Positions 1 to 64,000 of a DNA stretch of 64,000 nucleotides are shown one piece after another. The first letter of the stretch is position 1; each line of letters starts with the position of its first letter. The DNA is taken from assembly GCA_036323355.1 (NCBI GenBank), contig AP028876.1:620001-684000 (forward strand), written 5' to 3'. Position numbers and translations under genes: made by a program. The DNA is from Gottschalkiaceae bacterium SANA (GTDB taxonomy: Bacteria > Bacillota > Clostridia > Tissierellales > GPF-1). Below the pieces are notes generated by a model. That model did no database searches. It was not told where the DNA came from and saw only the letters and a list, made by a program, of their open reading frames with translations.

Positions 1-1098
1 CGCGGAAAAGGAATGCAGGATGGAATTAGCGACGAATACAGTGGGATTACAGTCTTGAATAATCTGCCAGGAGAGTGGCTTGTGAATCGCCATGAGACCG
101 AAGAGGGAACGACGATTCTTTTACAAAGCCCCATGGGTGAGGTGGAAGCGGCAGTCTCTGTTTTTTTAACCTTTTTGAAACGGATCTTTATGCTAGGCTT
201 GATTTTGGCTGTAATTGCAGCCTGGTTTGCCGCGCGGAATTTGAGTCGGCCCATCGCACGATTGAATAAGCAGGCAAAGGCCATGGCCAAGTTGGATTTT
301 CAAGAGAGATTTTCTGAGGAACGAACCGATGAGATTGGTGAATTGGGCACTAGCATCAATGAATTATCACAGCAATTGGCAGATACCATTGAACGGCTGC
401 AGAGTGAGTTGGCCAAGGAAAAAAATTTAGAAACCATGCGCAAAGGATTTGTTGCCAAGGTATCTCATGAGCTGCAAACGCCATTGGCCGTCATTCAAGG
501 ATATGTGGAAGGCTTAGAGGATGGATTGCCGACTGATGAAAGAGAGCGTCGTGAGTACTATGTGGTGATTGAAGAGGAGATTCAAGCCTTAAGCCGAATG
601 GCTAGGGACTTGACCGATCTCTCTCAATTGGAATCGGGCGCCTTTCAAATGAAAAAGGAAAAGATTGACGTACGGGCTTGGATGGAGGGTCTGGCAGAAC
701 GATTTCGGCGAATGAACGGGTCAGAACAAATTGATTTTTTAGAGACAATCGATGAGGATGACTTGATTCTTTGGGCAGATCGTCAGCGACTGTCTCAGGC
801 GGTATTTAATTTGTTGAATAATGCCAGGCGTCATACCGGCATAAATGGCGTAATTCGTTTTACCATTGATTCGGATTCTTCGTATATTTGGATTCGGATT
901 TGGAATCAGGGCCATCCAATCGATTCTCGAGAGATCGAAGAATTGTGGAAGGGGTTTTATCGAGGCCAGGGAGAAGAGTCAAGAGGCATGGGGTTGGGCT
1001 TGGCCATTGTCGATCAAATTGTTAAAGCCCATCATGGAGAACGGGCGGTGGAAAATCGGGAAAATGGTGTTTTATTTACCCTAAAATTTCCACGGTAA
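1..1098 (+). CDS. Sensor histidine kinase (5' end outside window)
   Basis: This is the C-terminal part of a membrane sensor histidine kinase, which autophosphorylates and passes phosphate to a response regulator. The reading frame is open to the window edge, so the N-terminal sensor and first membrane helix are missing. Numbering from the first ATG at base 13, there is one membrane helix (about 52-76), a HAMP linker (76-128), an H-box SHELQTPL with phospho-acceptor His152, an N-box NLLNNARRHT, an F-box region WKGFYRG and a G-box GMGLGLAIV. The order is that of PhoR/BaeS-like kinases. The partner regulator gene would be expected just upstream, outside the window. A terminator follows directly. 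Confidence 0.93.
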   Translation, partial: RGKGMQDGISDEYSGITVLNNLPGEWLVNRHETEEGTTILLQSPMGEVEAAVSVFLTFLKRIFMLGLILAVIAAWFAARNLSRPIARLNKQAKAMAKLDFQERFSEERTDEIGELGTSINELSQQLADTIERLQSELAKEKNLETMRKGFVAKVSHELQTPLAVIQGYVEGLEDGLPTDERERREYYVVIEEEIQALSRMARDLTDLSQLESGAFQMKKEKIDVRAWMEGLAERFRRMNGSEQIDFLETIDEDDLILWADRQRLSQAVFNLLNNARRHTGINGVIRFTIDSDSSYIWIRIWNQGHPIDSREIEELWKGFYRGQGEESRGMGLGLAIVDQIVKAHHGERAVENRENGVLFTLKFPR

Positions 1099-1102
1099 AA
1101 AA

Positions 1103-1129
1103 GATGCGAGAAATCGCATCCTTTTTCTT
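1103..1129 (+). terminator. Intrinsic terminator after the histidine kinase
   Basis: A 7-bp stem, GATGCGA / TCGCATC with loop GAAA, is followed by CTTTTTCTT. The A-run before the stem can pair with the T-run. Confidence 0.85.
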
Positions 1130-1156
1130 GCTTGCAGAGGATGGATTCAGTATAAT
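1128..1156 (+). promoter_or_regulatory. Promoter of the MATE-ade operon
   Basis: A TTGCTT -35 (1128-1133) and a perfect TATAAT -10 (1151-1156) are separated by 17 bp. They lie just after the kinase terminator and 27 bp before the MATE start codon. Confidence 0.7.
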
Positions 1157-1182
1157 ACTAGCAATACGCAGGAGGTTTTTGG

Positions 1183-2562
1183 ATGAAGACACAAAGATTG
1201 ACAACCGAGGAGAACCAACAATTCTATCGCACCATGGTAACCATAGCGGCGCCGATTGCCATACAGTCACTAATAGGGACTTCTTTAAATATGGTGGATA
1301 CGATGATGATTGGTTCTTTGGGGGCAGAATCCATAGCAGCTGTGGGGATTGCAAATCGGATTTTCTTTTTATTTATTTTATTTGTTTTTGGTGGTTTCAG
1401 TGGTATGTCTATTTTCACCTCGCAATTCTGGGGGCAGAAAGATCTGAAAAATATTCATCGGGTTCAAGGAATTATGCTGAGTTTTGGCTTTTTGGTTAGT
1501 GGATTATTTATGATTTTGGCCTTGGTTTTTCCAAAGCAGATCATGCAAATTTTTATCGATGATCCCGAGGTGGTCCGGTTGGGCGTTTCCTATATGCGGA
1601 TTATCGCATGGAGTTACCCCTTAACGGCTATGACCTTTGCTTATAGTTACGCATCGCGAAGTGTGCATCGAACCAAGCTACCCATGGTAGCAAGCATGGT
1701 TGCTTTGTCATTGAATACCTTTTTGAACTATTGTCTGATCTACGGCAACCTTGGATTTCCCAAATGGGGTGTTGCAGGTGCTGCAACGGCAACTGTGGTT
1801 TCTCGAACAATTGAAATGGCAATACTTATTGGTGTGATCTATCTTGGCAAAGGACATCCTTTAGCAGCAAGTCGAAAAGAGATGCGGGATTACGATATGG
1901 ATATGGTAAAACGGGTGATTAAAACCTCTGCACCTGTATTTGTTAATGAGGCAACCTGGGCTTTGGGGGTAACAGTATATTATATCGCCTATGGTTTTTT
2001 GGGGACGGAAGCGGTCGCTGTTGTACAGATCTGCTATGTGGTGTCTGATTTTTTTCAATCCTTATTTATGGGGATCGGGAATGCTGCAGCGGTGATGATT
2101 GGCAATCAAATTGGTGCTGCCAAGGAATCTTTGGCCTATGAATACGGGGTGAAATTTTTGCGCATGTCATTTATTTTGTCAATATTGATCGGTGCTGCCC
2201 TTTATTTGAGTCGAGGAGAAATCGTTCAGTTTTACTCCCTTGATATGGAAACTAAGGCGAGTTTGATGAAAGCATTAGCTGTTGTTGCAGCTTTTCAATT
2301 GCCAAAAATGTTTACCTTCGTTATGATTGTTGGCGTTTTACGTAGTGGTGGAGATACCCGCTATTGTATGATTCTAGATTTGGTTGGGGTATGGGCCATT
2401 GGTGTTCCCCTGGCTTTTATATCAACCCTGGTTTGGCACCTACCCGTGCACTGGGTTTTAGTTTGTGTGTTCTTTGAAGAAATTCTAAAGGGATTTGTTA
2501 CAATCCCACGTTTTTTAAGCAAGCGGTGGGTGAACAATGTGATTCGTGATGGCTTTGAATAG
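1183..2562 (+). CDS. MATE family efflux transporter
   Basis: This 459-residue, 12-helix membrane protein belongs to the multidrug and toxin extrusion family, which exports organic cations or metabolites using a Na+ or H+ gradient. The length is typical. The N-terminal stretch with APIAIQSLIGTSLNMVDTMM and the internal repeat starting near residue 235 (TSAPVFVNEATWALG) match the two six-helix halves. The ribosome site CAGGAGG sits 8 bases before the ATG. It is followed after 10 bases by adenine deaminase, with which it probably shares a transcript. The substrate cannot be told from the sequence; export of a purine-related compound is only a guess from the neighbour. Confidence 0.93.
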   Translation: MKTQRLTTEENQQFYRTMVTIAAPIAIQSLIGTSLNMVDTMMIGSLGAESIAAVGIANRIFFLFILFVFGGFSGMSIFTSQFWGQKDLKNIHRVQGIMLSFGFLVSGLFMILALVFPKQIMQIFIDDPEVVRLGVSYMRIIAWSYPLTAMTFAYSYASRSVHRTKLPMVASMVALSLNTFLNYCLIYGNLGFPKWGVAGAATATVVSRTIEMAILIGVIYLGKGHPLAASRKEMRDYDMDMVKRVIKTSAPVFVNEATWALGVTVYYIAYGFLGTEAVAVVQICYVVSDFFQSLFMGIGNAAAVMIGNQIGAAKESLAYEYGVKFLRMSFILSILIGAALYLSRGEIVQFYSLDMETKASLMKALAVVAAFQLPKMFTFVMIVGVLRSGGDTRYCMILDLVGVWAIGVPLAFISTLVWHLPVHWVLVCVFFEEILKGFVTIPRFLSKRWVNNVIRDGFE

Positions 2563-2572
2563 GAGGGAATCG

Positions 2573-4354
2573 ATGAGAATGGAACCGAAGGATCGAAGAG
2601 GATTGGTGGAAGCCGCTTTGGGCGAGCGCCCCTTTGATTTGTTGATTCAGAATGTACAATTGGTGAATGTATTTACGGGTGAAATCTATCCAGCGGATGT
2701 AGGTGTGTATAATGGATTTATCGCTCATGTGGAAGCAAATCCGGATCAGGATACTCGAGAAAAAGCGACGCTTATAGCAACAGAAGTCTATGATGGACAG
2801 GGGCAATTTCTAGCCCCCGGTTTTGTCGACAGTCATGTTCATGTGGAGAGCGGCATGATGACTCCAGCACATTATTCCGAAGTGGTTGTTCCACACGGAA
2901 CCACAACAATTATTTCGGACCCCCATGAGATTGCCAATGTATTAGGAATCGAAGGGGTGGAATACATGCACGAAGCCAGTTATGGTCTTCCTTTGCGCCA
3001 CTATTTGCTGGCTCCTTCCTGTGTACCTGCAGTTCCTGAGTTAGAGGGTGCGGGCGCTATATTTGGAGTGAAAGATGTGGAAAGTCTTCTGGATTTGGAA
3101 CGGGTGATTGGAATTGGTGAAGTGATGGATTATCCTGGCGTGCTTAATGGGAGCCAAAGGATGCAGGAAATTCTGAAGTTGGCATTGAGCCGAGATGTAT
3201 TTGTTCAGGGTCATGCTCCGGCAGTAAAAGGTAGGGAACTTTCCGCTTATCTATGCGCAGGGATTGAATCTTGCCATGAAACCCGTATTGGTTTTAATGC
3301 ACGAGAAAAACTGAGAAATGGTTTGATTGTGGATGCCAGAGAAAGCTCCATGAGTCAGAATGTTGCTGGGATCGTCAAGGAAACACTTCAATTTGATTCA
3401 CCCTTGAATCTGACTTTTTGTACGGATGATCGAGAGCCAAAGGATTTAATCGAAAAGGGGCATGTTTCTCATGGTATTCGACAAGCTGTAGCGGAAGGGA
3501 TGGATCCTGTCCGTGCTATTCGCCATGCAAGTCTTTACGCAGCAAAAGAAGTTGCTATTAAAAATTTAGGCGCGGTCGCTCCAGGCTATACGGCAGATCT
3601 ACAATTGTTGCCTGATTTAAAGGAATTTCGACCAACAGCTGTTTTTATGGAAGGTGAACTGGTGGCAAAGGATGGGGCGTGTATTGCATCGATTGTCAAG
3701 CAAGAATTTGCTGTAGAATCGCGGAATACCATGAAATTGAATCCCTTGACCGTTCCTGAGCTTCAGATTCACGCTCAAGGGCGAAGAGCGAAATGCCATG
3801 TTATTGAATACATGAGTATGAATGGGGCGCGAACTCAGCTAGCAGAGGAATGGGTTCCCATTCGAGATGGCGTATTGGATCTTTCGCAAACTGATTTATA
3901 CTATGTGTCCATCGTGAATCGACATGGATCAGGTGATCTAGCGGTTGGATTGGTGCGTGGCTTTGGGTTAAATACAGGATCCGTTGGATCCACGGTAGCA
4001 CATGATTGCCATAATTTATCCTTAGTTTATCGCGATCCGGAAGAGGCGGTTCAAATTGCCAATGTCTTGCAAAAATGTGGTGGTGGGATTGCTTATGCTA
4101 AGGAGAAGACCGTGCAGGGTGTTTTAGAATTGCCAATTGCGGGAATTTTGTCCGCTCATCCCGGTCAGAATGTGATGAAAGAAATTGAGATTGTATCCTC
4201 GGGGATACGAGCAATGGGAATTAACAATCAAGCGCCGCATCTTCGAGCAGCGACCATTGCTTTGCCGGTGATCCCTGATGTGAAGATGAGTGATCTAGGC
4301 ATGATTGATGTTGTAAAACAGACCTTTATTCCTGTTGTAGTAGAAGTGGAGTAG
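2573..4354 (+). CDS. ade: Adenine deaminase
   Basis: It converts adenine to hypoxanthine and ammonia in purine salvage, in the cytoplasm. The protein has 593 residues, the usual size for Ade. The metal-binding amidohydrolase segment DSHVHVESGMM is visible, followed by PHGTTTIISDPHEIANVLG, which is characteristic of adenine deaminases. Later come GHAP and a C-terminal domain with SSGIRAMG. I chose the ATG at 2573 because AGGAGGG lies 5 bases upstream; an in-frame ATG at 2546 overlaps the MATE gene and has no ribosome site. It is probably co-transcribed with the MATE gene and ends at a strong terminator. Confidence 0.95.
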   Translation: MRMEPKDRRGLVEAALGERPFDLLIQNVQLVNVFTGEIYPADVGVYNGFIAHVEANPDQDTREKATLIATEVYDGQGQFLAPGFVDSHVHVESGMMTPAHYSEVVVPHGTTTIISDPHEIANVLGIEGVEYMHEASYGLPLRHYLLAPSCVPAVPELEGAGAIFGVKDVESLLDLERVIGIGEVMDYPGVLNGSQRMQEILKLALSRDVFVQGHAPAVKGRELSAYLCAGIESCHETRIGFNAREKLRNGLIVDARESSMSQNVAGIVKETLQFDSPLNLTFCTDDREPKDLIEKGHVSHGIRQAVAEGMDPVRAIRHASLYAAKEVAIKNLGAVAPGYTADLQLLPDLKEFRPTAVFMEGELVAKDGACIASIVKQEFAVESRNTMKLNPLTVPELQIHAQGRRAKCHVIEYMSMNGARTQLAEEWVPIRDGVLDLSQTDLYYVSIVNRHGSGDLAVGLVRGFGLNTGSVGSTVAHDCHNLSLVYRDPEEAVQIANVLQKCGGGIAYAKEKTVQGVLELPIAGILSAHPGQNVMKEIEIVSSGIRAMGINNQAPHLRAATIALPVIPDVKMSDLGMIDVVKQTFIPVVVEVE

Positions 4355-4364
4355 ATTGGAGAAT

Positions 4365-4400
4365 GAAGAGGGAAAACTTCCTTCTTCTTTTTTTGTTTTT
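4365..4400 (+). terminator. Intrinsic terminator after ade
   Basis: A 9-bp stem (4365-4373 with 4379-4387, one G-U pair) is followed by two long T-runs. Confidence 0.88.
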
Positions 4401-4459
4401 TTGCAGAAAATGAAAGAAAATGGGTAATAAAGTTAAGACGGAAAAAAAGGAGGAGTCAT

Positions 4460-5272
4460 ATGCAGTGGTTTTCAGAATTATCACCAATTATTCAAGCTCT
4501 TTTCGGTACCTTATTTACCTATGCGCTAACCGCGCTTGGCGCGGCCATGGTATTTTTCTTTGTTACAATTAAAAAAAGAACATTAGATGGAATGCTAGGG
4601 TTTGCAGCGGGGGTTATGATCGCAGCTAGCTTTTGGTCCTTATTGGCACCTGCCATTGATTTAGCGGAAGCCATTGGGCAGAATGCCGTTGGTACTGCAA
4701 CTGCAGGTTTCTTGACAGGGGGATTATTCCTATATCTGGTGGATAAGTTTTTGCCCCACCTCCATTTGGATGTAGAAGGGCATGAACATCGAGAAGGGGT
4801 GAAAAGCAGTTGGCAGCGGAGTTTACTTTTAGTTTTAGCCATTACTATTCATAATATTCCTGAAGGACTTGCTGTTGGTGTTGCATTTGGTGCTTTGGGT
4901 TCAGATTACCCAATTGCTACCTTGGGTGGTGCGATTTCTTTGGCCATCGGAATTGGTATTCAAAATTTTCCAGAGGGCGCTGCCGTTTCAATTCCTCTGC
5001 GAAGGGAAGGTTTTTCAAGAAAGAAAGCCTTTATGTATGGACAATTTTCTGGCATGGTGGAACCGATTGCCGGTGTAATGGGCGCATTTTTGGTTTTGTC
5101 GATGAAGGCTGTTTTGCCATTTGCTCTGGCATTCGCCGCTGGGGCAATGATCTATGTTGTGGCTGAAGAATTGATTCCAGAGTCTCATTTTGAACGGAAC
5201 GGTCATATAGCAACTTGGGGTGTTATGGTTGGATTTGCAGTCATGATGTTTTTAGATGTTGCTTTAGGTTAA
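4460..5272 (+). CDS. ZIP family divalent metal transporter
   Basis: This 270-residue protein has about eight membrane helices and resembles the GufA/ZupT branch of ZIP zinc and iron transporters, which import divalent metals. The fingerprint is [14 protein letters not shown] in the fourth helix and [13 protein letters not shown] in the fifth. Both carry the metal-coordinating His/Asn/Pro/Glu residues. A His-rich patch ([11 protein letters not shown], near 95-105) lies in the loop before them, as is usual in ZIPs. AAGGAGGAG precedes the ATG. The gene stands alone between a terminator and the glp region, and I see no metal-responsive operator. Confidence 0.93.
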
Positions 5273-5316
5273 TAAAAGTATTGGTGCATCTGCTTCTTGA
5301 TAAAAAATTATCTATG

Positions 5317-5346
5317 TTGACAGTGGTTTGTTTTGTGTGAAACAAT
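5317..5346 (+). promoter_or_regulatory. Putative promoter of glpP
   Basis: A perfect TTGACA (5317-5322) lies 18 bp before AACAAT (5341-5346). The -10 is imperfect. Confidence 0.5.
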
Positions 5347-5395
5347 AACAATGCAAGCGATATCATTAGGTCTAGAGAAGGAGCAGGTGTTACTG

Positions 5396-5968
5396 ATGAG
5401 AAACAACCATCTATTTTTTGATAAAATTGAAATGAATCCAATCATCGCAGCAATCAACAATCATGACATGATTGAGGAGGCAATTGCTTCACCTTGCGAA
5501 ATTATATTTTTATTGAAAGGGAATATCATGAATTTATCGGAGATATCCAAGCGGTTGAAGGATTCTGGTAAATTGGTATTTGTTCATATGGATTTGATGG
5601 AGGGCCTGACCAAGGAGTCAGTTGCTTTGGAGTACGTGTCAAAGACCTGCCATCTTGACGGAATTATCACCACGAGAACCAGCCTGTTAAAAAAGGCCAA
5701 GGAATTGAATTTATTTACGATTCAACGGATGTTTCTCTTAGACTCCTTGTCCTTGGAGAGAGGGATTCATTCTGTAAAGCATATTCGTCCCGATGCGGTA
5801 GAAATTTTGCCGGGAATCGTTCCAAAAATGACCAAGTTTTTAAAACAGGAATTGAATGTCCCGATTATAACGGGAGGTTTAATCAAGGATAAGGAAGATG
5901 TAATTGAAAGTTTGCAGGCGGGTGCAGTAGGCATATCAACAAGCCGCAAGGAAATTTGGTATTTGTAG
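5396..5968 (+). CDS. glpP: Glycerol-3-phosphate-responsive antiterminator GlpP
   Basis: GlpP binds glycerol-3-phosphate and then the leader RNA of glp operons, letting polymerase pass a leader terminator. The 190-residue product has the GlpP pattern: an N-terminal NPIIAAI segment, LKGNI, FVHMDLMEG, DGIITTR, and the phosphate-binding end IITGGLIKDKEDV..GAVGISTS. I prefer the ATG at 5396, giving the usual family length, although AGAAGGAG is 12-13 bases away. An in-frame GTG at 5387 is the alternative. Its expected target, a terminator in the glpK leader, lies just downstream, which supports the assignment. Confidence 0.92.
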   Translation: MRNNHLFFDKIEMNPIIAAINNHDMIEEAIASPCEIIFLLKGNIMNLSEISKRLKDSGKLVFVHMDLMEGLTKESVALEYVSKTCHLDGIITTRTSLLKKAKELNLFTIQRMFLLDSLSLERGIHSVKHIRPDAVEILPGIVPKMTKFLKQELNVPIITGGLIKDKEDVIESLQAGAVGISTSRKEIWYL

Positions 5969-6053
5969 ACAATCAATATTAATATTTGCAACTGTGTTCT
6001 CCATGAAAGAATGTAAAATTTCGGGTCATGTTGAAATAAATTGCAGAAAAACG

Positions 6054-6082
6054 TTTACATAGATCCGAAAAAATGGTAGTAT
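6054..6082 (+). promoter_or_regulatory. glpK promoter with overlapping cre-like site
   Basis: TTTACA (6054-6059) and TAGTAT (6077-6082) are spaced 17 bp. The sequence GAAAAACGTTTACA (6046-6059) overlaps the -35 and matches the catabolite-responsive element pattern TGNAANCGNNNNCA except in its first two bases. A second similar core, AGAAAACGTTTGCT, lies at 6176-6189. CcpA control is inferred only. Confidence 0.55.
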
Positions 6083-6118
6083 AAAAATAGAGTTGATAGT
6101 GATGGAGACGATGGAGAT

Positions 6119-6166
6119 CACACGGGAAGCAGCCTATGCAATAGGTCTGTTTGCGTGTGTTTTTTT
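6119..6166 (+). promoter_or_regulatory. glpK leader terminator, probable GlpP antitermination target
   Basis: Inside the leader, CACACG (6119-6124) pairs with CGTGTG (6154-6159). CAGCCTAT (6130-6137) pairs with ATAGG-CTG (6141-6149, one bulged T), and a T-run follows. This intrinsic terminator lies between the promoter and the glpK start. In Bacillus subtilis, GlpP prevents termination at an equivalent glpD leader; the neighbouring glpP gene makes the same logic likely here. Confidence 0.8.
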
Positions 6167-6191
6167 ACGTCTTGAAGAAAACGTTTGCTAA

Positions 6192-7751
<1,560 letters not shown>

Positions 7752-7760
7752 GCCTTTTCC

Positions 7761-7776
7761 TCCGCTTCGGCGGAGA
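7761..7776 (+). other. UUCG-loop hairpin after glpK
   Basis: CTCCGC-TTCG-GCGGAG forms a very stable tetraloop hairpin 9 bases after the glpK stop. No T-run follows, so it may protect or process the mRNA rather than end it. Confidence 0.6.
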
Positions 7777-7950
7777 ATGCATGTAAGATTTTGACGACTA
7801 ATGGAATAAAATTGTCAGATATTTGATTTTTGGGCAAAAAATTATTGTTTTATGTTACGATTTAATTGAATAGAACGGGCAAGTTTTATTCGGCTTTAAT
7901 TATTTTTTATTCATAGGGCACAATAAAAAGGAAAATGGAGGGAATACTAA

Positions 7951-8778
7951 ATGACATTATTTATGATTTTAGCCGCATTCGGTGGTGGCGTTTTTGGTGC
8001 ATTGATCGGTGCTTTACCAGCATTTATCTTTGCTGGCTTTACAGGACTTATTGGTGTTGGTCTAGCAATTGCTGGAGTTGATTATGATTGGTTTGGAACA
8101 ATAACCTTTGGTGTTTTGTTTGGTCCACATATTGCCTTTGCAGGCGGCGCAGCAGCAGCTGCTTTTGCGGCAAACAAGAAAAAAGTATTGGAAAACGGAG
8201 CGGATATCCTGACTCCAATGAACAAATTTGCCGATCCTTCGATCTTAATCGTTGGTGGTATCTTTGGTATTTACGGCGCGTTGATTAATTACTTGCTATC
8301 AGGCATTTGGAGTGTACCTACTGATACTGTTGCCTTGGCTGTTTTCCTTTCAGGCGTGACGGCTCGTTTGGTATTTGGTTCATCAGGTTTGACTGGTAAT
8401 AAAGTGGATGGCAAATCAAAAATGCCAAGTGGAAAATCGCTTGTTTATGACGTTGTTTTGGGTGTTTCTTTGGGCGCAGTAATTGGTTATGTTTCAATCT
8501 CGACAGGTGTAGCTGTTATCGGTTTCGTTATCTCAGCTGCAACATTGATTTTTGCACAAGCAGGTTGGGATGCACCAGGAACTCACCATATTACCTTGTT
8601 GGCAGGTGTTGCAGGCGTAGCATCTGGAAGTATTTGGATGGCGATGGTCTTTGCAACAATCGCAGCAATTCTAGGCGACCTAGGTGGAACTTTATTGAAT
8701 TCAGATTGTGATTCACATATTGACCCACCAGCATTTGCAATCTTTATTACAACTACTTTGGTTCTGTTGATCTTCTAA
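7951..8778 (+). CDS. Unrecognised multi-pass membrane protein in the glp cluster
   Basis: I do not recognise a named family. The 275-residue protein is almost entirely hydrophobic and glycine/alanine rich, with about nine membrane segments (roughly 3-23, 25-42, 47-73, 97-118, 124-143, 166-185, 187-204, 213-249, 258-275). Two similar motifs, PHIAFAGG (59-66) and HHITLLAG (212-219), fall at equivalent places in the two halves, hinting at an internally duplicated channel or carrier. No aquaporin NPA motif is present. AATGGAGGG precedes the ATG. It sits between glpK and the glycerol-3-phosphate dehydrogenase genes, so a role in glycerol or glycerol-3-phosphate uptake is inferred from position only. 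Confidence 0.9.
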   Translation: MTLFMILAAFGGGVFGALIGALPAFIFAGFTGLIGVGLAIAGVDYDWFGTITFGVLFGPHIAFAGGAAAAAFAANKKKVLENGADILTPMNKFADPSILIVGGIFGIYGALINYLLSGIWSVPTDTVALAVFLSGVTARLVFGSSGLTGNKVDGKSKMPSGKSLVYDVVLGVSLGAVIGYVSISTGVAVIGFVISAATLIFAQAGWDAPGTHHITLLAGVAGVASGSIWMAMVFATIAAILGDLGGTLLNSDCDSHIDPPAFAIFITTTLVLLIF

Positions 8779-8823
8779 TTCGAAGTGAAGATGGGTAATT
8801 AAATATTGCCAGGATAAATGGAG

Positions 8824-8863
8824 AAGGTCACAGGGGTCGTAATTGGTCCACTGTGACCTTTTT
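8824..8863 (+). terminator. Stem-loop with T-run between the membrane protein and the dehydrogenase
   Basis: AAGGTCACAG (8824-8833) pairs perfectly with CTGTGACCTT (8851-8860), followed by TTT. With the next ribosome site only about 5 bases on, it may act as an attenuator, possibly also under GlpP control. Confidence 0.75.
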
Positions 8864-8883
8864 ACGTAAAGGAGGTTTTCGGA

Positions 8884-10335
8884 ATGTATGATGTTGCCAT
8901 TATCGGCGCAGGCGTCATTGGTACCGGAATTGCACGAGAACTGATGCGGTATCAGTTGAAGGTTGTTATCTTGGAAAAGGAAAATGATGTAGCGGATGGA
9001 ACCACCAAGGCCAATAGTGCGATTGTTCATGCGGGTTATGATGCACCTTTTGGGTCTAATAAAGGTCGATTCAATGTAGAGGGAAATGCCATGTATGGCC
9101 AAGTTTGCAAGGAGCTAGATGTACATTTTAAACAAATTGGTTCCCTGGTATTGGCCTTTGACGAGGAAGATCGACCAACCTTGCAAGAGTTATTGGAAAA
9201 TGGGAAAAGATTAGGTGTTCCAGGTCTTGAAATTATCGAACCGGATCGAATTCGTGAAATTGAACCCAATGTTAGCCAGAAAGTCGTGGCAGCGCTATGG
9301 GCACCGACGGCAGGAATTGTTGGTCCGTGGGAACTAGCAATTTCCTATGCAGAAAATGCCATGGATAATGGTGCAGAGTTGCGCTTGAATACTGAAGTGA
9401 CAGGGATTACGAAAAAGGAAAACAAATTTCATTTGATGACTTCGACAGGAGAAGTAGAAGCAAGACTGGTTGTTAATGCTGCAGGGATTCATGCGGATGA
9501 TATCTACAACATGGTTGCTCAATCGGAATTCACGATTAATCCAAGAAGGGGCGAATATTTTCTTCTGGACAATGAAGTCAGTGACCTAGTCAATACAGTT
9601 GTCTTTCAATGTCCAACAAAGATGGGCAAAGGCGTTTTGGTATCGCCGACGGTAGATGGCAATATTATCGTAGGACCCAACGCAGAGGACGTCCAAACAA
9701 AGGATGAGATTAATACAACAGCTGACGGATTGGATTTTATTCGTCAAAAAGCCAAATTAACCATAGAAGAGTTGCCGTTTCACATGAATATTACCAATTT
9801 TTCGGGCTTGCGTGCAGAACCCTCTACGGGCGATTTTATTATAGAGGAATCGAAACAGGTAGCGGGATTTATTAATGTGGCGGGAATCAAGTCGCCGGGT
9901 TTGTCTTCAGCACCTGCTATTGCAGTTTATGTGGCAGAAACGATTTGTGCGGGAATCTTGGGATCTCATGCGAAAAGGAACCCGGCCTTCAATCCGAAAA
10001 CCCGTAAGAAACTCAGATTTAAGGATTTAAGTGATGAAAAAAAAGCGGATCTGATACGCGTGGAACCTTCCTTTGCACGGATCATTTGTCGCTGTGAAAC
10101 GATAACAGAAGGAGAAATTGTAGACGCGATCCATAGAAACGCTGGAGCACGAACAATTAATGGTGTTAAGCGGCGATGCCGACCGGGCGCTGGTCGTTGT
10201 CAAGGCGGTTTCTGCGGTCCTCGGGTTGTTGAAATTTTGGCAAGAGAGTTGAAGATTAGTCCGATGGAAGTAGAACTGGAAGGAAAAGATTCCCATATTC
10301 TCGTTGGAGAAACTAAAGGGGGTGCCGACGAATGA
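8884..10335 (+). CDS. GlpA-like glycerol-3-phosphate dehydrogenase, FAD-dependent, with C-terminal [2Fe-2S] BFD-like domain
   Basis: It is expected to oxidise glycerol-3-phosphate to dihydroxyacetone phosphate. The 483-residue protein starts with an FAD-binding dinucleotide fold (DVAIIGAGVIGTGIARELMR) and a DAO-type oxidoreductase domain to about residue 370. It ends in a cysteine-rich domain (IICRCETITEGE, then RRCRPGAGRCQGGFCGPR) like the bacterioferritin-associated ferredoxin domain of GlpA. AAAGGAGG precedes the ATG. It overlaps the next gene by 4 bases (ATGA), indicating translational coupling. Together with the next two genes it probably makes an anaerobic dehydrogenase that passes electrons onwards. 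Confidence 0.9.
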   Translation: MYDVAIIGAGVIGTGIARELMRYQLKVVILEKENDVADGTTKANSAIVHAGYDAPFGSNKGRFNVEGNAMYGQVCKELDVHFKQIGSLVLAFDEEDRPTLQELLENGKRLGVPGLEIIEPDRIREIEPNVSQKVVAALWAPTAGIVGPWELAISYAENAMDNGAELRLNTEVTGITKKENKFHLMTSTGEVEARLVVNAAGIHADDIYNMVAQSEFTINPRRGEYFLLDNEVSDLVNTVVFQCPTKMGKGVLVSPTVDGNIIVGPNAEDVQTKDEINTTADGLDFIRQKAKLTIEELPFHMNITNFSGLRAEPSTGDFIIEESKQVAGFINVAGIKSPGLSSAPAIAVYVAETICAGILGSHAKRNPAFNPKTRKKLRFKDLSDEKKADLIRVEPSFARIICRCETITEGEIVDAIHRNAGARTINGVKRRCRPGAGRCQGGFCGPRVVEILARELKISPMEVELEGKDSHILVGETKGGADE

Positions 10336-11591
10336 AAGCATATGATTTGATCGTGGTAGGCGGTGGTCCTGCTGGACTCGCGGCAGCGGTAGAAGCTAAA
10401 AAAGAGGGTGTCGACAAGGTTCTGGTTTTAGAAAGAGACCGTGAATTGGGTGGTATTCTGCAACAATGCATTCATAACGGATTTGGTCTGCACATCTTCA
10501 AGGAGGAGTTGACAGGTCCGGAATATGCTGAGCGTTTTATTGATGAATTGAAGGAAATGGGCATTGAGTATCGCCTAGATACCATGGTATTGGATATCAG
10601 TGATGAGCGGATTATTCATGTGATCAGCAAGGCGGAAGGCTTTGTAACCTTGGTTGCCAAGGCTGTGATTTTGGCCATGGGTTGTCGGGAACGAACACGT
10701 GGGGCACTGGCTATTCCAGGATATCGGCCAGCTGGTGTCTTTACGGCAGGTACGGCGCAGCGATATTTGAATATGGAAGGATATATGGTTGGCAAGAAGG
10801 TTTTGATTCTGGGCTCTGGTGATATTGGATTGATTATGGCTCGACGCATGACTCTAGAAGGTGCAAAGGTATTGGGGTGTGTGGAATTGATGCCTTTTTC
10901 TGGCGGTCTGACTCGAAATATTGTGCAATGTCTCGATGACTATGACATTCCCTTGATGTTGAGCCATACGGTAACAGATATTCAAGGAAAAGACCGTGTA
11001 CAAGGTGTAACGGTGATGAAGGTGGATGAAAATCGCCAACCGATTCCGGGAACGGAAATTCAGTTCGATGTGGATACCCTTTTGTTGTCTGTTGGATTGA
11101 TTCCAGAAAATGAATTGTCGAAGGGTGCTGGGGTGCAATTGGATATGAAAACCCGTGGCGCCATTGTCAATGAGTCTATGGAAACCTCTGTGCCAGGGAT
11201 TTTCGCCTGCGGAAATGTTTTGCATGTGCATGATTTGGTGGACTGGGTGACAGATGAATCGCGGCGAGCGGGCAAGTTCGCAGCGAAGTATATTGCGAAC
11301 CCTGGGGGACAAAAGGAAGAGGCGATTGAAACGATACCGGGTCAAGGCGTAGGATATATTGTCCCGCAAAGGATACGTCCATCACAAGTTGACCAAGTTT
11401 TGGAACTTTTTATGCGGGTTCGAGATATCTACGTGGGACAAACGGTTGTGATTCGTGTAGACGGAAAAGAAGTGCAGGCAAAAAGACGAGGGCATATGGC
11501 TCCAGGCGAGATGGAACGAGTGAAATTGCCGGTTTCATTGTTTAATGGACCTGGGGTGAAAAAAATCACCGTTGATGTGGAAAGCCGGTAA
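10332..11591 (+). CDS. NAD(P)/FAD-dependent oxidoreductase, partner of the GlpA-like protein
   Basis: This 419-residue flavoprotein has an FAD-binding motif (DLIVVGGGPAGLAAAVEA) and a second nucleotide-binding motif (KVLILGSGDIGLIMARRM, near 155). It also has LGGILQQCIHNGFG, found in oxidoreductases that accompany dehydrogenases with BFD-type domains. It resembles the small alpha subunits of amino acid dehydrogenases and takes the place of GlpB. It is probably the electron-accepting subunit, perhaps coupling to NAD(P). The start overlaps the previous stop and the DUF1667 gene follows 11 bases later, so the three proteins are likely made in similar amounts. The true electron acceptor is unknown. 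Confidence 0.85.
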   Translation: MKAYDLIVVGGGPAGLAAAVEAKKEGVDKVLVLERDRELGGILQQCIHNGFGLHIFKEELTGPEYAERFIDELKEMGIEYRLDTMVLDISDERIIHVISKAEGFVTLVAKAVILAMGCRERTRGALAIPGYRPAGVFTAGTAQRYLNMEGYMVGKKVLILGSGDIGLIMARRMTLEGAKVLGCVELMPFSGGLTRNIVQCLDDYDIPLMLSHTVTDIQGKDRVQGVTVMKVDENRQPIPGTEIQFDVDTLLLSVGLIPENELSKGAGVQLDMKTRGAIVNESMETSVPGIFACGNVLHVHDLVDWVTDESRRAGKFAAKYIANPGGQKEEAIETIPGQGVGYIVPQRIRPSQVDQVLELFMRVRDIYVGQTVVIRVDGKEVQAKRRGHMAPGEMERVKLPVSLFNGPGVKKITVDVESR

Positions 11592-11602
11592 GGAGGATTG
11601 AG

Positions 11603-11968
11603 ATGGAAGATAGAAAAATGGTTTGTATCAGTTGTCCAATCGGTTGTCGGTTAACGGTGACCGAGAGTAATGGAGAATACGCAGTAGAAGGGAATCAATG
11701 CAAGCGTGGAGAAGCCTATGGAATCAAAGAAATGACAGATCCGACGCGGGTTGTGCCGACAACGGTTAAGATCCGAGGCGCTAGGCTCAGGCGATTGCCA
11801 GTAAAGACTCATATCCCTTTGCCAAAACCATTGATTTTTGATGCGATGAAGTTGATTAATGAGGTTGAGGTGGAAGCACCGATAAAAGTAGGTGCAATAG
11901 TGATAAAAAACATTCTTGATACAGGTGTGAATATTGTTGCGACAAGAAGTATGGAACGAACGGAATAG
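11603..11968 (+). CDS. DUF1667 domain protein, probable iron-sulfur subunit of the glycerol-3-phosphate dehydrogenase
   Basis: The 121-residue protein begins with four cysteines (residues 8, 11, 15 and 33, in VCISCPIGC and GNQCKRG). The CxxCxxxC spacing resembles an iron-sulfur cluster site. The rest is the conserved DUF1667 part with TTVKIRGARLRRLPVKT. Ribosome site AAGGAGG precedes the ATG. DUF1667 genes are commonly found beside GlpA-like dehydrogenases and this flavoprotein family in anaerobes. The likely role is electron transfer within the complex, in place of GlpC. That role is inferred from context and cysteines. Confidence 0.85.
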   Translation: MEDRKMVCISCPIGCRLTVTESNGEYAVEGNQCKRGEAYGIKEMTDPTRVVPTTVKIRGARLRRLPVKTHIPLPKPLIFDAMKLINEVEVEAPIKVGAIVIKNILDTGVNIVATRSMERTE

Positions 11969-11973
11969 GCAAA

Positions 11974-12018
11974 CCCGGCATGACGGTGAAGTGTACAACC
12001 GTTGTGCCGGGCATTTTT
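11974..12018 (+). terminator. Intrinsic terminator ending the glp operon
   Basis: CCCGGCA (11974-11980) pairs with TGCCGGG (12005-12011), with further inner ACGGT/ACCGT pairing, then a T-run. It lies between converging genes. Confidence 0.85.
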
Positions 12019-12028
12019 GATTAATGAC

Positions 12029-12763
12029 TTAATTCCATTCCAAAATGCGAGCCAAAAAGGACTGTAATTCCTTTGACTGTGGATTATCAAAGAGGGTATG
12101 ACTGGGACCATGTTCAAGAATTTTTCCTTCGGCAATAAAGAGTACATAGTCACAGGCGTTTTTTGCAAATCCCATCTCGTGGGTAACCACAATAAATTCC
12201 TTTCCTTCTTCCCTAAGCTCATTGATCATGTCGAGGACTTCGCCCGTGAGTTCTGGATCTAGGGCTGAGGTCGGCTCATCGAAAAGCAGGTATTTGGATT
12301 GACTGGCAATGGCTCTGGCAATGGCGACACGCTGTTGCTGGCCGCCGGATAAATGCGCAGGTAGTTTGTTTTGATGTTCTGTTAATTGAAAGCGATTTAA
12401 GCATTCTTCTGCAGTTGCTCTGGCTTTTATCTCCGAAATATGGTGAACATGTACCAAGGGAAGAATAACATTTTCAATGGCAGTAAGGTGAGGGAATAGA
12501 TTATAGGCTTGAAAAACCATGCCCAATTCCTTCCGATATTCAATAAGAAAGGCCTCATCGTCAAGTATCGCTTGCTCATCCAATTGAATGGTACCAGAAC
12601 TTGGGGCAATCAGGCCTGCGATCAAACGGATCAAGGTCGATTTTCCGCCACCGGAGGGACCAATAATGGCAAGGGACCGAATCCCGCTAAGGGAACAGGA
12701 TAAATCATCAATCACGGTCTTATCCCCGAAGGATTTTGTTAGATGATTTAGATTAAGATTCAT
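12029..12763 (-). CDS. Polar amino acid ABC transporter, ATP-binding protein
   Basis: It is the ATPase of an importer, energising uptake at the inner membrane face. The 244 residues hold Walker A (GPSGGGKST, near 36-44), a Q-loop (MVFQAYNLF), the ABC signature LSGGQQQRVAIARAI, Walker B (LLFDEPTSALDPE) and the switch histidine (VVTHEMGFA). Closest in character to GlnQ/HisP-type ATPases. Its start overlaps the end of the permease gene by 11 bases. It is the last gene of a three-gene operon read leftwards: binding protein, permease, ATPase. Confidence 0.96.
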   Translation of the reverse strand: MNLNLNHLTKSFGDKTVIDDLSCSLSGIRSLAIIGPSGGGKSTLIRLIAGLIAPSSGTIQLDEQAILDDEAFLIEYRKELGMVFQAYNLFPHLTAIENVILPLVHVHHISEIKARATAEECLNRFQLTEHQNKLPAHLSGGQQQRVAIARAIASQSKYLLFDEPTSALDPELTGEVLDMINELREEGKEFIVVTHEMGFAKNACDYVLFIAEGKILEHGPSHTLFDNPQSKELQSFLARILEWN

Positions 12764-13541
12764 AATAAAATCTCCTTTCCAATCGTTTTGTCCACAGGGA
12801 AATTGGAAGGGTTAGAAGCAAATAACCGACAGCCAATAGAGCGTAACTTTCAAAGGTAGCAAAGTTAATAGCAGTTACTTCAAAAGTCACCTTGGTAAAC
12901 TCACGAACGGCAATAAAGGAAAGCAGGGAGCTATCCTTTATAATCGAAGCAAATTGACCAGCCAGGGGAGGCAAGACACGTCGGATGACCTGGGGATAGA
13001 TAATCAATCGATAGATCTGTCTGTGATTAAGTCCAAGTGCTCGAGCAGTCTCTAATTGCGAATTTTCGATGGACTCGATTCCAGCACGAATAATTTCCGA
13101 GACGTAGGCGCCCGAAAAAGTTGACAGGATAATGACTCCGCCGATAATCTTGTTCTCGATTTGAAAGGCAGTTCCGATGATATAGTAGAAAAAGACAATT
13201 TGTACCAATAGAGGTGTGCCCCTAATTAACTCAACATAAAATTTACTGAGATAGTGGAAAAAATAGCTTTTGGAATGATTGCCCAGGGCAGCCAGGGTAC
13301 CAAAGGTGAGACTGAGGATCAACGCAAAGATGCTGACTACAATCGTCATAGCAAAGCCTTTTAAAAAGAGGATCCGATAGATCCATATTTGATCCCAGCG
13401 GGGTATATGATCAATCCGAGAGAGTGAGAATTGTACGATGGCGAATAAAACGGCAGCAACAAGCGTCATATTCAATATGATTTTTCCCCTCTCGGGATTT
13501 GTTTTTTTCGGATCTCTTATCAATAATGAGAATGGATTCAT
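12753..13541 (-). CDS. Polar amino acid ABC transporter, permease
   Basis: This 262-residue inner membrane protein belongs to the His/Glu/Gln/Arg permease family. The family loop that docks with the ATPase is visible as ESIENSQLETARALGLNHRQ, about two thirds along, and it has around five membrane helices. I chose the ATG at 13541 because CGGAGGAAACT lies directly before it; an upstream in-frame TTG at 13565 falls within an inverted repeat. An attenuating hairpin separates it from the binding-protein gene, so less permease than binding protein is expected. As the only permease gene here, it probably works as a homodimer. Confidence 0.94.
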   Translation of the reverse strand: MNPFSLLIRDPKKTNPERGKIILNMTLVAAVLFAIVQFSLSRIDHIPRWDQIWIYRILFLKGFAMTIVVSIFALILSLTFGTLAALGNHSKSYFFHYLSKFYVELIRGTPLLVQIVFFYYIIGTAFQIENKIIGGVIILSTFSGAYVSEIIRAGIESIENSQLETARALGLNHRQIYRLIIYPQVIRRVLPPLAGQFASIIKDSSLLSFIAVREFTKVTFEVTAINFATFESYALLAVGYLLLTLPISLWTKRLERRFYYES

Positions 13542-13564
13542 AGTTTCCTCCGATGTCAAAATCA

Positions 13565-13587
13565 AAGGAGGGAATCATTCCCTCCTT
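13565..13587 (-). terminator. Attenuating hairpin between binding protein and permease genes
   Basis: AAGGAGGGAA (13565-13574) and TTCCCTCCTT (13578-13587) are perfect inverted repeats with a 3-base loop. On the minus strand they are followed by TTTGATTTTG. Partial termination would favour the upstream binding protein. Confidence 0.65.
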
Positions 13588-13595
13588 ATGCTGTA

Positions 13596-14390
13596 TTAAA
13601 AGAATAATGGGACTCCGAGCTCATCAAATAAGATTTTTTGTTCGGATAAATGAGTCTCTTGAAGTTTGGAAAAACCGCCTGATGATTTGAAATCCCGCAA
13701 AAATGCATTGATCTGATTTTTCAGCTCATCATTTCCTTTTTTAATGCCGATTCCCCATTGCTCCGGTGTATCTTGAAAGGGTTCGAGTAAGGGCCGTGTT
13801 GTTGTTTCATTGAGTTTCCAGTTTTTGTAGATGGTGAGCTGATCGTAGATGAATGCATCGGCTTTCCCTTGGGAAACTTCTAAAACACATGCATTTTCAT
13901 TATCAAAGGCATTGATCGTAGCTTTTGGGAAAAGATCCATGGCGACGAGGTGACCTGTGGTACCATTTTTTACGGCAAGGATGCGATCAGCATGATTGAG
14001 ATCCTCAGCAAGTTGAACGGGGGAATCTTGATTGATCAGTAGGGCTAAATAGGCATCAGCATAGGGATCTGAAAAGTCGATTTGTTCCAGACGATCGGGT
14101 CGAATGGTCATGGATGACAAGACCATATCAATTTTTCCGGATTGGAGGGCTGGAATTAAACCGCCCCAAGCGGTGTTTTCGATGCGGACTGGGCGATCAA
14201 GATATTCTCCCAGAGCATAGGCGAGATCAACGCTGATACCCATGGGATTGCCTTCTGGATCCGTGGTTTCAAATGGGGGATATGCCAATTCCATCCCCAC
14301 AACGAGTTCTGTTTCATCTTTGGCGCAGCCACTTGCTCCGAGAGCAAGGCTGATGAAAAGAATCAATAGGATGATTCGTTTGTTTTTCAT
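13596..14390 (-). CDS. Polar amino acid ABC transporter, substrate-binding lipoprotein
   Basis: The 264-residue protein captures an amino acid outside the membrane and delivers it to the permease. It has a lipoprotein signal with lipobox LGASGC, so Cys22 is the lipidated residue. The mature part is a family 3 solute-binding protein: MELAYPPFETTDPEGN, VDLAYALGEYL, DMVLSSMTIRPDRLEQIDFSDPY and GTTGHLVA. The Arg in SMTIRP and the Asp in DFSDPY are the usual contacts to the amino acid alpha groups. AAGGAGGACATC precedes the ATG. The specific amino acid cannot be told. Confidence 0.94.
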   Translation of the reverse strand: MKNKRIILLILFISLALGASGCAKDETELVVGMELAYPPFETTDPEGNPMGISVDLAYALGEYLDRPVRIENTAWGGLIPALQSGKIDMVLSSMTIRPDRLEQIDFSDPYADAYLALLINQDSPVQLAEDLNHADRILAVKNGTTGHLVAMDLFPKATINAFDNENACVLEVSQGKADAFIYDQLTIYKNWKLNETTTRPLLEPFQDTPEQWGIGIKKGNDELKNQINAFLRDFKSSGGFSKLQETHLSEQKILFDELGVPLFF

Positions 14391-14467
14391 GATGTCCTCC
14401 TTAAATTATACAAATTATGGATACCCATTTGGAGTTGAAATATTGGAAGAAATGACGAATTCTTTAC

Positions 14468-14496
14468 TTGTGTAATCAGGAAAACCCACGTAGAAT
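14468..14496 (+). promoter_or_regulatory. Promoter of the yitT-like gene
   Basis: TTGTGT (14468-14473) and TAGAAT (14491-14496) are separated by 17 bp, upstream of a strong AAGGAGGTG ribosome site. Confidence 0.6.
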
Positions 14497-14519
14497 GAGA
14501 AGGATAAGGAGGTGCGGGC

Positions 14520-15377
14520 ATGTTTCAGCGACAACAGAATCGATGGGTTCGTGCATTTTGGGATTATTTGTTTATTACGATAGGTTGTGGATCGATTGCC
14601 TGGGCTGTGGTTGGTTTCTTTCAAGTCAATACGATTGCGCCCGGCGGTGTATCCGGTGTAGCGGTCATTTTATACAAGCTTTTTCAATTTCCGGTAGAGA
14701 TCTCTTATTTGGCCATTAATATTCCGCTATTTATTTTGGGTACTTTGCTTTTGGGCAAGAGTTTTGGATTTAAGACTTTCTATGGTACGGTGATGATTTC
14801 TGTGTTTCTGCGGTTGATTCCCCACGTTTCCATGACAGACAACGTTTTGCTAGCCGCTATGATTGGTGGTGGATTAACTGGTTTGGGTCTTGGACTTGTG
14901 TTTACTCGCGGAGCAACGACTGGTGGGACCGACTTGTTAGCGGCCATTCTCAATCGATTTTTCCCATCAATGAAGATACAACATCTTTTGCTCTTAATTG
15001 ATGTGTCAGTTGTGATTGCTTCGGGGCTGGTGAGCCAGCAGATTGAAACCGCGCTTTTGTCGGTGGTTGCTCTGGTGACCATCGTTCGTTTGGTGGATGC
15101 AGTGTTGGACGGCTTTCTGGCATCAAAAGCCTTTTGGATTATTACGGATTATCCGGAAGTTGTTAGTCAGCGGATTTTGAAGGACATGGACCGTGGAGCA
15201 ACCATGATGAAGGGAAAGGGTGCTTACACCCAAGGAGATAAAGGGGTCTTGCTCTGTGTGGTGGAGCGATATGAAATTATGAAGGTGAAGCGTATTGTAC
15301 GCGAAGTCGATCCGCAATCATTTATGATCGTTGCGGATGTGCATGAGGTATATGGAGAAGGATTTACTACCCAGTAA
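14520..15377 (+). CDS. YitT family membrane protein (DUF161/DUF2179)
   Basis: The 285-residue protein has five or six membrane helices followed by a soluble C-terminal DUF2179 domain (from about residue 220, with DRGATMMKGKGAYTQGDKGVLLCVV). Family marks include NTIAPGGVSGVAVILYK and TRGATTGGTDLLAAILNR. These proteins are widespread in Firmicutes and their function is not established; a transport or sensing role is guessed. AAGGAGGTG lies 5 bases before the ATG. Its stop codon lies inside the terminator stem. Confidence 0.93.
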   Translation: MFQRQQNRWVRAFWDYLFITIGCGSIAWAVVGFFQVNTIAPGGVSGVAVILYKLFQFPVEISYLAINIPLFILGTLLLGKSFGFKTFYGTVMISVFLRLIPHVSMTDNVLLAAMIGGGLTGLGLGLVFTRGATTGGTDLLAAILNRFFPSMKIQHLLLLIDVSVVIASGLVSQQIETALLSVVALVTIVRLVDAVLDGFLASKAFWIITDYPEVVSQRILKDMDRGATMMKGKGAYTQGDKGVLLCVVERYEIMKVKRIVREVDPQSFMIVADVHEVYGEGFTTQ

Positions 15378-15390
15378 ATTCTTTTTTTTT
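15360..15390 (+). terminator. Intrinsic terminator overlapping the yitT-like stop codon
   Basis: A 9-bp stem (15360-15368 with 15373-15381, one G-U) with loop ACCC is followed by nine T residues. The TAA stop at 15375-15377 is part of the stem. A TATAAT at 15392-15397 may be the next gene's -10, but no -35 is evident. Confidence 0.8.
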
Positions 15391-15418
15391 GTATAATAAA
15401 GGAAAGGAGGAAGGCCAT

Positions 15419-16564
15419 ATGCGAATGATACCGTACAACAAACTAATTAGAGATAAAATTCCAGAGATAATTGAAGTCGACGGAAAGAAGTCAAAAATCA
15501 ATAGAATTGAGGGTGAGGTTTACCGGAAAGCTCTGGAAGCGAAACTTTTGGAAGAATTCAAGGAGTGGCAAGACTCTTATGAGGCTGAGGAATTGGCCGA
15601 TCTATTGGAGGTTATTCGGGCCATGGCAGAGGAGTCTGGTCATTCTATCGAAGAAATACAGCATCTTGCTGAAGAAAAAAGAAAAGAACGAGGTGGATTT
15701 TCAAAAGGCATTTGGTTGGAATCTGTTGAAGAATTGAGTAATATCGAAGCGGATAAGAAGATTATAATAAAGGGATTACGTGCCTATAACCGGTCGAAGA
15801 TCGGAGAAAAAAAATTCCCAAGCCTTTTGATTGAAATTCAAGATGATAATCTCAAACGCATAGGTGCAATTGCTGGAAAGATCAGTTGGGATTATTTTGA
15901 GGTCACGGGTTTCTACGTAGAACCAGAAAATCGAGGATCCGGAATTGGACAAGCCTTAATTAATGCGGCAGCCTATGAGGCGAGAGAACGATTTGGCGCA
16001 CCAAAAATGGAATTCGTGACCAATTTTCCAGAACTGCAAGCTTATCTCTCGCATACGGGCTGGGTCAAGCAAGGCCAACTTGCCGATATGCCGAAGGGCT
16101 TTTCTAATGGATTGTTCTTCCATGGAACAGACCTAGCTATACCATCAAGAAAAAGAGTCGTCATTCAAGAAAGTCTGGAAGGAGAAACTGGAGATTGGCT
16201 TCAAAAGAAAAATGAAGAGATATACAAGCAACATGGAATTGATCGAACCCGTGAGGAAAAGACCGTTTTGCTGATGGATGTAAACAAAGAGGTGCTGGGC
16301 GGTGTTTATGGTTATATTGAAAGAGATTGGCTCTATATTAGTCTCCTGTGGGTTGATGATTCAGCGCGAGGGCTGGGCGTGGGCACCCAGGTAATGGATC
16401 GGATAGAAAGATGGGCAGAAGAAAAAGGAATTCGTAACTTTTATGTGGGGACAGCCGAGTTTCAGGCCCGCCCATTTTATGAAAAACGAGGTTATAGCGT
16501 GATTACAACCTGTGTGGATCAACCAAAAGGGTATGAGTGCTACACACTAGTAAAAGAGAAATAA
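15419..16564 (+). CDS. Fusion of a MazG-like NTP pyrophosphohydrolase with two GNAT acetyltransferase domains
   Basis: The 381-residue protein has three parts. Residues 1 to about 105 resemble the all-alpha phosphoribosyl-ATP/NTP pyrophosphohydrolases: YNKLIRDKIPEII, then the acidic EEFKEWQDSYEAEELADLLEV that would bind Mg2+. Residues about 110-235 form a GNAT fold with FYVEPENRGSGIGQALINAA as the acetyl-CoA site. Residues about 245-381 form a second GNAT fold with LWVDDSARGLGVGTQVMDRI. The ATG at 15419 follows AAGGAGG with 8-base spacing. Housecleaning of a nucleotide coupled to acetylation is a guess; the substrates are unknown. Confidence 0.9.
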   Translation: MRMIPYNKLIRDKIPEIIEVDGKKSKINRIEGEVYRKALEAKLLEEFKEWQDSYEAEELADLLEVIRAMAEESGHSIEEIQHLAEEKRKERGGFSKGIWLESVEELSNIEADKKIIIKGLRAYNRSKIGEKKFPSLLIEIQDDNLKRIGAIAGKISWDYFEVTGFYVEPENRGSGIGQALINAAAYEARERFGAPKMEFVTNFPELQAYLSHTGWVKQGQLADMPKGFSNGLFFHGTDLAIPSRKRVVIQESLEGETGDWLQKKNEEIYKQHGIDRTREEKTVLLMDVNKEVLGGVYGYIERDWLYISLLWVDDSARGLGVGTQVMDRIERWAEEKGIRNFYVGTAEFQARPFYEKRGYSVITTCVDQPKGYECYTLVKEK

Positions 16565-16567
16565 AAA

Positions 16568-16588
16568 TGCCTCCACATATTGGAGGCA
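16568..16588 (-). terminator. Intrinsic terminator of the DUF308 gene (minus strand)
   Basis: TGCCTCCA / TGGAGGCA form an 8-bp stem. Read on the minus strand it is followed by TTTTTAT, so it ends transcription from the right. It also follows the fusion gene on the plus strand, where no T-run exists. Confidence 0.7.
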
Positions 16589-16610
16589 AGTAACTAGCTT
16601 CGATGATAAA

Positions 16611-16631
16611 CGCCTCCAAATTTTGGAGGCG
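16611..16631. terminator. Second GCCTCCA hairpin
   Basis: CGCCTCCAAA (16611-16620) pairs with TTTGGAGGCG (16622-16631) and shares its GCCTCCA core with the hairpin 40 bp to the left. On the minus strand TTTATC follows, suggesting tandem terminators. Confidence 0.6.
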
Positions 16632-16638
16632 TATGTCA

Positions 16639-17199
16639 TTATTCTTTAGTGATGTCCTTTGCCGAAGAGGCTCTCCGGATCAGTTCCTCTTGGGAAATGG
16701 TGGAGTGGCTTGTTTTTTCTGGTTTTTGAATGATCATGTAAATTCCCAGGACGAAGAGAACGATGCCGAGAATCAAAACAAGTAAGCCCAAAGACTGTGT
16801 TGGTTGAAGTAATGCATAAATGCCGCTGATGATCATGATGGCGGCGAAGATCAGATGCCGTTCCTGATAATCGGGACCGGTGCTTTGACGTTTGCTGACT
16901 TGATAGGCGCCGCCAGCGATCAGACCAAGGCCGATGACTATGGAAGCAATGCCGGGAAAGATAATCAGGATAATTCCCATTAGAATTGGGATGGTTGAAA
17001 ATCCGCGGCTAATTCCACGGAATAAAGACATAGAGACGAAGAGTCCCATCACTCCGATGGCAATTAAGGCGACACCCAAAAGTCCAACAACCAAGGAACC
17101 AATAAACCGTGGTGCAATGATGAGAAGCAAACCGATCAGGCTTGTGGTGATCCCGACGGACCTCGTATATTTTGCGTCAGAAATATGAATTTGTACCAT
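16639..17199 (-). CDS. DUF308 (HdeD-like) membrane protein
   Basis: The 186-residue protein consists of about six closely spaced hydrophobic segments in repeated pairs (for example GLLLIIAPRFIGSLVVGLLG and ILIIFPGIASIVIGLGLIAG). It ends in a short polar tail. This is the DUF308 pattern, shared with the acid-resistance protein HdeD, whose function in Firmicutes is unknown. The ATG at 17199 has AAAAGGAGG 7 bases upstream; the open frame extends further but has no ribosome site. It is transcribed towards the fusion gene and appears monocistronic. Confidence 0.85.
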   Translation of the reverse strand: MVQIHISDAKYTRSVGITTSLIGLLLIIAPRFIGSLVVGLLGVALIAIGVMGLFVSMSLFRGISRGFSTIPILMGIILIIFPGIASIVIGLGLIAGGAYQVSKRQSTGPDYQERHLIFAAIMIISGIYALLQPTQSLGLLVLILGIVLFVLGIYMIIQKPEKTSHSTISQEELIRRASSAKDITKE

Positions 17200-17304
17200 G
17201 ATGTCCTCCTTTTCTGGTAAGAATTGATCTATGATACTATTGTACCCAATTCTTGGATATTTGAGTAGGTCGTTAAGAAAATTTTCACAATTTGTTTTTA
17301 TATC

Positions 17305-17347
17305 TTGAACATGAATCATTCTTTAATTCAAAGAATGGAGTGTTCAA
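17305..17347. other. Two-tier inverted repeat upstream of the DUF308 gene
   Basis: TTGAACA (17305-17311) pairs with TGTTCAA (17341-17347). Inside it CATTCTTT (17317-17324) pairs with AAAGAATG (17330-17337). The element lies about 105 bp upstream of the DUF308 start, between divergent genes, with no T-run. The rest of the 17200-17538 gap is AT-rich; a TATAAT at 17448-17453 may serve the next gene on the right. Confidence 0.6.
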
Positions 17348-17538
17348 GGTATTGGAAGAGAGTATTCATATATTTCGTTGGTGTGATATGGAAGGTTACT
17401 TTAAGACAAAGAAGTAAGAAATCTGTAAGGTAGAGTTATGGTGAAAGTATAATTGGCCGCGTATACTAGTAAGAGTAAAGTGATAACCGGCATACGTTAT
17501 CAAAACTTTGTCAAAAAACAAAAAAAGGCGGAGAAAAA

Positions 17539-18180
17539 TTGAAAAAGAAATTATTATTAGTTTTACTAGGAATTGTGTTACTAATTGCTTTAGCAGTTGC
17601 ATTTGTACCACAAGTGAGAATTATAGGGCTTGTTGTCTATCATAATGTGTTTGTATCTTCGACGAAATTTGAAGTTGCAGGCAATGATTTGTATATGGAT
17701 GGTTATATTTGTTCGAAAACATCAGCTCAGTTAAAAAAAATAATTGAAGAGAATCCGCAGGTGACTAGAATTGTTATGAAGGAAGTAACTGGGTCGCTTG
17801 ATGATGAGACTAATCTAGAGATGAGTATTTGGGTTCATGAAAAGGGGCTAGATACACATTTATTGAAAGATAGCGACATTGAATCAGGTGGAGTTGATTT
17901 TTTTGAAAGCGGAATAAATAGGACGATGGAAAATGGAGCAAAAATAGGTGTGCATTCGTGGGCTTCAGTTGGAGCAAATAGTGAAGAGGTTTTACCAAAA
18001 GATTTACCGAAGGATGATCCTGAACATAAGAAGTATGTCGATTATACGATTAGGATGCTTGGAAGTGATGAATTTTATTGGTATACGATTAAAGCAGCTC
18101 CGGCTGAGGGGATGTATATGATGACGAATGATGAGATTGAACATTTTGGTTTAGTGACACAACCGATAATAATGGATTAA
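17539..18180 (+). CDS. Membrane-anchored ClpP/crotonase-like (COG3904-type) protein
   Basis: The 213-residue protein starts with a TTG codon behind GGCGGAG and has an N-terminal membrane anchor (about 5-23). The rest is predicted outside the cell. The order of segments resembles predicted extracytoplasmic proteins of the ClpP/crotonase fold: a beta strand FEVAGNDLYMDGYI, a helix, TRIVMKEVTGS, then WVHEKGLDTHLLKDSDIESGG, and ENGAKIGVHSW. His139 in GVHSW would match the family's conserved His. Ser116 may replace the nucleophile, but the usual small-residue serine motif is not intact, so it could be inactive. Base composition is more AT-rich than the neighbours. Confidence 0.65.
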   Translation: MKKKLLLVLLGIVLLIALAVAFVPQVRIIGLVVYHNVFVSSTKFEVAGNDLYMDGYICSKTSAQLKKIIEENPQVTRIVMKEVTGSLDDETNLEMSIWVHEKGLDTHLLKDSDIESGGVDFFESGINRTMENGAKIGVHSWASVGANSEEVLPKDLPKDDPEHKKYVDYTIRMLGSDEFYWYTIKAAPAEGMYMMTNDEIEHFGLVTQPIIMD

Positions 18181-18297
18181 TATTTCAGAAGTATAAAAGA
18201 CTTATGAAAAGGGTAAAAAATGGGAATGGGTTTAATGTAGTAAAATATTTCAAATAAGTGAAATCACCTAAATAATAATGTATTCATACAAAAAATG

Positions 18298-18331
18298 ACA
18301 TCGTCTAGATTTAGTAGCGCGATGTTTTTTT
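18298..18331 (+). terminator. Intrinsic terminator after the ClpP-like gene
   Basis: ACATCG (18298-18303) pairs with CGATGT (18320-18325), inner CTA with TAG, followed by a T-run. It begins about 120 bp after the stop codon. Confidence 0.75.
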
Positions 18332-18343
18332 GATAAAACGATT

Positions 18344-18514
18344 ATGTTAATTGAGAGGGTAGAAGACAGATTGACTTTGGTTGAGGGTTTTACAGGCTTA
18401 GTTTTTGTACGAGAATACTGGCTGAAACATTTCTGGAATGATGGAATGGAGACTCACGAGAAATTAAGAAAGGCAATTGGGCTTAAAGAGAGACGTGGGA
18501 GTAAAGCAATTTGA
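18344..18514 (+). pseudogene. Possible 56-codon gene remnant
   Basis: An open frame starting MLIERVEDRLTLVEG and rich in charged and aromatic residues (REYWLKHFWNDGMETHEKL) lies between the terminator and the surE promoter. No ribosome site precedes it. I do not recognise it; it may be a decayed fragment or chance. The remaining 18515-18585 bases hold nothing else I can support. Confidence 0.25.
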
Positions 18515-18585
18515 TTGGTTGAAACTAGAGGAGAAAGGAAGTGCTCGGTGATGAATGAACCAAGCAATATATTTATGGTAAAAGA

Positions 18586-18615
18586 TTGTGCTATTCTCGT
18601 TTTTGTCTCTATAAT
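18586..18615 (+). promoter_or_regulatory. Promoter of the surE operon
   Basis: TTGTGC (18586-18591) and a perfect TATAAT (18610-18615) are spaced 18 bp, 38 bp before the surE start. Confidence 0.65.
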
Positions 18616-18653
18616 TTGATAAAATGGGAGAAAGACAGATGGAGGAGAAAAAA

Positions 18654-19367
18654 ATGAATATATTATTAACGAACGATGATGGAATTGAATCAAAGGCGAT
18701 TTGGAGTTTGAAAAAAGCCTTAGAAAAGAAAGCGCATCAGGTGTATATGATGGCTCCCATGGAGAATAACAGTGCTTGCAGTATGCGATTATCCTTATTT
18801 CTTCCCTTTGAAATGGAAGAACGAGAAGACCAGGTTTTTGCTTTGTCGGGTACCCCGGTGGATTGTGTAATTTTGGGTACCAAATTGATGGAAAAACAAT
18901 ATGAAACAAAGATTGATCTGGTGGTGACTGGAATCAACAATGGTCTAAATTTGGGGACGGATGTGTACTATTCCGGTACTGTTGGTGCTGCGCGTCAAGG
19001 ACAGATTCAAGGGATTAACGCCATCGCATTTTCTTATGAAGGCTATCGACCTAGCGAAGAAGAAAATTTTCGAAGCGCAGAAATTGCTGCTGAATTGGTG
19101 GATCGGTATTTTGCTGATCAAGCGCGAGTGGAAGAGTTGATTAGTGTGAATTTGCCAAAGACAATTATGGAGGGATTCCCAGAGATTGCAGAGACCTATA
19201 TCGGAAAAAGAATGCATGAAGGTGGAACCTTAATGAAACGAGAGGACGGTCGTTATTATATCGACATGACCGATTCTACCTTTGTGGAAGATCAGCGAGA
19301 GGGTTGTGATTCTAAAGCAGTGGCAGAGGGGATGATCTCTGTGACCCGCATTCCATACGGGTGCTAA
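18654..19367 (+). CDS. surE: 5'/3'-nucleotidase SurE
   Basis: It removes phosphate from nucleoside monophosphates and possibly short polyphosphates, in the cytoplasm. The 237-residue protein has the SurE metal site LLTNDDGIESKAI at the N-terminus. NNSACSMRLS, LSGTPVDCVILG and VTGINNGLNLGTDVYYSGTVGAA follow, all family hallmarks. The ATG at 18654 has GGAGGAG 6 bases upstream; an in-frame ATG at 18624 lacks one. It heads a three-gene run with a nitroreductase and an UPF0173 hydrolase, the intergenic gaps being 12 bases and a one-base overlap. Confidence 0.95.
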   Translation: MNILLTNDDGIESKAIWSLKKALEKKAHQVYMMAPMENNSACSMRLSLFLPFEMEEREDQVFALSGTPVDCVILGTKLMEKQYETKIDLVVTGINNGLNLGTDVYYSGTVGAARQGQIQGINAIAFSYEGYRPSEEENFRSAEIAAELVDRYFADQARVEELISVNLPKTIMEGFPEIAETYIGKRMHEGGTLMKREDGRYYIDMTDSTFVEDQREGCDSKAVAEGMISVTRIPYGC

Positions 19368-19379
19368 AGGAGGAAAATA

Positions 19380-20138
19380 ATGAATCCAATTTTGCAAGCA
19401 ATTGAGAAGCGACAATCTTTGCGGAATTTTGGCGGCCCGCTTGTAACAGATGAAGAGCGGGAAGCCATTCTTCACGCCGCCCTGCGGGCACCGACGGCGG
19501 GAAATATGATGATGTATTCCATTGTGCAAATCCGTTCCAAGGAAACGTTGAAAACGCTAGCGGAGACTTGCGATCATCAACCCTTTATTGGGAAAGCCAG
19601 TTTTGGCTTGCTCTTTCTTGCAGATCTTCAAAAATGGCATGATTATTTTTGTTCGGTTGGATTGGAAAAGGATTTTACTGCCAAGGAATTAGAACCCAAG
19701 GCTTCTGATTTATATCTTGGATTGAACGATGCGATCATTGCCGCGCAAACTGCAGTGATCGCAGCAGAATCTTTAGGTGTGGGATCTTGTTATATCGGCG
19801 ATATTGTTGAGAATAAGGAAATACATCAAGAGATGTTTTCTTTGCCGCGCTGGGTGTTTCCGGCAGCCTTTCTTGTCTTTGGCAAGGCTCCGGAAGGGGC
19901 GAGTCGGCCGATGACGCCCAGGTTCGACGAAAAATATGTAGTCTTTGACGAAAGCTATCAGGTCCTTGAGGCTGATGATTTTTCAGAAATGTTCGCCAGA
20001 TACACAGAAAAGGAAAAAGCTTGGGGTCTTAGTTTTGGCGAAAAGCTCTTTAAACGGAAAATGGTGTCTGATTTTGCCATGGAAATGGATCGATCGGTTC
20101 GCGCATACGTCAGTGAATGGATGGGGGAGGAAGAATAA
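19380..20138 (+). CDS. Nitroreductase family protein
   Basis: This 252-residue FMN-dependent oxidoreductase family reduces nitro compounds, quinones or flavin-like substrates with NAD(P)H. The start IEKRQSLRNFGG with the FMN-contacting Arg-Ser pair, RAPTAGNMMMYSIVQI, and the C-terminal ESLGVGSCYIGDI that closes over FMN support the family. AAAGGAGGAAAATA precedes the ATG. The natural substrate is unknown. The stop codon overlaps the next start (TAATG), so translation of the two is probably coupled. Confidence 0.9.
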   Translation: MNPILQAIEKRQSLRNFGGPLVTDEEREAILHAALRAPTAGNMMMYSIVQIRSKETLKTLAETCDHQPFIGKASFGLLFLADLQKWHDYFCSVGLEKDFTAKELEPKASDLYLGLNDAIIAAQTAVIAAESLGVGSCYIGDIVENKEIHQEMFSLPRWVFPAAFLVFGKAPEGASRPMTPRFDEKYVVFDESYQVLEADDFSEMFARYTEKEKAWGLSFGEKLFKRKMVSDFAMEMDRSVRAYVSEWMGEEE

Positions 20139-20818
20139 TGAAAATTATTGCTCATGGTCACTCAAGCATTGAACTTCGGGGACGGGAGTATCGCATTTTA
20201 ATTGACCCCTTCTTTACCGAAAAAGATCAAATGCAAGGGCTCAAGGGAATTGACTTTATCTTATTGAGCCACGCCCATGCAGATCATATAACAGGGGCTT
20301 TGGAAGTGGCAAAACAGAATGGAGCCAAGGTGATCGCAATTTATGAACTGGCGGCATATATGGAGAATTTGGGAGCAGAAGTGGAAGCCCTTGGCATTGG
20401 AGGGACCTTGGATCTTGGAGAGACAAAGATTACCATGGTGCCGGCGGTGCATTCCTCATCGATCTTTCACAAGGAACCTTTCTCGATTGAATATATGGGC
20501 CAAGCAGTTGGCTTTATTGTTGAAATGGATGGAAAGCGGGTTTATCATGCAGGCGACACAGCGATTTTCTCTGATATGAAACTCTGGGCGAATCTTTATC
20601 CCTTAGATGCAGCCATTCTACCTATTGGCGGGGTCTATACCATGGATATGCGGCAAGCAGTTATGGCTGCTGACCTGCTGAATGTGGATCATGTGGTTCC
20701 AATCCATTACAATACCTTTCCTGCGATAGAGATTGAACCACAGGATTTTCAAGACCTATTGCAGGATTCTGGCCGTAAAGGGTGGTTCCTTGCACCGAAA
20801 GAGGCATTTGTTCTCTAA
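20138..20818 (+). CDS. UPF0173 metal-dependent hydrolase
   Basis: This 226-residue protein has the metallo-beta-lactamase fold. Metal-binding motifs are LSHAHADHITGAL (HxHxDH), VPAVHSSS, YHAGDTAIFSDM and VPIHYNTFP. The opening HGHSSIEL is typical of the UPF0173/YtkL group, whose physiological substrate is unknown. The ATG at 20138 overlaps the previous TAA, with GGAGGAAGA in front; an in-frame ATG at 20117 is less likely. It ends the surE operon. Only a weak A/T-rich stem (20817-20834) follows as a possible terminator. Confidence 0.9.
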   Translation: MKIIAHGHSSIELRGREYRILIDPFFTEKDQMQGLKGIDFILLSHAHADHITGALEVAKQNGAKVIAIYELAAYMENLGAEVEALGIGGTLDLGETKITMVPAVHSSSIFHKEPFSIEYMGQAVGFIVEMDGKRVYHAGDTAIFSDMKLWANLYPLDAAILPIGGVYTMDMRQAVMAADLLNVDHVVPIHYNTFPAIEIEPQDFQDLLQDSGRKGWFLAPKEAFVL

Positions 20819-20866
20819 AAATTCATCGATTTTTTTCTTCTTCTATGATAAACTTACAATAATTAC

Positions 20867-20895
20867 TTAGATGGACTAAGTATTAGTCGATCTAA
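20867..20895. promoter_or_regulatory. Near-perfect 29-bp palindrome, probable operator
   Basis: The left arm TTAGATGGACTAA (20867-20879) and the right arm (20883-20895) are inverted repeats matching at 12 of 13 positions, around GTA. A candidate -10, TACAAT (20855-20860), lies just upstream, so the palindrome would start at about the transcription start. No T-run follows, so it is more like a repressor site than a terminator. Confidence 0.65.
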
Positions 20896-20922
20896 AGAAG
20901 TCGAAGAAGGGAAACGATAAAA

Positions 20923-21960
20923 TTGAAAATAGGAAATAAGTTGATGAAAATCCCCGTGATTCAAGGCGGGATGGGGATCGGTGTATCAGCCGGTCGTTTG
21001 TCGGGCAGTGTTGCGGCATGCGGTGGAGCAGGCACCATTTCGGCGGTAGGCATTGGCTATCGTCAAGTTGATCATTTTAAGGCATTTTTAGAATCCAATT
21101 TAAGAGCGATGGAAGAGGAATTTCAAAAGGCGCGCAACCTGTCTCAGGATGGAATTGTAGGGTTTAATATTATGACCGTTATTACGGATTATGTGACCTA
21201 CGTGAAAAAGGCGGTTTCTCTGAAAGCTGATTTTATCGTTTCGGGAGCGGGATTGCCCTTGGAATTGCCCAAATTTGTAAAGGGAACGGATACCCAAGCG
21301 GTGCCCATTGTTTCCAGCGGAAAGGCAGCTAAAATCATTTTGAAGACTTGGAAAAAGAAGTGGGAGTATATTCCACAACTTATTATCATTGAAGGACCGG
21401 AAGCTGGAGGGCATCTTGGCTTTAAAGCGTCTTACTTCGAAAAAGAGGAAAAGGAAAGCTTGAAGGACTTGCTGGATTCGGTTCGTGCAGCGGTTGCTCC
21501 TTTTCAAGAGCAAGTCAAAGAGAAAATTCAACTGGTGGTTGCCGGTGGAATCGTAACACCAGAAGATGTAAAAGCGGCCTTGGATCTGGGTGCTGACGGC
21601 GTACAAATGGGGACTCGATTTATTGCGACAGAAGAGTGCGATGCGGATCCTCGATACAAGCAAAAGTATGTGGAAGCCACAGATGAAGATGTAATGATTA
21701 TTCAAAGTCCCGTTGGATTGCCGGGCCGGGCCTTGAAAAATCCATTTACTGTCGAAGGCGCCAAGGGACGCATCCGGTGTCGAAACTGTTTAACACCTTG
21801 TAATCCATCGACAACGATTTATTGCATTGCAGACGCTCTTGAGCGGGCAGTACGTGGCGATGTAGACGGTGGACTCTTGTTTACTGGAAGCCAAGTGGGT
21901 AAGATTCATTCGATGAAGTCTGTGAAAGAAATTTTTCAAGAAATCGAAGCAGTCTTGTAA
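20923..21960 (+). CDS. Nitronate monooxygenase / FabK-like FMN enzyme
   Basis: The 345-residue protein is an FMN-binding TIM barrel of the NMO / enoyl-ACP reductase II group. It carries KIPVIQGGMGIGVSAGRLSGSVAACGGAGTISAVG, shown here as the flavin-binding start, and later VVAGGIVTPEDV, GADGVQMGTRF and the C-terminal CRNCLTPC cysteine pair. It may detoxify nitronates or act on an unsaturated acyl substrate. Members with this 345-residue size and cysteine motif are uncharacterised. The start is TTG at 20923, fitting homologues that begin xIGNxxxKIP; ATG at 20944 is possible. A palindromic operator candidate lies just upstream. Confidence 0.88.
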   Translation: MKIGNKLMKIPVIQGGMGIGVSAGRLSGSVAACGGAGTISAVGIGYRQVDHFKAFLESNLRAMEEEFQKARNLSQDGIVGFNIMTVITDYVTYVKKAVSLKADFIVSGAGLPLELPKFVKGTDTQAVPIVSSGKAAKIILKTWKKKWEYIPQLIIIEGPEAGGHLGFKASYFEKEEKESLKDLLDSVRAAVAPFQEQVKEKIQLVVAGGIVTPEDVKAALDLGADGVQMGTRFIATEECDADPRYKQKYVEATDEDVMIIQSPVGLPGRALKNPFTVEGAKGRIRCRNCLTPCNPSTTIYCIADALERAVRGDVDGGLLFTGSQVGKIHSMKSVKEIFQEIEAVL

Positions 21961-21973
21961 AAGCATATGGAAA

Positions 21974-22006
21974 GGGGCAGGAAAATTATTCCTGCTCCTT
22001 TTTTTT
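21974..22006 (+). terminator. Intrinsic terminator after the NMO-like gene
   Basis: GGGGCAGGAA (21974-21983) pairs with TTCCTGCTCC (21989-21998, one G-U), followed by eight T. It overlaps the 3' end of the converging lpdA gene and may work in both directions. Confidence 0.85.
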
Positions 22007-23383
22007 ATAGATATGGATGGGTCGGTCCATGCCTCCATGGGCAGCTTCCATAACAGCTTCCGATATGCTGGGATGCGGATGGATGGCGTGAGCCAGATCT
22101 TGCAAAGTGCCTTCAAGTTCCATGGTGGCAACAGCCTGTGCAATCATATCAGTCGCATTGGGGGCGACGATGTGAATGCCGATGATTTCATCATAGCTGT
22201 CTTTGTCTGCAATCAGCTTAACAAATCCAGTTGTATGTCCTTCGGCCATGGCCTTGCCATTGGCTGCTAGAGGAAAGCGGCCAATTTTGATGGATCGCCC
22301 TTCCTTTTTGGCCTCTTCTTCCGTGTAACCTACGGAACCCACCTCTGGAAAAGAGTAGATGCATGCGGGTGCCTTCTTGTAGTTGAGAGGCCTTGAACTG
22401 CCAAGCACGGCATTTTCAGCGGCGATGATTCCCTCTGCACTGGCGACATGAGCCAGCATGGCCTTGCCGTTCATATCCCCGATGGCATAAATGCCGGGGA
22501 TGCTGGTTTCCATGGTGTCTGACACTTGAATTTTTCCCTTCTCCATCTTCAAATTCAAGGATTCAATTCCCTTTGTATTGGCAATTCTTCCGATACTGAA
22601 TAAAATTTGTTCGCCCGTAAAAGTCACAGGGGTGCCACTGGTATCTCCTGTGATCATGTTTTGATCAATGGAGTGAATTTTTGTATGATAGACGATTTCA
22701 ACGCCTGATTTTTTCAAGACTTTTTCCAGCAGAACGCGGACATCATAATCCTGTTTAGCAAGGATTCGATCGGAGCGTTGCAACATGGTCACCTGGCTGC
22801 CGAGTGCTTGAAAGAGGGTGGCAAATTCAATGCCGACGACACCGCCGCCTATAATGATTAAAGATTTTGGTATTTCTTTAAGGTCTAGTAATTCTCGACT
22901 TGTCTTCACAAACCCATCTTGGTAGGCGGTATTCAGTCCAGGAATTTCTGGTAAATGGGGGTGAGAACCCAGGGCAAGAATGATTTTTTTTGTTACCAGG
23001 GTTTCTTCGTTAACGCGGACACTTCCACTATTGACGACTTCTGCAAAACCCTTGTAGAGGGTGACACCATTTTTTTTCAATAAGGTGCGGACACCATTGG
23101 TCATTTTTTTAACGACTTGGTTTTTACGCTTTTGTATGCGGGTCCAATCCAGTTGAATATTGGATTGATCATCGATCACGATACCGTAGTCTTCCGCATG
23201 GAGGAATTCTTGATAGATTTTGGCACTCTTTAGGAGGGTTTTGGTGGGGATACAACCCCAATTGAGGCATACGCCGCCGTAGGCTTCCTTTTCAATTAAG
23301 GCAACATTAGCACCCAGTTGTGCCGCTTTGATAGCTGCCACATATCCACCGGGGCCTGCTCCAATTACGATGATGTCATACAT
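21986..23383 (-). CDS. lpdA: Dihydrolipoyl dehydrogenase (E3)
   Basis: E3 reoxidises dihydrolipoyl groups of the 2-oxo acid dehydrogenase complex, reducing NAD+. The 465-residue protein has the FAD site IVIGAGPGGYVAAIKAAQLG and the redox disulfide GGVCLNWGCIPTK. An NAD site follows (IIIGGGVVGIEFATLF), then TSIPGIYAIGD, and the C-terminal His-Pro base AIHPHPSISEAV. AAGGAGATC precedes the ATG. It is the last of four genes read leftwards in the order E1alpha, E1beta, E2, E3, ending at a bidirectional-looking hairpin. Confidence 0.96.
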   Translation of the reverse strand: MYDIIVIGAGPGGYVAAIKAAQLGANVALIEKEAYGGVCLNWGCIPTKTLLKSAKIYQEFLHAEDYGIVIDDQSNIQLDWTRIQKRKNQVVKKMTNGVRTLLKKNGVTLYKGFAEVVNSGSVRVNEETLVTKKIILALGSHPHLPEIPGLNTAYQDGFVKTSRELLDLKEIPKSLIIIGGGVVGIEFATLFQALGSQVTMLQRSDRILAKQDYDVRVLLEKVLKKSGVEIVYHTKIHSIDQNMITGDTSGTPVTFTGEQILFSIGRIANTKGIESLNLKMEKGKIQVSDTMETSIPGIYAIGDMNGKAMLAHVASAEGIIAAENAVLGSSRPLNYKKAPACIYSFPEVGSVGYTEEEAKKEGRSIKIGRFPLAANGKAMAEGHTTGFVKLIADKDSYDEIIGIHIVAPNATDMIAQAVATMELEGTLQDLAHAIHPHPSISEAVMEAAHGGMDRPIHIYKKKEQE

Positions 23384-23396
23384 GAGGATCTCCTTT

Positions 23397-24650
23397 CTAT
23401 CTCAATAGCAGTTCCATTGGATTTTCCAAGACTCTGCGCAGGCTTGTTGACAGTCGCCCAGCATCGGCACCATCTAATGCACGATGATCAATGCTGATGG
23501 TAATGGGCAGTTGATGGCGTGGCAAAATTTGCTTGTTGATGACACTCGGTTTTTCTTGAATTCGGCCAATGCCGAGGATGGCGACTTGGCCCCTTGGAAT
23601 GATGGGGATGCCAATGCTCGTCCCAACAGCGCCATAATTGGTGATGGTAAAGGTAGCATCTTTCATTTCATCCAAGGTGAGGGTTCGAGTGCGTGCTTTT
23701 TCGGCAAGCATTTGAATCTCCTTGGCCAATTGCAAGATTCCTTTCTGATTGGCATTTCGAATGACGGGGACAAGCAATCCATCCGGGGTATCAACGGCGA
23801 TGCCAATGTGAATTTCTTTATGGATGCGAAGAAGTCCCTTTTCAAGATCAAGACTTGCATTCATATGGGGATGTTCTTGTAATCCAAAAGCTAGCGCCTT
23901 AATGATAAAAGGAAGGAAGGTAAGTTTGATCCCCTCTTCTTTAGCAGCCTCCTTTTGTGCCTTTCGTAAGGCAACCAGGTGTGTGACATCCAACTCGTCC
24001 ATAGATACGGCATGAGGGATGTTTTGTTTGGAGGCCTGCATGTTTTTTGCGATTGTTTTACGCAGTTGAGAAAGCGGTCTATCAATGCCGCTAGTGACAG
24101 TGCTTTTTGCCACTTTTTCGCTGGTGGGTGATTGCGAAGGAATTGATTGATCTGCAGCCTTTTGAATATCGGCCTTCATGACACGCATATTTGGTCCGGT
24201 GCCCTGAATGTCTTGGATATCGATGCCCAGATCTTTGGCCAATTTTCGGGCGACAGGGGTTGCTAGCACTTTTTGATGTTTTTTTGCTTGTGACTGTTTT
24301 TCTGCTCCAGGAATTACCTCGTTCGAAACCTCTAGCTGACCGACAACACCTGCTGACGATTTCTTCTCAGCGAGAGGTTGGTGATCGACCTTAGGGGGGG
24401 AAGGCGTACTTTCCTTTCCGTCATTGATGATAACCATCAGATTCCCAACTTGAATGAGATCTCCAATGTCGTAAAACTTTTCTTGAATGGTACCAGATGC
24501 CGGAGAGGGAATATCGGCTGTGACCTTGTCGGTTTCAACTAGAAAAAGTGGATCGCCTTCTTTGATTAAATCACCCGGTTCGACATACCATTTTAACAAT
24601 TGACCTTCTGTGAGGCCTTCTCCAATATCAGCAAATTGAAATCGAATCAT
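23397..24650 (-). CDS. pdhC: Dihydrolipoamide acyltransferase (E2), probable pyruvate dehydrogenase core
   Basis: E2 transfers the acyl group from E1 via lipoyl-lysine to CoA and forms the core of the complex. The 417 residues contain one lipoyl domain (1-78) with lipoylation Lys in VETDKVTADIPSP. A Pro/Ser/Lys-rich linker and the E1/E3-binding domain (about 128-165, TPVARKLAKDLGIDIQDIQG) follow. A second linker leads to the catalytic domain, with IDHRALDGADAG holding the active His. Substrate specificity cannot be read from E2 alone. The gap to E1beta is 12 bases. Confidence 0.93.
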   Translation of the reverse strand: MIRFQFADIGEGLTEGQLLKWYVEPGDLIKEGDPLFLVETDKVTADIPSPASGTIQEKFYDIGDLIQVGNLMVIINDGKESTPSPPKVDHQPLAEKKSSAGVVGQLEVSNEVIPGAEKQSQAKKHQKVLATPVARKLAKDLGIDIQDIQGTGPNMRVMKADIQKAADQSIPSQSPTSEKVAKSTVTSGIDRPLSQLRKTIAKNMQASKQNIPHAVSMDELDVTHLVALRKAQKEAAKEEGIKLTFLPFIIKALAFGLQEHPHMNASLDLEKGLLRIHKEIHIGIAVDTPDGLLVPVIRNANQKGILQLAKEIQMLAEKARTRTLTLDEMKDATFTITNYGAVGTSIGIPIIPRGQVAILGIGRIQEKPSVINKQILPRHQLPITISIDHRALDGADAGRLSTSLRRVLENPMELLLR

Positions 24651-24662
24651 CTTCTCGCCTCC

Positions 24663-25640
24663 TTAATATGCGATCAATCGCTTGATTTCTGAAGCGATTT
24701 TTTGTGGAGTAATCATAAAATGATGTTCCCCTTTTGGAAGGGGGACGGGGATATCGTAGCCAGTCAAGCGGGAAGGAGGAGCTTCTAATGAGAGAAAAGC
24801 GTCTTCTGTGACTAGGCTAATTAATTCTGCACCGGGTCCAAAGCTTGATACGGCTTCATGGACAACTAAAAATCGTCCGGTTTTTTTTGTGGATGTTACG
24901 ATGGCTTTTCGGTCAATAGGGGAAATGGTTCTTAAATCGATGAGTTCCACTGAAATATTGGAATCATTTAAGAGGTCGATTGCCTTTTGTGCTTCGCGAA
25001 CCATGGCGCCCCAGGCGACCAAGGTTAAATCGGTACCGGTTTGAAGGATTTTGGCTTTTCCAATTTCCACAGTATAGGGCTCATTTGGAACTTCTTGTTT
25101 AAAGGCGCGATAGATGCGTTTGGGCTCCATAAAGATGACGGGGTCTGGGTCCCGAATGGCTGCAATCATTAACCCTTTTGTGTCGTAAGGGGTTGATGGA
25201 ATAACCACCTTCAATCCGGGAATATGGGCGAATAAAGCTTCAATGCTCTCGGAATGATGCTCAAGAGCGCGAATACCACCGCCATACGGCATACGAATTA
25301 CCATGGAAAGTGGGTATTTTCCGTGGGAACGATTGCGATAGCGTGCAGCATGGGCAACAATTTCATTGAAAGCAGGCAAAACAAAGCCTGAAAATTGAAT
25401 TTCGACCACTGGCTTAAGACCGTAAATGGCCATGCCTATGGCAGAACCGACGATTCCCGCTTCGGCCAATGGTGTATCGAAACAACGTTTCTTGCCGTAT
25501 TTTTCTTGCAGTCCCTTGGTTGCGCGGAAAACACCGCCTTCAAAACCCGCATCCTCACCATAAATAACAATGCGTGGATTAAGTTCCATCTCTTGGTCAA
25601 AAGCTTGGTTGAGTGCACCAATATTGTTCAGCAAGGTCAT
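24663..25640 (-). CDS. pdhB: 2-oxo acid dehydrogenase E1 component, beta subunit
   Basis: With E1alpha it forms the thiamine diphosphate enzyme that decarboxylates the 2-oxo acid. The 325-residue size is standard. Motifs are NIGALNQAFDQEM, YGEDAGFEGGVFRATKGLQEKYG, DTPLAEAGIVGSAIGMA, VEIQFSGFVLPAFNEIVAHAARY, MPYGGGIRALEHHSES and VHEAVSSFGPGAELI. AAGGAGGCGAG precedes the ATG, and the start lies one base beyond the E1alpha stop, so the two subunits are translationally coupled. Confidence 0.95.
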   Translation of the reverse strand: MTLLNNIGALNQAFDQEMELNPRIVIYGEDAGFEGGVFRATKGLQEKYGKKRCFDTPLAEAGIVGSAIGMAIYGLKPVVEIQFSGFVLPAFNEIVAHAARYRNRSHGKYPLSMVIRMPYGGGIRALEHHSESIEALFAHIPGLKVVIPSTPYDTKGLMIAAIRDPDPVIFMEPKRIYRAFKQEVPNEPYTVEIGKAKILQTGTDLTLVAWGAMVREAQKAIDLLNDSNISVELIDLRTISPIDRKAIVTSTKKTGRFLVVHEAVSSFGPGAELISLVTEDAFLSLEAPPSRLTGYDIPVPLPKGEHHFMITPQKIASEIKRLIAY

Positions 25641-25641
25641 T

Positions 25642-26724
25642 CTACTCGCCTCCTTCTAGAAATTGTTTTGCATTTCTTAATTGTTTTTCCAAGTTTGGGG
25701 TCAAAGAAGCATAGGTATAGGAAAAAACATCATCCAAGGTCGGTGATTGACTTTCCTCAATCCGAGAAAAAATGGTGTTGACCTCTTCTTCAAATTGCTT
25801 GTAGAGGGCTTGATCTTCATCTTCTGTGAGCTTTTTCTTGGAGATTAAATATCGTTTCAAGCGAAGGATTGGGTCTTTTTCCTTCCATTCTTCAACCTCC
25901 TCATCGCTTCTGTAGATACTTGGGTCATCGGAGGTGGTATGAGGGCCAAGGCGATAAGTGACGGCTTCAATTAAGGTGGGTCCCTCTCCGGCACGGGCTC
26001 TTTCAACGGCTTCTTGCGTAGCGGCAATCATTGCAAATAAGTCATTGCCATCGACCTGAATGCCTGGGATCCCGTATGCAATTGCCTTTTGTGCCAGTGT
26101 TTTTGATCGTGTCTGATCTTTTCTAGAGACAGAAATAGCAAATTGATTGTTTTGTATCACGAAAACAACGGGGGATTCAAAAACACCCGCAAAATTCAAA
26201 GCTTCATGAAATTCTCCTTGACTCGTTCCACCATCGCCGCAAAAGGCGATAACCACTTCGTCTTTTTCCTCATAATCAATGGCCATGGCCAATCCGACAG
26301 CATGGGTCAGTTGAGAGGCAATGGGAACTGAGATTGGAAGCATGCGCACAGAGTCTGGAAGGAGGGATCCGGCTTCATTTCCATACCAGTATAAGAATAA
26401 ATTTTCTAGGGGGGCTCCTTTTTGAAGCCAGCCAGCCAACTCTCTAAATGCAGGAACAAGCCAGTCGCGTTCTTCAGTTGGAATAATGGCGCCTAGGCTA
26501 GCAGCTTCTTGACCGATACTTGGCGCGTAGGTGAGCATTCGGCCCTGTCTTTGATATTGGATTGCTTTTTGATCAGCAACACGAGCGAATACCATAGTTT
26601 CATACCATTTTCGGACACTTGCAAGATCGACTTTTGGCATGAGGCTCGGTTTTATGACTTTTCCTTCAGCAGATAAGATTTCGAGTTTTTTCCCTTTTAA
26701 GGGATCGTAGGTTTTACTTAGCAT
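25642..26724 (-). CDS. pdhA: 2-oxo acid dehydrogenase E1 component, alpha subunit (pyruvate type)
   Basis: The 360-residue E1alpha carries the thiamine diphosphate motif GDGGTSQGEFHEALNFAG ending in QNN. It also has RQGRMLTYAPSIGQEA and the phosphorylation-loop-like YRLGPHTTSDDPSIYR. The overall length, GQEAASLGA and GPTLIEAVTYR resemble Gram-positive PdhA more than branched-chain or acetoin E1. AAGGAGGACTGA precedes the ATG. It is the first gene of a complete pdhABCD-type operon. In a presumed anaerobe this is notable, since pyruvate:ferredoxin oxidoreductase is more usual; I cannot exclude branched-chain substrates. Confidence 0.92.
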   Translation of the reverse strand: MLSKTYDPLKGKKLEILSAEGKVIKPSLMPKVDLASVRKWYETMVFARVADQKAIQYQRQGRMLTYAPSIGQEAASLGAIIPTEERDWLVPAFRELAGWLQKGAPLENLFLYWYGNEAGSLLPDSVRMLPISVPIASQLTHAVGLAMAIDYEEKDEVVIAFCGDGGTSQGEFHEALNFAGVFESPVVFVIQNNQFAISVSRKDQTRSKTLAQKAIAYGIPGIQVDGNDLFAMIAATQEAVERARAGEGPTLIEAVTYRLGPHTTSDDPSIYRSDEEVEEWKEKDPILRLKRYLISKKKLTEDEDQALYKQFEEEVNTIFSRIEESQSPTLDDVFSYTYASLTPNLEKQLRNAKQFLEGGE

Positions 26725-26759
26725 TCAGTCCTCCTTGTTTGTTACTTCGTAATACCATA

Positions 26760-26789
26760 TATATAGCCAATTTTCACTTGAACAAGCAA
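26760..26789 (-). promoter_or_regulatory. Promoter of the pdh operon
   Basis: On the minus strand TTGCTT (26789-26784) and TATATA (26765-26760) are spaced 18 bp, about 36 bp before the pdhA start. Confidence 0.6.
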
Positions 26790-26846
26790 ACCCCTGAAGG
26801 GTATGATGCAAAAGATGATTTTCCAGGCTTTTTAAAAGGGAGTGGA

Positions 26847-26874
26847 TTGCACTTTTTGGGGTTTCCGTTATAAT
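26847..26874 (+). promoter_or_regulatory. Promoter of the DUF2232-gdpP-rplI-dnaB operon
   Basis: TTGCAC (26847-26852) and a perfect TATAAT (26869-26874) are spaced 16 bp, 50 bp before the first start codon. Confidence 0.65.
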
Positions 26875-26923
26875 AGAAGTTATAGGTTGGGAAGAATTGC
26901 TTAGAATGGAGAGGGGTTACTGA

Positions 26924-27877
26924 ATGGAGAATCAAAATCGATCAAGAATGATGACCGAAGGCGCCATGATGGTTGGCTTAGCCGCGGTTCTTGGATATTT
27001 GGGACAGATGTTATTGACACCCGTGTTATTTTTATATCCGCTACCATTTTTGGTCTTGGGATATCGCCAAGGAACGAAGGCGACAGTGATTGCAATACTC
27101 GCAAGCTTGGGCGTCTGTTCTTTACTGTTTATGCCCATAGCAGCTTTGTCTATGACCATGAGTTTGGGTCTTCCTGCGATTGCAATGGTCTGGGGAATTC
27201 ATCATTCCAGAAGCTTTGGTGAGATTATTATCATAGGCGGACTTGCAGCCTTGCTTGGATTTGGCGGCGCAGCCGTTCTTTTTCAGCTGGTCAGCGGGAT
27301 TGATATGGTGGAGTATGTGACTAGCTTAACCGGGGAAATGCAAAGTGTCGTAGAAACGACGGTGGCAGCAAACTCCACCTTGGATGCGGAACAGGCAGAC
27401 CTCATGCTTACGCAGTTTACGGCGATGATTGAAATGGTGAAACGAACCTTGCCAGCAAGCTTATTAATCACTTCTATGTTGATTGCTTATGTTAATATGC
27501 GATTGATGGTGATGATTTTAAAGCGGATCAAGATGGCGGTGCCGGATATGCCGCAATTCAAACTGTTTGTTTTGCCACGAGGTATGGCTTTTGGAATCTT
27601 AGCTATGTATCTGGCGGGAATATTTTTGGAGTATCGGAATTTTTTTGAGCCGGGAATTTTGACGCAGAATATTTTAATCCTGGCTATGGCTGCTTTTTTG
27701 GTGCAAGGGTGGGCTGTTGTGATTTATATTCTTGGCCAGCGAACAAAAAGCAAAACGATTGTTGTTCTGATTATTGTGATGAGTTTGTTATTTGCAGCGG
27801 TTCAGTATGCCGTACTGATGTTGGGAATGTTAGATCGATTCTTTAACTTCCGGCGATTGCCGAGTACAGGAGTCTAA
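26924..27877 (+). CDS. DUF2232 (YybS-like) membrane protein
   Basis: The 317-residue protein has about eight membrane helices. MTEGAMMVGLAAVLGYLGQM at the start and PLPFLVLGYRQGTKATVIAILAS are typical of the DUF2232/YybS group, a small-molecule carrier-like family of unknown function. GAGAGGGG precedes the ATG. It is followed after 10 bases by gdpP, then rplI and dnaB, an order conserved in many Firmicutes (yybS-yybT-rplI-dnaC in Bacillus), which supports the identity. One transcript for all four is likely. Confidence 0.9.
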   Translation: MENQNRSRMMTEGAMMVGLAAVLGYLGQMLLTPVLFLYPLPFLVLGYRQGTKATVIAILASLGVCSLLFMPIAALSMTMSLGLPAIAMVWGIHHSRSFGEIIIIGGLAALLGFGGAAVLFQLVSGIDMVEYVTSLTGEMQSVVETTVAANSTLDAEQADLMLTQFTAMIEMVKRTLPASLLITSMLIAYVNMRLMVMILKRIKMAVPDMPQFKLFVLPRGMAFGILAMYLAGIFLEYRNFFEPGILTQNILILAMAAFLVQGWAVVIYILGQRTKSKTIVVLIIVMSLLFAAVQYAVLMLGMLDRFFNFRRLPSTGV

Positions 27878-27887
27878 GGAGACAAAT

Positions 27888-29936
27888 ATGAAATTGAAAC
27901 GTTGGATTCGAATAATCAAAAGAAATCGAAAGCATCGCGTTGAAGAGGAAGAAAAAAAGATTCAGCGTGTGGTGAAAAAGGCGCGATTTGATCAACGCCA
28001 GATTTTAATTGGCGTTGGTTTGTTGGTTTGTATTTTGGCAATTTTTAATCTTCGACATAGTTTATTATTGGGGTTTGTATTCTTTTATGGATTTTCTTAT
28101 TATTTGATTCGAAAAAATGGAAATCAGCATCAATGGGCGCGTCTTGTGGAAGGCATGGCGGGAGAAATGGACCTTGTCACGCGGGACTTGATATTTAATC
28201 TTCCCGTACCCTTTAGTTTGGTTTCTGAGAATGGTTCCATCCTTTGGTATAACGAAGTGTTTCAGACGACCATGGAGGGCCATGAATGGATTGGCGAGAG
28301 CATAGGCAAAATCATTCCTAATTTTTCATTTTCTCTTTTTGAAAAAGAATCGGTAGAGGTTTCTTTAGGCGAGCAAACCTATCAAGTGATGTGCAATGTG
28401 ATTGAACCTAAAGACGATAAAAGTACGCGGCTTGCCATGTTGTATTGGATCCGTCGAACAGAATTGGCGGATTTGAAGGAACGTTTGGTCATGAGTCAAC
28501 CGTGCATTGCTATGATCCAAATTGATAACTATGCTGAATTGGCATCTCGTAGAGAAGAATTTAAAATGTCTGAGATCGATACTGCGGTTCATCGAATTTT
28601 GGATGGCTACTCGGCTCGCATGAGCGCTGCTCTTCGGGAGTATGATGACGGAAAGTATATGATGGTGTTGAACTATCGTCAGCTGAATTGGCTGATGGAA
28701 CGGAAATTTGAACTTTTAGATGAAATTCGAGAGGTCAATGTTGGTAATTCGATGCCAGTTACCTTAAGCATGGGGATCGGTACGGGCAGTGATTCTTTTA
28801 CTAAGGTCTATGAATATGCGGGAGTTGCCATGGAAATTGCCCTGGGAAGGGGCGGTGATCAAGCCGTTGTCAAACAGGCTGATATCTTGAATTTCTATGG
28901 GGGAAAATCAAAGACCCTAGAGAAACGGAATCGAGTCAAGGCTCGAGTGATAGCCCATGCCTTGAAGGAATTGATTACAGAAAGTGAACGTGTTTTTATT
29001 ATGGGACATAAGGTGCCGGATATGGATGCCTTGGGTGCGGGTGTTGGATTTTTGGCCATTGTCCAGAATCTCGATAAAAAAGGATATATTGTCTTTGAGG
29101 AAAGCAACCCCTCTGTTGACAACTTGATGCAGAGACTATTGGCAGAGGACGAGGAATACAGCAAGAACTTTTTGACTCCAGCTCAAGCGGAAGAACTCTT
29201 TCAGCCCAACGATCTCTTGGTTGTGGTTGATAATCATCGTCCCGATTCATCAGAAGCACCAAATTTGATTCCAAAGGCTCAGAAATTGATTTTATTTGAT
29301 CACCATCGCAGAACGGCGTCCTTTATTGAGCCGGTAACCTTGATGTATATGGAACCGTATGCATCATCGACTTGTGAACTGATCACTGAAGTCATTAGTT
29401 ATATGGGAGATGCCATGAAACTTTTGCCCTATGAGGCAGATTCCTTATTGGCGGGAATTACGGTGGATACCAAAAACTTCACCTATAAAACTGGAGTAAG
29501 GACTTTTGAGGCGGCATCTTATTTAAGGCGAGCGGGTGCGGATACCATGGAGGTTCGAAAGCTATTTAAAGATGATTTATCGATTTTGGTACAAAAGGCT
29601 TCTGTATTGAAGGAAGCGGAAATCTATAAGAGTTATTTTGCTTTGTCTCAATTTGATCAGGATTCGGATATTTCGATACTTGTGGCCGCGCAATCTGCGG
29701 ATGAATTGTTGAAAGTCCGTGGGGTGAGGGCATCCTTTGTGGTTACAAATTATGGAGGACGGATTCATATCTCTGCTCGATCCATGGATGAGATCAACGT
29801 GCAAATGATTATGGAGAAATTAGGGGGAGGCGGCCATATGAATTCGGCGGCAACCCAAATCGATACGAGTTTGGCTTTGGCAAAAAACATGCTGAAACAG
29901 GCGATCGATGAATATATAGAAGAGGAGAAAGAATAA
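27888..29936 (+). CDS. gdpP: Cyclic-di-AMP phosphodiesterase GdpP (DHH family)
   Basis: It hydrolyses c-di-AMP, a second messenger controlling potassium and cell-wall balance. The 682-residue membrane protein has two N-terminal helices (about 40-75). A PAS-like sensor (about 95-190) and a degenerate GGDEF domain (about 200-330, no GGDEF motif) follow. The DHH phosphoesterase has GHKVPDMDALGAGVG, VVVDNHRPD and DHHRRTASF. The DHHA1 domain ends in GGGGHMNSAATQ. All metal ligands expected for activity are present. AAGGAGACAAAT precedes the ATG. The gene is one base from rplI. Confidence 0.95.
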   Translation: MKLKRWIRIIKRNRKHRVEEEEKKIQRVVKKARFDQRQILIGVGLLVCILAIFNLRHSLLLGFVFFYGFSYYLIRKNGNQHQWARLVEGMAGEMDLVTRDLIFNLPVPFSLVSENGSILWYNEVFQTTMEGHEWIGESIGKIIPNFSFSLFEKESVEVSLGEQTYQVMCNVIEPKDDKSTRLAMLYWIRRTELADLKERLVMSQPCIAMIQIDNYAELASRREEFKMSEIDTAVHRILDGYSARMSAALREYDDGKYMMVLNYRQLNWLMERKFELLDEIREVNVGNSMPVTLSMGIGTGSDSFTKVYEYAGVAMEIALGRGGDQAVVKQADILNFYGGKSKTLEKRNRVKARVIAHALKELITESERVFIMGHKVPDMDALGAGVGFLAIVQNLDKKGYIVFEESNPSVDNLMQRLLAEDEEYSKNFLTPAQAEELFQPNDLLVVVDNHRPDSSEAPNLIPKAQKLILFDHHRRTASFIEPVTLMYMEPYASSTCELITEVISYMGDAMKLLPYEADSLLAGITVDTKNFTYKTGVRTFEAASYLRRAGADTMEVRKLFKDDLSILVQKASVLKEAEIYKSYFALSQFDQDSDISILVAAQSADELLKVRGVRASFVVTNYGGRIHISARSMDEINVQMIMEKLGGGGHMNSAATQIDTSLALAKNMLKQAIDEYIEEEKE

Positions 29937-29937
29937 G

Positions 29938-30387
29938 ATGAAAGTAGTATTGTTGAAAGACGTAAAGGACATTGGAAAAAAAGGGGACGTAATCAACGCC
30001 AAGGAAGGGTATGCCCGAAACTATTTGTTACCAAAAGGGTATGCGGCAGAAGCGACGAGTGGAAAGCTGAAAGAAGTAGAACAGCGAAATCGCGGTAAAG
30101 AGATACGTGCCGAGGAAATTTTGGCGGAAGCGCGACAAGTCAAGGAAGCCATTGAAAATGAGCAAATTGTGATCAAGAGCAAGTCAGGTGCTGGAAGCAA
30201 ATTGTTTGGATCGATTACGATCAAAGAGATTGCCCAGGTTTTACAATCAAAGGGATATGAGATTGACCGTAAGAAGATGAAATTGAAGGGCGGAAAGATC
30301 AACATGCTGGGCCGTTTTCCAGTTGAGATTAAATTGCATCCCAAGGTCAAGGCGGAAGTAACAATAGAAGTTGTCGACCAGGACTAG
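29938..30387 (+). CDS. rplI: Large subunit ribosomal protein L9
   Basis: L9 binds 23S rRNA and helps keep the reading frame during translation. The 149-residue length is standard. The N-terminal domain has MKVVLLKDVKDIGKKGDVI and GYARNYLLPKGYA. A long connecting helix and the C-terminal domain (KLFGSITIKEIAQ) follow. GAGGAGAAAG lies before the ATG within the end of gdpP, with one base between stop and start, so translation is coupled. Confidence 0.97.
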   Translation: MKVVLLKDVKDIGKKGDVINAKEGYARNYLLPKGYAAEATSGKLKEVEQRNRGKEIRAEEILAEARQVKEAIENEQIVIKSKSGAGSKLFGSITIKEIAQVLQSKGYEIDRKKMKLKGGKINMLGRFPVEIKLHPKVKAEVTIEVVDQD

Positions 30388-30401
30388 ATAAGGAGAGCGT
30401 G

Positions 30402-31727
30402 ATGGAAGAACGATTCAGCAAGATTCCACCGCATAATATAGAAGCGGAACAATCGGCATTGGCAGCTATGCTTTTGGATCGAGATGCAATTGTGACAGCT
30501 TCGGAAATTCTACATCCGGAAGATTTTTATCGCAAGGGCAATGAGTTGGTTTTTGAATCAATGATGGAATTGTATAACACCAATGAACCTGTTGATCTGA
30601 TTACCCTTTCAGAAAATTTGAAGAAAAAAGATATGCTAGAAGCTGTTGGTGGTGAGGCATATTTAATTGGCATAACCGACGCCTTGGCGACCACGGCAAA
30701 TATTGCTACCTATTGCGAAATTATTGAAGAGAAGGCGGTTTTACGCCGATTGATTCAAACTTCCAATGAAATTATGGCGGAAAGTTATAGGGATCAGCGC
30801 AAGGTTACTGATATTCTGGCGCAGGCGGAAACGACTATTTTTCAAATTTCTCAGAGTAAGAATACAGGAACCATCACCTCCATGCGGGAGATCTTGTCGA
30901 CAACCCTGGATCAGATTGAGGAGTTATCAAAGAATGCAGGCAAGTTAACGGGTATCACCACAGGCTTTAACAGTTTAGATGCCAAGTTAAATGGTTTGCA
31001 ACGTTCAGATTTGGTTCTTGTTGCAGCGCGTCCGGCTATGGGTAAATCGACTCTTGCCATGAACTTTGCTGAGAATGCGGCGATTCACGCAGATGCCACG
31101 GTTGTTGTTTTCTCTCTGGAGATGGCCAAAGAACAGTTGGCACAGAGAATGTTGTCTTCCATGTCAAATATTGAATTGAACCGAATTCGATCGGGTGATT
31201 TGGATAATGAAGCGTGGTCCATGCTGATTGCAGCGATGCAGAAGTTGGCAGAGAAGAAAATCTTTATCGATGATACACCTGGGGTAACCCTGAACGATAT
31301 TCGGGCAAAATGCAGACGTATGAAGGCAGAACGAGGACTAGACATGATTGTGATTGACTACTTGCAGTTGATGGCGTCGGATGGGAAAACCGAAAACCGT
31401 CAGCAGGAGGTATCAACGATCTCTAGGGGATTGAAATTAATGGCTCGTGAACTGGATTGTCCTGTTGTGACTTTGTCTCAGTTGTCTCGTGCGCCAGAAC
31501 AACGGGCGGATCATCGTCCGATTATGTCGGATTTACGTGAATCTGGTGCCATTGAGCAGGATGCCGATGTTGTCTTGATGTTGTATCGGGATGACTATTA
31601 CGATGAAGAGTCCGAGGATCAAGGCTTGGCCGAAGTTATTATCACCAAGCAGAGAAATGGTCCGACGGGAACGGTCAAATTGGCCTTCCGTGGTGAATAT
31701 ACAAAGTTTATGAGCATAGAACCATAA
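30402..31727 (+). CDS. dnaB: Replicative DNA helicase DnaB
   Basis: It unwinds DNA at the replication fork as a hexamer. The 441-residue protein has the N-terminal DnaB domain (PPHNIEAEQSALAAMLLD) and a linker. The RecA-like motor has Walker A (AARPAMGKST, near 207-216), FSLEMAKEQLAQRML, Walker B (MIVIDYLQLM), the H3 Gln region LSQLSRAPEQR and SDLRESGAIEQDADVV. I take the ATG at 30402 behind AAGGAGAG; a GTG at 30399 is possible. It ends the four-gene operon, followed by a 700-bp gap with repeats and DnaA boxes before purA. Confidence 0.96.
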   Translation: MEERFSKIPPHNIEAEQSALAAMLLDRDAIVTASEILHPEDFYRKGNELVFESMMELYNTNEPVDLITLSENLKKKDMLEAVGGEAYLIGITDALATTANIATYCEIIEEKAVLRRLIQTSNEIMAESYRDQRKVTDILAQAETTIFQISQSKNTGTITSMREILSTTLDQIEELSKNAGKLTGITTGFNSLDAKLNGLQRSDLVLVAARPAMGKSTLAMNFAENAAIHADATVVVFSLEMAKEQLAQRMLSSMSNIELNRIRSGDLDNEAWSMLIAAMQKLAEKKIFIDDTPGVTLNDIRAKCRRMKAERGLDMIVIDYLQLMASDGKTENRQQEVSTISRGLKLMARELDCPVVTLSQLSRAPEQRADHRPIMSDLRESGAIEQDADVVLMLYRDDYYDEESEDQGLAEVIITKQRNGPTGTVKLAFRGEYTKFMSIEP

Positions 31728-31758
31728 AGCGATGAACGAGGAGGGGAGACTTTTTCCT

Positions 31759-31793
31759 TCAAACAAGAGAGAATTTTATTTTCTCTTGTTTGA
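31759..31793 (+). terminator. Strong hairpin after dnaB
   Basis: TCAAACAAGAGA (31759-31770) pairs perfectly with 31782-31793 around an AT-rich loop. No T-run follows; a second hairpin of CCTTCCTTTT with AAAGGAAGGG (31807-31833) lies next to it. Together they probably end or stabilise the dnaB mRNA. Confidence 0.6.
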
Positions 31794-31850
31794 GAGAAAG
31801 AGAAATCCTTCCTTTTGTTTTGGAAAGGAAGGGTAAGAAACCCCTCCACG

Positions 31851-32006
31851 TTCTAGGAATAGAGCCCCGCCGTTCCCGGAGGGAGAGCCAAGCGACCCCG
31901 TAGGGAACTTGATGAGATCCTCCCTCATTCTAGAGAAGGAGCCCCGTCGTTCCCGAAGGGAGAGCAAAGCGACCCCGTGAAGGAGCCCTGTCGTTCCTGA
32001 AGGGAA
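31851..32006. repeat. Tandem 51-bp GC-rich repeats
   Basis: Two full copies (31851-31901 and 31928-31978) start TTCTAG and share GAGCCCCG, CGTTCCCG, AGGGAGAGC and AAGCGACCCCGT. A third, partial copy follows at about 31979-32006. They are more GC-rich than their surroundings and contain short inverted segments (TCCC/GGGA). They look like a small interspersed palindromic element. Minus-strand open frames across them are by-products of the repeat and have no ribosome sites. Confidence 0.75.
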
Positions 32007-32135
32007 ATTTTTTTGTGGAAAAGAGTAGTTTTTTTATGTAAAAACCCTAAAACACGAAGAATTGGGGGCGCCTTCGTCTCTGATTTGTGGAAAAGAGGAC
32101 GAAGTGTGGATGGAAAGGGACTATTATTCAGGTTT

Positions 32136-32217
32136 TGTGGATAATCCACAAGATATTCACAGAACGTCTGTGCATAAGTCTGTGGATACTGTGGATAATG
32201 TGGGGAAATCATCCACA
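32136..32217. other. Cluster of DnaA boxes between dnaB and purA
   Basis: Three sites match TTATNCACA exactly on the minus strand: TGTGGATAA at 32136-32144 and 32190-32198, and TGTGCATAA at 32169-32177. At least four more have one mismatch: TAATCCACA 32142-32150, ATATTCACA 32153-32161, TGTGGATAC 32181-32189 and TCATCCACA 32209-32217. The first two form a perfect 15-bp palindrome. An AT-rich stretch (32230-32345) follows. Seven sites in 82 bp is far above chance; it may be an origin part or a DnaA-titrating site. The rest of the gap (32007-32135) has isolated GTGGA motifs only. Confidence 0.75.
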
Positions 32218-32348
32218 AGATCTTGTGTTAAGGGAATGTCAATCCCTGAATCTAGTAAACTCAGAAAGTTATGAACACTGATTACAAGTAAATACCGACT
32301 ATAAAGCGTATGATTATGACAACACTTTATAAAACATACGGATTTTCG

Positions 32349-32377
32349 TTGCATCTATCTATACTTTCTGGTAGAAT
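32349..32377 (+). promoter_or_regulatory. Promoter of purA
   Basis: TTGCAT (32349-32354) and TAGAAT (32372-32377) are spaced 17 bp. A small GGTC-GAAA-GACC hairpin lies in the leader at about 32384-32395. No purine riboswitch is visible. Confidence 0.65.
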
Positions 32378-32427
32378 TATCTCGGTCGAAAGACCCTGTA
32401 CTAAATAAAATATGTGAGGTATGAATC

Positions 32428-33714
32428 ATGTCAACCTATACTGTACTAGGCGCCCAATGGGGTGATGAAGGAAAAGGAAAAATTACGGATTATTTGGCGG
32501 AAAAAGCAGACTTGGTGGTTCGCTATCAAGGTGGAAACAACGCAGGTCACACGGTTGTGATCGGTGAAAACACCTATAAATTGCATTTGATTCCATCAGG
32601 AATTTTCTATTCTGACAAATTGGCTGTGATTGCCAACGGTGTTGTGGTCAACCCATTTGCACTGTTGGAAGAGATTCAATACTTAAATGAAAAAGGCATA
32701 ACAACTGATAATCTACGCATTAGTGATCGCGCACATATCATTTTGCCAACGCATCTTAAATTGGATGCCTTGAAGGAAGAAAAACGCGGTAAAGCGAAGA
32801 TCGGCACAACTATTAAGGGGATTGGACCGGCATATGTGGATAAGATGGAGAGAAGCGGACTCAGATTCGCAGATATCTTTTATCCAGAGGTGTTCGAAAA
32901 AATTCTTCGTAAGAATATTGAAGGAAAAAATGAATTGATCGAAAAGTTCTACGGCGTAGAAGGATTCGATGTGGATCAAACGGTTGTTGAAGTAGTGGCT
33001 GCTTTGGAAAAACTGAAGCCTCATGTCGTGGATACGGTGGAACTTTTACAAGATGCCAAGCAAGCAGATAAAAAAATCTTGCTAGAAGGTGCACAAGGCA
33101 CCCTATTGGATATTGATTTTGGAACCTATCCCTATGTAACTAGTTCTCACCCAACAACGGGTGGTGTTTCCATTGGTACAGGTCTGTCGCCTTTTGATCT
33201 AGATGGAGCCATCGGTGTTGTGAAAGCCTATTTGACACGCGTTGGTAAGGGTCCATTCCCAACAGAATTGGAAAATGAGACTGGTGAATGGATTCGGGAA
33301 AAAGGATTTGAATTCGGAACAACAACAGGCCGCCCGCGCAGATGTGGTTGGTTGGATACTGTGATGCTTCGATATACAGCACAGATCAATGGATTGACTT
33401 CTTTGGTCGTTACCAAGTTGGATACCTTGGGCGGATTGGAAGAAATAGAGATCTGTTCAGGTTATTTATTGAACGGTAAGGTTGTAAAAACCTTCCCCGC
33501 ATCTTTGCAGACCTTGGCGCTTTGCCAGCCTGTATACGAAAAACATCCGGGCTGGAGCCTTGAGAGTATGCAAGGGATTGAAACCTATGAAGACCTGCCT
33601 GAAACGGCGAAAAAATATTTAGCTAGAATTGAAGAATTGACTGGGGTATCGGTTGATATGTTCTCCATTGGTCCAAAACGATCTGAAACAATTATGAGAA
33701 AAGAAGTATTCTAG
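32428..33714 (+). CDS. purA: Adenylosuccinate synthetase
   Basis: It joins IMP and aspartate using GTP, the first step from IMP to AMP. The 428-residue length is standard. Motifs are GAQWGDEGKGKITDYLA (GTP/IMP binding), GNNAGHTV, the lysine-containing GIGPAYVDKMERSGLR, and EGAQGTLLDIDFGTYPYVTSS. GTGRPRRCGWLD appears in the variant GTTTGRPRRCGW, followed by TKLDTLGGLEEI. GTGAGGT lies 9 bases before the ATG. It is expressed from its own promoter and ends at a strong terminator. Its place after dnaB matches the near-origin order of other Firmicutes. Confidence 0.97.
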   Translation: MSTYTVLGAQWGDEGKGKITDYLAEKADLVVRYQGGNNAGHTVVIGENTYKLHLIPSGIFYSDKLAVIANGVVVNPFALLEEIQYLNEKGITTDNLRISDRAHIILPTHLKLDALKEEKRGKAKIGTTIKGIGPAYVDKMERSGLRFADIFYPEVFEKILRKNIEGKNELIEKFYGVEGFDVDQTVVEVVAALEKLKPHVVDTVELLQDAKQADKKILLEGAQGTLLDIDFGTYPYVTSSHPTTGGVSIGTGLSPFDLDGAIGVVKAYLTRVGKGPFPTELENETGEWIREKGFEFGTTTGRPRRCGWLDTVMLRYTAQINGLTSLVVTKLDTLGGLEEIEICSGYLLNGKVVKTFPASLQTLALCQPVYEKHPGWSLESMQGIETYEDLPETAKKYLARIEELTGVSVDMFSIGPKRSETIMRKEVF

Positions 33715-33726
33715 AAGCAAAACCCG

Positions 33727-33754
33727 AAACTGGATGGAGACATCCAGTTTTTTT
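33727..33754 (+). terminator. Intrinsic terminator after purA
   Basis: AAACTGGATG (33727-33736) and CATCCAGTTT (33741-33750) pair around GAGA, followed by a T-run. Confidence 0.9.
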
Positions 33755-33766
33755 ATGGAACGAATA

Positions 33767-33775
33767 TGGTAAAAT
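33767..33775 (+). promoter_or_regulatory. Extended -10 promoter of pepV
   Basis: TGGTAAAAT is an extended -10 element with no good -35, about 43 bp before the pepV start. Confidence 0.45.
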
Positions 33776-33817
33776 AGGGGCAAAGAGTGATAGTAGTTGG
33801 AAATTGGAGGAAAAAAT

Positions 33818-35185
33818 ATGAAAAAATGGACGACAGAAACCCAAGCGATGGTGAAAGATTTACAGGCGTTGATTCAAATTAAGAGTGTTGAAGGAAAAGC
33901 GGAAGCGGGCATGCCTTTTGGACCGGGCCCAAAAGCGGCTTTGGATGCTGCTTTGGCATTATGTGATCGTTTGGGATTTCGAACAAAAGATTTGGATGGA
34001 TATGCAGGCTTCGCTGAATTTGGTCAAGGCGAGGAAGTTGTTGGTATTTTGGCTCATCTTGATGTAGTACCAGAAGGCGATAGTTGGGATTTTCCTCCCT
34101 ATGAAGCGCATATTGCAGATGGTAAGATCTTCGGTCGTGGAACCATTGATGACAAGGGACCAGCAGTAGCGGCCTTATACGGTATGAAGCGAGTCATGGA
34201 TTCGGGTGTAGCCTTAAAGCGGCGTGTGCGAATGATTTTTGGCACCAACGAGGAAACGGGTTGGGGTGGCATTCATCACTATGTTGAAAAAGAGGGTGGT
34301 GTTACCCTTGGATTTACTCCGGATGGCGCATTTCCTTTGATCCATGGAGAAAAGGGAATATTGGATGCAGAGTTTAGTCAAATATTTCCACAGGCTGAAG
34401 CCGCAGTGAAGCTTCTTTCTTTGGCGGGTGGCAACGCTGTAAATATGGTGCCTGATTCGGCTACGGCGATTCTTGGCGGAGAGGGGATTGAAGATTGGAT
34501 TCAGTCGATTCAAGGGGAGATTCTTAAGGATGGTCGCTTTGAGTTGATACGGCAAGGAATGACTTGCTCACTTAAGCGAATCGGAAAATCTGCTCATGGT
34601 TCAACACCAGAAGCAGGCGAGAATGCCGTTTCCCATTTAATTGATTTTCTTGTGAACCATGGGGTTCAAGATCCCTGTTTGGATTCCTATATGGACTTGG
34701 TTGGCTTGGAAATGGATGGCGCATCATTCGGCTGCAAGATGGATGATGAGTACGGTGCATTAACCTTCAATGTAGGGCTTTTTGAATACAAAAATGGAGA
34801 AGCAAATTTTCGGGTGAATATCCGTTATCCCATCAGTAAGGAGGAGGATGCGGTTTGGGAATCCATGCAGTCTATTGCCAGTGTAAAAAAGGGATGGTTG
34901 GCAGACAAGCTTAGTCATTTGGCACCGATCTATCGGGAAATCCAGGATCCTTTGGTTCAGACCTTGCTGGGAGTATACCGGGAAGTAACAGGAGATCTAG
35001 AGAACCAACCATTTACGATTGGCGGTGGCACATATGCCCGTGCCATGGACAATGTGGTTGCCTTTGGACCAGGACTCATGGGTTCATCTCATTTGGCCCA
35101 TCAGCCTAATGAGTATATCGAAGTTGAGGAATTGATTGCCTTGGCTGAAATTTATGAAAAAGCCATTGTGCAATTGGCGAAATAA
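33818..35185 (+). CDS. pepV: M20 family dipeptidase PepV
   Basis: It hydrolyses dipeptides in the cytoplasm. The 455-residue protein has the zinc ligands of PepV: GILAHLDVVPEGD (His and catalytic Asp), GRGTIDDKGPAVAALYGMK (bridging Asp), NEETGWGGIHHYVEKEG (catalytic Glu and Glu ligand), TPDGAFP, and a C-terminal GGTYARAMDN with SSHLAHQPNEYI (His). The lid domain lies in between (about 190-380). The ATG at 33818 follows GGAGGAAAAAAT; an upstream in-frame ATG at 33797 is less likely. It is transcribed alone. Confidence 0.94.
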   Translation: MKKWTTETQAMVKDLQALIQIKSVEGKAEAGMPFGPGPKAALDAALALCDRLGFRTKDLDGYAGFAEFGQGEEVVGILAHLDVVPEGDSWDFPPYEAHIADGKIFGRGTIDDKGPAVAALYGMKRVMDSGVALKRRVRMIFGTNEETGWGGIHHYVEKEGGVTLGFTPDGAFPLIHGEKGILDAEFSQIFPQAEAAVKLLSLAGGNAVNMVPDSATAILGGEGIEDWIQSIQGEILKDGRFELIRQGMTCSLKRIGKSAHGSTPEAGENAVSHLIDFLVNHGVQDPCLDSYMDLVGLEMDGASFGCKMDDEYGALTFNVGLFEYKNGEANFRVNIRYPISKEEDAVWESMQSIASVKKGWLADKLSHLAPIYREIQDPLVQTLLGVYREVTGDLENQPFTIGGGTYARAMDNVVAFGPGLMGSSHLAHQPNEYIEVEELIALAEIYEKAIVQLAK

Positions 35186-35211
35186 AAATAATCTGACTAT
35201 TTTTCCAACTA

Positions 35212-35240
35212 TTGAAATTTTCTTCACGCTACGATACAAT
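35212..35240 (+). promoter_or_regulatory. Promoter of the tRNA gene
   Basis: TTGAAA (35212-35217) and TACAAT (35235-35240) are spaced 17 bp and end 13 bp before the tRNA. Confidence 0.7.
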
Positions 35241-35253
35241 AAGGCTAGCGTGA

Positions 35254-35329
35254 GGGCGCTTAGCTCAGTTGGGAGAGCACTAGCTCGACAAGCTAGGGGT
35301 CGCTGGTTCGAGCCCAGTAGTGCCCACCA
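35254..35329 (+). tRNA. tRNA-Val (anticodon GAC) with C at position 33
   Basis: The 76-base sequence folds as a full cloverleaf including an encoded CCA end. The acceptor stem is GGGCGCT/AGTGCCC with one G-U pair, the D arm GCTC/GAGC, the anticodon stem CTAGC/GCTAG, a five-base variable loop and the T arm GCTGG/CCAGT with TTCGAGC. The 7-base anticodon loop TCGACAA puts GAC at 34-36, meaning valine, with A73 as in tRNA-Val. Position 33 is C, although U33 is nearly universal. It has its own promoter and terminator. Confidence 0.92.
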
Positions 35330-35330
35330 C

Positions 35331-35360
35331 AAGACAATCCTTTTGGATTGTCTTTTTTTT
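35331..35360 (+). terminator. Intrinsic terminator after tRNA-Val
   Basis: AAGACAATCC and GGATTGTCTT form a perfect 10-bp stem with loop TTTT, followed by six T. Confidence 0.9.
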
Positions 35361-35414
35361 GCATTGAAATCAACTGCCTGGGGTAAATAAGCCATAGAAA
35401 GGCGGTATAAAAAA

Positions 35415-36176
35415 ATGAAAGAAAAGAATCTACCATTATGGACAGGAATCAACGGAGCAGGAATGGTGGTTTGGTGGGTTGCCTTTGCGAGCCTATGGAC
35501 GGGTCGATTTGGAGAATCCCTGATGGCTCTTTATGGTCGTGTTGAAACCTATGTAACGCCAACTGAACTGACTTTTATGGTGTGGCCTCTTGTGATTATA
35601 ACCATGGCGATTTCCTTTGTAGTCATTCATCAAAAGGGTCAGGCAAAGTTTGCAGGTAGCCTAGGGGTTCCATATTTGACTGGGCAAGGCTTTGCTGTTG
35701 GCTGGGCTTATGCGACGGGGACAGGTCGATTGGGTTGGGCTGCTGTTTTTATTAGTTTTTCTGTATTGTTCTTTAGTATTGCCTATCATCGTTTGTACGA
35801 AAGCCAAGCGCCGCTTCGTATGACCTTTGGCTTGAGTATCGCCTTAGCGTGGTTCAGTGCTAGCACAGTTCTGGCTTGGGCGGTTTATCTGCGGGAAGCG
35901 GCTTGGGATCCTTTTATTTTTGAGCCCATGCAATACGCATTAATTGTAATTACAGCTGCATTGTTTATTTCATCCGTGCTGATTTTTCAAAAACGAGACT
36001 GGGTTTTTTCCTTGGTTGTTGTTTGGGGCATGGAAGGAATTTCAGAAGTGACGACGGATCTTGGGTATCGGATTCTCATTGTTATGTCCATGACTTTATT
36101 GATTGCATTTATTCTTACGCTTTTCACTTGGCGGGCGCGGGGGCACAGTCGTACCTCGGACAGTTATTTGAATTAA
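35415..36176 (+). CDS. Tryptophan-rich multi-pass membrane protein of unknown function
   Basis: The 253-residue protein has about seven membrane helices and many tryptophans (WTGINGAGMVVWWVAFASLW, VWPLVI, ALAWFSASTVLAWAVYL). A faint likeness to TspO/MBR-type proteins (Trp-rich, PTELTFMVWPLVI) is possible, but it is longer and I would not name it so. AAAGGCGG precedes the ATG with a rather long gap. It lies alone between the tRNA terminator and a tiny membrane-protein gene. No ligand or catalytic motif is evident. Confidence 0.8.
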   Translation: MKEKNLPLWTGINGAGMVVWWVAFASLWTGRFGESLMALYGRVETYVTPTELTFMVWPLVIITMAISFVVIHQKGQAKFAGSLGVPYLTGQGFAVGWAYATGTGRLGWAAVFISFSVLFFSIAYHRLYESQAPLRMTFGLSIALAWFSASTVLAWAVYLREAAWDPFIFEPMQYALIVITAALFISSVLIFQKRDWVFSLVVVWGMEGISEVTTDLGYRILIVMSMTLLIAFILTLFTWRARGHSRTSDSYLN

Positions 36177-36268
36177 TACAAATCCGTGAAAAGATTATGA
36201 CAAAAAATTAACGGACGAGTCGACTCAATGATCTCTATACCGGGTATTATTATATTGAGGTGATAAAC

Positions 36269-36388
36269 ATGATGAAAATTTTAATTCCACTTGCGATTGC
36301 CGGTACTCTTGCTTTGATTTGGGCGAATCCCATCAGCATTGAAGAAAAAAACTATGAGACGCTAATTCATGATATATTGCAACGTTAA
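36269..36388 (+). CDS. Small 39-residue membrane protein
   Basis: A short reading frame starting MMKILIPLAIAGTLALIW has one hydrophobic segment (about 3-18). A polar, charged tail (ISIEEKNYETLIHDILQR) follows. GAGGTGAT lies 4-7 bases before the paired ATG codons, and a strong terminator follows the stop at once, which argues that it is a real gene. I do not recognise it. It may be an exported or membrane-tethered peptide; the sequence could also be read as a signal anchor. Confidence 0.65.
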   Translation: MMKILIPLAIAGTLALIWANPISIEEKNYETLIHDILQR

Positions 36389-36394
36389 ATGACT

Positions 36395-36421
36395 TCCCCC
36401 GCTTTGCGGGGGATTTTTTTT
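36395..36421 (+). terminator. Intrinsic terminator after the small membrane protein
   Basis: TCCCCCGC / GCGGGGGA form an 8-bp stem with loop TTT, followed by eight T. Confidence 0.92.
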
Positions 36422-36422
36422 C

Positions 36423-36452
36423 TTGACAAAGCGAAAGAGAGATGCGTATAAT
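36423..36452 (+). promoter_or_regulatory. Promoter of the GntR regulator gene
   Basis: Perfect TTGACA (36423-36428) and perfect TATAAT (36447-36452) are spaced 18 bp. It is the strongest-looking promoter in the window, with an operator directly downstream. Confidence 0.8.
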
Positions 36453-36461
36453 AAAGCTAGA

Positions 36462-36477
36462 ACTGGTAATGACCACA
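36462..36477. promoter_or_regulatory. NagR/DasR-like operator 1
   Basis: ACTGGTAATGACCACA contains the inverted repeat TGGT-N4-ACCA, as in NagR/DasR sites (consensus TGGTCTAGACCA). It starts about 10 bp after the -10, a position where repression and autoregulation are expected. Confidence 0.65.
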
Positions 36478-36499
36478 TGACCGGAAGAGGTGAAAGGCA

Positions 36500-37231
36500 A
36501 TGATGGATCCAAAAAGTCGAATTCCACTATACTATCAATTACTTGATGTTTTGCTGGAAAAGATTCGATCCGGTGAATTGAAAACAGACGACAAACTGCC
36601 GTCTGAGCGTGAGTTATGCGACCTATATGAGATCAGTCGATCCACAGTTCGCCAGACCATGTTGGAAATGGAGCGAGAAGGCTATATCTATAAAAAGCAT
36701 GGCAAGGGGACTTTTGTTGCTGCACCCTATTTAAAGCAGGATTTAAGTGGATTTTATTCTTTCACCGATGAAATGAAGAAACTTGGCAAGGTGCCCAGTT
36801 CTCATGTATTGGAATTTGCTGTGATCGAAGCTGACATAGAAACAGCCTCACGGATGGGGTTAGCGGAAGGAGAACGCGTAATCAAGTTCAAGCGTCTTCG
36901 TTTGGCGGACGACGAACCCATGATGTACGAAAAGAGTTACATTCCGTATAAACGCTTTGCTGGAGTAACAGGAGAACAATTGGAAAAAAGGCCCATGTAT
37001 GATATTCTTCGAGAAGACTATCAGGTGAGATTCACGGATGCAGAAGAGGTTTTTAAGCCGGTTCTACCGAAAGTGCATGAAGCGAAATATTTACATATCA
37101 AAGGGTATACACCATGTATGCTGATTGAGAGGATTACACGAGAAGGTCAAGCGGTTGTAGAATATACCGTTGGCATCGCTCGGGGAGATAAATTTGAATA
37201 TCGTGTGGTGCTTAAGACGAGTGGTGTCTAG
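36500..37231 (+). CDS. GntR/HutC family transcriptional regulator
   Basis: The 243-residue protein has an N-terminal winged helix (about 5-72: IPLYYQLLDVLLEKIRSGEL, LPSERELCDLYEISRSTVRQTMLEMEREG, KKHGKGTFVA) and a UTRA ligand domain (about 85-240). It is the NagR/AgaR/DasR type, which senses amino sugar phosphates and represses uptake and breakdown genes. Paired ATG codons at 36500 and 36503 follow GAAGAGGTGAAAGG. Matching operators precede this gene and agaS, so it probably controls itself and the PTS operon; the ligand may be galactosamine- or glucosamine-6-phosphate. Confidence 0.92.
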   Translation: MMDPKSRIPLYYQLLDVLLEKIRSGELKTDDKLPSERELCDLYEISRSTVRQTMLEMEREGYIYKKHGKGTFVAAPYLKQDLSGFYSFTDEMKKLGKVPSSHVLEFAVIEADIETASRMGLAEGERVIKFKRLRLADDEPMMYEKSYIPYKRFAGVTGEQLEKRPMYDILREDYQVRFTDAEEVFKPVLPKVHEAKYLHIKGYTPCMLIERITREGQAVVEYTVGIARGDKFEYRVVLKTSGV

Positions 37232-37251
37232 GCACCAAGCTTTTTACCACA

Positions 37252-37267
37252 ACTGGTAAGAACCACA
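37252..37267. promoter_or_regulatory. NagR/DasR-like operator 2
   Basis: ACTGGTAAGAACCACA upstream of agaS matches operator 1 at 14 of 16 positions. It forms a second palindrome with TTACCA just to the left (37244-37259). Confidence 0.65.
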
Positions 37268-37298
37268 GGTCCACATGATGAACGAATAGGAGGAAATT

Positions 37299-38468
37299 AT
37301 GATTTTAGGCGTTGAGGCTTCCGAATGGGAAGCAAAAGGGGCATTGATCACAGCGAAAGAGATTGATCAGCAGCCAAGACTTTGGGGGGAGACCTACGAA
37401 ATATTTTTGAAAGAGGGACAAGCTCTTCAGAATTTTTTACTTCCCTTGTTTGAAAAGCAAGAGTTGCGAATTATTTTAACTGGAGCCGGCTCATCGGCAT
37501 TTGTAGGAGATATGGCGGTACCTTATATGAGGAAACATCTTCCTTATCGGGTAGAAGCCATTGCCACAACAGATATTGTTGCAAATCCAGCCAACTACTT
37601 AAAGCGAGAGGTGCCAACATTGTTGATCTCTTGTGCACGATCCGGGAACTCGCCGGAAAGTATTGCAGCAGTGGATCTGGCTGATCAATGTGTGGATGAA
37701 ATTTATCACGTATTCTTTACTTGCAACGAAGAAGGAAAACTTCATCTTCGAGCGAAGGGAAATGCAAATATTTTCAGCTTGTTGATGCCGAAAGATTCCA
37801 ATGATCAAGGCTTTGCCATGACGGGATCGTTGACAAGCATGACCTTATCGAGTCTGCTGTTTTGTCATCTTGATGACCTGCATGATATGAAAAAAACGAT
37901 AGAAATTATTCGGGAAAGAGCAGAAGGTTACAAGGAAAGCTTGATCCCTTTAGTGAAGGAATTGGTAAAGGCTCATTTTGCCCGTTACGTATATTTGGGA
38001 TCATCGAGTTTGAGTGGAATGGCTCGAGAATCCGCTTTGAAAACCTTGGAATTGTGTGCCGGAGATTCGACAACGCATTACGACTCAGTTTTGGGATTTC
38101 GACACGGCCCCAAGTCTGTGGTCAATGAAGAGACCTTGACCATTCTATATGTTGCCAATGATCCATACACCTACGCCTATGACTTGGATTTATTGAAAGA
38201 ATTTGCAGCAGATAAAAAGGGACATGTACTAGCGATTACTGATGGACTGGATGCACAAGTATCAAAACTGGCTGATTTTCATTATGCAGTGAATGAAAAT
38301 GCAATGGAGACCATCGATGATACGTTTTTGAGTTTTCCTTATATCATAACCGCACAATTAATTGCTTTTTATAATTCCTTGGCTCTTGGAATGACACCGG
38401 ACAATCCATCACCGACTGGATTTGTGAATCGTGTTGTACAAGGTGTCCATATTTACCCTTATAAATAG
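37299..38468 (+). CDS. agaS: AgaS-like SIS-domain sugar isomerase/deaminase
   Basis: AgaS converts galactosamine-6-phosphate to tagatose-6-phosphate and ammonia. The 389-residue protein has two SIS domains: LTGAGSSAFVGDMAVPYM with SCARSGNSPESIAAVDLA in the first, and LGSSSLSGMARESALKTLE with HYDSVLGFRHGPKSVVNEET in the second. These are the marks of the AgaS/AgaI group rather than GlmS. AGGAGGAAATT precedes the ATG. It begins the operon with PTS, aldolase and kinase genes, which fits the galactosamine/tagatose pathway. No N-acetyl sugar deacetylase is in the window. Confidence 0.93.
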   Translation: MILGVEASEWEAKGALITAKEIDQQPRLWGETYEIFLKEGQALQNFLLPLFEKQELRIILTGAGSSAFVGDMAVPYMRKHLPYRVEAIATTDIVANPANYLKREVPTLLISCARSGNSPESIAAVDLADQCVDEIYHVFFTCNEEGKLHLRAKGNANIFSLLMPKDSNDQGFAMTGSLTSMTLSSLLFCHLDDLHDMKKTIEIIRERAEGYKESLIPLVKELVKAHFARYVYLGSSSLSGMARESALKTLELCAGDSTTHYDSVLGFRHGPKSVVNEETLTILYVANDPYTYAYDLDLLKEFAADKKGHVLAITDGLDAQVSKLADFHYAVNENAMETIDDTFLSFPYIITAQLIAFYNSLALGMTPDNPSPTGFVNRVVQGVHIYPYK

Positions 38469-38474
38469 TTCTCT

Positions 38475-38504
38475 CCGGAAGGTTATCCTTCCGGGGGCAA
38501 CCCC
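38475..38504 (+). other. Intercistronic hairpins between agaS and PTS IIB
   Basis: CCGGAAGG (38475-38482) pairs with CCTTCCGG (38487-38494), and GGGG-CAA-CCCC follows. There is no T-run; this may set mRNA processing or stability. Confidence 0.55.
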
Positions 38505-38526
38505 ATCCAAATCAGAGGAGGAAAAA

Positions 38527-39000
38527 ATGCCAAATATATGTTTAACACGAATTGATAATCGTTTATTGCATGGCCAAGTTGCCGTAACATGGTCTCATCA
38601 TGTTGAGGCAAACCTTATCCTAATTTGCAACGATGAAGTTTCAAAGGATAAGATCCAACAATCATTGATGGATATGGCATGCCCGCCATCCATGCAGACT
38701 CGTTACTTCAGTATTGAAAAAACCATTCAGGTGATTCATAAAGCATCTCCGAAGCAAAAGATTGCCTTGATTGTACGTAACCCGCAAGATGTATGGAAAT
38801 TGGTAGAGGGTGGCGTTCCAATTGATTCTGTCAATATTGGAAATATGCACTTTTCAGAAGGTAAAGAACAGGTAACGACCACCGTATCGTTGAATGACAG
38901 CGATCGTGATGCATTTAAGAAGCTAGTGGATCGTGGTGTGAAATGTACGATCCAACGAGTCCCGTCTGAAAAAGCGGTAGAGATTCAAAAGTATCTATAG
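38527..39000 (+). CDS. PTS mannose/fructose/sorbose family transporter subunit IIB
   Basis: IIB receives phosphate from IIA and passes it to the incoming sugar. The 157-residue protein begins MPNICLTRIDNRLLHGQVAVTW, with the phosphorylated His15. It continues with the family segments IGNMHFSEGKEQV and TIQRVPSEKAVEI. The true start is the ATG at 38527 after GAGGAGG; the frame is open further upstream into agaS. It is the first of four PTS genes in the order IIB, IIC, IID, IIA. The specificity is probably galactosamine or N-acetylgalactosamine, judged by the neighbours. Confidence 0.95.
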   Translation: MPNICLTRIDNRLLHGQVAVTWSHHVEANLILICNDEVSKDKIQQSLMDMACPPSMQTRYFSIEKTIQVIHKASPKQKIALIVRNPQDVWKLVEGGVPIDSVNIGNMHFSEGKEQVTTTVSLNDSDRDAFKKLVDRGVKCTIQRVPSEKAVEIQKYL

Positions 39001-39052
39001 CAACAGCGCTTGAGGAGGCGTTTAGTAATACAAAAATGAGGAGGAATTTCAC

Positions 39053-39823
39053 ATGTTTACACAAGCACTTTTAATTGCTCTGTGGGCTGGAATTTGCGGC
39101 ATCGATATGTTCGATGGTTTGACGCATATTCACCGTCCACTGGTATCTGGTCTTGTCGTTGGCGCGATTCTGGGAAATGTTGAAACAGGATTAATCGCCG
39201 GTGCAACCCTGGAATTGGTTTGGATGGGTATGGTGCCATTGGCTGGCGCGCAACCACCTAACGTAGTAATCGGAGGGATCATCGGTACTGCTTTCGCTAT
39301 TCTTGCGAATTTGGAACCGACAGTTGCAGTTGGAATCGCGGTGCCATTTGCGATTGCGATGCAGGGTTTAATTACGCTATTATTCACGGTATTCTCTCCA
39401 GTTATGCACAAGGCTGATCAATTTGCCAAGGCAGCAAATACGAAAGGCATTGATCGTATTAATTATCTTGGTATGACGGTATTATTTTTCATGTACTTTA
39501 TCGTGGCATTCTTGCCAATATACTTTGGTGCTGAAAACGCAACCGAAGTGGTTCAATCTCTTCCAGCAACATTGATTGCGGGCCTATCTATCGCAGGGGG
39601 CATGATGCCTGCCGTTGGTTTTGCCATGCTTTTGAAAATCATGTTGAAAAAAGACTACGTTGCTTTCTTGATCATTGGCTTTATTCTAGTGGCTTATATT
39701 GGTCTTGATATCTTGGCAGTTGCTTTATTGGCTGGCGCGTTTGCAGCATATGACTTCTTCAACACAAAGCGGATTGAAGCTTCTGTAGAATCCAATGGAG
39801 GAGGTATGAGTGATGGGATTTAA
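39053..39823 (+). CDS. PTS mannose-family transporter subunit IIC
   Basis: The 256-residue membrane subunit forms part of the sugar channel. Family marks are QALLIALWAGICGIDMF, THIHRPLVSGLVVGAILGN, TGLIAGATLELVWMGMVPLAGAQPPNVVIG and AIPFAIA-like VAVGIAVPFAIAMQG. It has about eight hydrophobic segments. GAGGAGGAATTTCAC precedes the ATG. The gene overlaps IID by 11 bases, as is usual for IIC-IID pairs that assemble together. Confidence 0.95.
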   Translation: MFTQALLIALWAGICGIDMFDGLTHIHRPLVSGLVVGAILGNVETGLIAGATLELVWMGMVPLAGAQPPNVVIGGIIGTAFAILANLEPTVAVGIAVPFAIAMQGLITLLFTVFSPVMHKADQFAKAANTKGIDRINYLGMTVLFFMYFIVAFLPIYFGAENATEVVQSLPATLIAGLSIAGGMMPAVGFAMLLKIMLKKDYVAFLIIGFILVAYIGLDILAVALLAGAFAAYDFFNTKRIEASVESNGGGMSDGI

Positions 39824-40619
39824 GGACTCAAGTGTAAATAAAGTGATTACAAAAAAAGATTTAAGCAAAATGGCATGGAGATCGCTCTTTCTACAAGCAT
39901 CTTTCAACTACGAGAGAATGCAAGCTGCGGGGTGGTTGTACTCATTGATGCCAGGCTTGAAAAAAATCCATACAAATGATGATGATCTTTCTGATGCTAT
40001 GCAAGATCATATGGAGTTCTTTAATACACATCCATTCCTGGTGACCTTCATTATGGGAATTATCATCGCAATGGAAGAAAATAAAGAATCTCGTGAAACC
40101 ATTCGTGGTATCAAGGTTGCAACCATGGGACCGTTGGGCGGAATTGGCGATGCCTTGTTCTGGTTGACTCTGCTTCCAATTTCTGCGGGAATCGGCGCTT
40201 CTATGGCCATGCAAGGTTCAGCGGCAGGTCCAATCTTCTTCTTGGTCGTCTTTAATGTGGTTCATTTCTTGCTACGATTTGGTTTGATGTATTTTTCTTA
40301 TAATCAAGGGGTAAAAGCGATTCCATTATTAAAGGAAAATACGCAACGTATTTCTCACGCAGCTTCTATTATCGGAGTTTCTGTAGTGGGTGCCTTGATT
40401 GCATCGTATATTCGATTGAACCTAGCTGTTGTGATTACAGCTGGTCAAGCGACAGTTAATTTGCAATCTGATGTGATTGATATGGTTATGCCGAAATTAT
40501 TGCCATTACTGTATACCCTGTTAATGTACCGATTGGTGAAAAAAGGTTGGTCTCCAACCAAGTTGATCGTATTGACTTTGGGCATTGGTGTTCTAGGACA
40601 TTATATTGGCTTAGTGTAA
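39813..40619 (+). CDS. PTS mannose-family transporter subunit IID
   Basis: IID pairs with IIC in the membrane. The 268-residue protein has the conserved ITKKDLSKMAWRSLFLQASFNYERMQAAGWLYSLMP start region, given here as parts: FNYERMQ and GWLYSLMP. EFFNTHPFLVTFIMGI, GIKVATMGPLGGIGDALFW and a C-terminal helix-rich part follow. I take the ATG at 39813, behind GGAGGAGGT; a GTG at 39810 is adjacent. A hairpin with a T-run after the stop may lower expression of the downstream IIA, aldolase and kinase genes. Confidence 0.95.
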   Translation: MGFKDSSVNKVITKKDLSKMAWRSLFLQASFNYERMQAAGWLYSLMPGLKKIHTNDDDLSDAMQDHMEFFNTHPFLVTFIMGIIIAMEENKESRETIRGIKVATMGPLGGIGDALFWLTLLPISAGIGASMAMQGSAAGPIFFLVVFNVVHFLLRFGLMYFSYNQGVKAIPLLKENTQRISHAASIIGVSVVGALIASYIRLNLAVVITAGQATVNLQSDVIDMVMPKLLPLLYTLLMYRLVKKGWSPTKLIVLTLGIGVLGHYIGLV

Positions 40620-40631
40620 AGGATACGGGGG

Positions 40632-40660
40632 GAGGACGTTCAAACGTTTTCCTCTTTTTT
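40632..40660 (+). terminator. Attenuator-like hairpin between IID and IIA
   Basis: GAGGACG (from 40632) pairs with CG...TCCTC (up to 40654) with a small T bulge, and six T follow. Partial read-through is expected, because the rest of the operon has no clear promoter. Confidence 0.5.
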
Positions 40661-40708
40661 ATTCAAATGAAAACGTAATTGAGAACAAAAAAGCCAGGAG
40701 GAGATTGT

Positions 40709-41996
<1,288 letters not shown>

Positions 41997-42004
41997 GAGG
42001 AAAA

Positions 42005-42937
42005 ATGATTCTTACTATCACAGCAAATCCAGCGATTGACGCACGGTATTTTTTAAATCAGTTTGAAGTGAATCAAGTGGTGCGTTGCGAAACCTATAAT
42101 AAAACTGCGGGCGGCAAGGGTTTGAATGTAGCCCGGGTTGTTGATCGACTAGGCGAAGAAGTGACCTGTGGGGGATTTGTTGGTGGCAGAAACGGTGATT
42201 TTATCCGAGAAACGATTCAAGTCGCAGGCTATGAAGACCATTTTGTAACCATAGGTGAAGAAACGCGTGTTTGTTTGGGAATCTTGGGGGCTGACGGCAC
42301 CCAAACGGAGATTCTGGAGCGGGGTCCCGTGGTTACTGAGGCGGAACAAGAGCAATTTTTTAAAAGGCTTCCAAAGATGCTGGCAGGTGTTAAGGTGTTA
42401 ACGATTTCGGGCAGTCTGCCGGCAGGAGTCTATCCAAGCTTCTATGGAAAGCTGGTGGGTGCTGGGAAAGAGGCTGGAGTTACGGTGATTCTTGATACGT
42501 CTGGAGAAGCTTTTCGAAGCGGAATACAGGCTGGGCCAGACTTTATTAAACCCAATAGAGAGGAATTGTCTGCGTACTTTGGTCGAGACATTGAAAGCAA
42601 AGGACAAGCCATTGAAGCGGCAAAGGAATTGATTGAAGAGGGGGTTGGCGCGGTAGCCGTTTCCTTGGGAGGTCAAGGTGCTGTATTGGTAAGTCAGGGA
42701 TCTGTAATTGAGGTGGAAATCCCTCAGATTTCCGTTGTAAATCCAGTGGGATCGGGCGATTCCTTTGTAGCCGGATTTGCGGTTGCTCTCTCTCGGAAAA
42801 ACAGCCTGAAGAAAGCCATGCGTTTGGCATGCGCTTGCGGCACGGCCAATGCCTTGGAGGAAAAAACCGGTTGGATTGAGTTGGAAAAAGTCGAACAAAT
42901 TTCGAAAGAACTGATCGTTTCTGAGAAAAAAGCTTGA
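42005..42937 (+). CDS. PfkB family sugar phosphate kinase (tagatose-6-P kinase or 1-phosphofructokinase type)
   Basis: It is expected to phosphorylate tagatose-6-phosphate to the 1,6-bisphosphate using ATP. The 310-residue protein has the PfkB signature 1 (GGKGLNVARVVDRLG), KPNREEL, and signature 2 with the catalytic Asp (VNPVGSGDSFVAGFAVAL). LacC and FruK are hard to separate by motif; the neighbours favour LacC/AgaZ-like function. The ATG at 42005 follows AGGAGGAAAA only 8 bases after the aldolase stop. Confidence 0.9.
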   Translation: MILTITANPAIDARYFLNQFEVNQVVRCETYNKTAGGKGLNVARVVDRLGEEVTCGGFVGGRNGDFIRETIQVAGYEDHFVTIGEETRVCLGILGADGTQTEILERGPVVTEAEQEQFFKRLPKMLAGVKVLTISGSLPAGVYPSFYGKLVGAGKEAGVTVILDTSGEAFRSGIQAGPDFIKPNREELSAYFGRDIESKGQAIEAAKELIEEGVGAVAVSLGGQGAVLVSQGSVIEVEIPQISVVNPVGSGDSFVAGFAVALSRKNSLKKAMRLACACGTANALEEKTGWIELEKVEQISKELIVSEKKA

Positions 42938-42983
42938 TTCTTGAAGAGATACTGGATACGCTTTCGATAAAGGAGTGATGAGG

Positions 42984-43712
42984 TTGAATGGTTTATCATT
43001 GAAAGAAACGTTGAAAAAACTCCCAAAACGACCAATTCCCAAGGTTGTTATCTTTGATCGAGACGGGGTTTTATATGATACTATGCAGTGTCATCATGAT
43101 TCCTGGGCCGCAATCTATTTGAAGCATTATCAGGTGACCTTGAATCCTGATGAAATTTTTTTAGAAGAGGGTCGTCCGAATGATGAGACAATTGATCGCG
43201 TATCTGAAAAGTATGGGATTCCTATTCCACCGCAAGCAGAAAAAGAAGAGATGGTTGTAGAGAAAGAAGCAATCTTTACTACCTACGATACTGATCATCT
43301 TTTTTCAGATACGATTCTTATGTTGGATACTGTAATTGCGACAGGGCAGGTACCCATGATCGCCACAGGCGGATACTATGAAGGAATTAAGGAAAAGTTG
43401 CTAAATGAGTTGGAAGGTCGCATAGATCTTGCCCATATGGTGACGCGTGTGGATTATAAAAAAGGCAAACCGAATCCAGAACCATATCTTCGTGCCATGG
43501 AGATTGCAGGGGTAGAAGCAAAGGAGGCAGTTGTTGTTGAGAATGCACCCTTGGGTGTGCGCTCTGCAGTTGAAGCGGGTGCCTTGGTCTTTGCCATTAA
43601 CACCGGAGTTTTGTCGGACCAGATTCTTTATGATGAGGGTGCGGTGTGGGTTTTTGATTCTCATCAAGAATTAATTGAAGCTTGGAGCTTGATTATGGCA
43701 CAATGGAAATAA
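42984..43712 (+). CDS. HAD superfamily phosphatase or phosphosugar mutase-like protein
   Basis: The 242-residue protein has HAD motif 1 (VIFDRDGVLYDT, with the nucleophile and acid Asp pair), motif 2 (MIATGGYY), motif 3 lysine (YKKGKPNPEPYLRAMEIAG) and motif 4 (VVENAPLGVRSA). It also has a helical cap of about 80 residues. It may remove or shift phosphate on a sugar by-product of this operon. The start is uncertain: TTG at 42984 has the best spacing from AAAGGAG, while GTG at 42975 and ATG at 42978 lie too close. The first 20 residues are poorly conserved for the family. Confidence 0.88.
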   Translation: MNGLSLKETLKKLPKRPIPKVVIFDRDGVLYDTMQCHHDSWAAIYLKHYQVTLNPDEIFLEEGRPNDETIDRVSEKYGIPIPPQAEKEEMVVEKEAIFTTYDTDHLFSDTILMLDTVIATGQVPMIATGGYYEGIKEKLLNELEGRIDLAHMVTRVDYKKGKPNPEPYLRAMEIAGVEAKEAVVVENAPLGVRSAVEAGALVFAINTGVLSDQILYDEGAVWVFDSHQELIEAWSLIMAQWK

Positions 43713-43719
43713 AAACCAG

Positions 43720-43749
43720 AAATCACCCTGTTTACCAGGGTGATTTTTT
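43720..43749 (+). terminator. Intrinsic terminator ending the amino sugar PTS operon
   Basis: AAATCACCCTG (43720-43730) and CAGGGTGATTT (43736-43746) pair, followed by a T-run. Confidence 0.9.
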
Positions 43750-43767
43750 CTATGTATGGGGTATTTA

Positions 43768-43776
43768 TGTTATGAT
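43768..43776 (+). promoter_or_regulatory. Extended -10 promoter of degV gene 1
   Basis: TGTTATGAT is an extended -10 element 38 bp before the start codon; no good -35 is seen. Confidence 0.4.
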
Positions 43777-43814
43777 AGAGATGGACTTATACACAGAAAG
43801 AGGGAGGTAAGCAG

Positions 43815-44654
43815 ATGCACTATAAGATCGTTGGAGACAGCAGTTGCGATATTACCAAGGAAATGGAAAATGAGATGAACATTGAATTGGCACCCTTGAC
43901 ATTTACCTTGAATGGCGAAGAGTTTGTGGATGATGAAAGCTTGGATTTAGATGGTTATCTAAAAAAGATAGATGAGAGCGATGAGGTGCCAAAGAGCGCT
44001 TGCCCGTCAATTCATACCTATTTGGAAAAATTTGAAGGCCCACATGACTGGTTGTTTGGCGTGACCCTGTCATCAGAATTGAGTGGTAGTTACAATAGTG
44101 CAGTGAATGCGATGCACATGTTTTTAGAAAAGTTTCCAGAAAAGAAAGCGCATATATTCAATTCGAAGGCCGCGGCCAGCAAGGAAGTACTAATTGCATT
44201 GAAAATTGACGAACTGGCGAAAATTGGCAAGAAGTTTGAGCAGATTGTAGAAGAAGTGGAACAATATATCGAGCAAACGAAAACCTTATTTGTCTTGGAC
44301 AAGGTTGATACCTTAGAGAAAAATGGTCGTTTATCGAAGATGAAAGCAACGATCATTCGCGTATTGAATTTGAAATTGATTTTAACGACAGACAAGGACG
44401 GCGCCATTATTTCTGCAACCCAGGCACGTGGCAGCAAAAAGGCGTTGAAAAAACTGGTGGATGAAATGCCGAAATTTGGAACAATTTCAAAAGAAAATTT
44501 GGTAGCGATAGCTCATTGTAATGCGCCGGAGCGGGCACAGTATGTGAAGGAGTTAATTGAAAGCATGTATGAGTTTCGTGATGTGATTATTGTAAAAACC
44601 CGTGGCTTGAGTTCGACCTATGCCAATGAAGGCGGGGTCATTGTATCGTTTTAA
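43815..44654 (+). CDS. DegV family fatty-acid-binding protein 1
   Basis: DegV proteins bind a fatty acid and in Firmicutes can act as FakB partners of fatty acid kinase FakA. The 279-residue protein opens with YKIVGDSSCDITKEM and has ITLSSELSGSYNSA (here VTLSSELSGSYNSAVNAM) and NSKAAASKEV. VDTLEKNGRLSKMKA, the Arg-containing lipid-pocket segment, also matches. GGGAGGTAAGC precedes the ATG. No fakA is in the window. A second DegV gene lies at 54.8 kb, so the cell has at least two. Confidence 0.92.
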   Translation: MHYKIVGDSSCDITKEMENEMNIELAPLTFTLNGEEFVDDESLDLDGYLKKIDESDEVPKSACPSIHTYLEKFEGPHDWLFGVTLSSELSGSYNSAVNAMHMFLEKFPEKKAHIFNSKAAASKEVLIALKIDELAKIGKKFEQIVEEVEQYIEQTKTLFVLDKVDTLEKNGRLSKMKATIIRVLNLKLILTTDKDGAIISATQARGSKKALKKLVDEMPKFGTISKENLVAIAHCNAPERAQYVKELIESMYEFRDVIIVKTRGLSSTYANEGGVIVSF

Positions 44655-44658
44655 GTGG

Positions 44659-44684
44659 AAAGGACTGTCTATGACAGTCCTTTT
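44659..44684. terminator. Bidirectional terminator between degV gene 1 and the zinc-ribbon gene
   Basis: AAAGGACTGTC (44659-44669) and GACAGTCCTTT (44673-44683) pair, and TTTT follows on the plus strand. The minus-strand stop codon lies at its edge. Confidence 0.85.
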
Positions 44685-45021
44685 ATTTTGGCAAAAGTGG
44701 AATTCCGCAGTGCATGCAATGATGTATATTTGTTTGTTTGCCAAAACTTTTTTTGCAGTGGGGGCAAGACCAACTCAAACGAATCCATACGATATAACTG
44801 ACAAATGCAAGTGCAAAAGTCATGACTGCGAATTTATGGTCAGGATTTCGGATCCAAGCATCAACGAAGAGAAAACTGGAATGATCTTCGCCCAATAGTC
44901 GGACTCCAAAAAAGACGATAAGAAGTAGAATAATTGGAATGGACTTTAGATGCATGTTACGTTTCATGTTATGAAATTTTTTTTGTGCTTTTTCTATTTC
45001 TGATGGTGTAAAATTCATCAT
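44683..45021 (-). CDS. Small membrane protein with C-terminal zinc ribbon
   Basis: The 112-residue protein has two membrane helices (about 24-43 and 64-82). It ends in a zinc-binding ribbon, CPHCKKSFGKQTNIHHCMHCG, with four cysteines in two CxxC pairs. I do not recognise a characterised family; such proteins are often called zinc-ribbon membrane proteins. GGGAGGTGAT precedes paired ATG codons at 45021 and 45018, the second being better spaced. It is transcribed against degV gene 1 and away from nagB. Confidence 0.8.
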   Translation of the reverse strand: MMNFTPSEIEKAQKKFHNMKRNMHLKSIPIILLLIVFFGVRLLGEDHSSFLFVDAWIRNPDHKFAVMTFALAFVSYIVWIRLSWSCPHCKKSFGKQTNIHHCMHCGIPLLPK

Positions 45022-45108
45022 ATCACCTCCCGAAACAGTATAGCAAAATTCTTAAAAATCAGGTCTTAACGTTTATTTAAATCGAATCAACTATTTCCAT
45101 GCAGAGGA

Positions 45109-45137
45109 TTGACAAGAGGAAGCTAGTTCGATAAAAT
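45109..45137 (+). promoter_or_regulatory. Promoter of nagB
   Basis: Perfect TTGACA (45109-45114) and TAAAAT (45132-45137) are spaced 17 bp. Confidence 0.75.
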
Positions 45138-45151
45138 TGGTATATACATTA
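45136..45151. promoter_or_regulatory. Possible NagR/DasR-like operator 3
   Basis: ATTGGTATATACATTA resembles the operators at 36462 and 37252: TGGT-N4-AC, but the right half is ACAT in place of ACCA. It overlaps the end of the -10, a fitting place for repression. Confidence 0.4.
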
Positions 45152-45172
45152 TAACAAGAAGGAGTTAAGCAA

Positions 45173-45904
45173 ATGAAAATAATTGTGGCGAAAAATTATG
45201 AAGAACTGAGCCGTAAGGCGGGAAATTTATTTGCAAGCCAATTAATCTTAAAATCCAATGCGGTGATTGGGCTAGCAACAGGCAGCAGTCCGGTGGGGAT
45301 GTACAAGGAATTGATTCGGATTTATCGGAATGGAGATATTGATTTTGATGAGGTTGTTTCTTTTAACTTGGATGAGTATATCGGATTAACTCCGGACAAT
45401 GAGCAAAGCTATCATTATTTTATGCGGGAGAATTTGTTTGATCATATTAATATTCGACCAGAGAATATTCATATCCCCAGTGGAATTGCTGTGGATATGA
45501 CGATTGCAGCCCAAAGTTATGACAAGATGATTGAAGAGGCTGGAGGGATTGATATTCAGATTTTGGGAATCGGAAACAATGGACATATCGGATTTAACGA
45601 ACCCGATGTGAAGTTTGAGGCGAGAACGCATATCGTGGAGCTGGAACCGGATACGATTGAAGCTAATTCGCGTTTTTTCGATTCGATTGACCAAGTGCCA
45701 ACCCAAGCGATTAGCATGGGAATCAAGAATATTATGCAATCGAGAAAGATCGTATTGATTGCCAGCGGAGAAGGTAAGGCAAAAGTGGTTCAAGCAATGA
45801 TTGAAGGACCGATTACACCGGAATTGCCCGCATCTGTTTTGCAATTGCACCCAGATGTTACCATCATTCTTGATCAAGCAGCAGCTAGTTTATTAAGGTC
45901 ATAA
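45173..45904 (+). CDS. nagB: Glucosamine-6-phosphate deaminase
   Basis: It converts glucosamine-6-phosphate to fructose-6-phosphate and ammonia. The 243-residue protein has GLATGSSPVGMYKELI, VVSFNLDEYIGL (catalytic Asp), SYHYFMRENLFDHIN and GIGNNGHIGFNEP (catalytic His/Glu region). IMQSRKIVLIASGEGKA completes the set. AAGGAGTTAAGC precedes the ATG. It has its own strong promoter with a possible operator, 2 kb after the PTS operon. A glucosamine route thus lies beside the galactosamine/tagatose route; nagA is not in the window. Confidence 0.96.
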   Translation: MKIIVAKNYEELSRKAGNLFASQLILKSNAVIGLATGSSPVGMYKELIRIYRNGDIDFDEVVSFNLDEYIGLTPDNEQSYHYFMRENLFDHINIRPENIHIPSGIAVDMTIAAQSYDKMIEEAGGIDIQILGIGNNGHIGFNEPDVKFEARTHIVELEPDTIEANSRFFDSIDQVPTQAISMGIKNIMQSRKIVLIASGEGKAKVVQAMIEGPITPELPASVLQLHPDVTIILDQAAASLLRS

Positions 45905-45911
45905 GCAGCAA

Positions 45912-45970
45912 AGTAAGAGCGCTTCCAAATGTGGATTTTTCAAACACTTGGGGCGCTCTTTACTGTTTTT
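45912..45970 (+). terminator. Intrinsic terminator after nagB
   Basis: A long imperfect hairpin pairs AGTAAGAGCGC (from 45912) with GCGCTCTTTACT (to 45964), with inner CCAA/TTGG and TGT/ACA, then five T. Confidence 0.85.
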
Positions 45971-46050
45971 CAAAATAGATGGGTTTCTTCGAATTTTAAT
46001 TGGGAAAAAGTCAATTCTTGCCTGAGTGGTTGCGGAAGATTTCAAATATA

Positions 46051-46079
46051 TTGACAGGCGTGGAGAAATCGAAGAAGAT
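46051..46079 (+). promoter_or_regulatory. Possible promoter of the transaldolase-like gene
   Basis: A perfect TTGACA (46051-46056) stands 17 bp before a poor -10 (GAAGAT). The weak -10 suggests an activator or another start. Confidence 0.35.
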
Positions 46080-46137
46080 AAGATGGAATAATAAAAAACA
46101 AGAAGAGACAATAAGGAACAAGAATGGAGGAATTACA

Positions 46138-46812
46138 ATGTTAGTAATGTTGGATACAGCAGATCATCAATCGATTCGAGACGGTTTTGAATATTTTCCT
46201 TTAGCGGGAGTAACAACAAATCCATCGATTGTAGCTAAAGCAAAGAGTGACTTTTGGGCGCTTCAAGAGGGAATTCGTACGATTATTGGTCAAGAATCCT
46301 TATTATTTGTGCAGGTTGTCGGTCAAACGGCAGAGGAGATGGTGGCGGATGCCAAGGTGCTTCAAGCGCGATTGGGAAACACCACTTTTGTGAAGGTACC
46401 TGTAACGAAAGAGGGTTTAAAAGCGATGCCAATGATCAAAAAAGCAGGAATTGGCGTATTGGCAACGGCGGTTTTTACACCGATGCAGGCCTTGTTGGCT
46501 GCACGAGCGGGTGCAGATTGGGTAGCACCCTACGTGAATCGTATTGATAATATTACAGGAGACGGGGTTGGCGTGATTGCCGCGATTCGTGATATTTTTG
46601 ACCAAGGCGGGATTGATACTAAGATTGTGGCGGCTAGTTTTAAGAATGCGCAGCAAGTTTTGGAGTGTGCGAAATTGGGTGCTGAAGCGGTAACTGTTCC
46701 CGCTGATATTCTAGAAAAGCTATTGGAACATTTAATGACGGATTGGTCGATGGATCAATTTAATAAAGACTGGGAATCACAGTATGGAAAGAAGACAATC
46801 GCTGACTTGTAA
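46138..46812 (+). CDS. Fructose-6-phosphate aldolase / transaldolase-like protein
   Basis: The 224-residue protein belongs to the short transaldolase group (FSA/TalC/MipB). It is a TIM barrel with a Schiff-base lysine in TTFVKVPVTKEGLKAM. GVTTNPSIVAKAKSDF, TAVFTPMQALLAARAGADWVAPYVNRIDN and KIVAASFKNAQQV also match. It could cleave fructose-6-phosphate to dihydroxyacetone and glyceraldehyde-3-phosphate, or act as transaldolase in the pentose phosphate pathway. The ATG at 46138 follows GGAGGAATTAC; the frame is open upstream but unsupported. Fructose-6-phosphate is the NagB product, so the neighbourhood makes sense. Confidence 0.9.
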   Translation: MLVMLDTADHQSIRDGFEYFPLAGVTTNPSIVAKAKSDFWALQEGIRTIIGQESLLFVQVVGQTAEEMVADAKVLQARLGNTTFVKVPVTKEGLKAMPMIKKAGIGVLATAVFTPMQALLAARAGADWVAPYVNRIDNITGDGVGVIAAIRDIFDQGGIDTKIVAASFKNAQQVLECAKLGAEAVTVPADILEKLLEHLMTDWSMDQFNKDWESQYGKKTIADL

Positions 46813-46823
46813 GTCTTTTCCTA

Positions 46824-46832
46824 TGGTATAAT
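46824..46832 (+). promoter_or_regulatory. Extended -10 promoter of the SLH protein gene
   Basis: TGGTATAAT combines an extended TGn with a perfect -10, 31 bp before the start codon. Confidence 0.6.
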
Positions 46833-46863
46833 AGGGGGAGAATTCAACAAGGAGGCGAACGGA

Positions 46864-48771
46864 ATGAAGCGATGGATGATGATTGGATTGATTGTTATAC
46901 TTAGCATTCAGCCTGTATTTGCAGGATCCTTTCGGGATGTTGCAGGCAGTGATTATGAATGGGCAGACCAGTATATCGATACGATGAATGAAAAGGGAAT
47001 CTTAAAAGGGTATGACGGTGGCATATTCAAGCCAGGGGATTCGGTTACCTATGAACAAGCCCTTGTTATGGCGGGACGTTTATTTCAATACTCTACCGAT
47101 GAAGTGACTCAAGCGAGCAAAAGCTATCAATCAACCTTGGTTACCTTGGGAGCGGCGAATTGGGCCAAAGCAGATATCGCGATTGCTTTAAACGAGGGTT
47201 TGATTTCGGTTGAAGAGTTGAAAGCACTCTATGATAAGGACCGTGCCCAAAAAGTGAATAAGGGACAGATTACCCGAATTTTGGCGAGAGCCTTGGGATT
47301 GGAACAGGACGCGAACAATGTTTTGATCTATCAAGAGGTAGAAAAGTTCACCGATTTTGCAAGCAAGAAGAATGATGCGAATTGGGCTTATGTGGAAGTC
47401 ATGGTGAAAGCGGGAATCATCAATGGATTGACGGATCCGGATACCGGAAAGCTTGTTTTTCAACCAGATTCTCAGGTAAGTCGTGCAGTTATGGCGACCC
47501 TTTTATCAAGAACCTATTCAAAGATGGAAGCAGGTGGATTGATCCATACGGGTTCTAAAACACCACCGGCTACGACTAATTCTTTGACTACGACAATTTC
47601 TAATCTAATTCCGTCGGGGAGTAATCACTTCGTTCAATTGCAACAAACAAGTGAATGGTATCGTGTCGATAGTCTTGCAGTGCTGACACGTAATGGCCAA
47701 GTAGCAACTTTGGGTAACTTCGTTAAGGGAGAAACGGTTGTTGTGACCTATGCTGTGGATGATAACCCGGCCAACAATACTTACAAGTTGTTAACCATGA
47801 CAACAAGTGGGAGCGGGCAAGCAAATCCATCGAATCCACCGTTAGGCACGGTAGTATACGAAGGGATGGTCACCCAGCGAAGTGACAGTAATGGGTCAAT
47901 TACCTTTGTCCAAGATAGTTTTGAAAATGAAATAAAGGCTTACAAGACATGGACGGTTAATAAAACGTTTCCTATTACTTTGGGATTTGAAAGCACAACG
48001 GCATCATCTTTGATGCAGAATCAATATGTTCAAGTAAATGCCAATAATGGGCAGGTTGTTTCGATTACGGCTTGGCCTGCGACAACAACGATCAGTGGTG
48101 TTTTTCAAGGGATTGTATTTGGCCAACAAAATAAGGTCAAACTTGTATCGAATGGCGTAACAAGAGAACTAGCCTTAGGAAATTCCGTTTATGTGATGAA
48201 AAATGGCAGACAAATTTTAGTAACTGAATTAGCGGTTGGTGATGCAGTTACCATGACTATGAGTTATCAAGAAGTCTCTTCGATTATGGGAACGGCGACT
48301 ACGGCTCAAACCATTCAGGTTGAGGTGGTTTCAGTAACCATTGCAGGAACAACGGAGTTAAGAGTGCGCACCTCAACGGGTGTGGAGTCAACGTATTCAG
48401 TAACCAGTGCAACGCCAGTATATCAAGGTAACGGACAAATTCAAATCTTTGATTTGCGGCCCGGCAACCAGATTACTTTATATGTAATGGGGGATCAGAT
48501 TCTAAATATTTCCGTTCAAACTCAAAGTGGTTCGGCCGCTTTTGTTGGGCGCTTACTCTTATCTGATTATGGACTCCAACTAATGATGCTTGAAAAGGAT
48601 GACGGCACACAAGTTAATGTTTACTATAATCAACAGACTAATTTTATTAATTCATCAGGACAGTCAACTTCCTATGGACAATTGAGTACAGGCAATCAGA
48701 TTTCCATTGCAGGTACTTATAACAGCGAAGGCAAGTTGATTGCCAATACAGTCATGATTTTGACCCAATAA
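46864..48771 (+). CDS. S-layer homology (SLH) domain surface protein
   Basis: This 635-residue exported protein has a signal peptide (MKRWMMIGLIVILSIQPVFA, cleavage after about residue 20). Three SLH-type segments span about residues 21-220 (FRDVAGSDYEWADQYIDTM with GILKGYDGGIFKPGDSVTYE; a weaker middle one; FTDFASKKNDANWAYVEVM with FQPDSQVSRAVMATLL). SLH domains bind cell-wall polymers. The remaining 400 residues are Thr/Ser/Gln-rich beta-type sequence with repeated stretches such as QVVSITAW, of no known function. AAGGAGGCG precedes the ATG. It stands alone, with its own promoter and terminator. Confidence 0.9.
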   Translation: MKRWMMIGLIVILSIQPVFAGSFRDVAGSDYEWADQYIDTMNEKGILKGYDGGIFKPGDSVTYEQALVMAGRLFQYSTDEVTQASKSYQSTLVTLGAANWAKADIAIALNEGLISVEELKALYDKDRAQKVNKGQITRILARALGLEQDANNVLIYQEVEKFTDFASKKNDANWAYVEVMVKAGIINGLTDPDTGKLVFQPDSQVSRAVMATLLSRTYSKMEAGGLIHTGSKTPPATTNSLTTTISNLIPSGSNHFVQLQQTSEWYRVDSLAVLTRNGQVATLGNFVKGETVVVTYAVDDNPANNTYKLLTMTTSGSGQANPSNPPLGTVVYEGMVTQRSDSNGSITFVQDSFENEIKAYKTWTVNKTFPITLGFESTTASSLMQNQYVQVNANNGQVVSITAWPATTTISGVFQGIVFGQQNKVKLVSNGVTRELALGNSVYVMKNGRQILVTELAVGDAVTMTMSYQEVSSIMGTATTAQTIQVEVVSVTIAGTTELRVRTSTGVESTYSVTSATPVYQGNGQIQIFDLRPGNQITLYVMGDQILNISVQTQSGSAAFVGRLLLSDYGLQLMMLEKDDGTQVNVYYNQQTNFINSSGQSTSYGQLSTGNQISIAGTYNSEGKLIANTVMILTQ

Positions 48772-48780
48772 ATGTAAAGT

Positions 48781-48814
48781 CTCCGTTTCATCTTTGATGA
48801 AGCGGAGCTTTTTT
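48781..48814 (+). terminator. Intrinsic terminator after the SLH gene
   Basis: CTCCGTTTCATC (48781-48792) pairs with GATGAAGCGGAG (48796-48807, one G-U), followed by six T. Confidence 0.9.
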
Positions 48815-48882
48815 ATTCTCATCGGAAATGGTGTACAATGAGAAGAGAAATTAATGAGAATATTTGATACAAAGGAGTAGCA

Positions 48883-49980
48883 ATGAAACGAGTATTGGGA
48901 ATTTTTCTAGCAAGTGTATTGATTCTAACAGGGTGTCAGCCTCCCCTTGAAATAACTGAAGAGCCCTATGTTCCTGTCGAAGTTACAGATGTACAAACCA
49001 TGAACCTAGAGCAACGTGCGGCGCTGTCTGGTGTGTTGATGGCTAATCGAGAAGCGATGATTATGGTGCCAATAGCCGCAGCAGTCGAGCGTGTTGATGT
49101 GCGGTTGGGCCAATGGGTTGAGGAAGATGATCCGTTATTTCGATTAGATGCAGAAGCGATTGAGGATCAGGTTGAACAGGCTGCAGCTGCTTTTGATCAA
49201 GCTCGTGCCGGCTATGAAAGCAACCTGGAACAATTGCGATTGGCCCAAACTACAGCCGAGCGCTTGAAACGATTGTATGAAGCTGGCGCGGTGTCGAAGA
49301 GCGAGTGGGAACAGGCCAAGCTTGCAGCTTCACCCGAGATGATTGATGCCTTGCTTGCAGGCTTTCAACAAGCGAAAACGATGTATGATCAAACCAATTC
49401 TTTGCTGAATGATTTAGAGGTGAAGGCACCGATCTCGGGAAAGGTTTCATACCTTGGGGTGACGGAGCAGGGCTATGCGGCACCCGGGCAGCCGGCTGCT
49501 ATTATTTCGGATGCCTCCACGATGAAGGTGGCGGTAAACTTGCCGTCGAAACTGATTTCTTTGATTTCGGTGGGGGATTCGGTTTCTCTTGAGATTCCAG
49601 CGATTCAAACGCAAACTATTGGAGAAATCTTGGCCATCGGTTCAGCTGTGGATCAGCAGACTTTTTTGTACCCGGTGGAAGTAAGGCTAGAAAATCAGGC
49701 AGGGAAGCTGTTGCCAGGCATGTTTGCCAAAGTTTATTTGGTTACTGAGAGGCGAGATGGAGTGGTAGCCATTCCCATTGAAGCCGTTATTGAGAAGTTA
49801 GGTCTTAAAAAGGTCTTTGTGCAAGAGGAAGACCGCGCCGTGGAACGTCTAGTTGAAACTGGTTTGGATGACGGAAGCTTTGTTGAGATTGTATCGGGAC
49901 TCTCCGTAGGAGAAAAATTGATTGTCAAGGGTCAAAGCTTTTTGGAAGACCAAGCACGGATTTTGGTTGTGGAAGAGTAG
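48883..49980 (+). CDS. RND efflux periplasmic-adaptor-type lipoprotein
   Basis: The 365-residue protein is a membrane fusion (adaptor) subunit for the RND pump encoded next. It has a lipoprotein signal ending LILTGC, so Cys18 is lipidated. Two lipoyl-like half-motifs flank a coiled-coil helical hairpin (about 95-165, rich in Gln, Ala and Leu). A beta-barrel and a membrane-proximal domain follow (IPIEAVIEKLGLKKVFV, VSGLSVGEKLIVKG). AAAGGAGTAGC precedes the ATG. In a single-membrane organism it would work at the outer face of the membrane; no outer-membrane channel gene is nearby. Confidence 0.92.
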   Translation: MKRVLGIFLASVLILTGCQPPLEITEEPYVPVEVTDVQTMNLEQRAALSGVLMANREAMIMVPIAAAVERVDVRLGQWVEEDDPLFRLDAEAIEDQVEQAAAAFDQARAGYESNLEQLRLAQTTAERLKRLYEAGAVSKSEWEQAKLAASPEMIDALLAGFQQAKTMYDQTNSLLNDLEVKAPISGKVSYLGVTEQGYAAPGQPAAIISDASTMKVAVNLPSKLISLISVGDSVSLEIPAIQTQTIGEILAIGSAVDQQTFLYPVEVRLENQAGKLLPGMFAKVYLVTERRDGVVAIPIEAVIEKLGLKKVFVQEEDRAVERLVETGLDDGSFVEIVSGLSVGEKLIVKGQSFLEDQARILVVEE

Positions 49981-49989
49981 GAGGACAAA

Positions 49990-52900
49990 ATGTTATCAAA
50001 GTTTGCAGTTGGTCGTCCCACAACCATTGTGATGATGACCCTGGTCCTTTTGCTTCTGGGGATCATATCATTTCTTAATATTCCGGTGGATTTGTTTCCG
50101 GAAATAGAAGTCCCTGTCTTAATCGTATTGTCGGATTACGAAGGGGTATCACCATCAGAGATTGAAAAATTAGTAACGCGACCATTGGAAGGAGCCACCG
50201 CTGCTGTAGAAGGACTGGTTGATTTGCAGTCTATTTCCTCGGAGGGGCGTTCTTTGGTGGTTGCGCAATTTGATTATGGTACGGATATGGATCAAGCGTC
50301 TTTAAAGGTGCGAGAACGGGTAGACATGGTGGAAGGTTTTTTGCCGGAGGATGCTTCTGCACCCACGATCTTGCGCTTTGACCCCAGTGATTTGCCGATT
50401 CTTGATATCGCTTTGACGGCGCCAGCCCTTTCGTCACTGGAGTTGCAATCCTTTGTAGAAGAGGAACTGAAGCCAAAGCTGGAGCAAGTAGATGGTGTAG
50501 CTAATGTTGATATTATCGGCGGTGTGGAAGATCAAGTCGAGATTCGATTCAGCCGCGAGCAACTGGTTGGTTATGGCTTGGATATCGCGCAGATTCAGCA
50601 GATTCTGGCGGCAGAAAACTTTAACCTGCCTGCAGGTCAAGTGAGTCGAGGCAACCGTTCCTTAAGTGTGCGGGCCATTGGTGAATTCCAATCTATCGAG
50701 GAAGTGCGGGACCTCTTGTTGCCTCTGCCTCGTGGTGGACAAGTTCGCTTGGGTGAATTGGCTCAGGTTGAACGGATCGCCAAGGAAGGAACAACCAAAA
50801 CCCTGATTAACGGTCAAGTAGCGGTGGAGCTTTCTATCAACAAGCAGTCTGGCACCAATACGGTTGCTGTATCGGATCGAATGGAAGCGGAACTAGCGAC
50901 CTTGCTAGAGGCCTATCCCGAGATTGAAATGATTCGGATTCTTGATCAGGCGGAAGTCATTCGATTGGCCATTAAGGCCGTTATTCAGGATGCGCTGATC
51001 GGCGCTTTTTTGGCTGTATTGATTTTGTATATCTTTCTGGGTAATTATCGGACCACATTGATTATTGCGATTACCATTCCAGTTTCGATTATTTCGACCT
51101 TTATTTTATTATTCTATACGGGTATTACCATCAATCTGATGACCCTGGGTGGCTTGGCACTGGGGCTGGGGATGCTGGTGGATAACTCCATCGTTGTTTT
51201 GGAAAATATATTCCGCTTTCGGCAGGAAGGCTATGATTTCAAAGAGGCTGCTGTACGGGGAGCCAAGGAAGTGAGTTTATCGGTAATGGCATCGACATTG
51301 ACAACCATTGCTGTCTTTTTACCTATTTCTTTTGTTGGGGGATTGACCTCGATTATTTTTCGGGAACTTGCATTAACGGTTACCTTTTCGCTGTTGACAT
51401 CCCTGTTACTGGCTCTGACTTTGATTCCCATGCTATCATCTTTATTGCTGACGGACAGACAGATGGAACTGGCTTTTACGGATGAGGATCAACGCCACCG
51501 ATTGATTGGTCGCATTCGACATCAGTTTGAGTCGCTTCGCCTGCTATATAGCCGAACTTTGAAGCGAGCCTTGCGGAATCGGAAAAAAATGGTAGCCGGA
51601 GCTGTAATTTTTATGGTTGTGGCCGTCTTTTTGGCTTTCTTCCTAGGGCAGGAATTCATTCCTGAGATGGACGAAGGTTTGGTGCAAGTGGATGTACGCC
51701 TGCCGGATGGTGCACAGTCCCATGAAACGGAAATGGTTCTAGCTAAGATTGTTCAACGGATTCAACCCATAGCAGAAGTGCAGTCCTTGTTTACGCGAGT
51801 TGGATCAAGTGGAAACCAGGGCATGGTTTCTGCAGCTGGGAATCGTGGCCAGGTTTCTGTGATCTTGTCCTCTCTTCAGGACCGAGAGATAGAGATTCAA
51901 GTGATTGAAGCTGAAATTCGAGAAGCAGTAAAAAATATTCCTGGTGCGGAAGTTTCGGTGATGGTTCCATCGTCCACCAACCTTTCCACTGCGGCAGCAC
52001 CTTTGGAAGTTAAGATTCTTGGCGATGATTTGGATGCTCTGCAAAAGGTAAGCGATGATGTGGTGCGAGAACTTTCAAAGCTTGCGTCCCTGACGGAAGT
52101 CAAAAGTGACCTAGCAGAAGGGATCCCGGAGGTTTGGGTCGTACCGGATCGATTGATCGCTTCACAATATGGATTGACAACAGCGCAGATTGCACAATCG
52201 GTCAATCAGCAATTAAGTGGTATCGCGGCGACTCGGCTGAAATTAGGCGGGAAAGAAGTGGAGGTACGCCTGCGGGGTGATTCGATTTACAGCGAAAATA
52301 TGAATACCCTTTCCCAAACGCCAGTTGTGGGTTTTGGGGGATTAAGTGTTCCCCTGGGGGAGGTTGCTGAGATTCAATTAAAGCAGGGACCTATCAGCAT
52401 CAATCGGGAATCTCAGTCAAGATTGATTTCGGTGACGGCTCAATTGGCATATGGAGATGCGGCAGATGCTGCGGTGGTGGCTGAAAAAGCCCTCGCTTCC
52501 TTGCAAATGCCGAAAGGAGTGCGGGTGGAAATTACGGGAGAAAATGAAGAAATTGAAGAGGCTTTTTCCGATCTGGGCTGGGCCATGCTTCTGGCAGTTG
52601 TTCTGGTGTATATGGTGCTTGCATCGGAATTTGAGTCTCTGCTAAACCCATTTATTATTCTATTGATTGTGCCCCTGTCCTATGCGGGCGCTCTCTATGG
52701 ATTAACCTTGTTCCAGCAAACCCTGAGCGTACCGTCGATTATGGGCCTGGTCATTATTACGGGGATTGTGGTGAATGATGCCATTGTGTTGATTGATTAT
52801 GTCAACATACGAAGAAAGCAAGGGGAATCGCGGGAAGAGGCCTTGCTGGCGGCGGGTCCGATTCGGATGCGGCCAATTCTGATGACAACCTTGACAACCG

Positions 52901-53097
52901 TTCTAGGGTTAGCGCCTTATATGGTTGGAACCGATGAGGCGTCGATGTTTATGCGTCCTATGGCAGTCGTTGTGATCTTTGGATTGATCACTTCAACCCT
53001 CTTGACCCTGGTATTGTCCCCTGTGATCTATTCCCTCTTTGATGATCTTTCCATTAAAATCGGGTCTCGGATGCACAGAGGGGTTTCAAGCAAGTAA
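49990..53097 (+). CDS. RND family efflux transporter permease
   Basis: This 1035-residue, 12-helix proton-driven exporter is of the AcrB/MdtB-like class. The start FAVGRPTTIVMMTLVLLLLG and FLNIPVDLFPEIEVP are typical. The relay helix is GLALGLGMLVDNSIVVLENIFRF with one Asp followed by Asn, as in many Gram-positive and hydrophobe exporters. The two large external loops (about 40-330 and 560-870) and the second-half relay LVIITGIVVNDAIVLIDYVN are present. AGGAGGACAAA precedes the ATG, 9 bases after the adaptor stop. Substrate unknown; drugs, lipids or bile acids are possibilities. Confidence 0.95.
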   Translation: MLSKFAVGRPTTIVMMTLVLLLLGIISFLNIPVDLFPEIEVPVLIVLSDYEGVSPSEIEKLVTRPLEGATAAVEGLVDLQSISSEGRSLVVAQFDYGTDMDQASLKVRERVDMVEGFLPEDASAPTILRFDPSDLPILDIALTAPALSSLELQSFVEEELKPKLEQVDGVANVDIIGGVEDQVEIRFSREQLVGYGLDIAQIQQILAAENFNLPAGQVSRGNRSLSVRAIGEFQSIEEVRDLLLPLPRGGQVRLGELAQVERIAKEGTTKTLINGQVAVELSINKQSGTNTVAVSDRMEAELATLLEAYPEIEMIRILDQAEVIRLAIKAVIQDALIGAFLAVLILYIFLGNYRTTLIIAITIPVSIISTFILLFYTGITINLMTLGGLALGLGMLVDNSIVVLENIFRFRQEGYDFKEAAVRGAKEVSLSVMASTLTTIAVFLPISFVGGLTSIIFRELALTVTFSLLTSLLLALTLIPMLSSLLLTDRQMELAFTDEDQRHRLIGRIRHQFESLRLLYSRTLKRALRNRKKMVAGAVIFMVVAVFLAFFLGQEFIPEMDEGLVQVDVRLPDGAQSHETEMVLAKIVQRIQPIAEVQSLFTRVGSSGNQGMVSAAGNRGQVSVILSSLQDREIEIQVIEAEIREAVKNIPGAEVSVMVPSSTNLSTAAAPLEVKILGDDLDALQKVSDDVVRELSKLASLTEVKSDLAEGIPEVWVVPDRLIASQYGLTTAQIAQSVNQQLSGIAATRLKLGGKEVEVRLRGDSIYSENMNTLSQTPVVGFGGLSVPLGEVAEIQLKQGPISINRESQSRLISVTAQLAYGDAADAAVVAEKALASLQMPKGVRVEITGENEEIEEAFSDLGWAMLLAVVLVYMVLASEFESLLNPFIILLIVPLSYAGALYGLTLFQQTLSVPSIMGLVIITGIVVNDAIVLIDYVNIRRKQGESREEALLAAGPIRMRPILMTTLTTVLGLAPYMVGTDEASMFMRPMAVVVIFGLITSTLLTLVLSPVIYSLFDDLSIKIGSRMHRGVSSK

Positions 53098-53112
53098 AGA
53101 TTTCGGTATAAT
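53084..53112 (+). promoter_or_regulatory. Promoter of the C26 hydrolase operon
   Basis: A perfect TATAAT (53107-53112) lies 17 bp after a weak TTTCAA (53084-53089), within the end of the RND gene. Confidence 0.5.
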
Positions 53113-53136
53113 AAAAGGCAGTTGAGGAGGTGGCTT

Positions 53137-53868
53137 ATGAAACCAGTGATTGGTGTTTTGGGAAATTTGACAACCGTAGAAGAAAGGGCGGTGACACGCG
53201 CCTTTGTCAATCAATCGTATATTGATGCGGTTGAAAAAGCAGGTGGTGTACCCTTGGTCTTTCCGGTTGGAATCGATCGAAAGGCAACTGCGTATTTGTT
53301 GGAGCGGGTAGACGGACTGTTAGTAACCGGAGGGATAGACGTGCATCCTTTCTATTATGATGAGGAGCCTTATGAGGAATTGGGAGCGATCTTGCCCACC
53401 ATGGACTTATTTCATATTGAAGCTGTTCGAAAAGCGGTTGAGATGCAGATGCCTATTCTTGGTATTTGTCGGGGCCTGCAGGTGATGAATGTTGCTTTCG
53501 GCGGAACCTTGTTTCAAGATTTGAGCCATATTCCTACCATGGTCCTAAAGCATCAGCAAGAAGGCAGCCGAACTCTAGGCATGCATTATGTTGAAGTCGA
53601 GGCAGGTAGCCGGTTACGAAAAATGATCGGGGAAAGGGTGATGGTGAACAGTTTACATCATCAATCCATCAAAGACCTAGCACCAGATTTTAAAGTAGTG
53701 GCCAAGGCGAGTGATGGAGTGGTGGAAGCCATTGAGAAAAAAGAGTATGGATTTTGTTTGGGGGTGCAGTGGCATCCTGAAGAAATGATTCAAGTATCGA
53801 GCGCGATGAAGCCAATTTTTCAGGGCTTTATCAATGCGACTCGAACGGAAGGTCTGGGAGGAAAATAA
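53137..53868 (+). CDS. Gamma-glutamyl-gamma-aminobutyrate hydrolase family (peptidase C26) protein
   Basis: The 243-residue class I glutamine amidotransferase-like protein resembles PuuD. It has the nucleophile elbow PILGICRGLQVMNVAFGG with Cys, and NSLHHQSIKDLAP. The catalytic His/Glu pair is in GVQWHPEEM. PuuD releases GABA from gamma-glutamyl-GABA in putrescine breakdown, but many relatives have other gamma-glutamyl substrates, and no other puu gene is here. The ATG at 53137 follows GAGGAGGTGG. It starts a run with DUF4438, DegV and a split chromate transporter, with very short gaps. Confidence 0.9.
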   Translation: MKPVIGVLGNLTTVEERAVTRAFVNQSYIDAVEKAGGVPLVFPVGIDRKATAYLLERVDGLLVTGGIDVHPFYYDEEPYEELGAILPTMDLFHIEAVRKAVEMQMPILGICRGLQVMNVAFGGTLFQDLSHIPTMVLKHQQEGSRTLGMHYVEVEAGSRLRKMIGERVMVNSLHHQSIKDLAPDFKVVAKASDGVVEAIEKKEYGFCLGVQWHPEEMIQVSSAMKPIFQGFINATRTEGLGGK

Positions 53869-53873
53869 AAGCG

Positions 53874-54731
53874 ATGGCAAAAACGAATAGAGAACGGTTG
53901 ATCAGACAATCGGTACAAGGAAAAGTACATCATCCATTGGGTAATGATTTTCGAGTAGAACGAGACGGAGAGCCGCGGATTTTACCTGCAACGGGTGGAA
54001 TTTGCTACAACGTGAAGGTTGGGGATCCGGCCTTTGGTTGGGAAGGTGATCATATTGAACCGGGCGTTTCTGTACGAAACGAAGAGGTGAGGGAGAATCA
54101 AGCCTTTACCGCCTTGTCATGCATTGGCAATGAAGCGATTGTTGTGTCGGGTGATGCCAAGGGTGATCGAGGTTATGTAACAGGAAAACACGGTGGCATT
54201 GATCATGTTCTGGTGTATTTTGATGATGAAACCCTAAATGCCTTGGCGATCGATGATAAAATTATGGTTCGCGCCCATGGACAAGGATTAAAATTGAATG
54301 CGTACCCGGAGATCAAGGTGATGAACATTGACCCAGATCTCTTTGATCGGATTCAAATTGAGGAAAAAGAGGGGCGTTTGATTGTTCCAGTTGCGGCGGA
54401 AGTGCCGGCAGTGATGATGGCATCCGGTTTGGGGGCGCGCCATGCTTACTCGGGAGATTTTGATATTATGACTGGGGATAAGGCTGGGATAGAGGCATCA
54501 GGGATTGATCAGCTTCGATTCGGTGATCTAGTCTTGCTAAAAGATATGGATTGCGCTTATGGGTATGACTATCGCCCTGGTGCTGTGAGTATTGGGGTTA
54601 TCGTCCACAGCGACTGCATCAAGATGGGGCATGGCCCTGGGGTTACTGTGATTCTAACCAGTCGTGATGGCAAGATTGACGGCCTTATTTCTGAAGGTGC
54701 AAATATCAAAGACATTATTGAAAACGCATAA
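53874..54731 (+). CDS. DUF4438 domain protein
   Basis: This 285-residue protein appears to belong to DUF4438, a family of unknown function found in thermophiles and anaerobes. Visible features are an N-terminal glycine-rich beta part with PATGGICYNVKVGDPAFGWEGDHIEPGVS, then VSGDAKGDRGYVTGKHGGIDH, and a C-terminal GHGPGVTVILTSRDG. No catalytic motif is obvious; several conserved Asp and His suggest metal or ligand binding. The start is ATG at 53874, 5 bases after the previous stop, with GGGAGG inside the end of the upstream gene. Confidence 0.8.
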   Translation: MAKTNRERLIRQSVQGKVHHPLGNDFRVERDGEPRILPATGGICYNVKVGDPAFGWEGDHIEPGVSVRNEEVRENQAFTALSCIGNEAIVVSGDAKGDRGYVTGKHGGIDHVLVYFDDETLNALAIDDKIMVRAHGQGLKLNAYPEIKVMNIDPDLFDRIQIEEKEGRLIVPVAAEVPAVMMASGLGARHAYSGDFDIMTGDKAGIEASGIDQLRFGDLVLLKDMDCAYGYDYRPGAVSIGVIVHSDCIKMGHGPGVTVILTSRDGKIDGLISEGANIKDIIENA

Positions 54732-54752
54732 ATCTTGAATTGGGGAGAGAGT

Positions 54753-55625
54753 ATGGGGATAAGAATACTGACAGACAGCGCGGGAGACTTGCGGCCTCAA
54801 GAAATTGAGGATCTGCAAATTGTAGAGCTGCCCATTGTCATCCTTGTGGATGATCAGGAGTTTTACGAAAATGAGACCATACAAAAGAGCCAAGTCTATG
54901 ACAGACTCAAAGAGGGGAAACGAGTTACGACGGCACAGATTACCCTGCATCGATTTTTGGAACAATTTAAGGCATTTGCTTCAGCAGGCGAATCGTGCAT
55001 CTATGTGTCCCTGTCATCCAAACTTTCGGGAACCTATCAGGCGGCTTGTCTGGCAAAAAAACAGATCATGGATCGCTACCCGGATTTCGATTTAACCATC
55101 TTTGATTCCCGTTCGGTTTCTTACGGACAGGGATTGATGGCAAAGCGGGCAGCAGAATTGGCAAATTTGGGTGTGCCGAAGGAAATGATTCTTGAGTCGC
55201 TAAATTTTTTCCGGGACAAAATGCGTATTTACTTCACAGTTGGAACCCTAGAATATCTTTATAAAGGTGGCCGATTGAGTAAAACGTCTGCCTTATTGGG
55301 TGGACTTTTGGGCATTGCGCCAATCCTTGGGATTGAAAATGGTCAAGTAGTTGTGATCGGAAAGCAAAGAGGCGTCAAGAAGGCATGGCGGAAGATGATT
55401 GATTTAATGGATGTTGAGACCCAATGCGAGCCTACCATGCTTGTTGTGGGAAATTCCGGCACCCTAGATGATGTTGACCGATTTCTTAGATTGATGAGCA
55501 AGCGACTTCCGGGTGTAAACCCGGAGGTGATTTTGCCTGGAGCGGCAATTGGTGCCCATACGGGGCCAGGACTTCAAGCAATATTTTATTTGGCAGAGAA
55601 AGAACCTGAAAAATCGGAAGGATAA
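54753..55625 (+). CDS. DegV family fatty-acid-binding protein 2
   Basis: The 290-residue protein has IRILTDSAGDLRPQEIE, VYVSLSSKLSGTYQAACLAK-like CIYVSLSSKLSGTYQAA and FDSRSVSYGQGLMAKRAAELA. GTLEYLYKGGRLSKTSALLGGLLGIAPIL and a C-terminal AIGAHTGPG also occur, all DegV/FakB hallmarks. It is closer to the classical DegV pattern than the copy at 43.8 kb, which lacks the GAHTGPG end. The ATG at 54753 follows GGGGAGAG. It lies in a run with DUF4438 and the chromate transporter genes. Confidence 0.92.
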   Translation: MGIRILTDSAGDLRPQEIEDLQIVELPIVILVDDQEFYENETIQKSQVYDRLKEGKRVTTAQITLHRFLEQFKAFASAGESCIYVSLSSKLSGTYQAACLAKKQIMDRYPDFDLTIFDSRSVSYGQGLMAKRAAELANLGVPKEMILESLNFFRDKMRIYFTVGTLEYLYKGGRLSKTSALLGGLLGIAPILGIENGQVVVIGKQRGVKKAWRKMIDLMDVETQCEPTMLVVGNSGTLDDVDRFLRLMSKRLPGVNPEVILPGAAIGAHTGPGLQAIFYLAEKEPEKSEG

Positions 55626-55629
55626 GGAT

Positions 55630-56175
55630 ATGGGGAAAAAAGTAAAACCTAGCTTGGTCGAGGTGTTTCAGCTGATGTTTGTTAGTGCTGCAACAACCTT
55701 TGGAGGTGGCTACGCCCTAGTGCCCGTGTTGGAGACTTCCATTGTAGAAAAAAAACAGTGGATGGAAGAAGAAGAATTTTTGGATGCTTTGACGATTGCA
55801 CAGAGCATTCCAGGCGTCTTGGCAGCGAATATCGCCTTGATTTTGGGCCGAAGAATTTATGGGCTTAGAGGTGCGCTGGTGGCATGTCTTGGTGCTGTGC
55901 TTCCTTCTGTGATCAGTGTGATGATTATTACCATGCTGTATGAACAGGTAAAAGACGCGCCATTGATGCGCGGATTTTTTGCCGGCGTGAAGCCAGTGGT
56001 TGTGGCCCTTTTATTTTTTAGCTTTCTTAAACTGGCGAGGCGGATTCCCCGCCGATTCTATGATTGGTCCTTGTTGTTGGGGACCTTTGTTGCCGTTGGA
56101 TTTTTTCGTATCAATCCCTTCTGGGCAATATTATTGGGAGGGGGGCTGTCGCTATGGCGCAAGGATTTGCCATAA
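55630..56175 (+). CDS. Chromate transporter, first half-size subunit
   Basis: This 181-residue protein has about five membrane helices and belongs to the CHR family of short chromate/anion carriers that work as gene pairs. Marks are EVFQLMFVSAATTFGGGYALVPVLE, FLDALTIAQSIPGVLAANIALILGRRIYG and GAVLPSVISVMII. The ATG at 55630 follows GGAAGGATAAGG. It overlaps the second subunit gene by 22 bases. Real substrate may be another oxyanion; the family name follows one known case. Confidence 0.92.
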   Translation: MGKKVKPSLVEVFQLMFVSAATTFGGGYALVPVLETSIVEKKQWMEEEEFLDALTIAQSIPGVLAANIALILGRRIYGLRGALVACLGAVLPSVISVMIITMLYEQVKDAPLMRGFFAGVKPVVVALLFFSFLKLARRIPRRFYDWSLLLGTFVAVGFFRINPFWAILLGGGLSLWRKDLP

Positions 56176-56696
56176 TATTGGACTTGTTTATTACATTTTT
56201 TAAGATTGGAGCTATGGGCTTTGGTGGTGGACTTGCTATGCTGCCCTATATCGAGCAACAGGTTAGTGTTTATCATCATTGGTTGTCAGAGGGAGAATTT
56301 TTGGATCTTTTGGCGATAGCTCAATCGACACCAGGACCCATTGCCATTAACTCATCCACCTTTGTAGGATTTAGAACGGCGGGTATTTTGGGTGCGGTTG
56401 TCGCTTGCATAGGGGTAATTTTCTTTGCCGTTTTTGCAATTAATCTGCTTTCGTCTTTTTTGGATAAAAATGTTGAAAATCCCCGTATTAAGCAATTGTT
56501 TTTGACCCTGCGTCCCATAACAGTGGGCTTGATTTTGGCTGCAGCATTTACAACGGGGTCAAAGGTATTGGTTGATTGGCCCTCAGTTGGGATTGCGCTT
56601 GTTGCATTTTTCTTCTTGAGTCGCTTAAAATTGCATCCCATTGTAGTTGTATTGAGTTTTGGGGTGACGGGAGCATTATTCTATTTATTCGTATGA
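56154..56696 (+). CDS. Chromate transporter, second half-size subunit
   Basis: The 180-residue partner has IILDLFITFFKIGAMGFGGGLAMLPYIE, LSEGEFLDLLAIAQSTPGPIAINSSTFVGFRTAG and five hydrophobic segments, as in CHR proteins. I chose the ATG at 56154, preceded by GGGAGGGGGGC, inside the end of the first gene. Tandem half-size genes probably form an antiparallel heterodimer. A terminator follows directly. Confidence 0.92.
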   Translation: MAQGFAIILDLFITFFKIGAMGFGGGLAMLPYIEQQVSVYHHWLSEGEFLDLLAIAQSTPGPIAINSSTFVGFRTAGILGAVVACIGVIFFAVFAINLLSSFLDKNVENPRIKQLFLTLRPITVGLILAAAFTTGSKVLVDWPSVGIALVAFFFLSRLKLHPIVVVLSFGVTGALFYLFV

Positions 56697-56725
56697 AAAA
56701 ACCCAACGGTTTCCGTTGGGTTTTT
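56697..56725 (+). terminator. Intrinsic terminator after the chromate transporter pair
   Basis: AAAAACCCAACGG (56697-56709) pairs perfectly with CCGTTGGGTTTTT (56713-56725), which includes the T-run. Confidence 0.92.
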
Positions 56726-56784
56726 ACCAAATGATGTGAGGAGTCCACGAGGAGAAATTCCACAGTTCATGGACATCGTTTGGT
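56726..56784 (+). ncRNA. Possible structured RNA element before the sirtuin gene
   Basis: ACCAAATGAT (56726-56735) pairs with ATCGTTTGGT (56775-56784, one U-G), and GTCCA (56743-56747) pairs with TGGAC (56770-56774), which abuts the outer stem. The apex holds GGA-GAAAT-TCC. The U-G pair would be an A-C mismatch on the other strand, favouring a plus-strand RNA. No promoter or T-run delimits it, so it is tentative. Confidence 0.35.
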
Positions 56785-56866
56785 CTTATCATATGTTTGT
56801 TTCAACTATATTATAGTACAGTAGAATGGAATGAACAACAATTTGCATTGAAAATAAGAGGGGTTT

Positions 56867-57613
56867 ATGAATGTTAAAGGGAGTTATCTGATGAAAAATC
56901 AATTAAAAATTTGGATGAAAGAAAGTCGATCCATCGTCTTTTTTGGTGGCGCTGGTGTGTCGACAGAAAGTCAAATTCCTGATTTTCGATCGGCGGATGG
57001 CTTGTATCAAGCAAAGAGTGAGTTTAATCATCGCCCAGAAGAGATGCTTAGTCATGATTTTTTTGTAAATGAGCCTGAAACCTTTTATCGCTATTACAGA
57101 GGGTTTATTCTGCATCCAGAGGCCAAGCCGAATGCGGCGCATTGTGCTTTGGTTGAATGGGAGAAAATGGGAAATTTGGCTGGTATAGTTACTCAGAATA
57201 TCGACGGACTTCATCAAGCCGCAGGATCAAAGAATGTGATGGAACTTCACGGGAGCGTTCATCGAAATTATTGCGTGGGCTGCGGCGCAACCTATCCGCT
57301 TTCTTTTATGGTGGAATCAGAGGGAATTTCTCGCTGTAGGAAATGCGGTGATATAGTTCGACCGGATGTGACACTATATGGGGAAGGGTTGGCTAATAAG
57401 GTGACCCAAGCGGCTATCGAGCTGATTCGCAGAGCAGACATGTTGATTGTCGGCGGAACATCACTGGTGGTTTATCCCGCCGCAGGACTGCTTCGCTATT
57501 TTCGAGGAAACCGATTGGTCCTGATCAACAAAGAGGCAACACCCTTTGATGACAAGGCACAATTGATTGTTCGTGAGTCGATTGGCAAGGTTTTGAAAGA
57601 AACCTTGGAATAA
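56867..57613 (+). CDS. NAD-dependent protein deacylase, sirtuin family
   Basis: Sirtuins remove acyl groups from lysines using NAD+. The 248-residue protein has FFGGAGVSTESQIPDFRSADGLY (NAD binding), VTQNIDGLHQAAGSKNVMELHGSVHR with the catalytic His, the four zinc cysteines in CVGCGATY and CRKCG, PDVTLYGEGL, and the closing IVGGTSLVVYPAAGLL. It is a full-length, apparently active class III-like or U-like enzyme. The start may be ATG at 56867 (behind GAGGGG) or at 56891 (behind AAAGGGAG). It stands alone. Confidence 0.94.
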   Translation: MNVKGSYLMKNQLKIWMKESRSIVFFGGAGVSTESQIPDFRSADGLYQAKSEFNHRPEEMLSHDFFVNEPETFYRYYRGFILHPEAKPNAAHCALVEWEKMGNLAGIVTQNIDGLHQAAGSKNVMELHGSVHRNYCVGCGATYPLSFMVESEGISRCRKCGDIVRPDVTLYGEGLANKVTQAAIELIRRADMLIVGGTSLVVYPAAGLLRYFRGNRLVLINKEATPFDDKAQLIVRESIGKVLKETLE

Positions 57614-57615
57614 GC

Positions 57616-57644
57616 TTGTAACTGTCAATTTCATATGGTATGAT
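57616..57644 (+). promoter_or_regulatory. Promoter of the uracil permease gene
   Basis: TTGTAA (57616-57621) and TATGAT (57639-57644) are spaced 17 bp, with an extended TGG before the -10. The leader of about 160 bases carries the PyrR attenuator. Confidence 0.75.
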
Positions 57645-57656
57645 AAGTAAAATAAA

Positions 57657-57746
57657 TCTTTAAATCAGTTCTGTGAGACTGATAAGAATATGAAAATTTT
57701 TTTGTGTATTTTCACCTTCTTGCGTCTTGCTTGAAGGTTTTTTTTT
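57657..57746 (+). promoter_or_regulatory. PyrR-dependent attenuator in the uracil permease leader
   Basis: ATCAGT (57664-57669) pairs with ACTGAT (57678-57683) around TCTGTGAG, which fits the UCNGNGAG loop of PyrR binding hairpins, with the flanking CTTTAAA and AAG also matching. Downstream, ACCTTC (57714-57719) pairs with GAAGGT (57733-57738), followed by nine T, forming the terminator. PyrR with UMP would favour termination when pyrimidines are plentiful. The pyrR gene is not in the window. Confidence 0.82.
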
Positions 57747-57810
57747 GCCATTATTCATGTTTATCATTCATTTTAACTCGGTCCCGAGAGGCCGGAAAGG
57801 GAGGAAACAA

Positions 57811-59049
57811 ATGTCTACAAATGAACCTGCTATGACAAACTCTAATTATTACGAGGGACTAAACGGAAAGAACATTGTCTTGGGTCTTCAGCACTTGATC
57901 GCCATGTTTGGCGCCACAGTCTTGGTGCCCATCTTAACCGGATTAAATCCATCGGTTGCATTATTCTCCGCCGGAGTGGGAACACTAACATTCCATGCGG
58001 TTACAGGTGGAAAGGTACCCGTATTCTTGGGATCTTCTTTCGCATTTATTGCTTCTATCGTTGCGGTGGGTCAGACTTTTGGGGACCTTAGATACGCACA
58101 GGGCGGCATTATGGTTGCCGGTTTGATCTACGTTCTGCTTTCATTCCTTGTTAAGGGCGTTGGTGTCGATAAGGTAAGACGATTGTTGCCAGCACAGGTT
58201 GTTGGACCCATGATTATTGTCATCGGCTTGAACCTAGTACCCGTTGCTTATGGAATGGCCTCAGGAAACTTCCTGCTAGCGGGAATTACTCTGGGTTCAG
58301 CATTATTGATTAAATATGTGGCGAAAGGATTTATTCAGCAATTGAATATCCTTTTGGCAGTCGTAATCGGATATGTGGTTTCTCTTTCTATGGGACAAGT
58401 TGACACAAGCTTGATCAGCGATGCAGCTTTCCTTGCAATGCCATCATTTACAACGCCTTTGTTTGATATCGGAGCGATCATGATGATTGCGCCAATCGTT
58501 TTGGCTGTATTTATGGAGCATATCGGTGATATTACAACCAACGGTCAGGTTGTTGGAAAGAACTTCATCGAGGATCCGGGTTTGAACCGAACGCTTTTGG
58601 GCGATGGATTGGCAACATTAATTGCTGGATTGATTGGTGGACCTGCGAATACAACCTACGGCGAAAACACAGGGGTACTTGCAATTACAAAGAATTATAA
58701 TCCAGCAACATTAAGAATTGCAGCATGCTTTGCGATTGTACTTGCCTTTGTTGGCAAATTGGGTGGAACCTTAAGCAGTATTCCTGTACCGGTTATGGGC
58801 GGAATCTCCTTGATGTTGTTCACGATGATTGCTTATATCGGGGTACAAACAATCAAACGTGAAGAAGTAAAAGTAAATGCAAAGAATTTGATCGTTATGG
58901 CTTTGATCCTCTTTATTGGATTGTCGCCGACTTATCTTGGCTTAACGATTGGAATTCCAGTGACAAGCTCAGTAAGCATTTCTGGCTTAAGCCTGGCAGC
59001 GCTGGTTGGTGTTATTGCAAATCTTGCATTGAATGGTTATAAAAAGTAA
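57811..59049 (+). CDS. uraA: Uracil permease, NCS2 family
   Basis: It imports uracil with protons. The 412-residue, 14-segment protein has GLQHLIAMFGATVLVPILTGLNPSVALFSAG, PVFLGSSFAFI, VGPMIIVIGLNL, the substrate-binding EHIGDITTNGQVVGKNFIEDPGLNRTLLGDG and GPANTTYGENTGVLAITKNY. These include the key Glu residues of UraA. The ATG at 57811 follows GGGAGGAAACAA. The frame is open upstream through the terminator, but starts there would be inside the attenuator. Control by PyrR supports uracil rather than xanthine as substrate. Confidence 0.95.
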   Translation: MSTNEPAMTNSNYYEGLNGKNIVLGLQHLIAMFGATVLVPILTGLNPSVALFSAGVGTLTFHAVTGGKVPVFLGSSFAFIASIVAVGQTFGDLRYAQGGIMVAGLIYVLLSFLVKGVGVDKVRRLLPAQVVGPMIIVIGLNLVPVAYGMASGNFLLAGITLGSALLIKYVAKGFIQQLNILLAVVIGYVVSLSMGQVDTSLISDAAFLAMPSFTTPLFDIGAIMMIAPIVLAVFMEHIGDITTNGQVVGKNFIEDPGLNRTLLGDGLATLIAGLIGGPANTTYGENTGVLAITKNYNPATLRIAACFAIVLAFVGKLGGTLSSIPVPVMGGISLMLFTMIAYIGVQTIKREEVKVNAKNLIVMALILFIGLSPTYLGLTIGIPVTSSVSISGLSLAALVGVIANLALNGYKK

Positions 59050-59068
59050 AAAAACTGAATGAAAGTCT

Positions 59069-59104
59069 AAAGATGTTTCTTAAAGAAGCATCTTTTTTTT
59101 TTTT
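59069..59104 (+). terminator. Intrinsic terminator after the uracil permease gene
   Basis: AAAGATG (59069-59075) pairs with CATCTTT (59089-59095) and TTTCT with AGAAG inside, followed by about twelve T. Confidence 0.9.
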
Positions 59105-59144
59105 ACAAAAAGCGATTGAACTAGATGGGTTTTAAAAAAACGAT

Positions 59145-59208
59145 TGTTTACTGTTGAAATATTCAACAAGCTCTTATCGCTATTTATTGAATATTTCAAC
59201 AATAAACA
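59145..59208. repeat. Inverted repeat with nested palindromes
   Basis: Arms 59145-59165 and 59188-59208 (21 bases each) are inverted copies with one mismatch, separated by 22 bases. Each arm lies on a smaller palindrome: TGTTGAA-ATA-TTCAACA (59152-59168) and TTGAA-TAT-TTCAA (59187-59199). It sits in a 404-bp gap with no gene. A paired operator or a long RNA hairpin are both possible. Apart from a TATAAT near 59391, I see nothing else in the gap. Confidence 0.7.
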
Positions 59209-59453
59209 GGGATTTAGGGAACCTATTCATCTTTTTTTAGGGGTTTTTGATAGATTGGATTGGGCCGAGAATTATCCGCAAAAATGAATTCCAAGAAATG
59301 GGTATATCAATGACTTTGTCAAGGGTAAATTTCCAGCTATTAACTTTTCGTTAAATTCGAAAAAATGTGGTAGAAAGGCAATTATTTGCGTATAATTATA
59401 ATAAGAAAAACCTTTTCAACTGGAGAGGATTAGAATATGAAGGAGTGGTTATC

Positions 59454-59870
59454 ATGGTGAAACTGTTAGTTGGTAACAAGGGCGCAGGTAAGACAAAGGC
59501 ACTTGTGAAAATGGCGAAGGAAGCAAATGAAGCATCAAAGGGTGTCGTTGTATTTGTAACCACGAAAGACAAGCACATGCTTGAATTTCCTCACGAGGTA
59601 CGATACGTCAACGCATTGACGTATAAATTGGAAACACTAGTGGGCATCGAAGGTTTTGTAAAGGGTTTATTGGCTGGAAACTTTGACATCGAAAAAATCT
59701 TTGTCGACCGTTTATATACTTTGATTGACATTGACGATGATTTACTCGAAAAGATTTTAAAAGATTTGGACGGGATCAGCGAGAGAAACAATGTTGATTT
59801 TTATCTCACCATGAGCAAGGAACCAAGCACCTTACCAGAAAGCTTGAAAGAATATCAACTTATCTTCTAA
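59454..59870 (+). CDS. Small P-loop nucleotide-binding protein of unknown function
   Basis: The 138-residue protein opens with Walker A (LLVGNKGAGKTKALVKMA, loop at about 7-14). It then has a strand-helix pattern with VVVFVTTKD and KIFVDRLYTLI as possible Walker B-like strands. It is too short for a complete motor domain, and some such proteins in Clostridia are loosely annotated as PilT-like without support. I do not recognise a function. The ATG at 59454 follows AAGGAGTGG; the open frame upstream has no ribosome site. It ends at a strong terminator and precedes the UPF0182 gene. Confidence 0.82.
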   Translation: MVKLLVGNKGAGKTKALVKMAKEANEASKGVVVFVTTKDKHMLEFPHEVRYVNALTYKLETLVGIEGFVKGLLAGNFDIEKIFVDRLYTLIDIDDDLLEKILKDLDGISERNNVDFYLTMSKEPSTLPESLKEYQLIF

Positions 59871-59898
59871 TTTATGGAAAGTTTATTTGATTTTTACA

Positions 59899-59938
59899 AA
59901 TAATACTCCTATGATTAATCATGGGAGTATTATTTTTT
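59899..59938 (+). terminator. Intrinsic terminator after the P-loop gene
   Basis: An almost perfect stem of about 16 bp (59899-59914 with 59919-59934) is followed by a T-run. Confidence 0.9.
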
Positions 59939-59940
59939 AT

Positions 59941-59958
59941 GACGGGTATAATACCGTC
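59941..59958 (+). promoter_or_regulatory. Palindrome enclosing the UPF0182 gene -10 box
   Basis: GACGG...CCGTC flank TATAAT (59947-59952). An inverted repeat spanning the -10 could be a repressor site. No -35 is clear. Confidence 0.4.
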
Positions 59959-59975
59959 GAAAGGAGATGAAAATT

Positions 59976-62750
59976 ATGGCAAAGACACGAAAGAATGTTT
60001 TGGCGATCGTTGGCGGGATTTTGGTCCTGGCATTGATGTTTTTCAGAACAATCGTTAACTTTGTGACAGACTATCAGTGGTTCCGCGAATTGGGGTATAC
60101 CGAAACCTTTTTCAAAAGATTGGTGACGGAATTTACTATTGGAATCCCAGCACTCGTGATCATCTTCCTCGTTGTTTATTTTTATTTAAGGATGATCAAA
60201 CGAAATTATCTGGCACAATCAAAAGTAACTCTTGATCCAGACAAGAATAAGTGGATGAATCGAGGGCTCGGCGGAGTTTCCTTGTTAATCAGTTTGACAA
60301 CCGCGATTAGTTTTGCAACAAGCCTGTGGTTCGTATGGTTGCAATTTGCAAATCGTACTGCCTTTGGGGTGGCGGATCCATTGTTCAACAATGATGTTGG
60401 ATTTTATGTTTTTACCTTGCCGTTTTTGCGGGAGGTCGTTTCTCTGATATTGGGGCTTGTTTTCACCCTGGTGATTTTGACCGTTGTTTTCTATGCGATT
60501 ATGATGGCGATTGCGCCACCACAGTCGGATGTTGAAGAAATGGAAGAAGTGGAATACCTGGGACGCCGGTCTTTTGTGGACCGCAACTTATCTGCAAAAG
60601 CAAAGGAATTAAATTCAAAGATTATCAAAGCAGCCCTGCATCAAGTCGGTGCATTGGCTTTTGTGATTTTGATGTTGATCGGGGTGAACAATTGGTTAAG
60701 AACCTTTGATCTTTTGTATTCGGCAACGGGCAAGGTCTATGGTGCCGGTTATACGGATATCCACATCTATCTGTGGCTGTATCGCGCATTAGCGATCTTA
60801 GGGATAGTTGCAGGGATTAGCGTGCTCTATGGGGCCTACAAGCGCAACAAACGCATTGCAATACTGGGACCTGCTGTTCTTGCAATTGTAGCCATTGGGG
60901 GAACCATCGTTGGTGGATTGGTTCAGAACTTGATTGTTGAACCCAATGAATTGTCTCGAGAGAAGCAATATTTGGAATACAATATCGATTACACCCGACA
61001 GGCCTATAACCTAGATGAGGTTGATGTAATCAATTATGAAGCGAGCACAAATTTGACGAAAGACACTATTGCTGCAAATCCGGAGACCATTGAGAATATT
61101 CGAATCAATGATTATCGTCCGGTGAAGCAGGTTTACACGCAATTGCAGTCTATTCGTCTATACTATGATTTTAATGATATTGATATTGATCGATACCATA
61201 TTGATGGCGACTACCGTCAGGTATTTTTGTCGGCGCGGGAATTGAATCAAGAAAAATTAGATTCTCAAGCTCAAACCTGGATCGGACGACATTTGAAGTA
61301 CACCCACGGCTATGGTTTTGTTTTGTCTCCTGTAAATGAGGTGACACCGCAAGGACAACCCGCTTTGTTTGTACGGAATATTCCACCGATTACGGATACC
61401 GATTTGAATATTCAACGTCCTGAAATTTATTTTGGGGAGTTGACCAATCAGTATGCAATTATTAATACCGATGAGAATGAGTTTGATTATTCCACCGGGG
61501 ACGCCAATCAGGAAACCCGCTATGAAGGCAAGGCGGGCATCCAATTGAATGGAATCAATAAATTGTTGTACGCATTCCGTCAGGGCGACTTGGAAATTCT
61601 AATTTCCGGTGCTGTAAACAATGACAGCCGCATTGTGTTGAGACGAAACATTTTGGATCGAGTGAAAAAACTGGCTCCATTTATTCTCTATGATGAAGAT
61701 CCCTACCTGGTTTTGAATCAGGATGATGGAAAGATGTATTGGATCTTGGATGGCTATACCACCAGTTCTCGATACCCGTATTCACAACCGATCAGCTATG
61801 AATCAAAGGTCAATTATATTCGAAATTCAGCCAAGGTAGTTATCGATGCTTATGAAGGAACCACTGATTTCTATATTGCTGATGAGAGTGATCCAATGAT
61901 TATGACCTATGACAAAATCTTTAAGGATCTCTTTAAGCCGATGTCAGACATGCCGGATGGTATTCGAGCTCATGTGCGATATCCGCAAACCATGTTCAAG
62001 GTTCAAAGCGAGTTGTATCGAACTTACCATATGACGGATCCAACTGTATTCTATACCCGTGAGGATATTTGGAATATTGCCGAAGAGAAGTATATGGAAG
62101 GCGTACAAACCGTGGAACCTAATTATGTAATGTTCCGTTTGCCGGACGATGGGGAAGCTGAATTTTTATTGACGATCCCGTATACACCTAAAGGCAAGCC
62201 AAATATGACTTCCTTGTTTGTCGCCCGTAATGACGGTGACAATTATGGAGACTTGGTTCTCTATGAATTTCCGAAAGACAAGTCTGTAATGGGACCAATT
62301 ATGCTGGAATCAAGGATTGATCAAAATCCTGAAATTTCTTCTCAATTGACCCTATGGGGCCAACAGGGATCCAGTGTACTACGTGGGAATATTATTGTAA
62401 TTCCATTGGACGATTCACTTCTCTATGTGGAACCCATTTATCTGCAGGCAGACAATGCTAACAGCTTGCCGGAAATGCGACGAGTAATTGCAGCCCATGG
62501 AGATGACATTGTCATGGAGGAAACCCTGGAAGAGGCCTTGCTGGCTTTGTTTGGGGGAACCAGAACCACAGACAATGAAGGTAATGAGGTGGATTTGACT
62601 GAAGAGACTTTGATTGAGTTGATTAATCGGGCTCAAAATCTGTATGATGATGCGCAAGAAGCCGTTAAAATAGGCGACTGGTCAAACTATGGACGTTTTA
62701 TGGATTCTTTGGCAAAAACATTGAATGAGTTGAGTAGCCAAACTGAATAA
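59976..62750 (+). CDS. UPF0182 family large membrane protein
   Basis: The 924-residue protein has about seven membrane helices in the first 310 residues. A large extracytoplasmic part (about 310-900) follows, and an acidic C-terminal tail. Family marks are FVTDYQWFRELGYTETFFKRL near the start, NNWLRTFDLLYSATGKVYGAGYTDIH, NYEASTNLTKDTI, RYPQTMFKVQSELYRTYHMTDPTVFYTREDIW and LTIPYTPKGKPNMTS. The family (COG1615) is widespread in actinobacteria and clostridia; its role is unknown. AAGGAG touches the ATG at 59967, so I prefer ATG 59976 with 9-base spacing. Confidence 0.93.
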   Translation: MAKTRKNVLAIVGGILVLALMFFRTIVNFVTDYQWFRELGYTETFFKRLVTEFTIGIPALVIIFLVVYFYLRMIKRNYLAQSKVTLDPDKNKWMNRGLGGVSLLISLTTAISFATSLWFVWLQFANRTAFGVADPLFNNDVGFYVFTLPFLREVVSLILGLVFTLVILTVVFYAIMMAIAPPQSDVEEMEEVEYLGRRSFVDRNLSAKAKELNSKIIKAALHQVGALAFVILMLIGVNNWLRTFDLLYSATGKVYGAGYTDIHIYLWLYRALAILGIVAGISVLYGAYKRNKRIAILGPAVLAIVAIGGTIVGGLVQNLIVEPNELSREKQYLEYNIDYTRQAYNLDEVDVINYEASTNLTKDTIAANPETIENIRINDYRPVKQVYTQLQSIRLYYDFNDIDIDRYHIDGDYRQVFLSARELNQEKLDSQAQTWIGRHLKYTHGYGFVLSPVNEVTPQGQPALFVRNIPPITDTDLNIQRPEIYFGELTNQYAIINTDENEFDYSTGDANQETRYEGKAGIQLNGINKLLYAFRQGDLEILISGAVNNDSRIVLRRNILDRVKKLAPFILYDEDPYLVLNQDDGKMYWILDGYTTSSRYPYSQPISYESKVNYIRNSAKVVIDAYEGTTDFYIADESDPMIMTYDKIFKDLFKPMSDMPDGIRAHVRYPQTMFKVQSELYRTYHMTDPTVFYTREDIWNIAEEKYMEGVQTVEPNYVMFRLPDDGEAEFLLTIPYTPKGKPNMTSLFVARNDGDNYGDLVLYEFPKDKSVMGPIMLESRIDQNPEISSQLTLWGQQGSSVLRGNIIVIPLDDSLLYVEPIYLQADNANSLPEMRRVIAAHGDDIVMEETLEEALLALFGGTRTTDNEGNEVDLTEETLIELINRAQNLYDDAQEAVKIGDWSNYGRFMDSLAKTLNELSSQTE

Positions 62751-62761
62751 GAATTGAGTGC

Positions 62762-62787
62762 AAACCTCCCGAATTTGGGAGGTTTTT
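62762..62787 (+). terminator. Intrinsic terminator after the UPF0182 gene
   Basis: AAACCTCCC and GGGAGGTTT pair around GAATTT, with TTTTT at the end. Confidence 0.9.
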
Positions 62788-62871
62788 CATTTGCAGAGGG
62801 TGTAATCTGCAAATATAAGTTAAGCGAAGGCGGTCAGTCTTGAAAATATTTCAAGATGAATTCATTTGGCA
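62787..62871 (+). repeat. 85-bp direct repeat, copy 1
   Basis: This sequence is identical to 63006-63090. It contains the hairpin ATTTGCAGA/TCTGCAAAT (62789-62814, loop GGGTGTAA) and the palindrome TCTTGAAA-ATA-TTTCAAGA (62838-62856). Confidence 0.9.
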
Positions 62872-62873
62872 AA

Positions 62874-63002
62874 GATGAATAGATCTTCGTTAAGCATTAA
62901 GCAAAATGCACGAATTTGCTAATATGCGAAAAAAACGAAGATGGTTTGGCTTGAACATCGAGAAAGACAAAATTCATCAAGGAAAGGATGAATAGATCTT
63001 CG
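62874..63002 (+). repeat. Spacer between the 85-bp repeats with a 16-bp direct repeat
   Basis: GATGAATAGATCTTCG occurs at 62874-62889 and 62987-63002. ATCTTCGT (62883-62890) is inverted as ACGAAGAT (62935-62942), and ATTCATC (62972-62978) as GATGAAT (62987-62993). No gene is seen here. Confidence 0.75.
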
Positions 63003-63005
63003 CAA

Positions 63006-63090
63006 TCATTTGCAGAGGGTGTAATCTGCAAATATAAGTTAAGCGAAGGCGGTCAGTCTTGAAAATATTTCAAGATGAATTCATTTGGCA
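63006..63090 (+). repeat. 85-bp direct repeat, copy 2
   Basis: It is a perfect copy of 62787-62871. Its last six bases, TTGGCA, act as the -35 of the next promoter, and its palindrome (63057-63075) ends 9 bp before that -35. Confidence 0.9.
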
Positions 63091-63113
63091 GAAGGCCAGG
63101 GATTTGTTAGAAT
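63085..63113 (+). promoter_or_regulatory. Promoter of the cysteine synthase-like gene
   Basis: TTGGCA (63085-63090) and TAGAAT (63108-63113) are spaced 17 bp, with an extended TGT before the -10. Confidence 0.75.
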
Positions 63114-63148
63114 AGGAAGAGAAGAAAACAAGCCAAAGGGGGAGCCAC

Positions 63149-64000
63149 ATGATAGCAAAACGACTAAGCGATTTAGTGGGAAATACACCAATTCTGGAAT
63201 TGGATCAAGGACGGTACGAGATTCCAGAGAATGTACATGTTTTTTTAAAGATGGAGTCGATGAATCCCGGTACGAGTGTTAAGGATCGAACGGTTTCATA
63301 TATGTTCGATAAGCTAGAAGAATCCGGTGAATTATTGCCTGGTGGTACAGTGATTGACGCCAATGCTGGAAATACTGGGGTTGCCCTTGCCTGGGTGGGT
63401 GCAGAGCGTGGATATAAGATTGTCTTGGTTTTACCGGAAGATTACATAATAGAGAAACAGATTATGTGCAGGGCTTTGGGTGCAGAAATCATTCATGTCC
63501 CTTGTTGTTCAGATCATACGGAAACGGATGCAGCGGTCAACAAGTATCGTAGCGAACACCCGGATGCTTACTATTTTGATCAGTATGAGAATCCCCTGAA
63601 TATGCAGGTGCATTATGAGGTAACTGGACCGGAATTATATAGTCAGCTTGACGGTAAAATTGATATTTATATGCATGGTGCAGGTACAGGCGGCACATTT
63701 ACAGGGGTTGCAAAATACCTAAAGGAACAAAGCGAAGTGATTCAAGCGATCATCGTTCAACCGGAGGGGTCTGTATATTCAGGCGATAAATTCAAATCCT
63801 TTACATGCTCGGGAATTGGCAATAGCTTTATCCCGGGAAATCTAGATTTGAGTCTGGCCGATGAAATCGTTGATGTAAATCAAAAACAAATTGACGCGAC
63901 GCTTTGGGAAGTTGCAAAAAAATCCGGTCTTTTAATCGGACAAGCAACAGGGGCTCATGTATACGCAGCAATTCGCAAGGCAAAAACGATGGCGGGTACG
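63149..64000 (+). CDS. PLP-dependent cysteine synthase / cystathionine beta-synthase family protein (3' end outside window)
   Basis: The first 284 residues are present and the frame is open to the window edge. PLP-binding Lys45 is in MNPGTSVKDRTVS, and the phosphate loop is GAGTGGTFTG with QPEGS after it. Family enzymes make cysteine from O-acetylserine or act in cystathionine steps. The substrate loop reads NAGNTG where CysK has TSGNTG, so the Ser that contacts the amino acid carboxylate is Ala, hinting at a different substrate. GGGGGAG precedes the ATG. It follows two 85-bp repeats and a strong promoter. Confidence 0.92.
   Translation, partial: MIAKRLSDLVGNTPILELDQGRYEIPENVHVFLKMESMNPGTSVKDRTVSYMFDKLEESGELLPGGTVIDANAGNTGVALAWVGAERGYKIVLVLPEDYIIEKQIMCRALGAEIIHVPCCSDHTETDAAVNKYRSEHPDAYYFDQYENPLNMQVHYEVTGPELYSQLDGKIDIYMHGAGTGGTFTGVAKYLKEQSEVIQAIIVQPEGSVYSGDKFKSFTCSGIGNSFIPGNLDLSLADEIVDVNQKQIDATLWEVAKKSGLLIGQATGAHVYAAIRKAKTMAGT

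Follow-up and report, generated by a model that had tools for sequence, protein, structure and literature searches.

A predicted glycerol and diol facilitator, unrelated to GlpF by sequence, encoded beside glpK in a clostridial glp operon

The glycerol entry route of this clostridial organism is probably a membrane protein, hereafter X, that is encoded beside glpK, is unrelated to GlpF by sequence and is predicted to act as a passive facilitator for glycerol and related diols. The two-halved, polytopic protein would let glycerol cross the membrane down its gradient, and GlpK would then trap the entered glycerol as glycerol-3-phosphate. Relatives of X would also admit 1,2-propanediol and, probably, further small polyols. 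We infer transport by X, glycerol as its substrate, and a passive, channel-like mechanism rather than that of a coupled carrier. The idea itself was published in 2011, and the X of the window (the whole 64,000-nucleotide stretch of DNA analysed here) is a new member of the family predicted then. As far as the literature was searched, what is new here comprises an internal repeat, a predicted fold resembling that of urea transporters, repeated moves between glp and propanediol operons, a broader census that takes in microcompartment loci, and an either/or count of X and GlpF-type genes beside glpK. A sequence-only reading of this DNA had suggested a non-homologous replacement of GlpF beside glpK, and the analysis supports this as the best available reading of a predicted function.

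The X gene (7951..8778; this and the other annotated features of the glp region lie on the plus strand) is intact, begins with ATG and encodes a predicted membrane protein of 275 residues, 29% of which are Gly or Ala. Its placement between glpK and the genes for glycerol-3-phosphate dehydrogenase is as first described. The gene order is glpP, a leader hairpin, glpK, X, a second hairpin with a U-run, and a dehydrogenase set of three genes. glpP (5399..5968; Pfam PF04309) encodes a glycerol-3-phosphate-responsive antiterminator. The glycerol kinase gene glpK (6258..7751) is assigned by its Pfam FGGY kinase match and a score above the TIGR01311 cut-off, and its reading frame has an alternative opening from a TTG at 6228. 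The dehydrogenase set, assigned by Pfam, consists of an FAD-dependent glycerol-3-phosphate dehydrogenase-type protein with a BFD [2Fe-2S] domain (8884..10335), a pyridine-nucleotide/FAD oxidoreductase (10332..11591) and a DUF1667 protein (11603..11968). The same glp order is found in the sister genomes G001 and G002, where X is 75-76% identical. Just upstream of glpP, at window positions 4460-5272, lies a gene for a ZIP-family metal transporter (PF02535).

Two candidate regulatory hairpins with U-runs frame glpK and X. The first (6103..6175; z −4.4) precedes glpK as a candidate GlpP target, and the second (about 8821-8864; z −3.95) lies between X and the dehydrogenase as a candidate second leader or terminator. 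Both are conserved in G001, and a simple terminator scan of the region listed neither. Because of the second hairpin, the dehydrogenases may have a separate leader, possibly another one controlled by GlpP, by analogy with Bacillus subtilis glpD, which has a GlpP-controlled leader. The placement of X under the glp leader, as first described, agrees with the conserved hairpin upstream of glpK. A stem-loop without a U-run is located 3′ of glpK, near 7760-7776 (z −1.5). The promoter-like site upstream of glpK (6054..6082) is a consensus match, and since such sites number two in the region versus 7.0 in shuffles, it is weak when taken alone. A CcpA-type site pattern gave eight matches versus 4.35 expected (13 of 100 shuffles equalled this count), with none in the glpK leader, and was dropped.

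Sequence searches assign X to no known family, in keeping with its earlier description as unrecognised. Neither Pfam nor NCBIfam contains a match to the window protein at E ≤ 1, and 15 relatives yield none beyond isolated weak ones. Tmemb_14 (0.0035) and DUF5698 (0.0051) each appeared in one of the 16 members scanned and were treated as chance, and with nothing of note among these 16 the assignment of X to a known Pfam or NCBIfam family was rejected. Searches of PDB sequences with X members gave best E values of 0.78 and 1.9 and no relative. X resembles GlpF and PduF, of the MIP family (PF00230), in its genomic position, next to glpK or within propanediol operons, and in its inferred job. In contrast, neither the window protein nor the 15 relatives match PF00230 at E ≤ 1, the window translation contains no NPA motifs, and GlpF (1fx8) appears in the Foldseek list of the window model at E 2.0 with a TM-score of 0.15; homology to GlpF by sequence was rejected. 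The same 16 proteins have no match at E ≤ 1 to the urea transporter family (PF03253) or to the Pfam family of Amt ammonium transporters. One urea transporter protein compared with the X family profile scored 1.4%, which gives no sequence-level link; urea transporters were above the cut-off just once among 197 actinobacterial genomes, too few for a profile of their own. Homology to an unrelated transporter, which had been named as evidence that would count against the proposal, was thus not detected by sequence.

Judged from its sequence profiles, X is built of two homologous halves. When the profile of residues 1-150 is compared with that of residues 151-275, residues 58-141 align to 211-274 with 93% probability (E 3.5e-7 in a single comparison). 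With matched columns only, 7-141 align to 169-274 with 92% probability. The half-versus-half score is 43-45; none of 60 column shuffles exceeds 20.6, and reversed profiles give approximately 16. The resulting repeats correspond to window positions 8122..8373 (residues 58-141, GPHIAFAGG ... TDTVA) and 8581..8772 (residues 211-274, THHITLLAG ... HIDPPA). Two matching motifs, PHIAFAGG starting at residue 59 and HHITLLAG starting at residue 212, had been taken as signs of a duplication, and they prove to be part of this genuine internal repeat.

The repeat alignment places H60 on H213 and D125 on D258. Across a 67-row alignment of X proteins, G20, G54, P59, H212, H213, D258 and P260 are invariant, and the columns conserved at 90% or more include H60, D125, H256 and P259. 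The conserved H60/H213 and D125/D258 pairs are likely functional positions.

An AlphaFold2 model of the window protein, built from the same 67 rows, has a mean pLDDT of 96.5 and a pTM of 0.92; this first fold alignment includes 66 of the 80 named loci described below. The model contains 13 helical elements, nine of which have at least 14 residues, matching the nine or so helices first proposed. A Foldseek search of the PDB with this model returned no match at E ≤ 0.001. After realignment of the top 1000 Foldseek chains, urea transporters hold ranks 1-11 (Z 7.4-8.2, 153-178 aligned residues, rmsd 4.2-5.0), followed at rank 12 by the ferrichrome importer FhuCDB (Z 7.1) and then mostly by Amt/Rh proteins (Z 5.1-6.4). 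A model of a haloarchaeal member, built from 27 haloarchaeal and actinobacterial rows (pLDDT 85.1), likewise places urea transporters at ranks 1-12 (Z 7.3-7.7, 175-202 aligned, rmsd 4.5-6.4), with unrelated proteins at Z 6.8 and below (several at 6.0-6.8) and Amt/Rh proteins at 4.4-5.7. The two models are not fully independent, because 20 of these 27 rows are common to the first alignment.

The predicted fold of X thus resembles that of urea transporters (SLC14/UT), which have two homologous halves, as X does, and mediate channel-like passage of small neutral solutes. X differs from them in having no PF03253 match and in an operon context of polyols, and the Z values are just 7-8. For a membrane protein made of helices these values are moderate, and our claim is accordingly one of resemblance to urea transporters and not of membership among them; a Z near 8 may reflect no more than a common arrangement. 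Amt/Rh channels, which are frequent lower in both structural lists and fall below some unrelated proteins, differ from X by these lower scores, by the lack of a sequence match and by a different context.

These structural matches bear on whether X is instead a coupled importer of glycerol and diols, such as a proton symporter, which we consider unlikely but the most serious of the alternatives. The His and Asp residues at the pseudo-symmetric positions H60/H213 and D125/D258, which are invariant or almost so, could carry protons, and a paralogue whose gene is flanked by those for a glycerate kinase and a sugar-diacid regulator suggests charged substrates for some members. However, the nearest structural matches, the urea transporters, are passive, and active uptake of glycerol is needless when GlpK traps it.

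Genomic neighbourhoods provide further grounds for favouring a polyol facilitator. A scan of one genome per species yielded at least 125 confirmed relatives of X, and the named loci are the best 80 of these, such that close relatives are over-represented. The family extends over at least six bacterial phyla (Bacillota, Actinomycetota, Spirochaetota, Bacteroidota, Acidobacteriota and Synergistota) and the haloarchaea. Neighbours were called by tblastn with reference neighbours, the flanks being shorter for loci at contig ends. Among the best 80 of at least 125 loci, glpK lies in the flanks of 27 (within 600 bp in 26 and at 5.2 kb in one); one of the 27 is from a sister genome of the window's. 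Another 25 of these 80 are diol-type microcompartment loci, a class defined by genes for a microcompartment, diol dehydratase reactivase, propionaldehyde dehydrogenase or glycyl-radical dehydratase. glpK and microcompartment genes occur together in none of the 80, and 28 have neither. A MIP gene is present in the flanks of one of the best 80 loci, and no such gene (PduF-type) was found in the flanks of the 25 microcompartment loci among them.

By eye, several of the 28 loci with neither type of gene look polyol-like, including actinomycete loci with sugar kinases, an RpiB-like isomerase and a HAD phosphatase. Five actinomycete loci (L092, L096, L098, L108 and L110) have a DeoR-type regulator or RpiB-like isomerase, a NagD-like phosphatase and sugar kinases, and resemble loci for tetritol or pentitol catabolism. 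A Bacteroidota locus carries an alcohol dehydrogenase, an aldolase and a kinase, also by eye. Others, for instance standalone copies in Acetobacterium and Halanaerobium, have no clear polyol link. The family is also present in the propanediol microcompartment operon of an Acetobacterium woodii record (L060).

The same neighbourhoods speak to the idea that X, instead of being a transporter, anchors glycerol-3-phosphate dehydrogenase in the membrane, regulates it or assists its electron transfer. This we regard as very improbable. X does adjoin dehydrogenase genes in the window, and glpA-type genes are near X in most of the haloarchaeal loci among the best 80 of at least 125, but by the neighbour criteria used here such a dehydrogenase is seen in the flanks of none of the 25 microcompartment loci in that set, and an architecture of nine long helices in two repeats resembles those of channels and carriers.

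In a quick maximum-likelihood tree of 90 rows with SH-aLRT support, in which some long branches are uncertain, the glpK label changes nine times, at least five of these changes being forced by well-supported (starred) branches. The labels nonetheless cluster far more than in shuffles. The window protein and its sister group with propanediol-operon proteins from Anaerosalibacter, Maledivibacter, Anaeromonas, Neobacillus, Robertmurraya and Geosporobacter (support 85, not starred), and this group also holds one glpK-linked Vallitalea protein. The label changes and this grouping indicate that related proteins moved between glycerol and propanediol operons. The presence of near relatives in both kinds of operon, in turn, is our strongest argument that the substrate is a small polyol shared by the two pathways.

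We then compared the occurrence of X with that of MIP genes. A MIP search of the window's whole genome (3.49 Mb in one contig, 97.5% complete) gave no match and was positive in 8 of 14 control genomes; MIP is likewise absent from G001 and G002. The lack of GlpF first noticed in the window thus extends to the entire genome. X is present in all three genomes of the window's family and in 11 of the 291 genomes of its class, in which MIP is above cut-off in 75 and glpK in 126, with five or fewer glpK candidates scored for many genomes, so that glpK copies are possibly undercounted. Within the class, MIP occurs in 2 of 10 glpK genomes that have X and in 41 of 116 without it, which is not a significant difference (one-sided p 0.27). 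Neither X nor MIP is found in 75 of the 126 glpK genomes; an uptake protein is therefore not always needed. At the level of single loci, MIP lies within 5 kb of 19 of at least 143 glpK copies in the class and X within 5 kb of two (three at 8 kb), and no copy has both. Diol dehydratase occurs in 21 genomes of the class, with X within 15 kb in four, MIP in one and both in none. Of the 11 X genomes, 6 also have a diol dehydratase, a co-occurrence with p 2e-5 without correction for relatedness.

A second comparison used the genomes of 50 X loci, hand-picked from the best 80 of at least 125 for glpK or microcompartment context and later classed as 25 glpK-type, 21 microcompartment-type and four other. 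MIP is present in 13 of the 50: 2 of 25, 10 of 21 and 1 of 4, respectively. The contrast between the first two types has a p value of 0.005 and, without haloarchaea, of 0.41, and thus rests on one clade. It fits a division in which X serves propanediol and a separate GlpF serves glycerol in microcompartment genomes. The expectation that X sits beside glpK mainly where glpF is missing is accordingly borne out by the 2 of 25 glpK-type genomes with MIP, but not by the exclusion count for the class. Usual co-occurrence with GlpF had been named as evidence against the proposal; X and MIP do coexist in some genomes, including the 10 microcompartment-type and two glpK-type genomes above.

X is also associated with glpK in haloarchaea. 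Patterns of the window's family retrieved 17 haloarchaeal loci (tblastn E 7e-29 to 1e-23), all 17 of them beside glpK, among the best 80 of at least 125. A census of 145 genomes from the class of a Natrialba asiatica genome found X in 103, glpK above its curated cut-off in 116, and both in 100 (Fisher p 1e-14, with relatedness not corrected). X lies within 300 bp of 99 of the 128 glpK copies above the cut-off in these genomes and MIP at three, with no copy adjoining both; genome G463 pairs one of its two glpK copies with X and the other with MIP. Seven of the 145 genomes carry MIP, and in three of them X occurs as well. X is missing from 16 of the 116 glpK genomes; three of these have MIP and 13 have no MIP either, which speaks against a strict requirement. 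Together with the 27 glpK-linked loci among the best 80 of at least 125, the 99 of 128 haloarchaeal copies reveal a strong link to glpK, the lack of which would have counted against the proposal.

It is also conceivable, but quite improbable in our estimation, that X moves another metabolite of these pathways, for instance an aldehyde, dihydroxyacetone or some end product, and that glycerol enters by simple diffusion or another carrier. X and MIP are both missing from many glpK genomes, and the family also occurs in loci without glpK among the best 80 of at least 125. Conversely, what glp operons and the B12-dependent and glycyl-radical diol pathways have in common is the entering polyol, their products being different, and X holds the glpK-adjacent slot that MIP has at three haloarchaeal glpK copies, never together with it. 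A facilitator of polyol entry remains the reading we prefer.

The window's genome encodes additional members of the family. One paralogue (G000:C1:2265786-2266670; L021:7667-8686) has a C-terminal extension, adjoins genes for a glycerate kinase (PF02595) and a sugar-diacid regulator (PF05651), and by eye is also near an alpha/beta hydrolase; it is a possible glycerate permease. In the sister genome G002, the glycerate-kinase-linked paralogue (G002:C17:66408-67285; L024) is interrupted by stop codons. A second paralogue (G000:C1:2291835-2292698; L022:8683-9714) is adjoined by a short-chain dehydrogenase gene, with an FGGY kinase a few genes off and large upstream open reading frames that by eye include a glycosidase. 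The genome also contains a B12-dependent diol dehydratase (PF02286; G000:C1:2865034-2866686; L127) in what appears by eye to be a microcompartment locus for propanediol; X and MIP are both absent from its vicinity, and the X of the glp operon may also serve this locus. A second glycerol kinase gene (G000:C1:696576-698042; L126:6529-8055) has, by eye, the gene of another GlpP-like protein upstream of it, and no X or MIP adjoins it; its nearest recognisable sugar transporter, also by eye, is a PTS component about 7 kb on.

The haloarchaeal branch of the family has a history in print. Anderson et al. 2011 (PMC3102087), in the portions available, predict a glycerol transporter for the haloarchaeal family and its bacterial homologues, note that the latter lie beside glycerol or propanediol genes, and describe a MIP in place of the membrane protein in H. 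mukohataei. Their prediction is repeated for Natrinema in the corresponding passage of PMC3402447, and Haloquadratum HQ1732A is described in an excerpt of PMC5496347 as co-transcribed with glpK and as having a possible role in glycerol uptake. The window protein shares homology and operon logic with the glpK-adjacent haloarchaeal proteins (rrnAC0550, NJ7G_1712 and HQ1732A) and differs in being bacterial and in belonging to a GlpP-type clostridial glp operon; gene position and taxon lead us to infer that its family is that of rrnAC0550. Our literature search, outside which Sherwood 2009, Rawls 2011 and Williams 2017 lay, found no experimental glycerol transport for the family. A 2025 study of glycerol use by archaea (PMC11962113) reports, in its accessible part, that fewer Archaea have GlpF than have glycerol kinase, and it suggests alternative transporters such as MFS proteins. 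For propanediol utilization, the available text of PMC7593272, which deals with the A. woodii cluster, names PduF for Salmonella only, and the available portions of three microcompartment papers (PMC4207490, PMC6620236 and PMC8149966) name no X-like transporter.

More broadly, and with somewhat less than even confidence, we suggest that X represents a second family of polyol channels, one that is independent of MIP and has a fold like that of urea transporters; it would admit glycerol and 1,2-propanediol in bacteria of several phyla (with paralogues perhaps for glycerate or tetritols) and would be the main glycerol entry in haloarchaea. Glycerol is a key nutrient of hypersaline waters, and if this proposal is true, X would be its main way into these organisms. 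The family lacks noteworthy matches in Pfam and NCBIfam among the 16 members scanned, and together with a confident structural model and a clear guess at the substrate this makes the proposal directly testable; its confirmation would correct many annotations.
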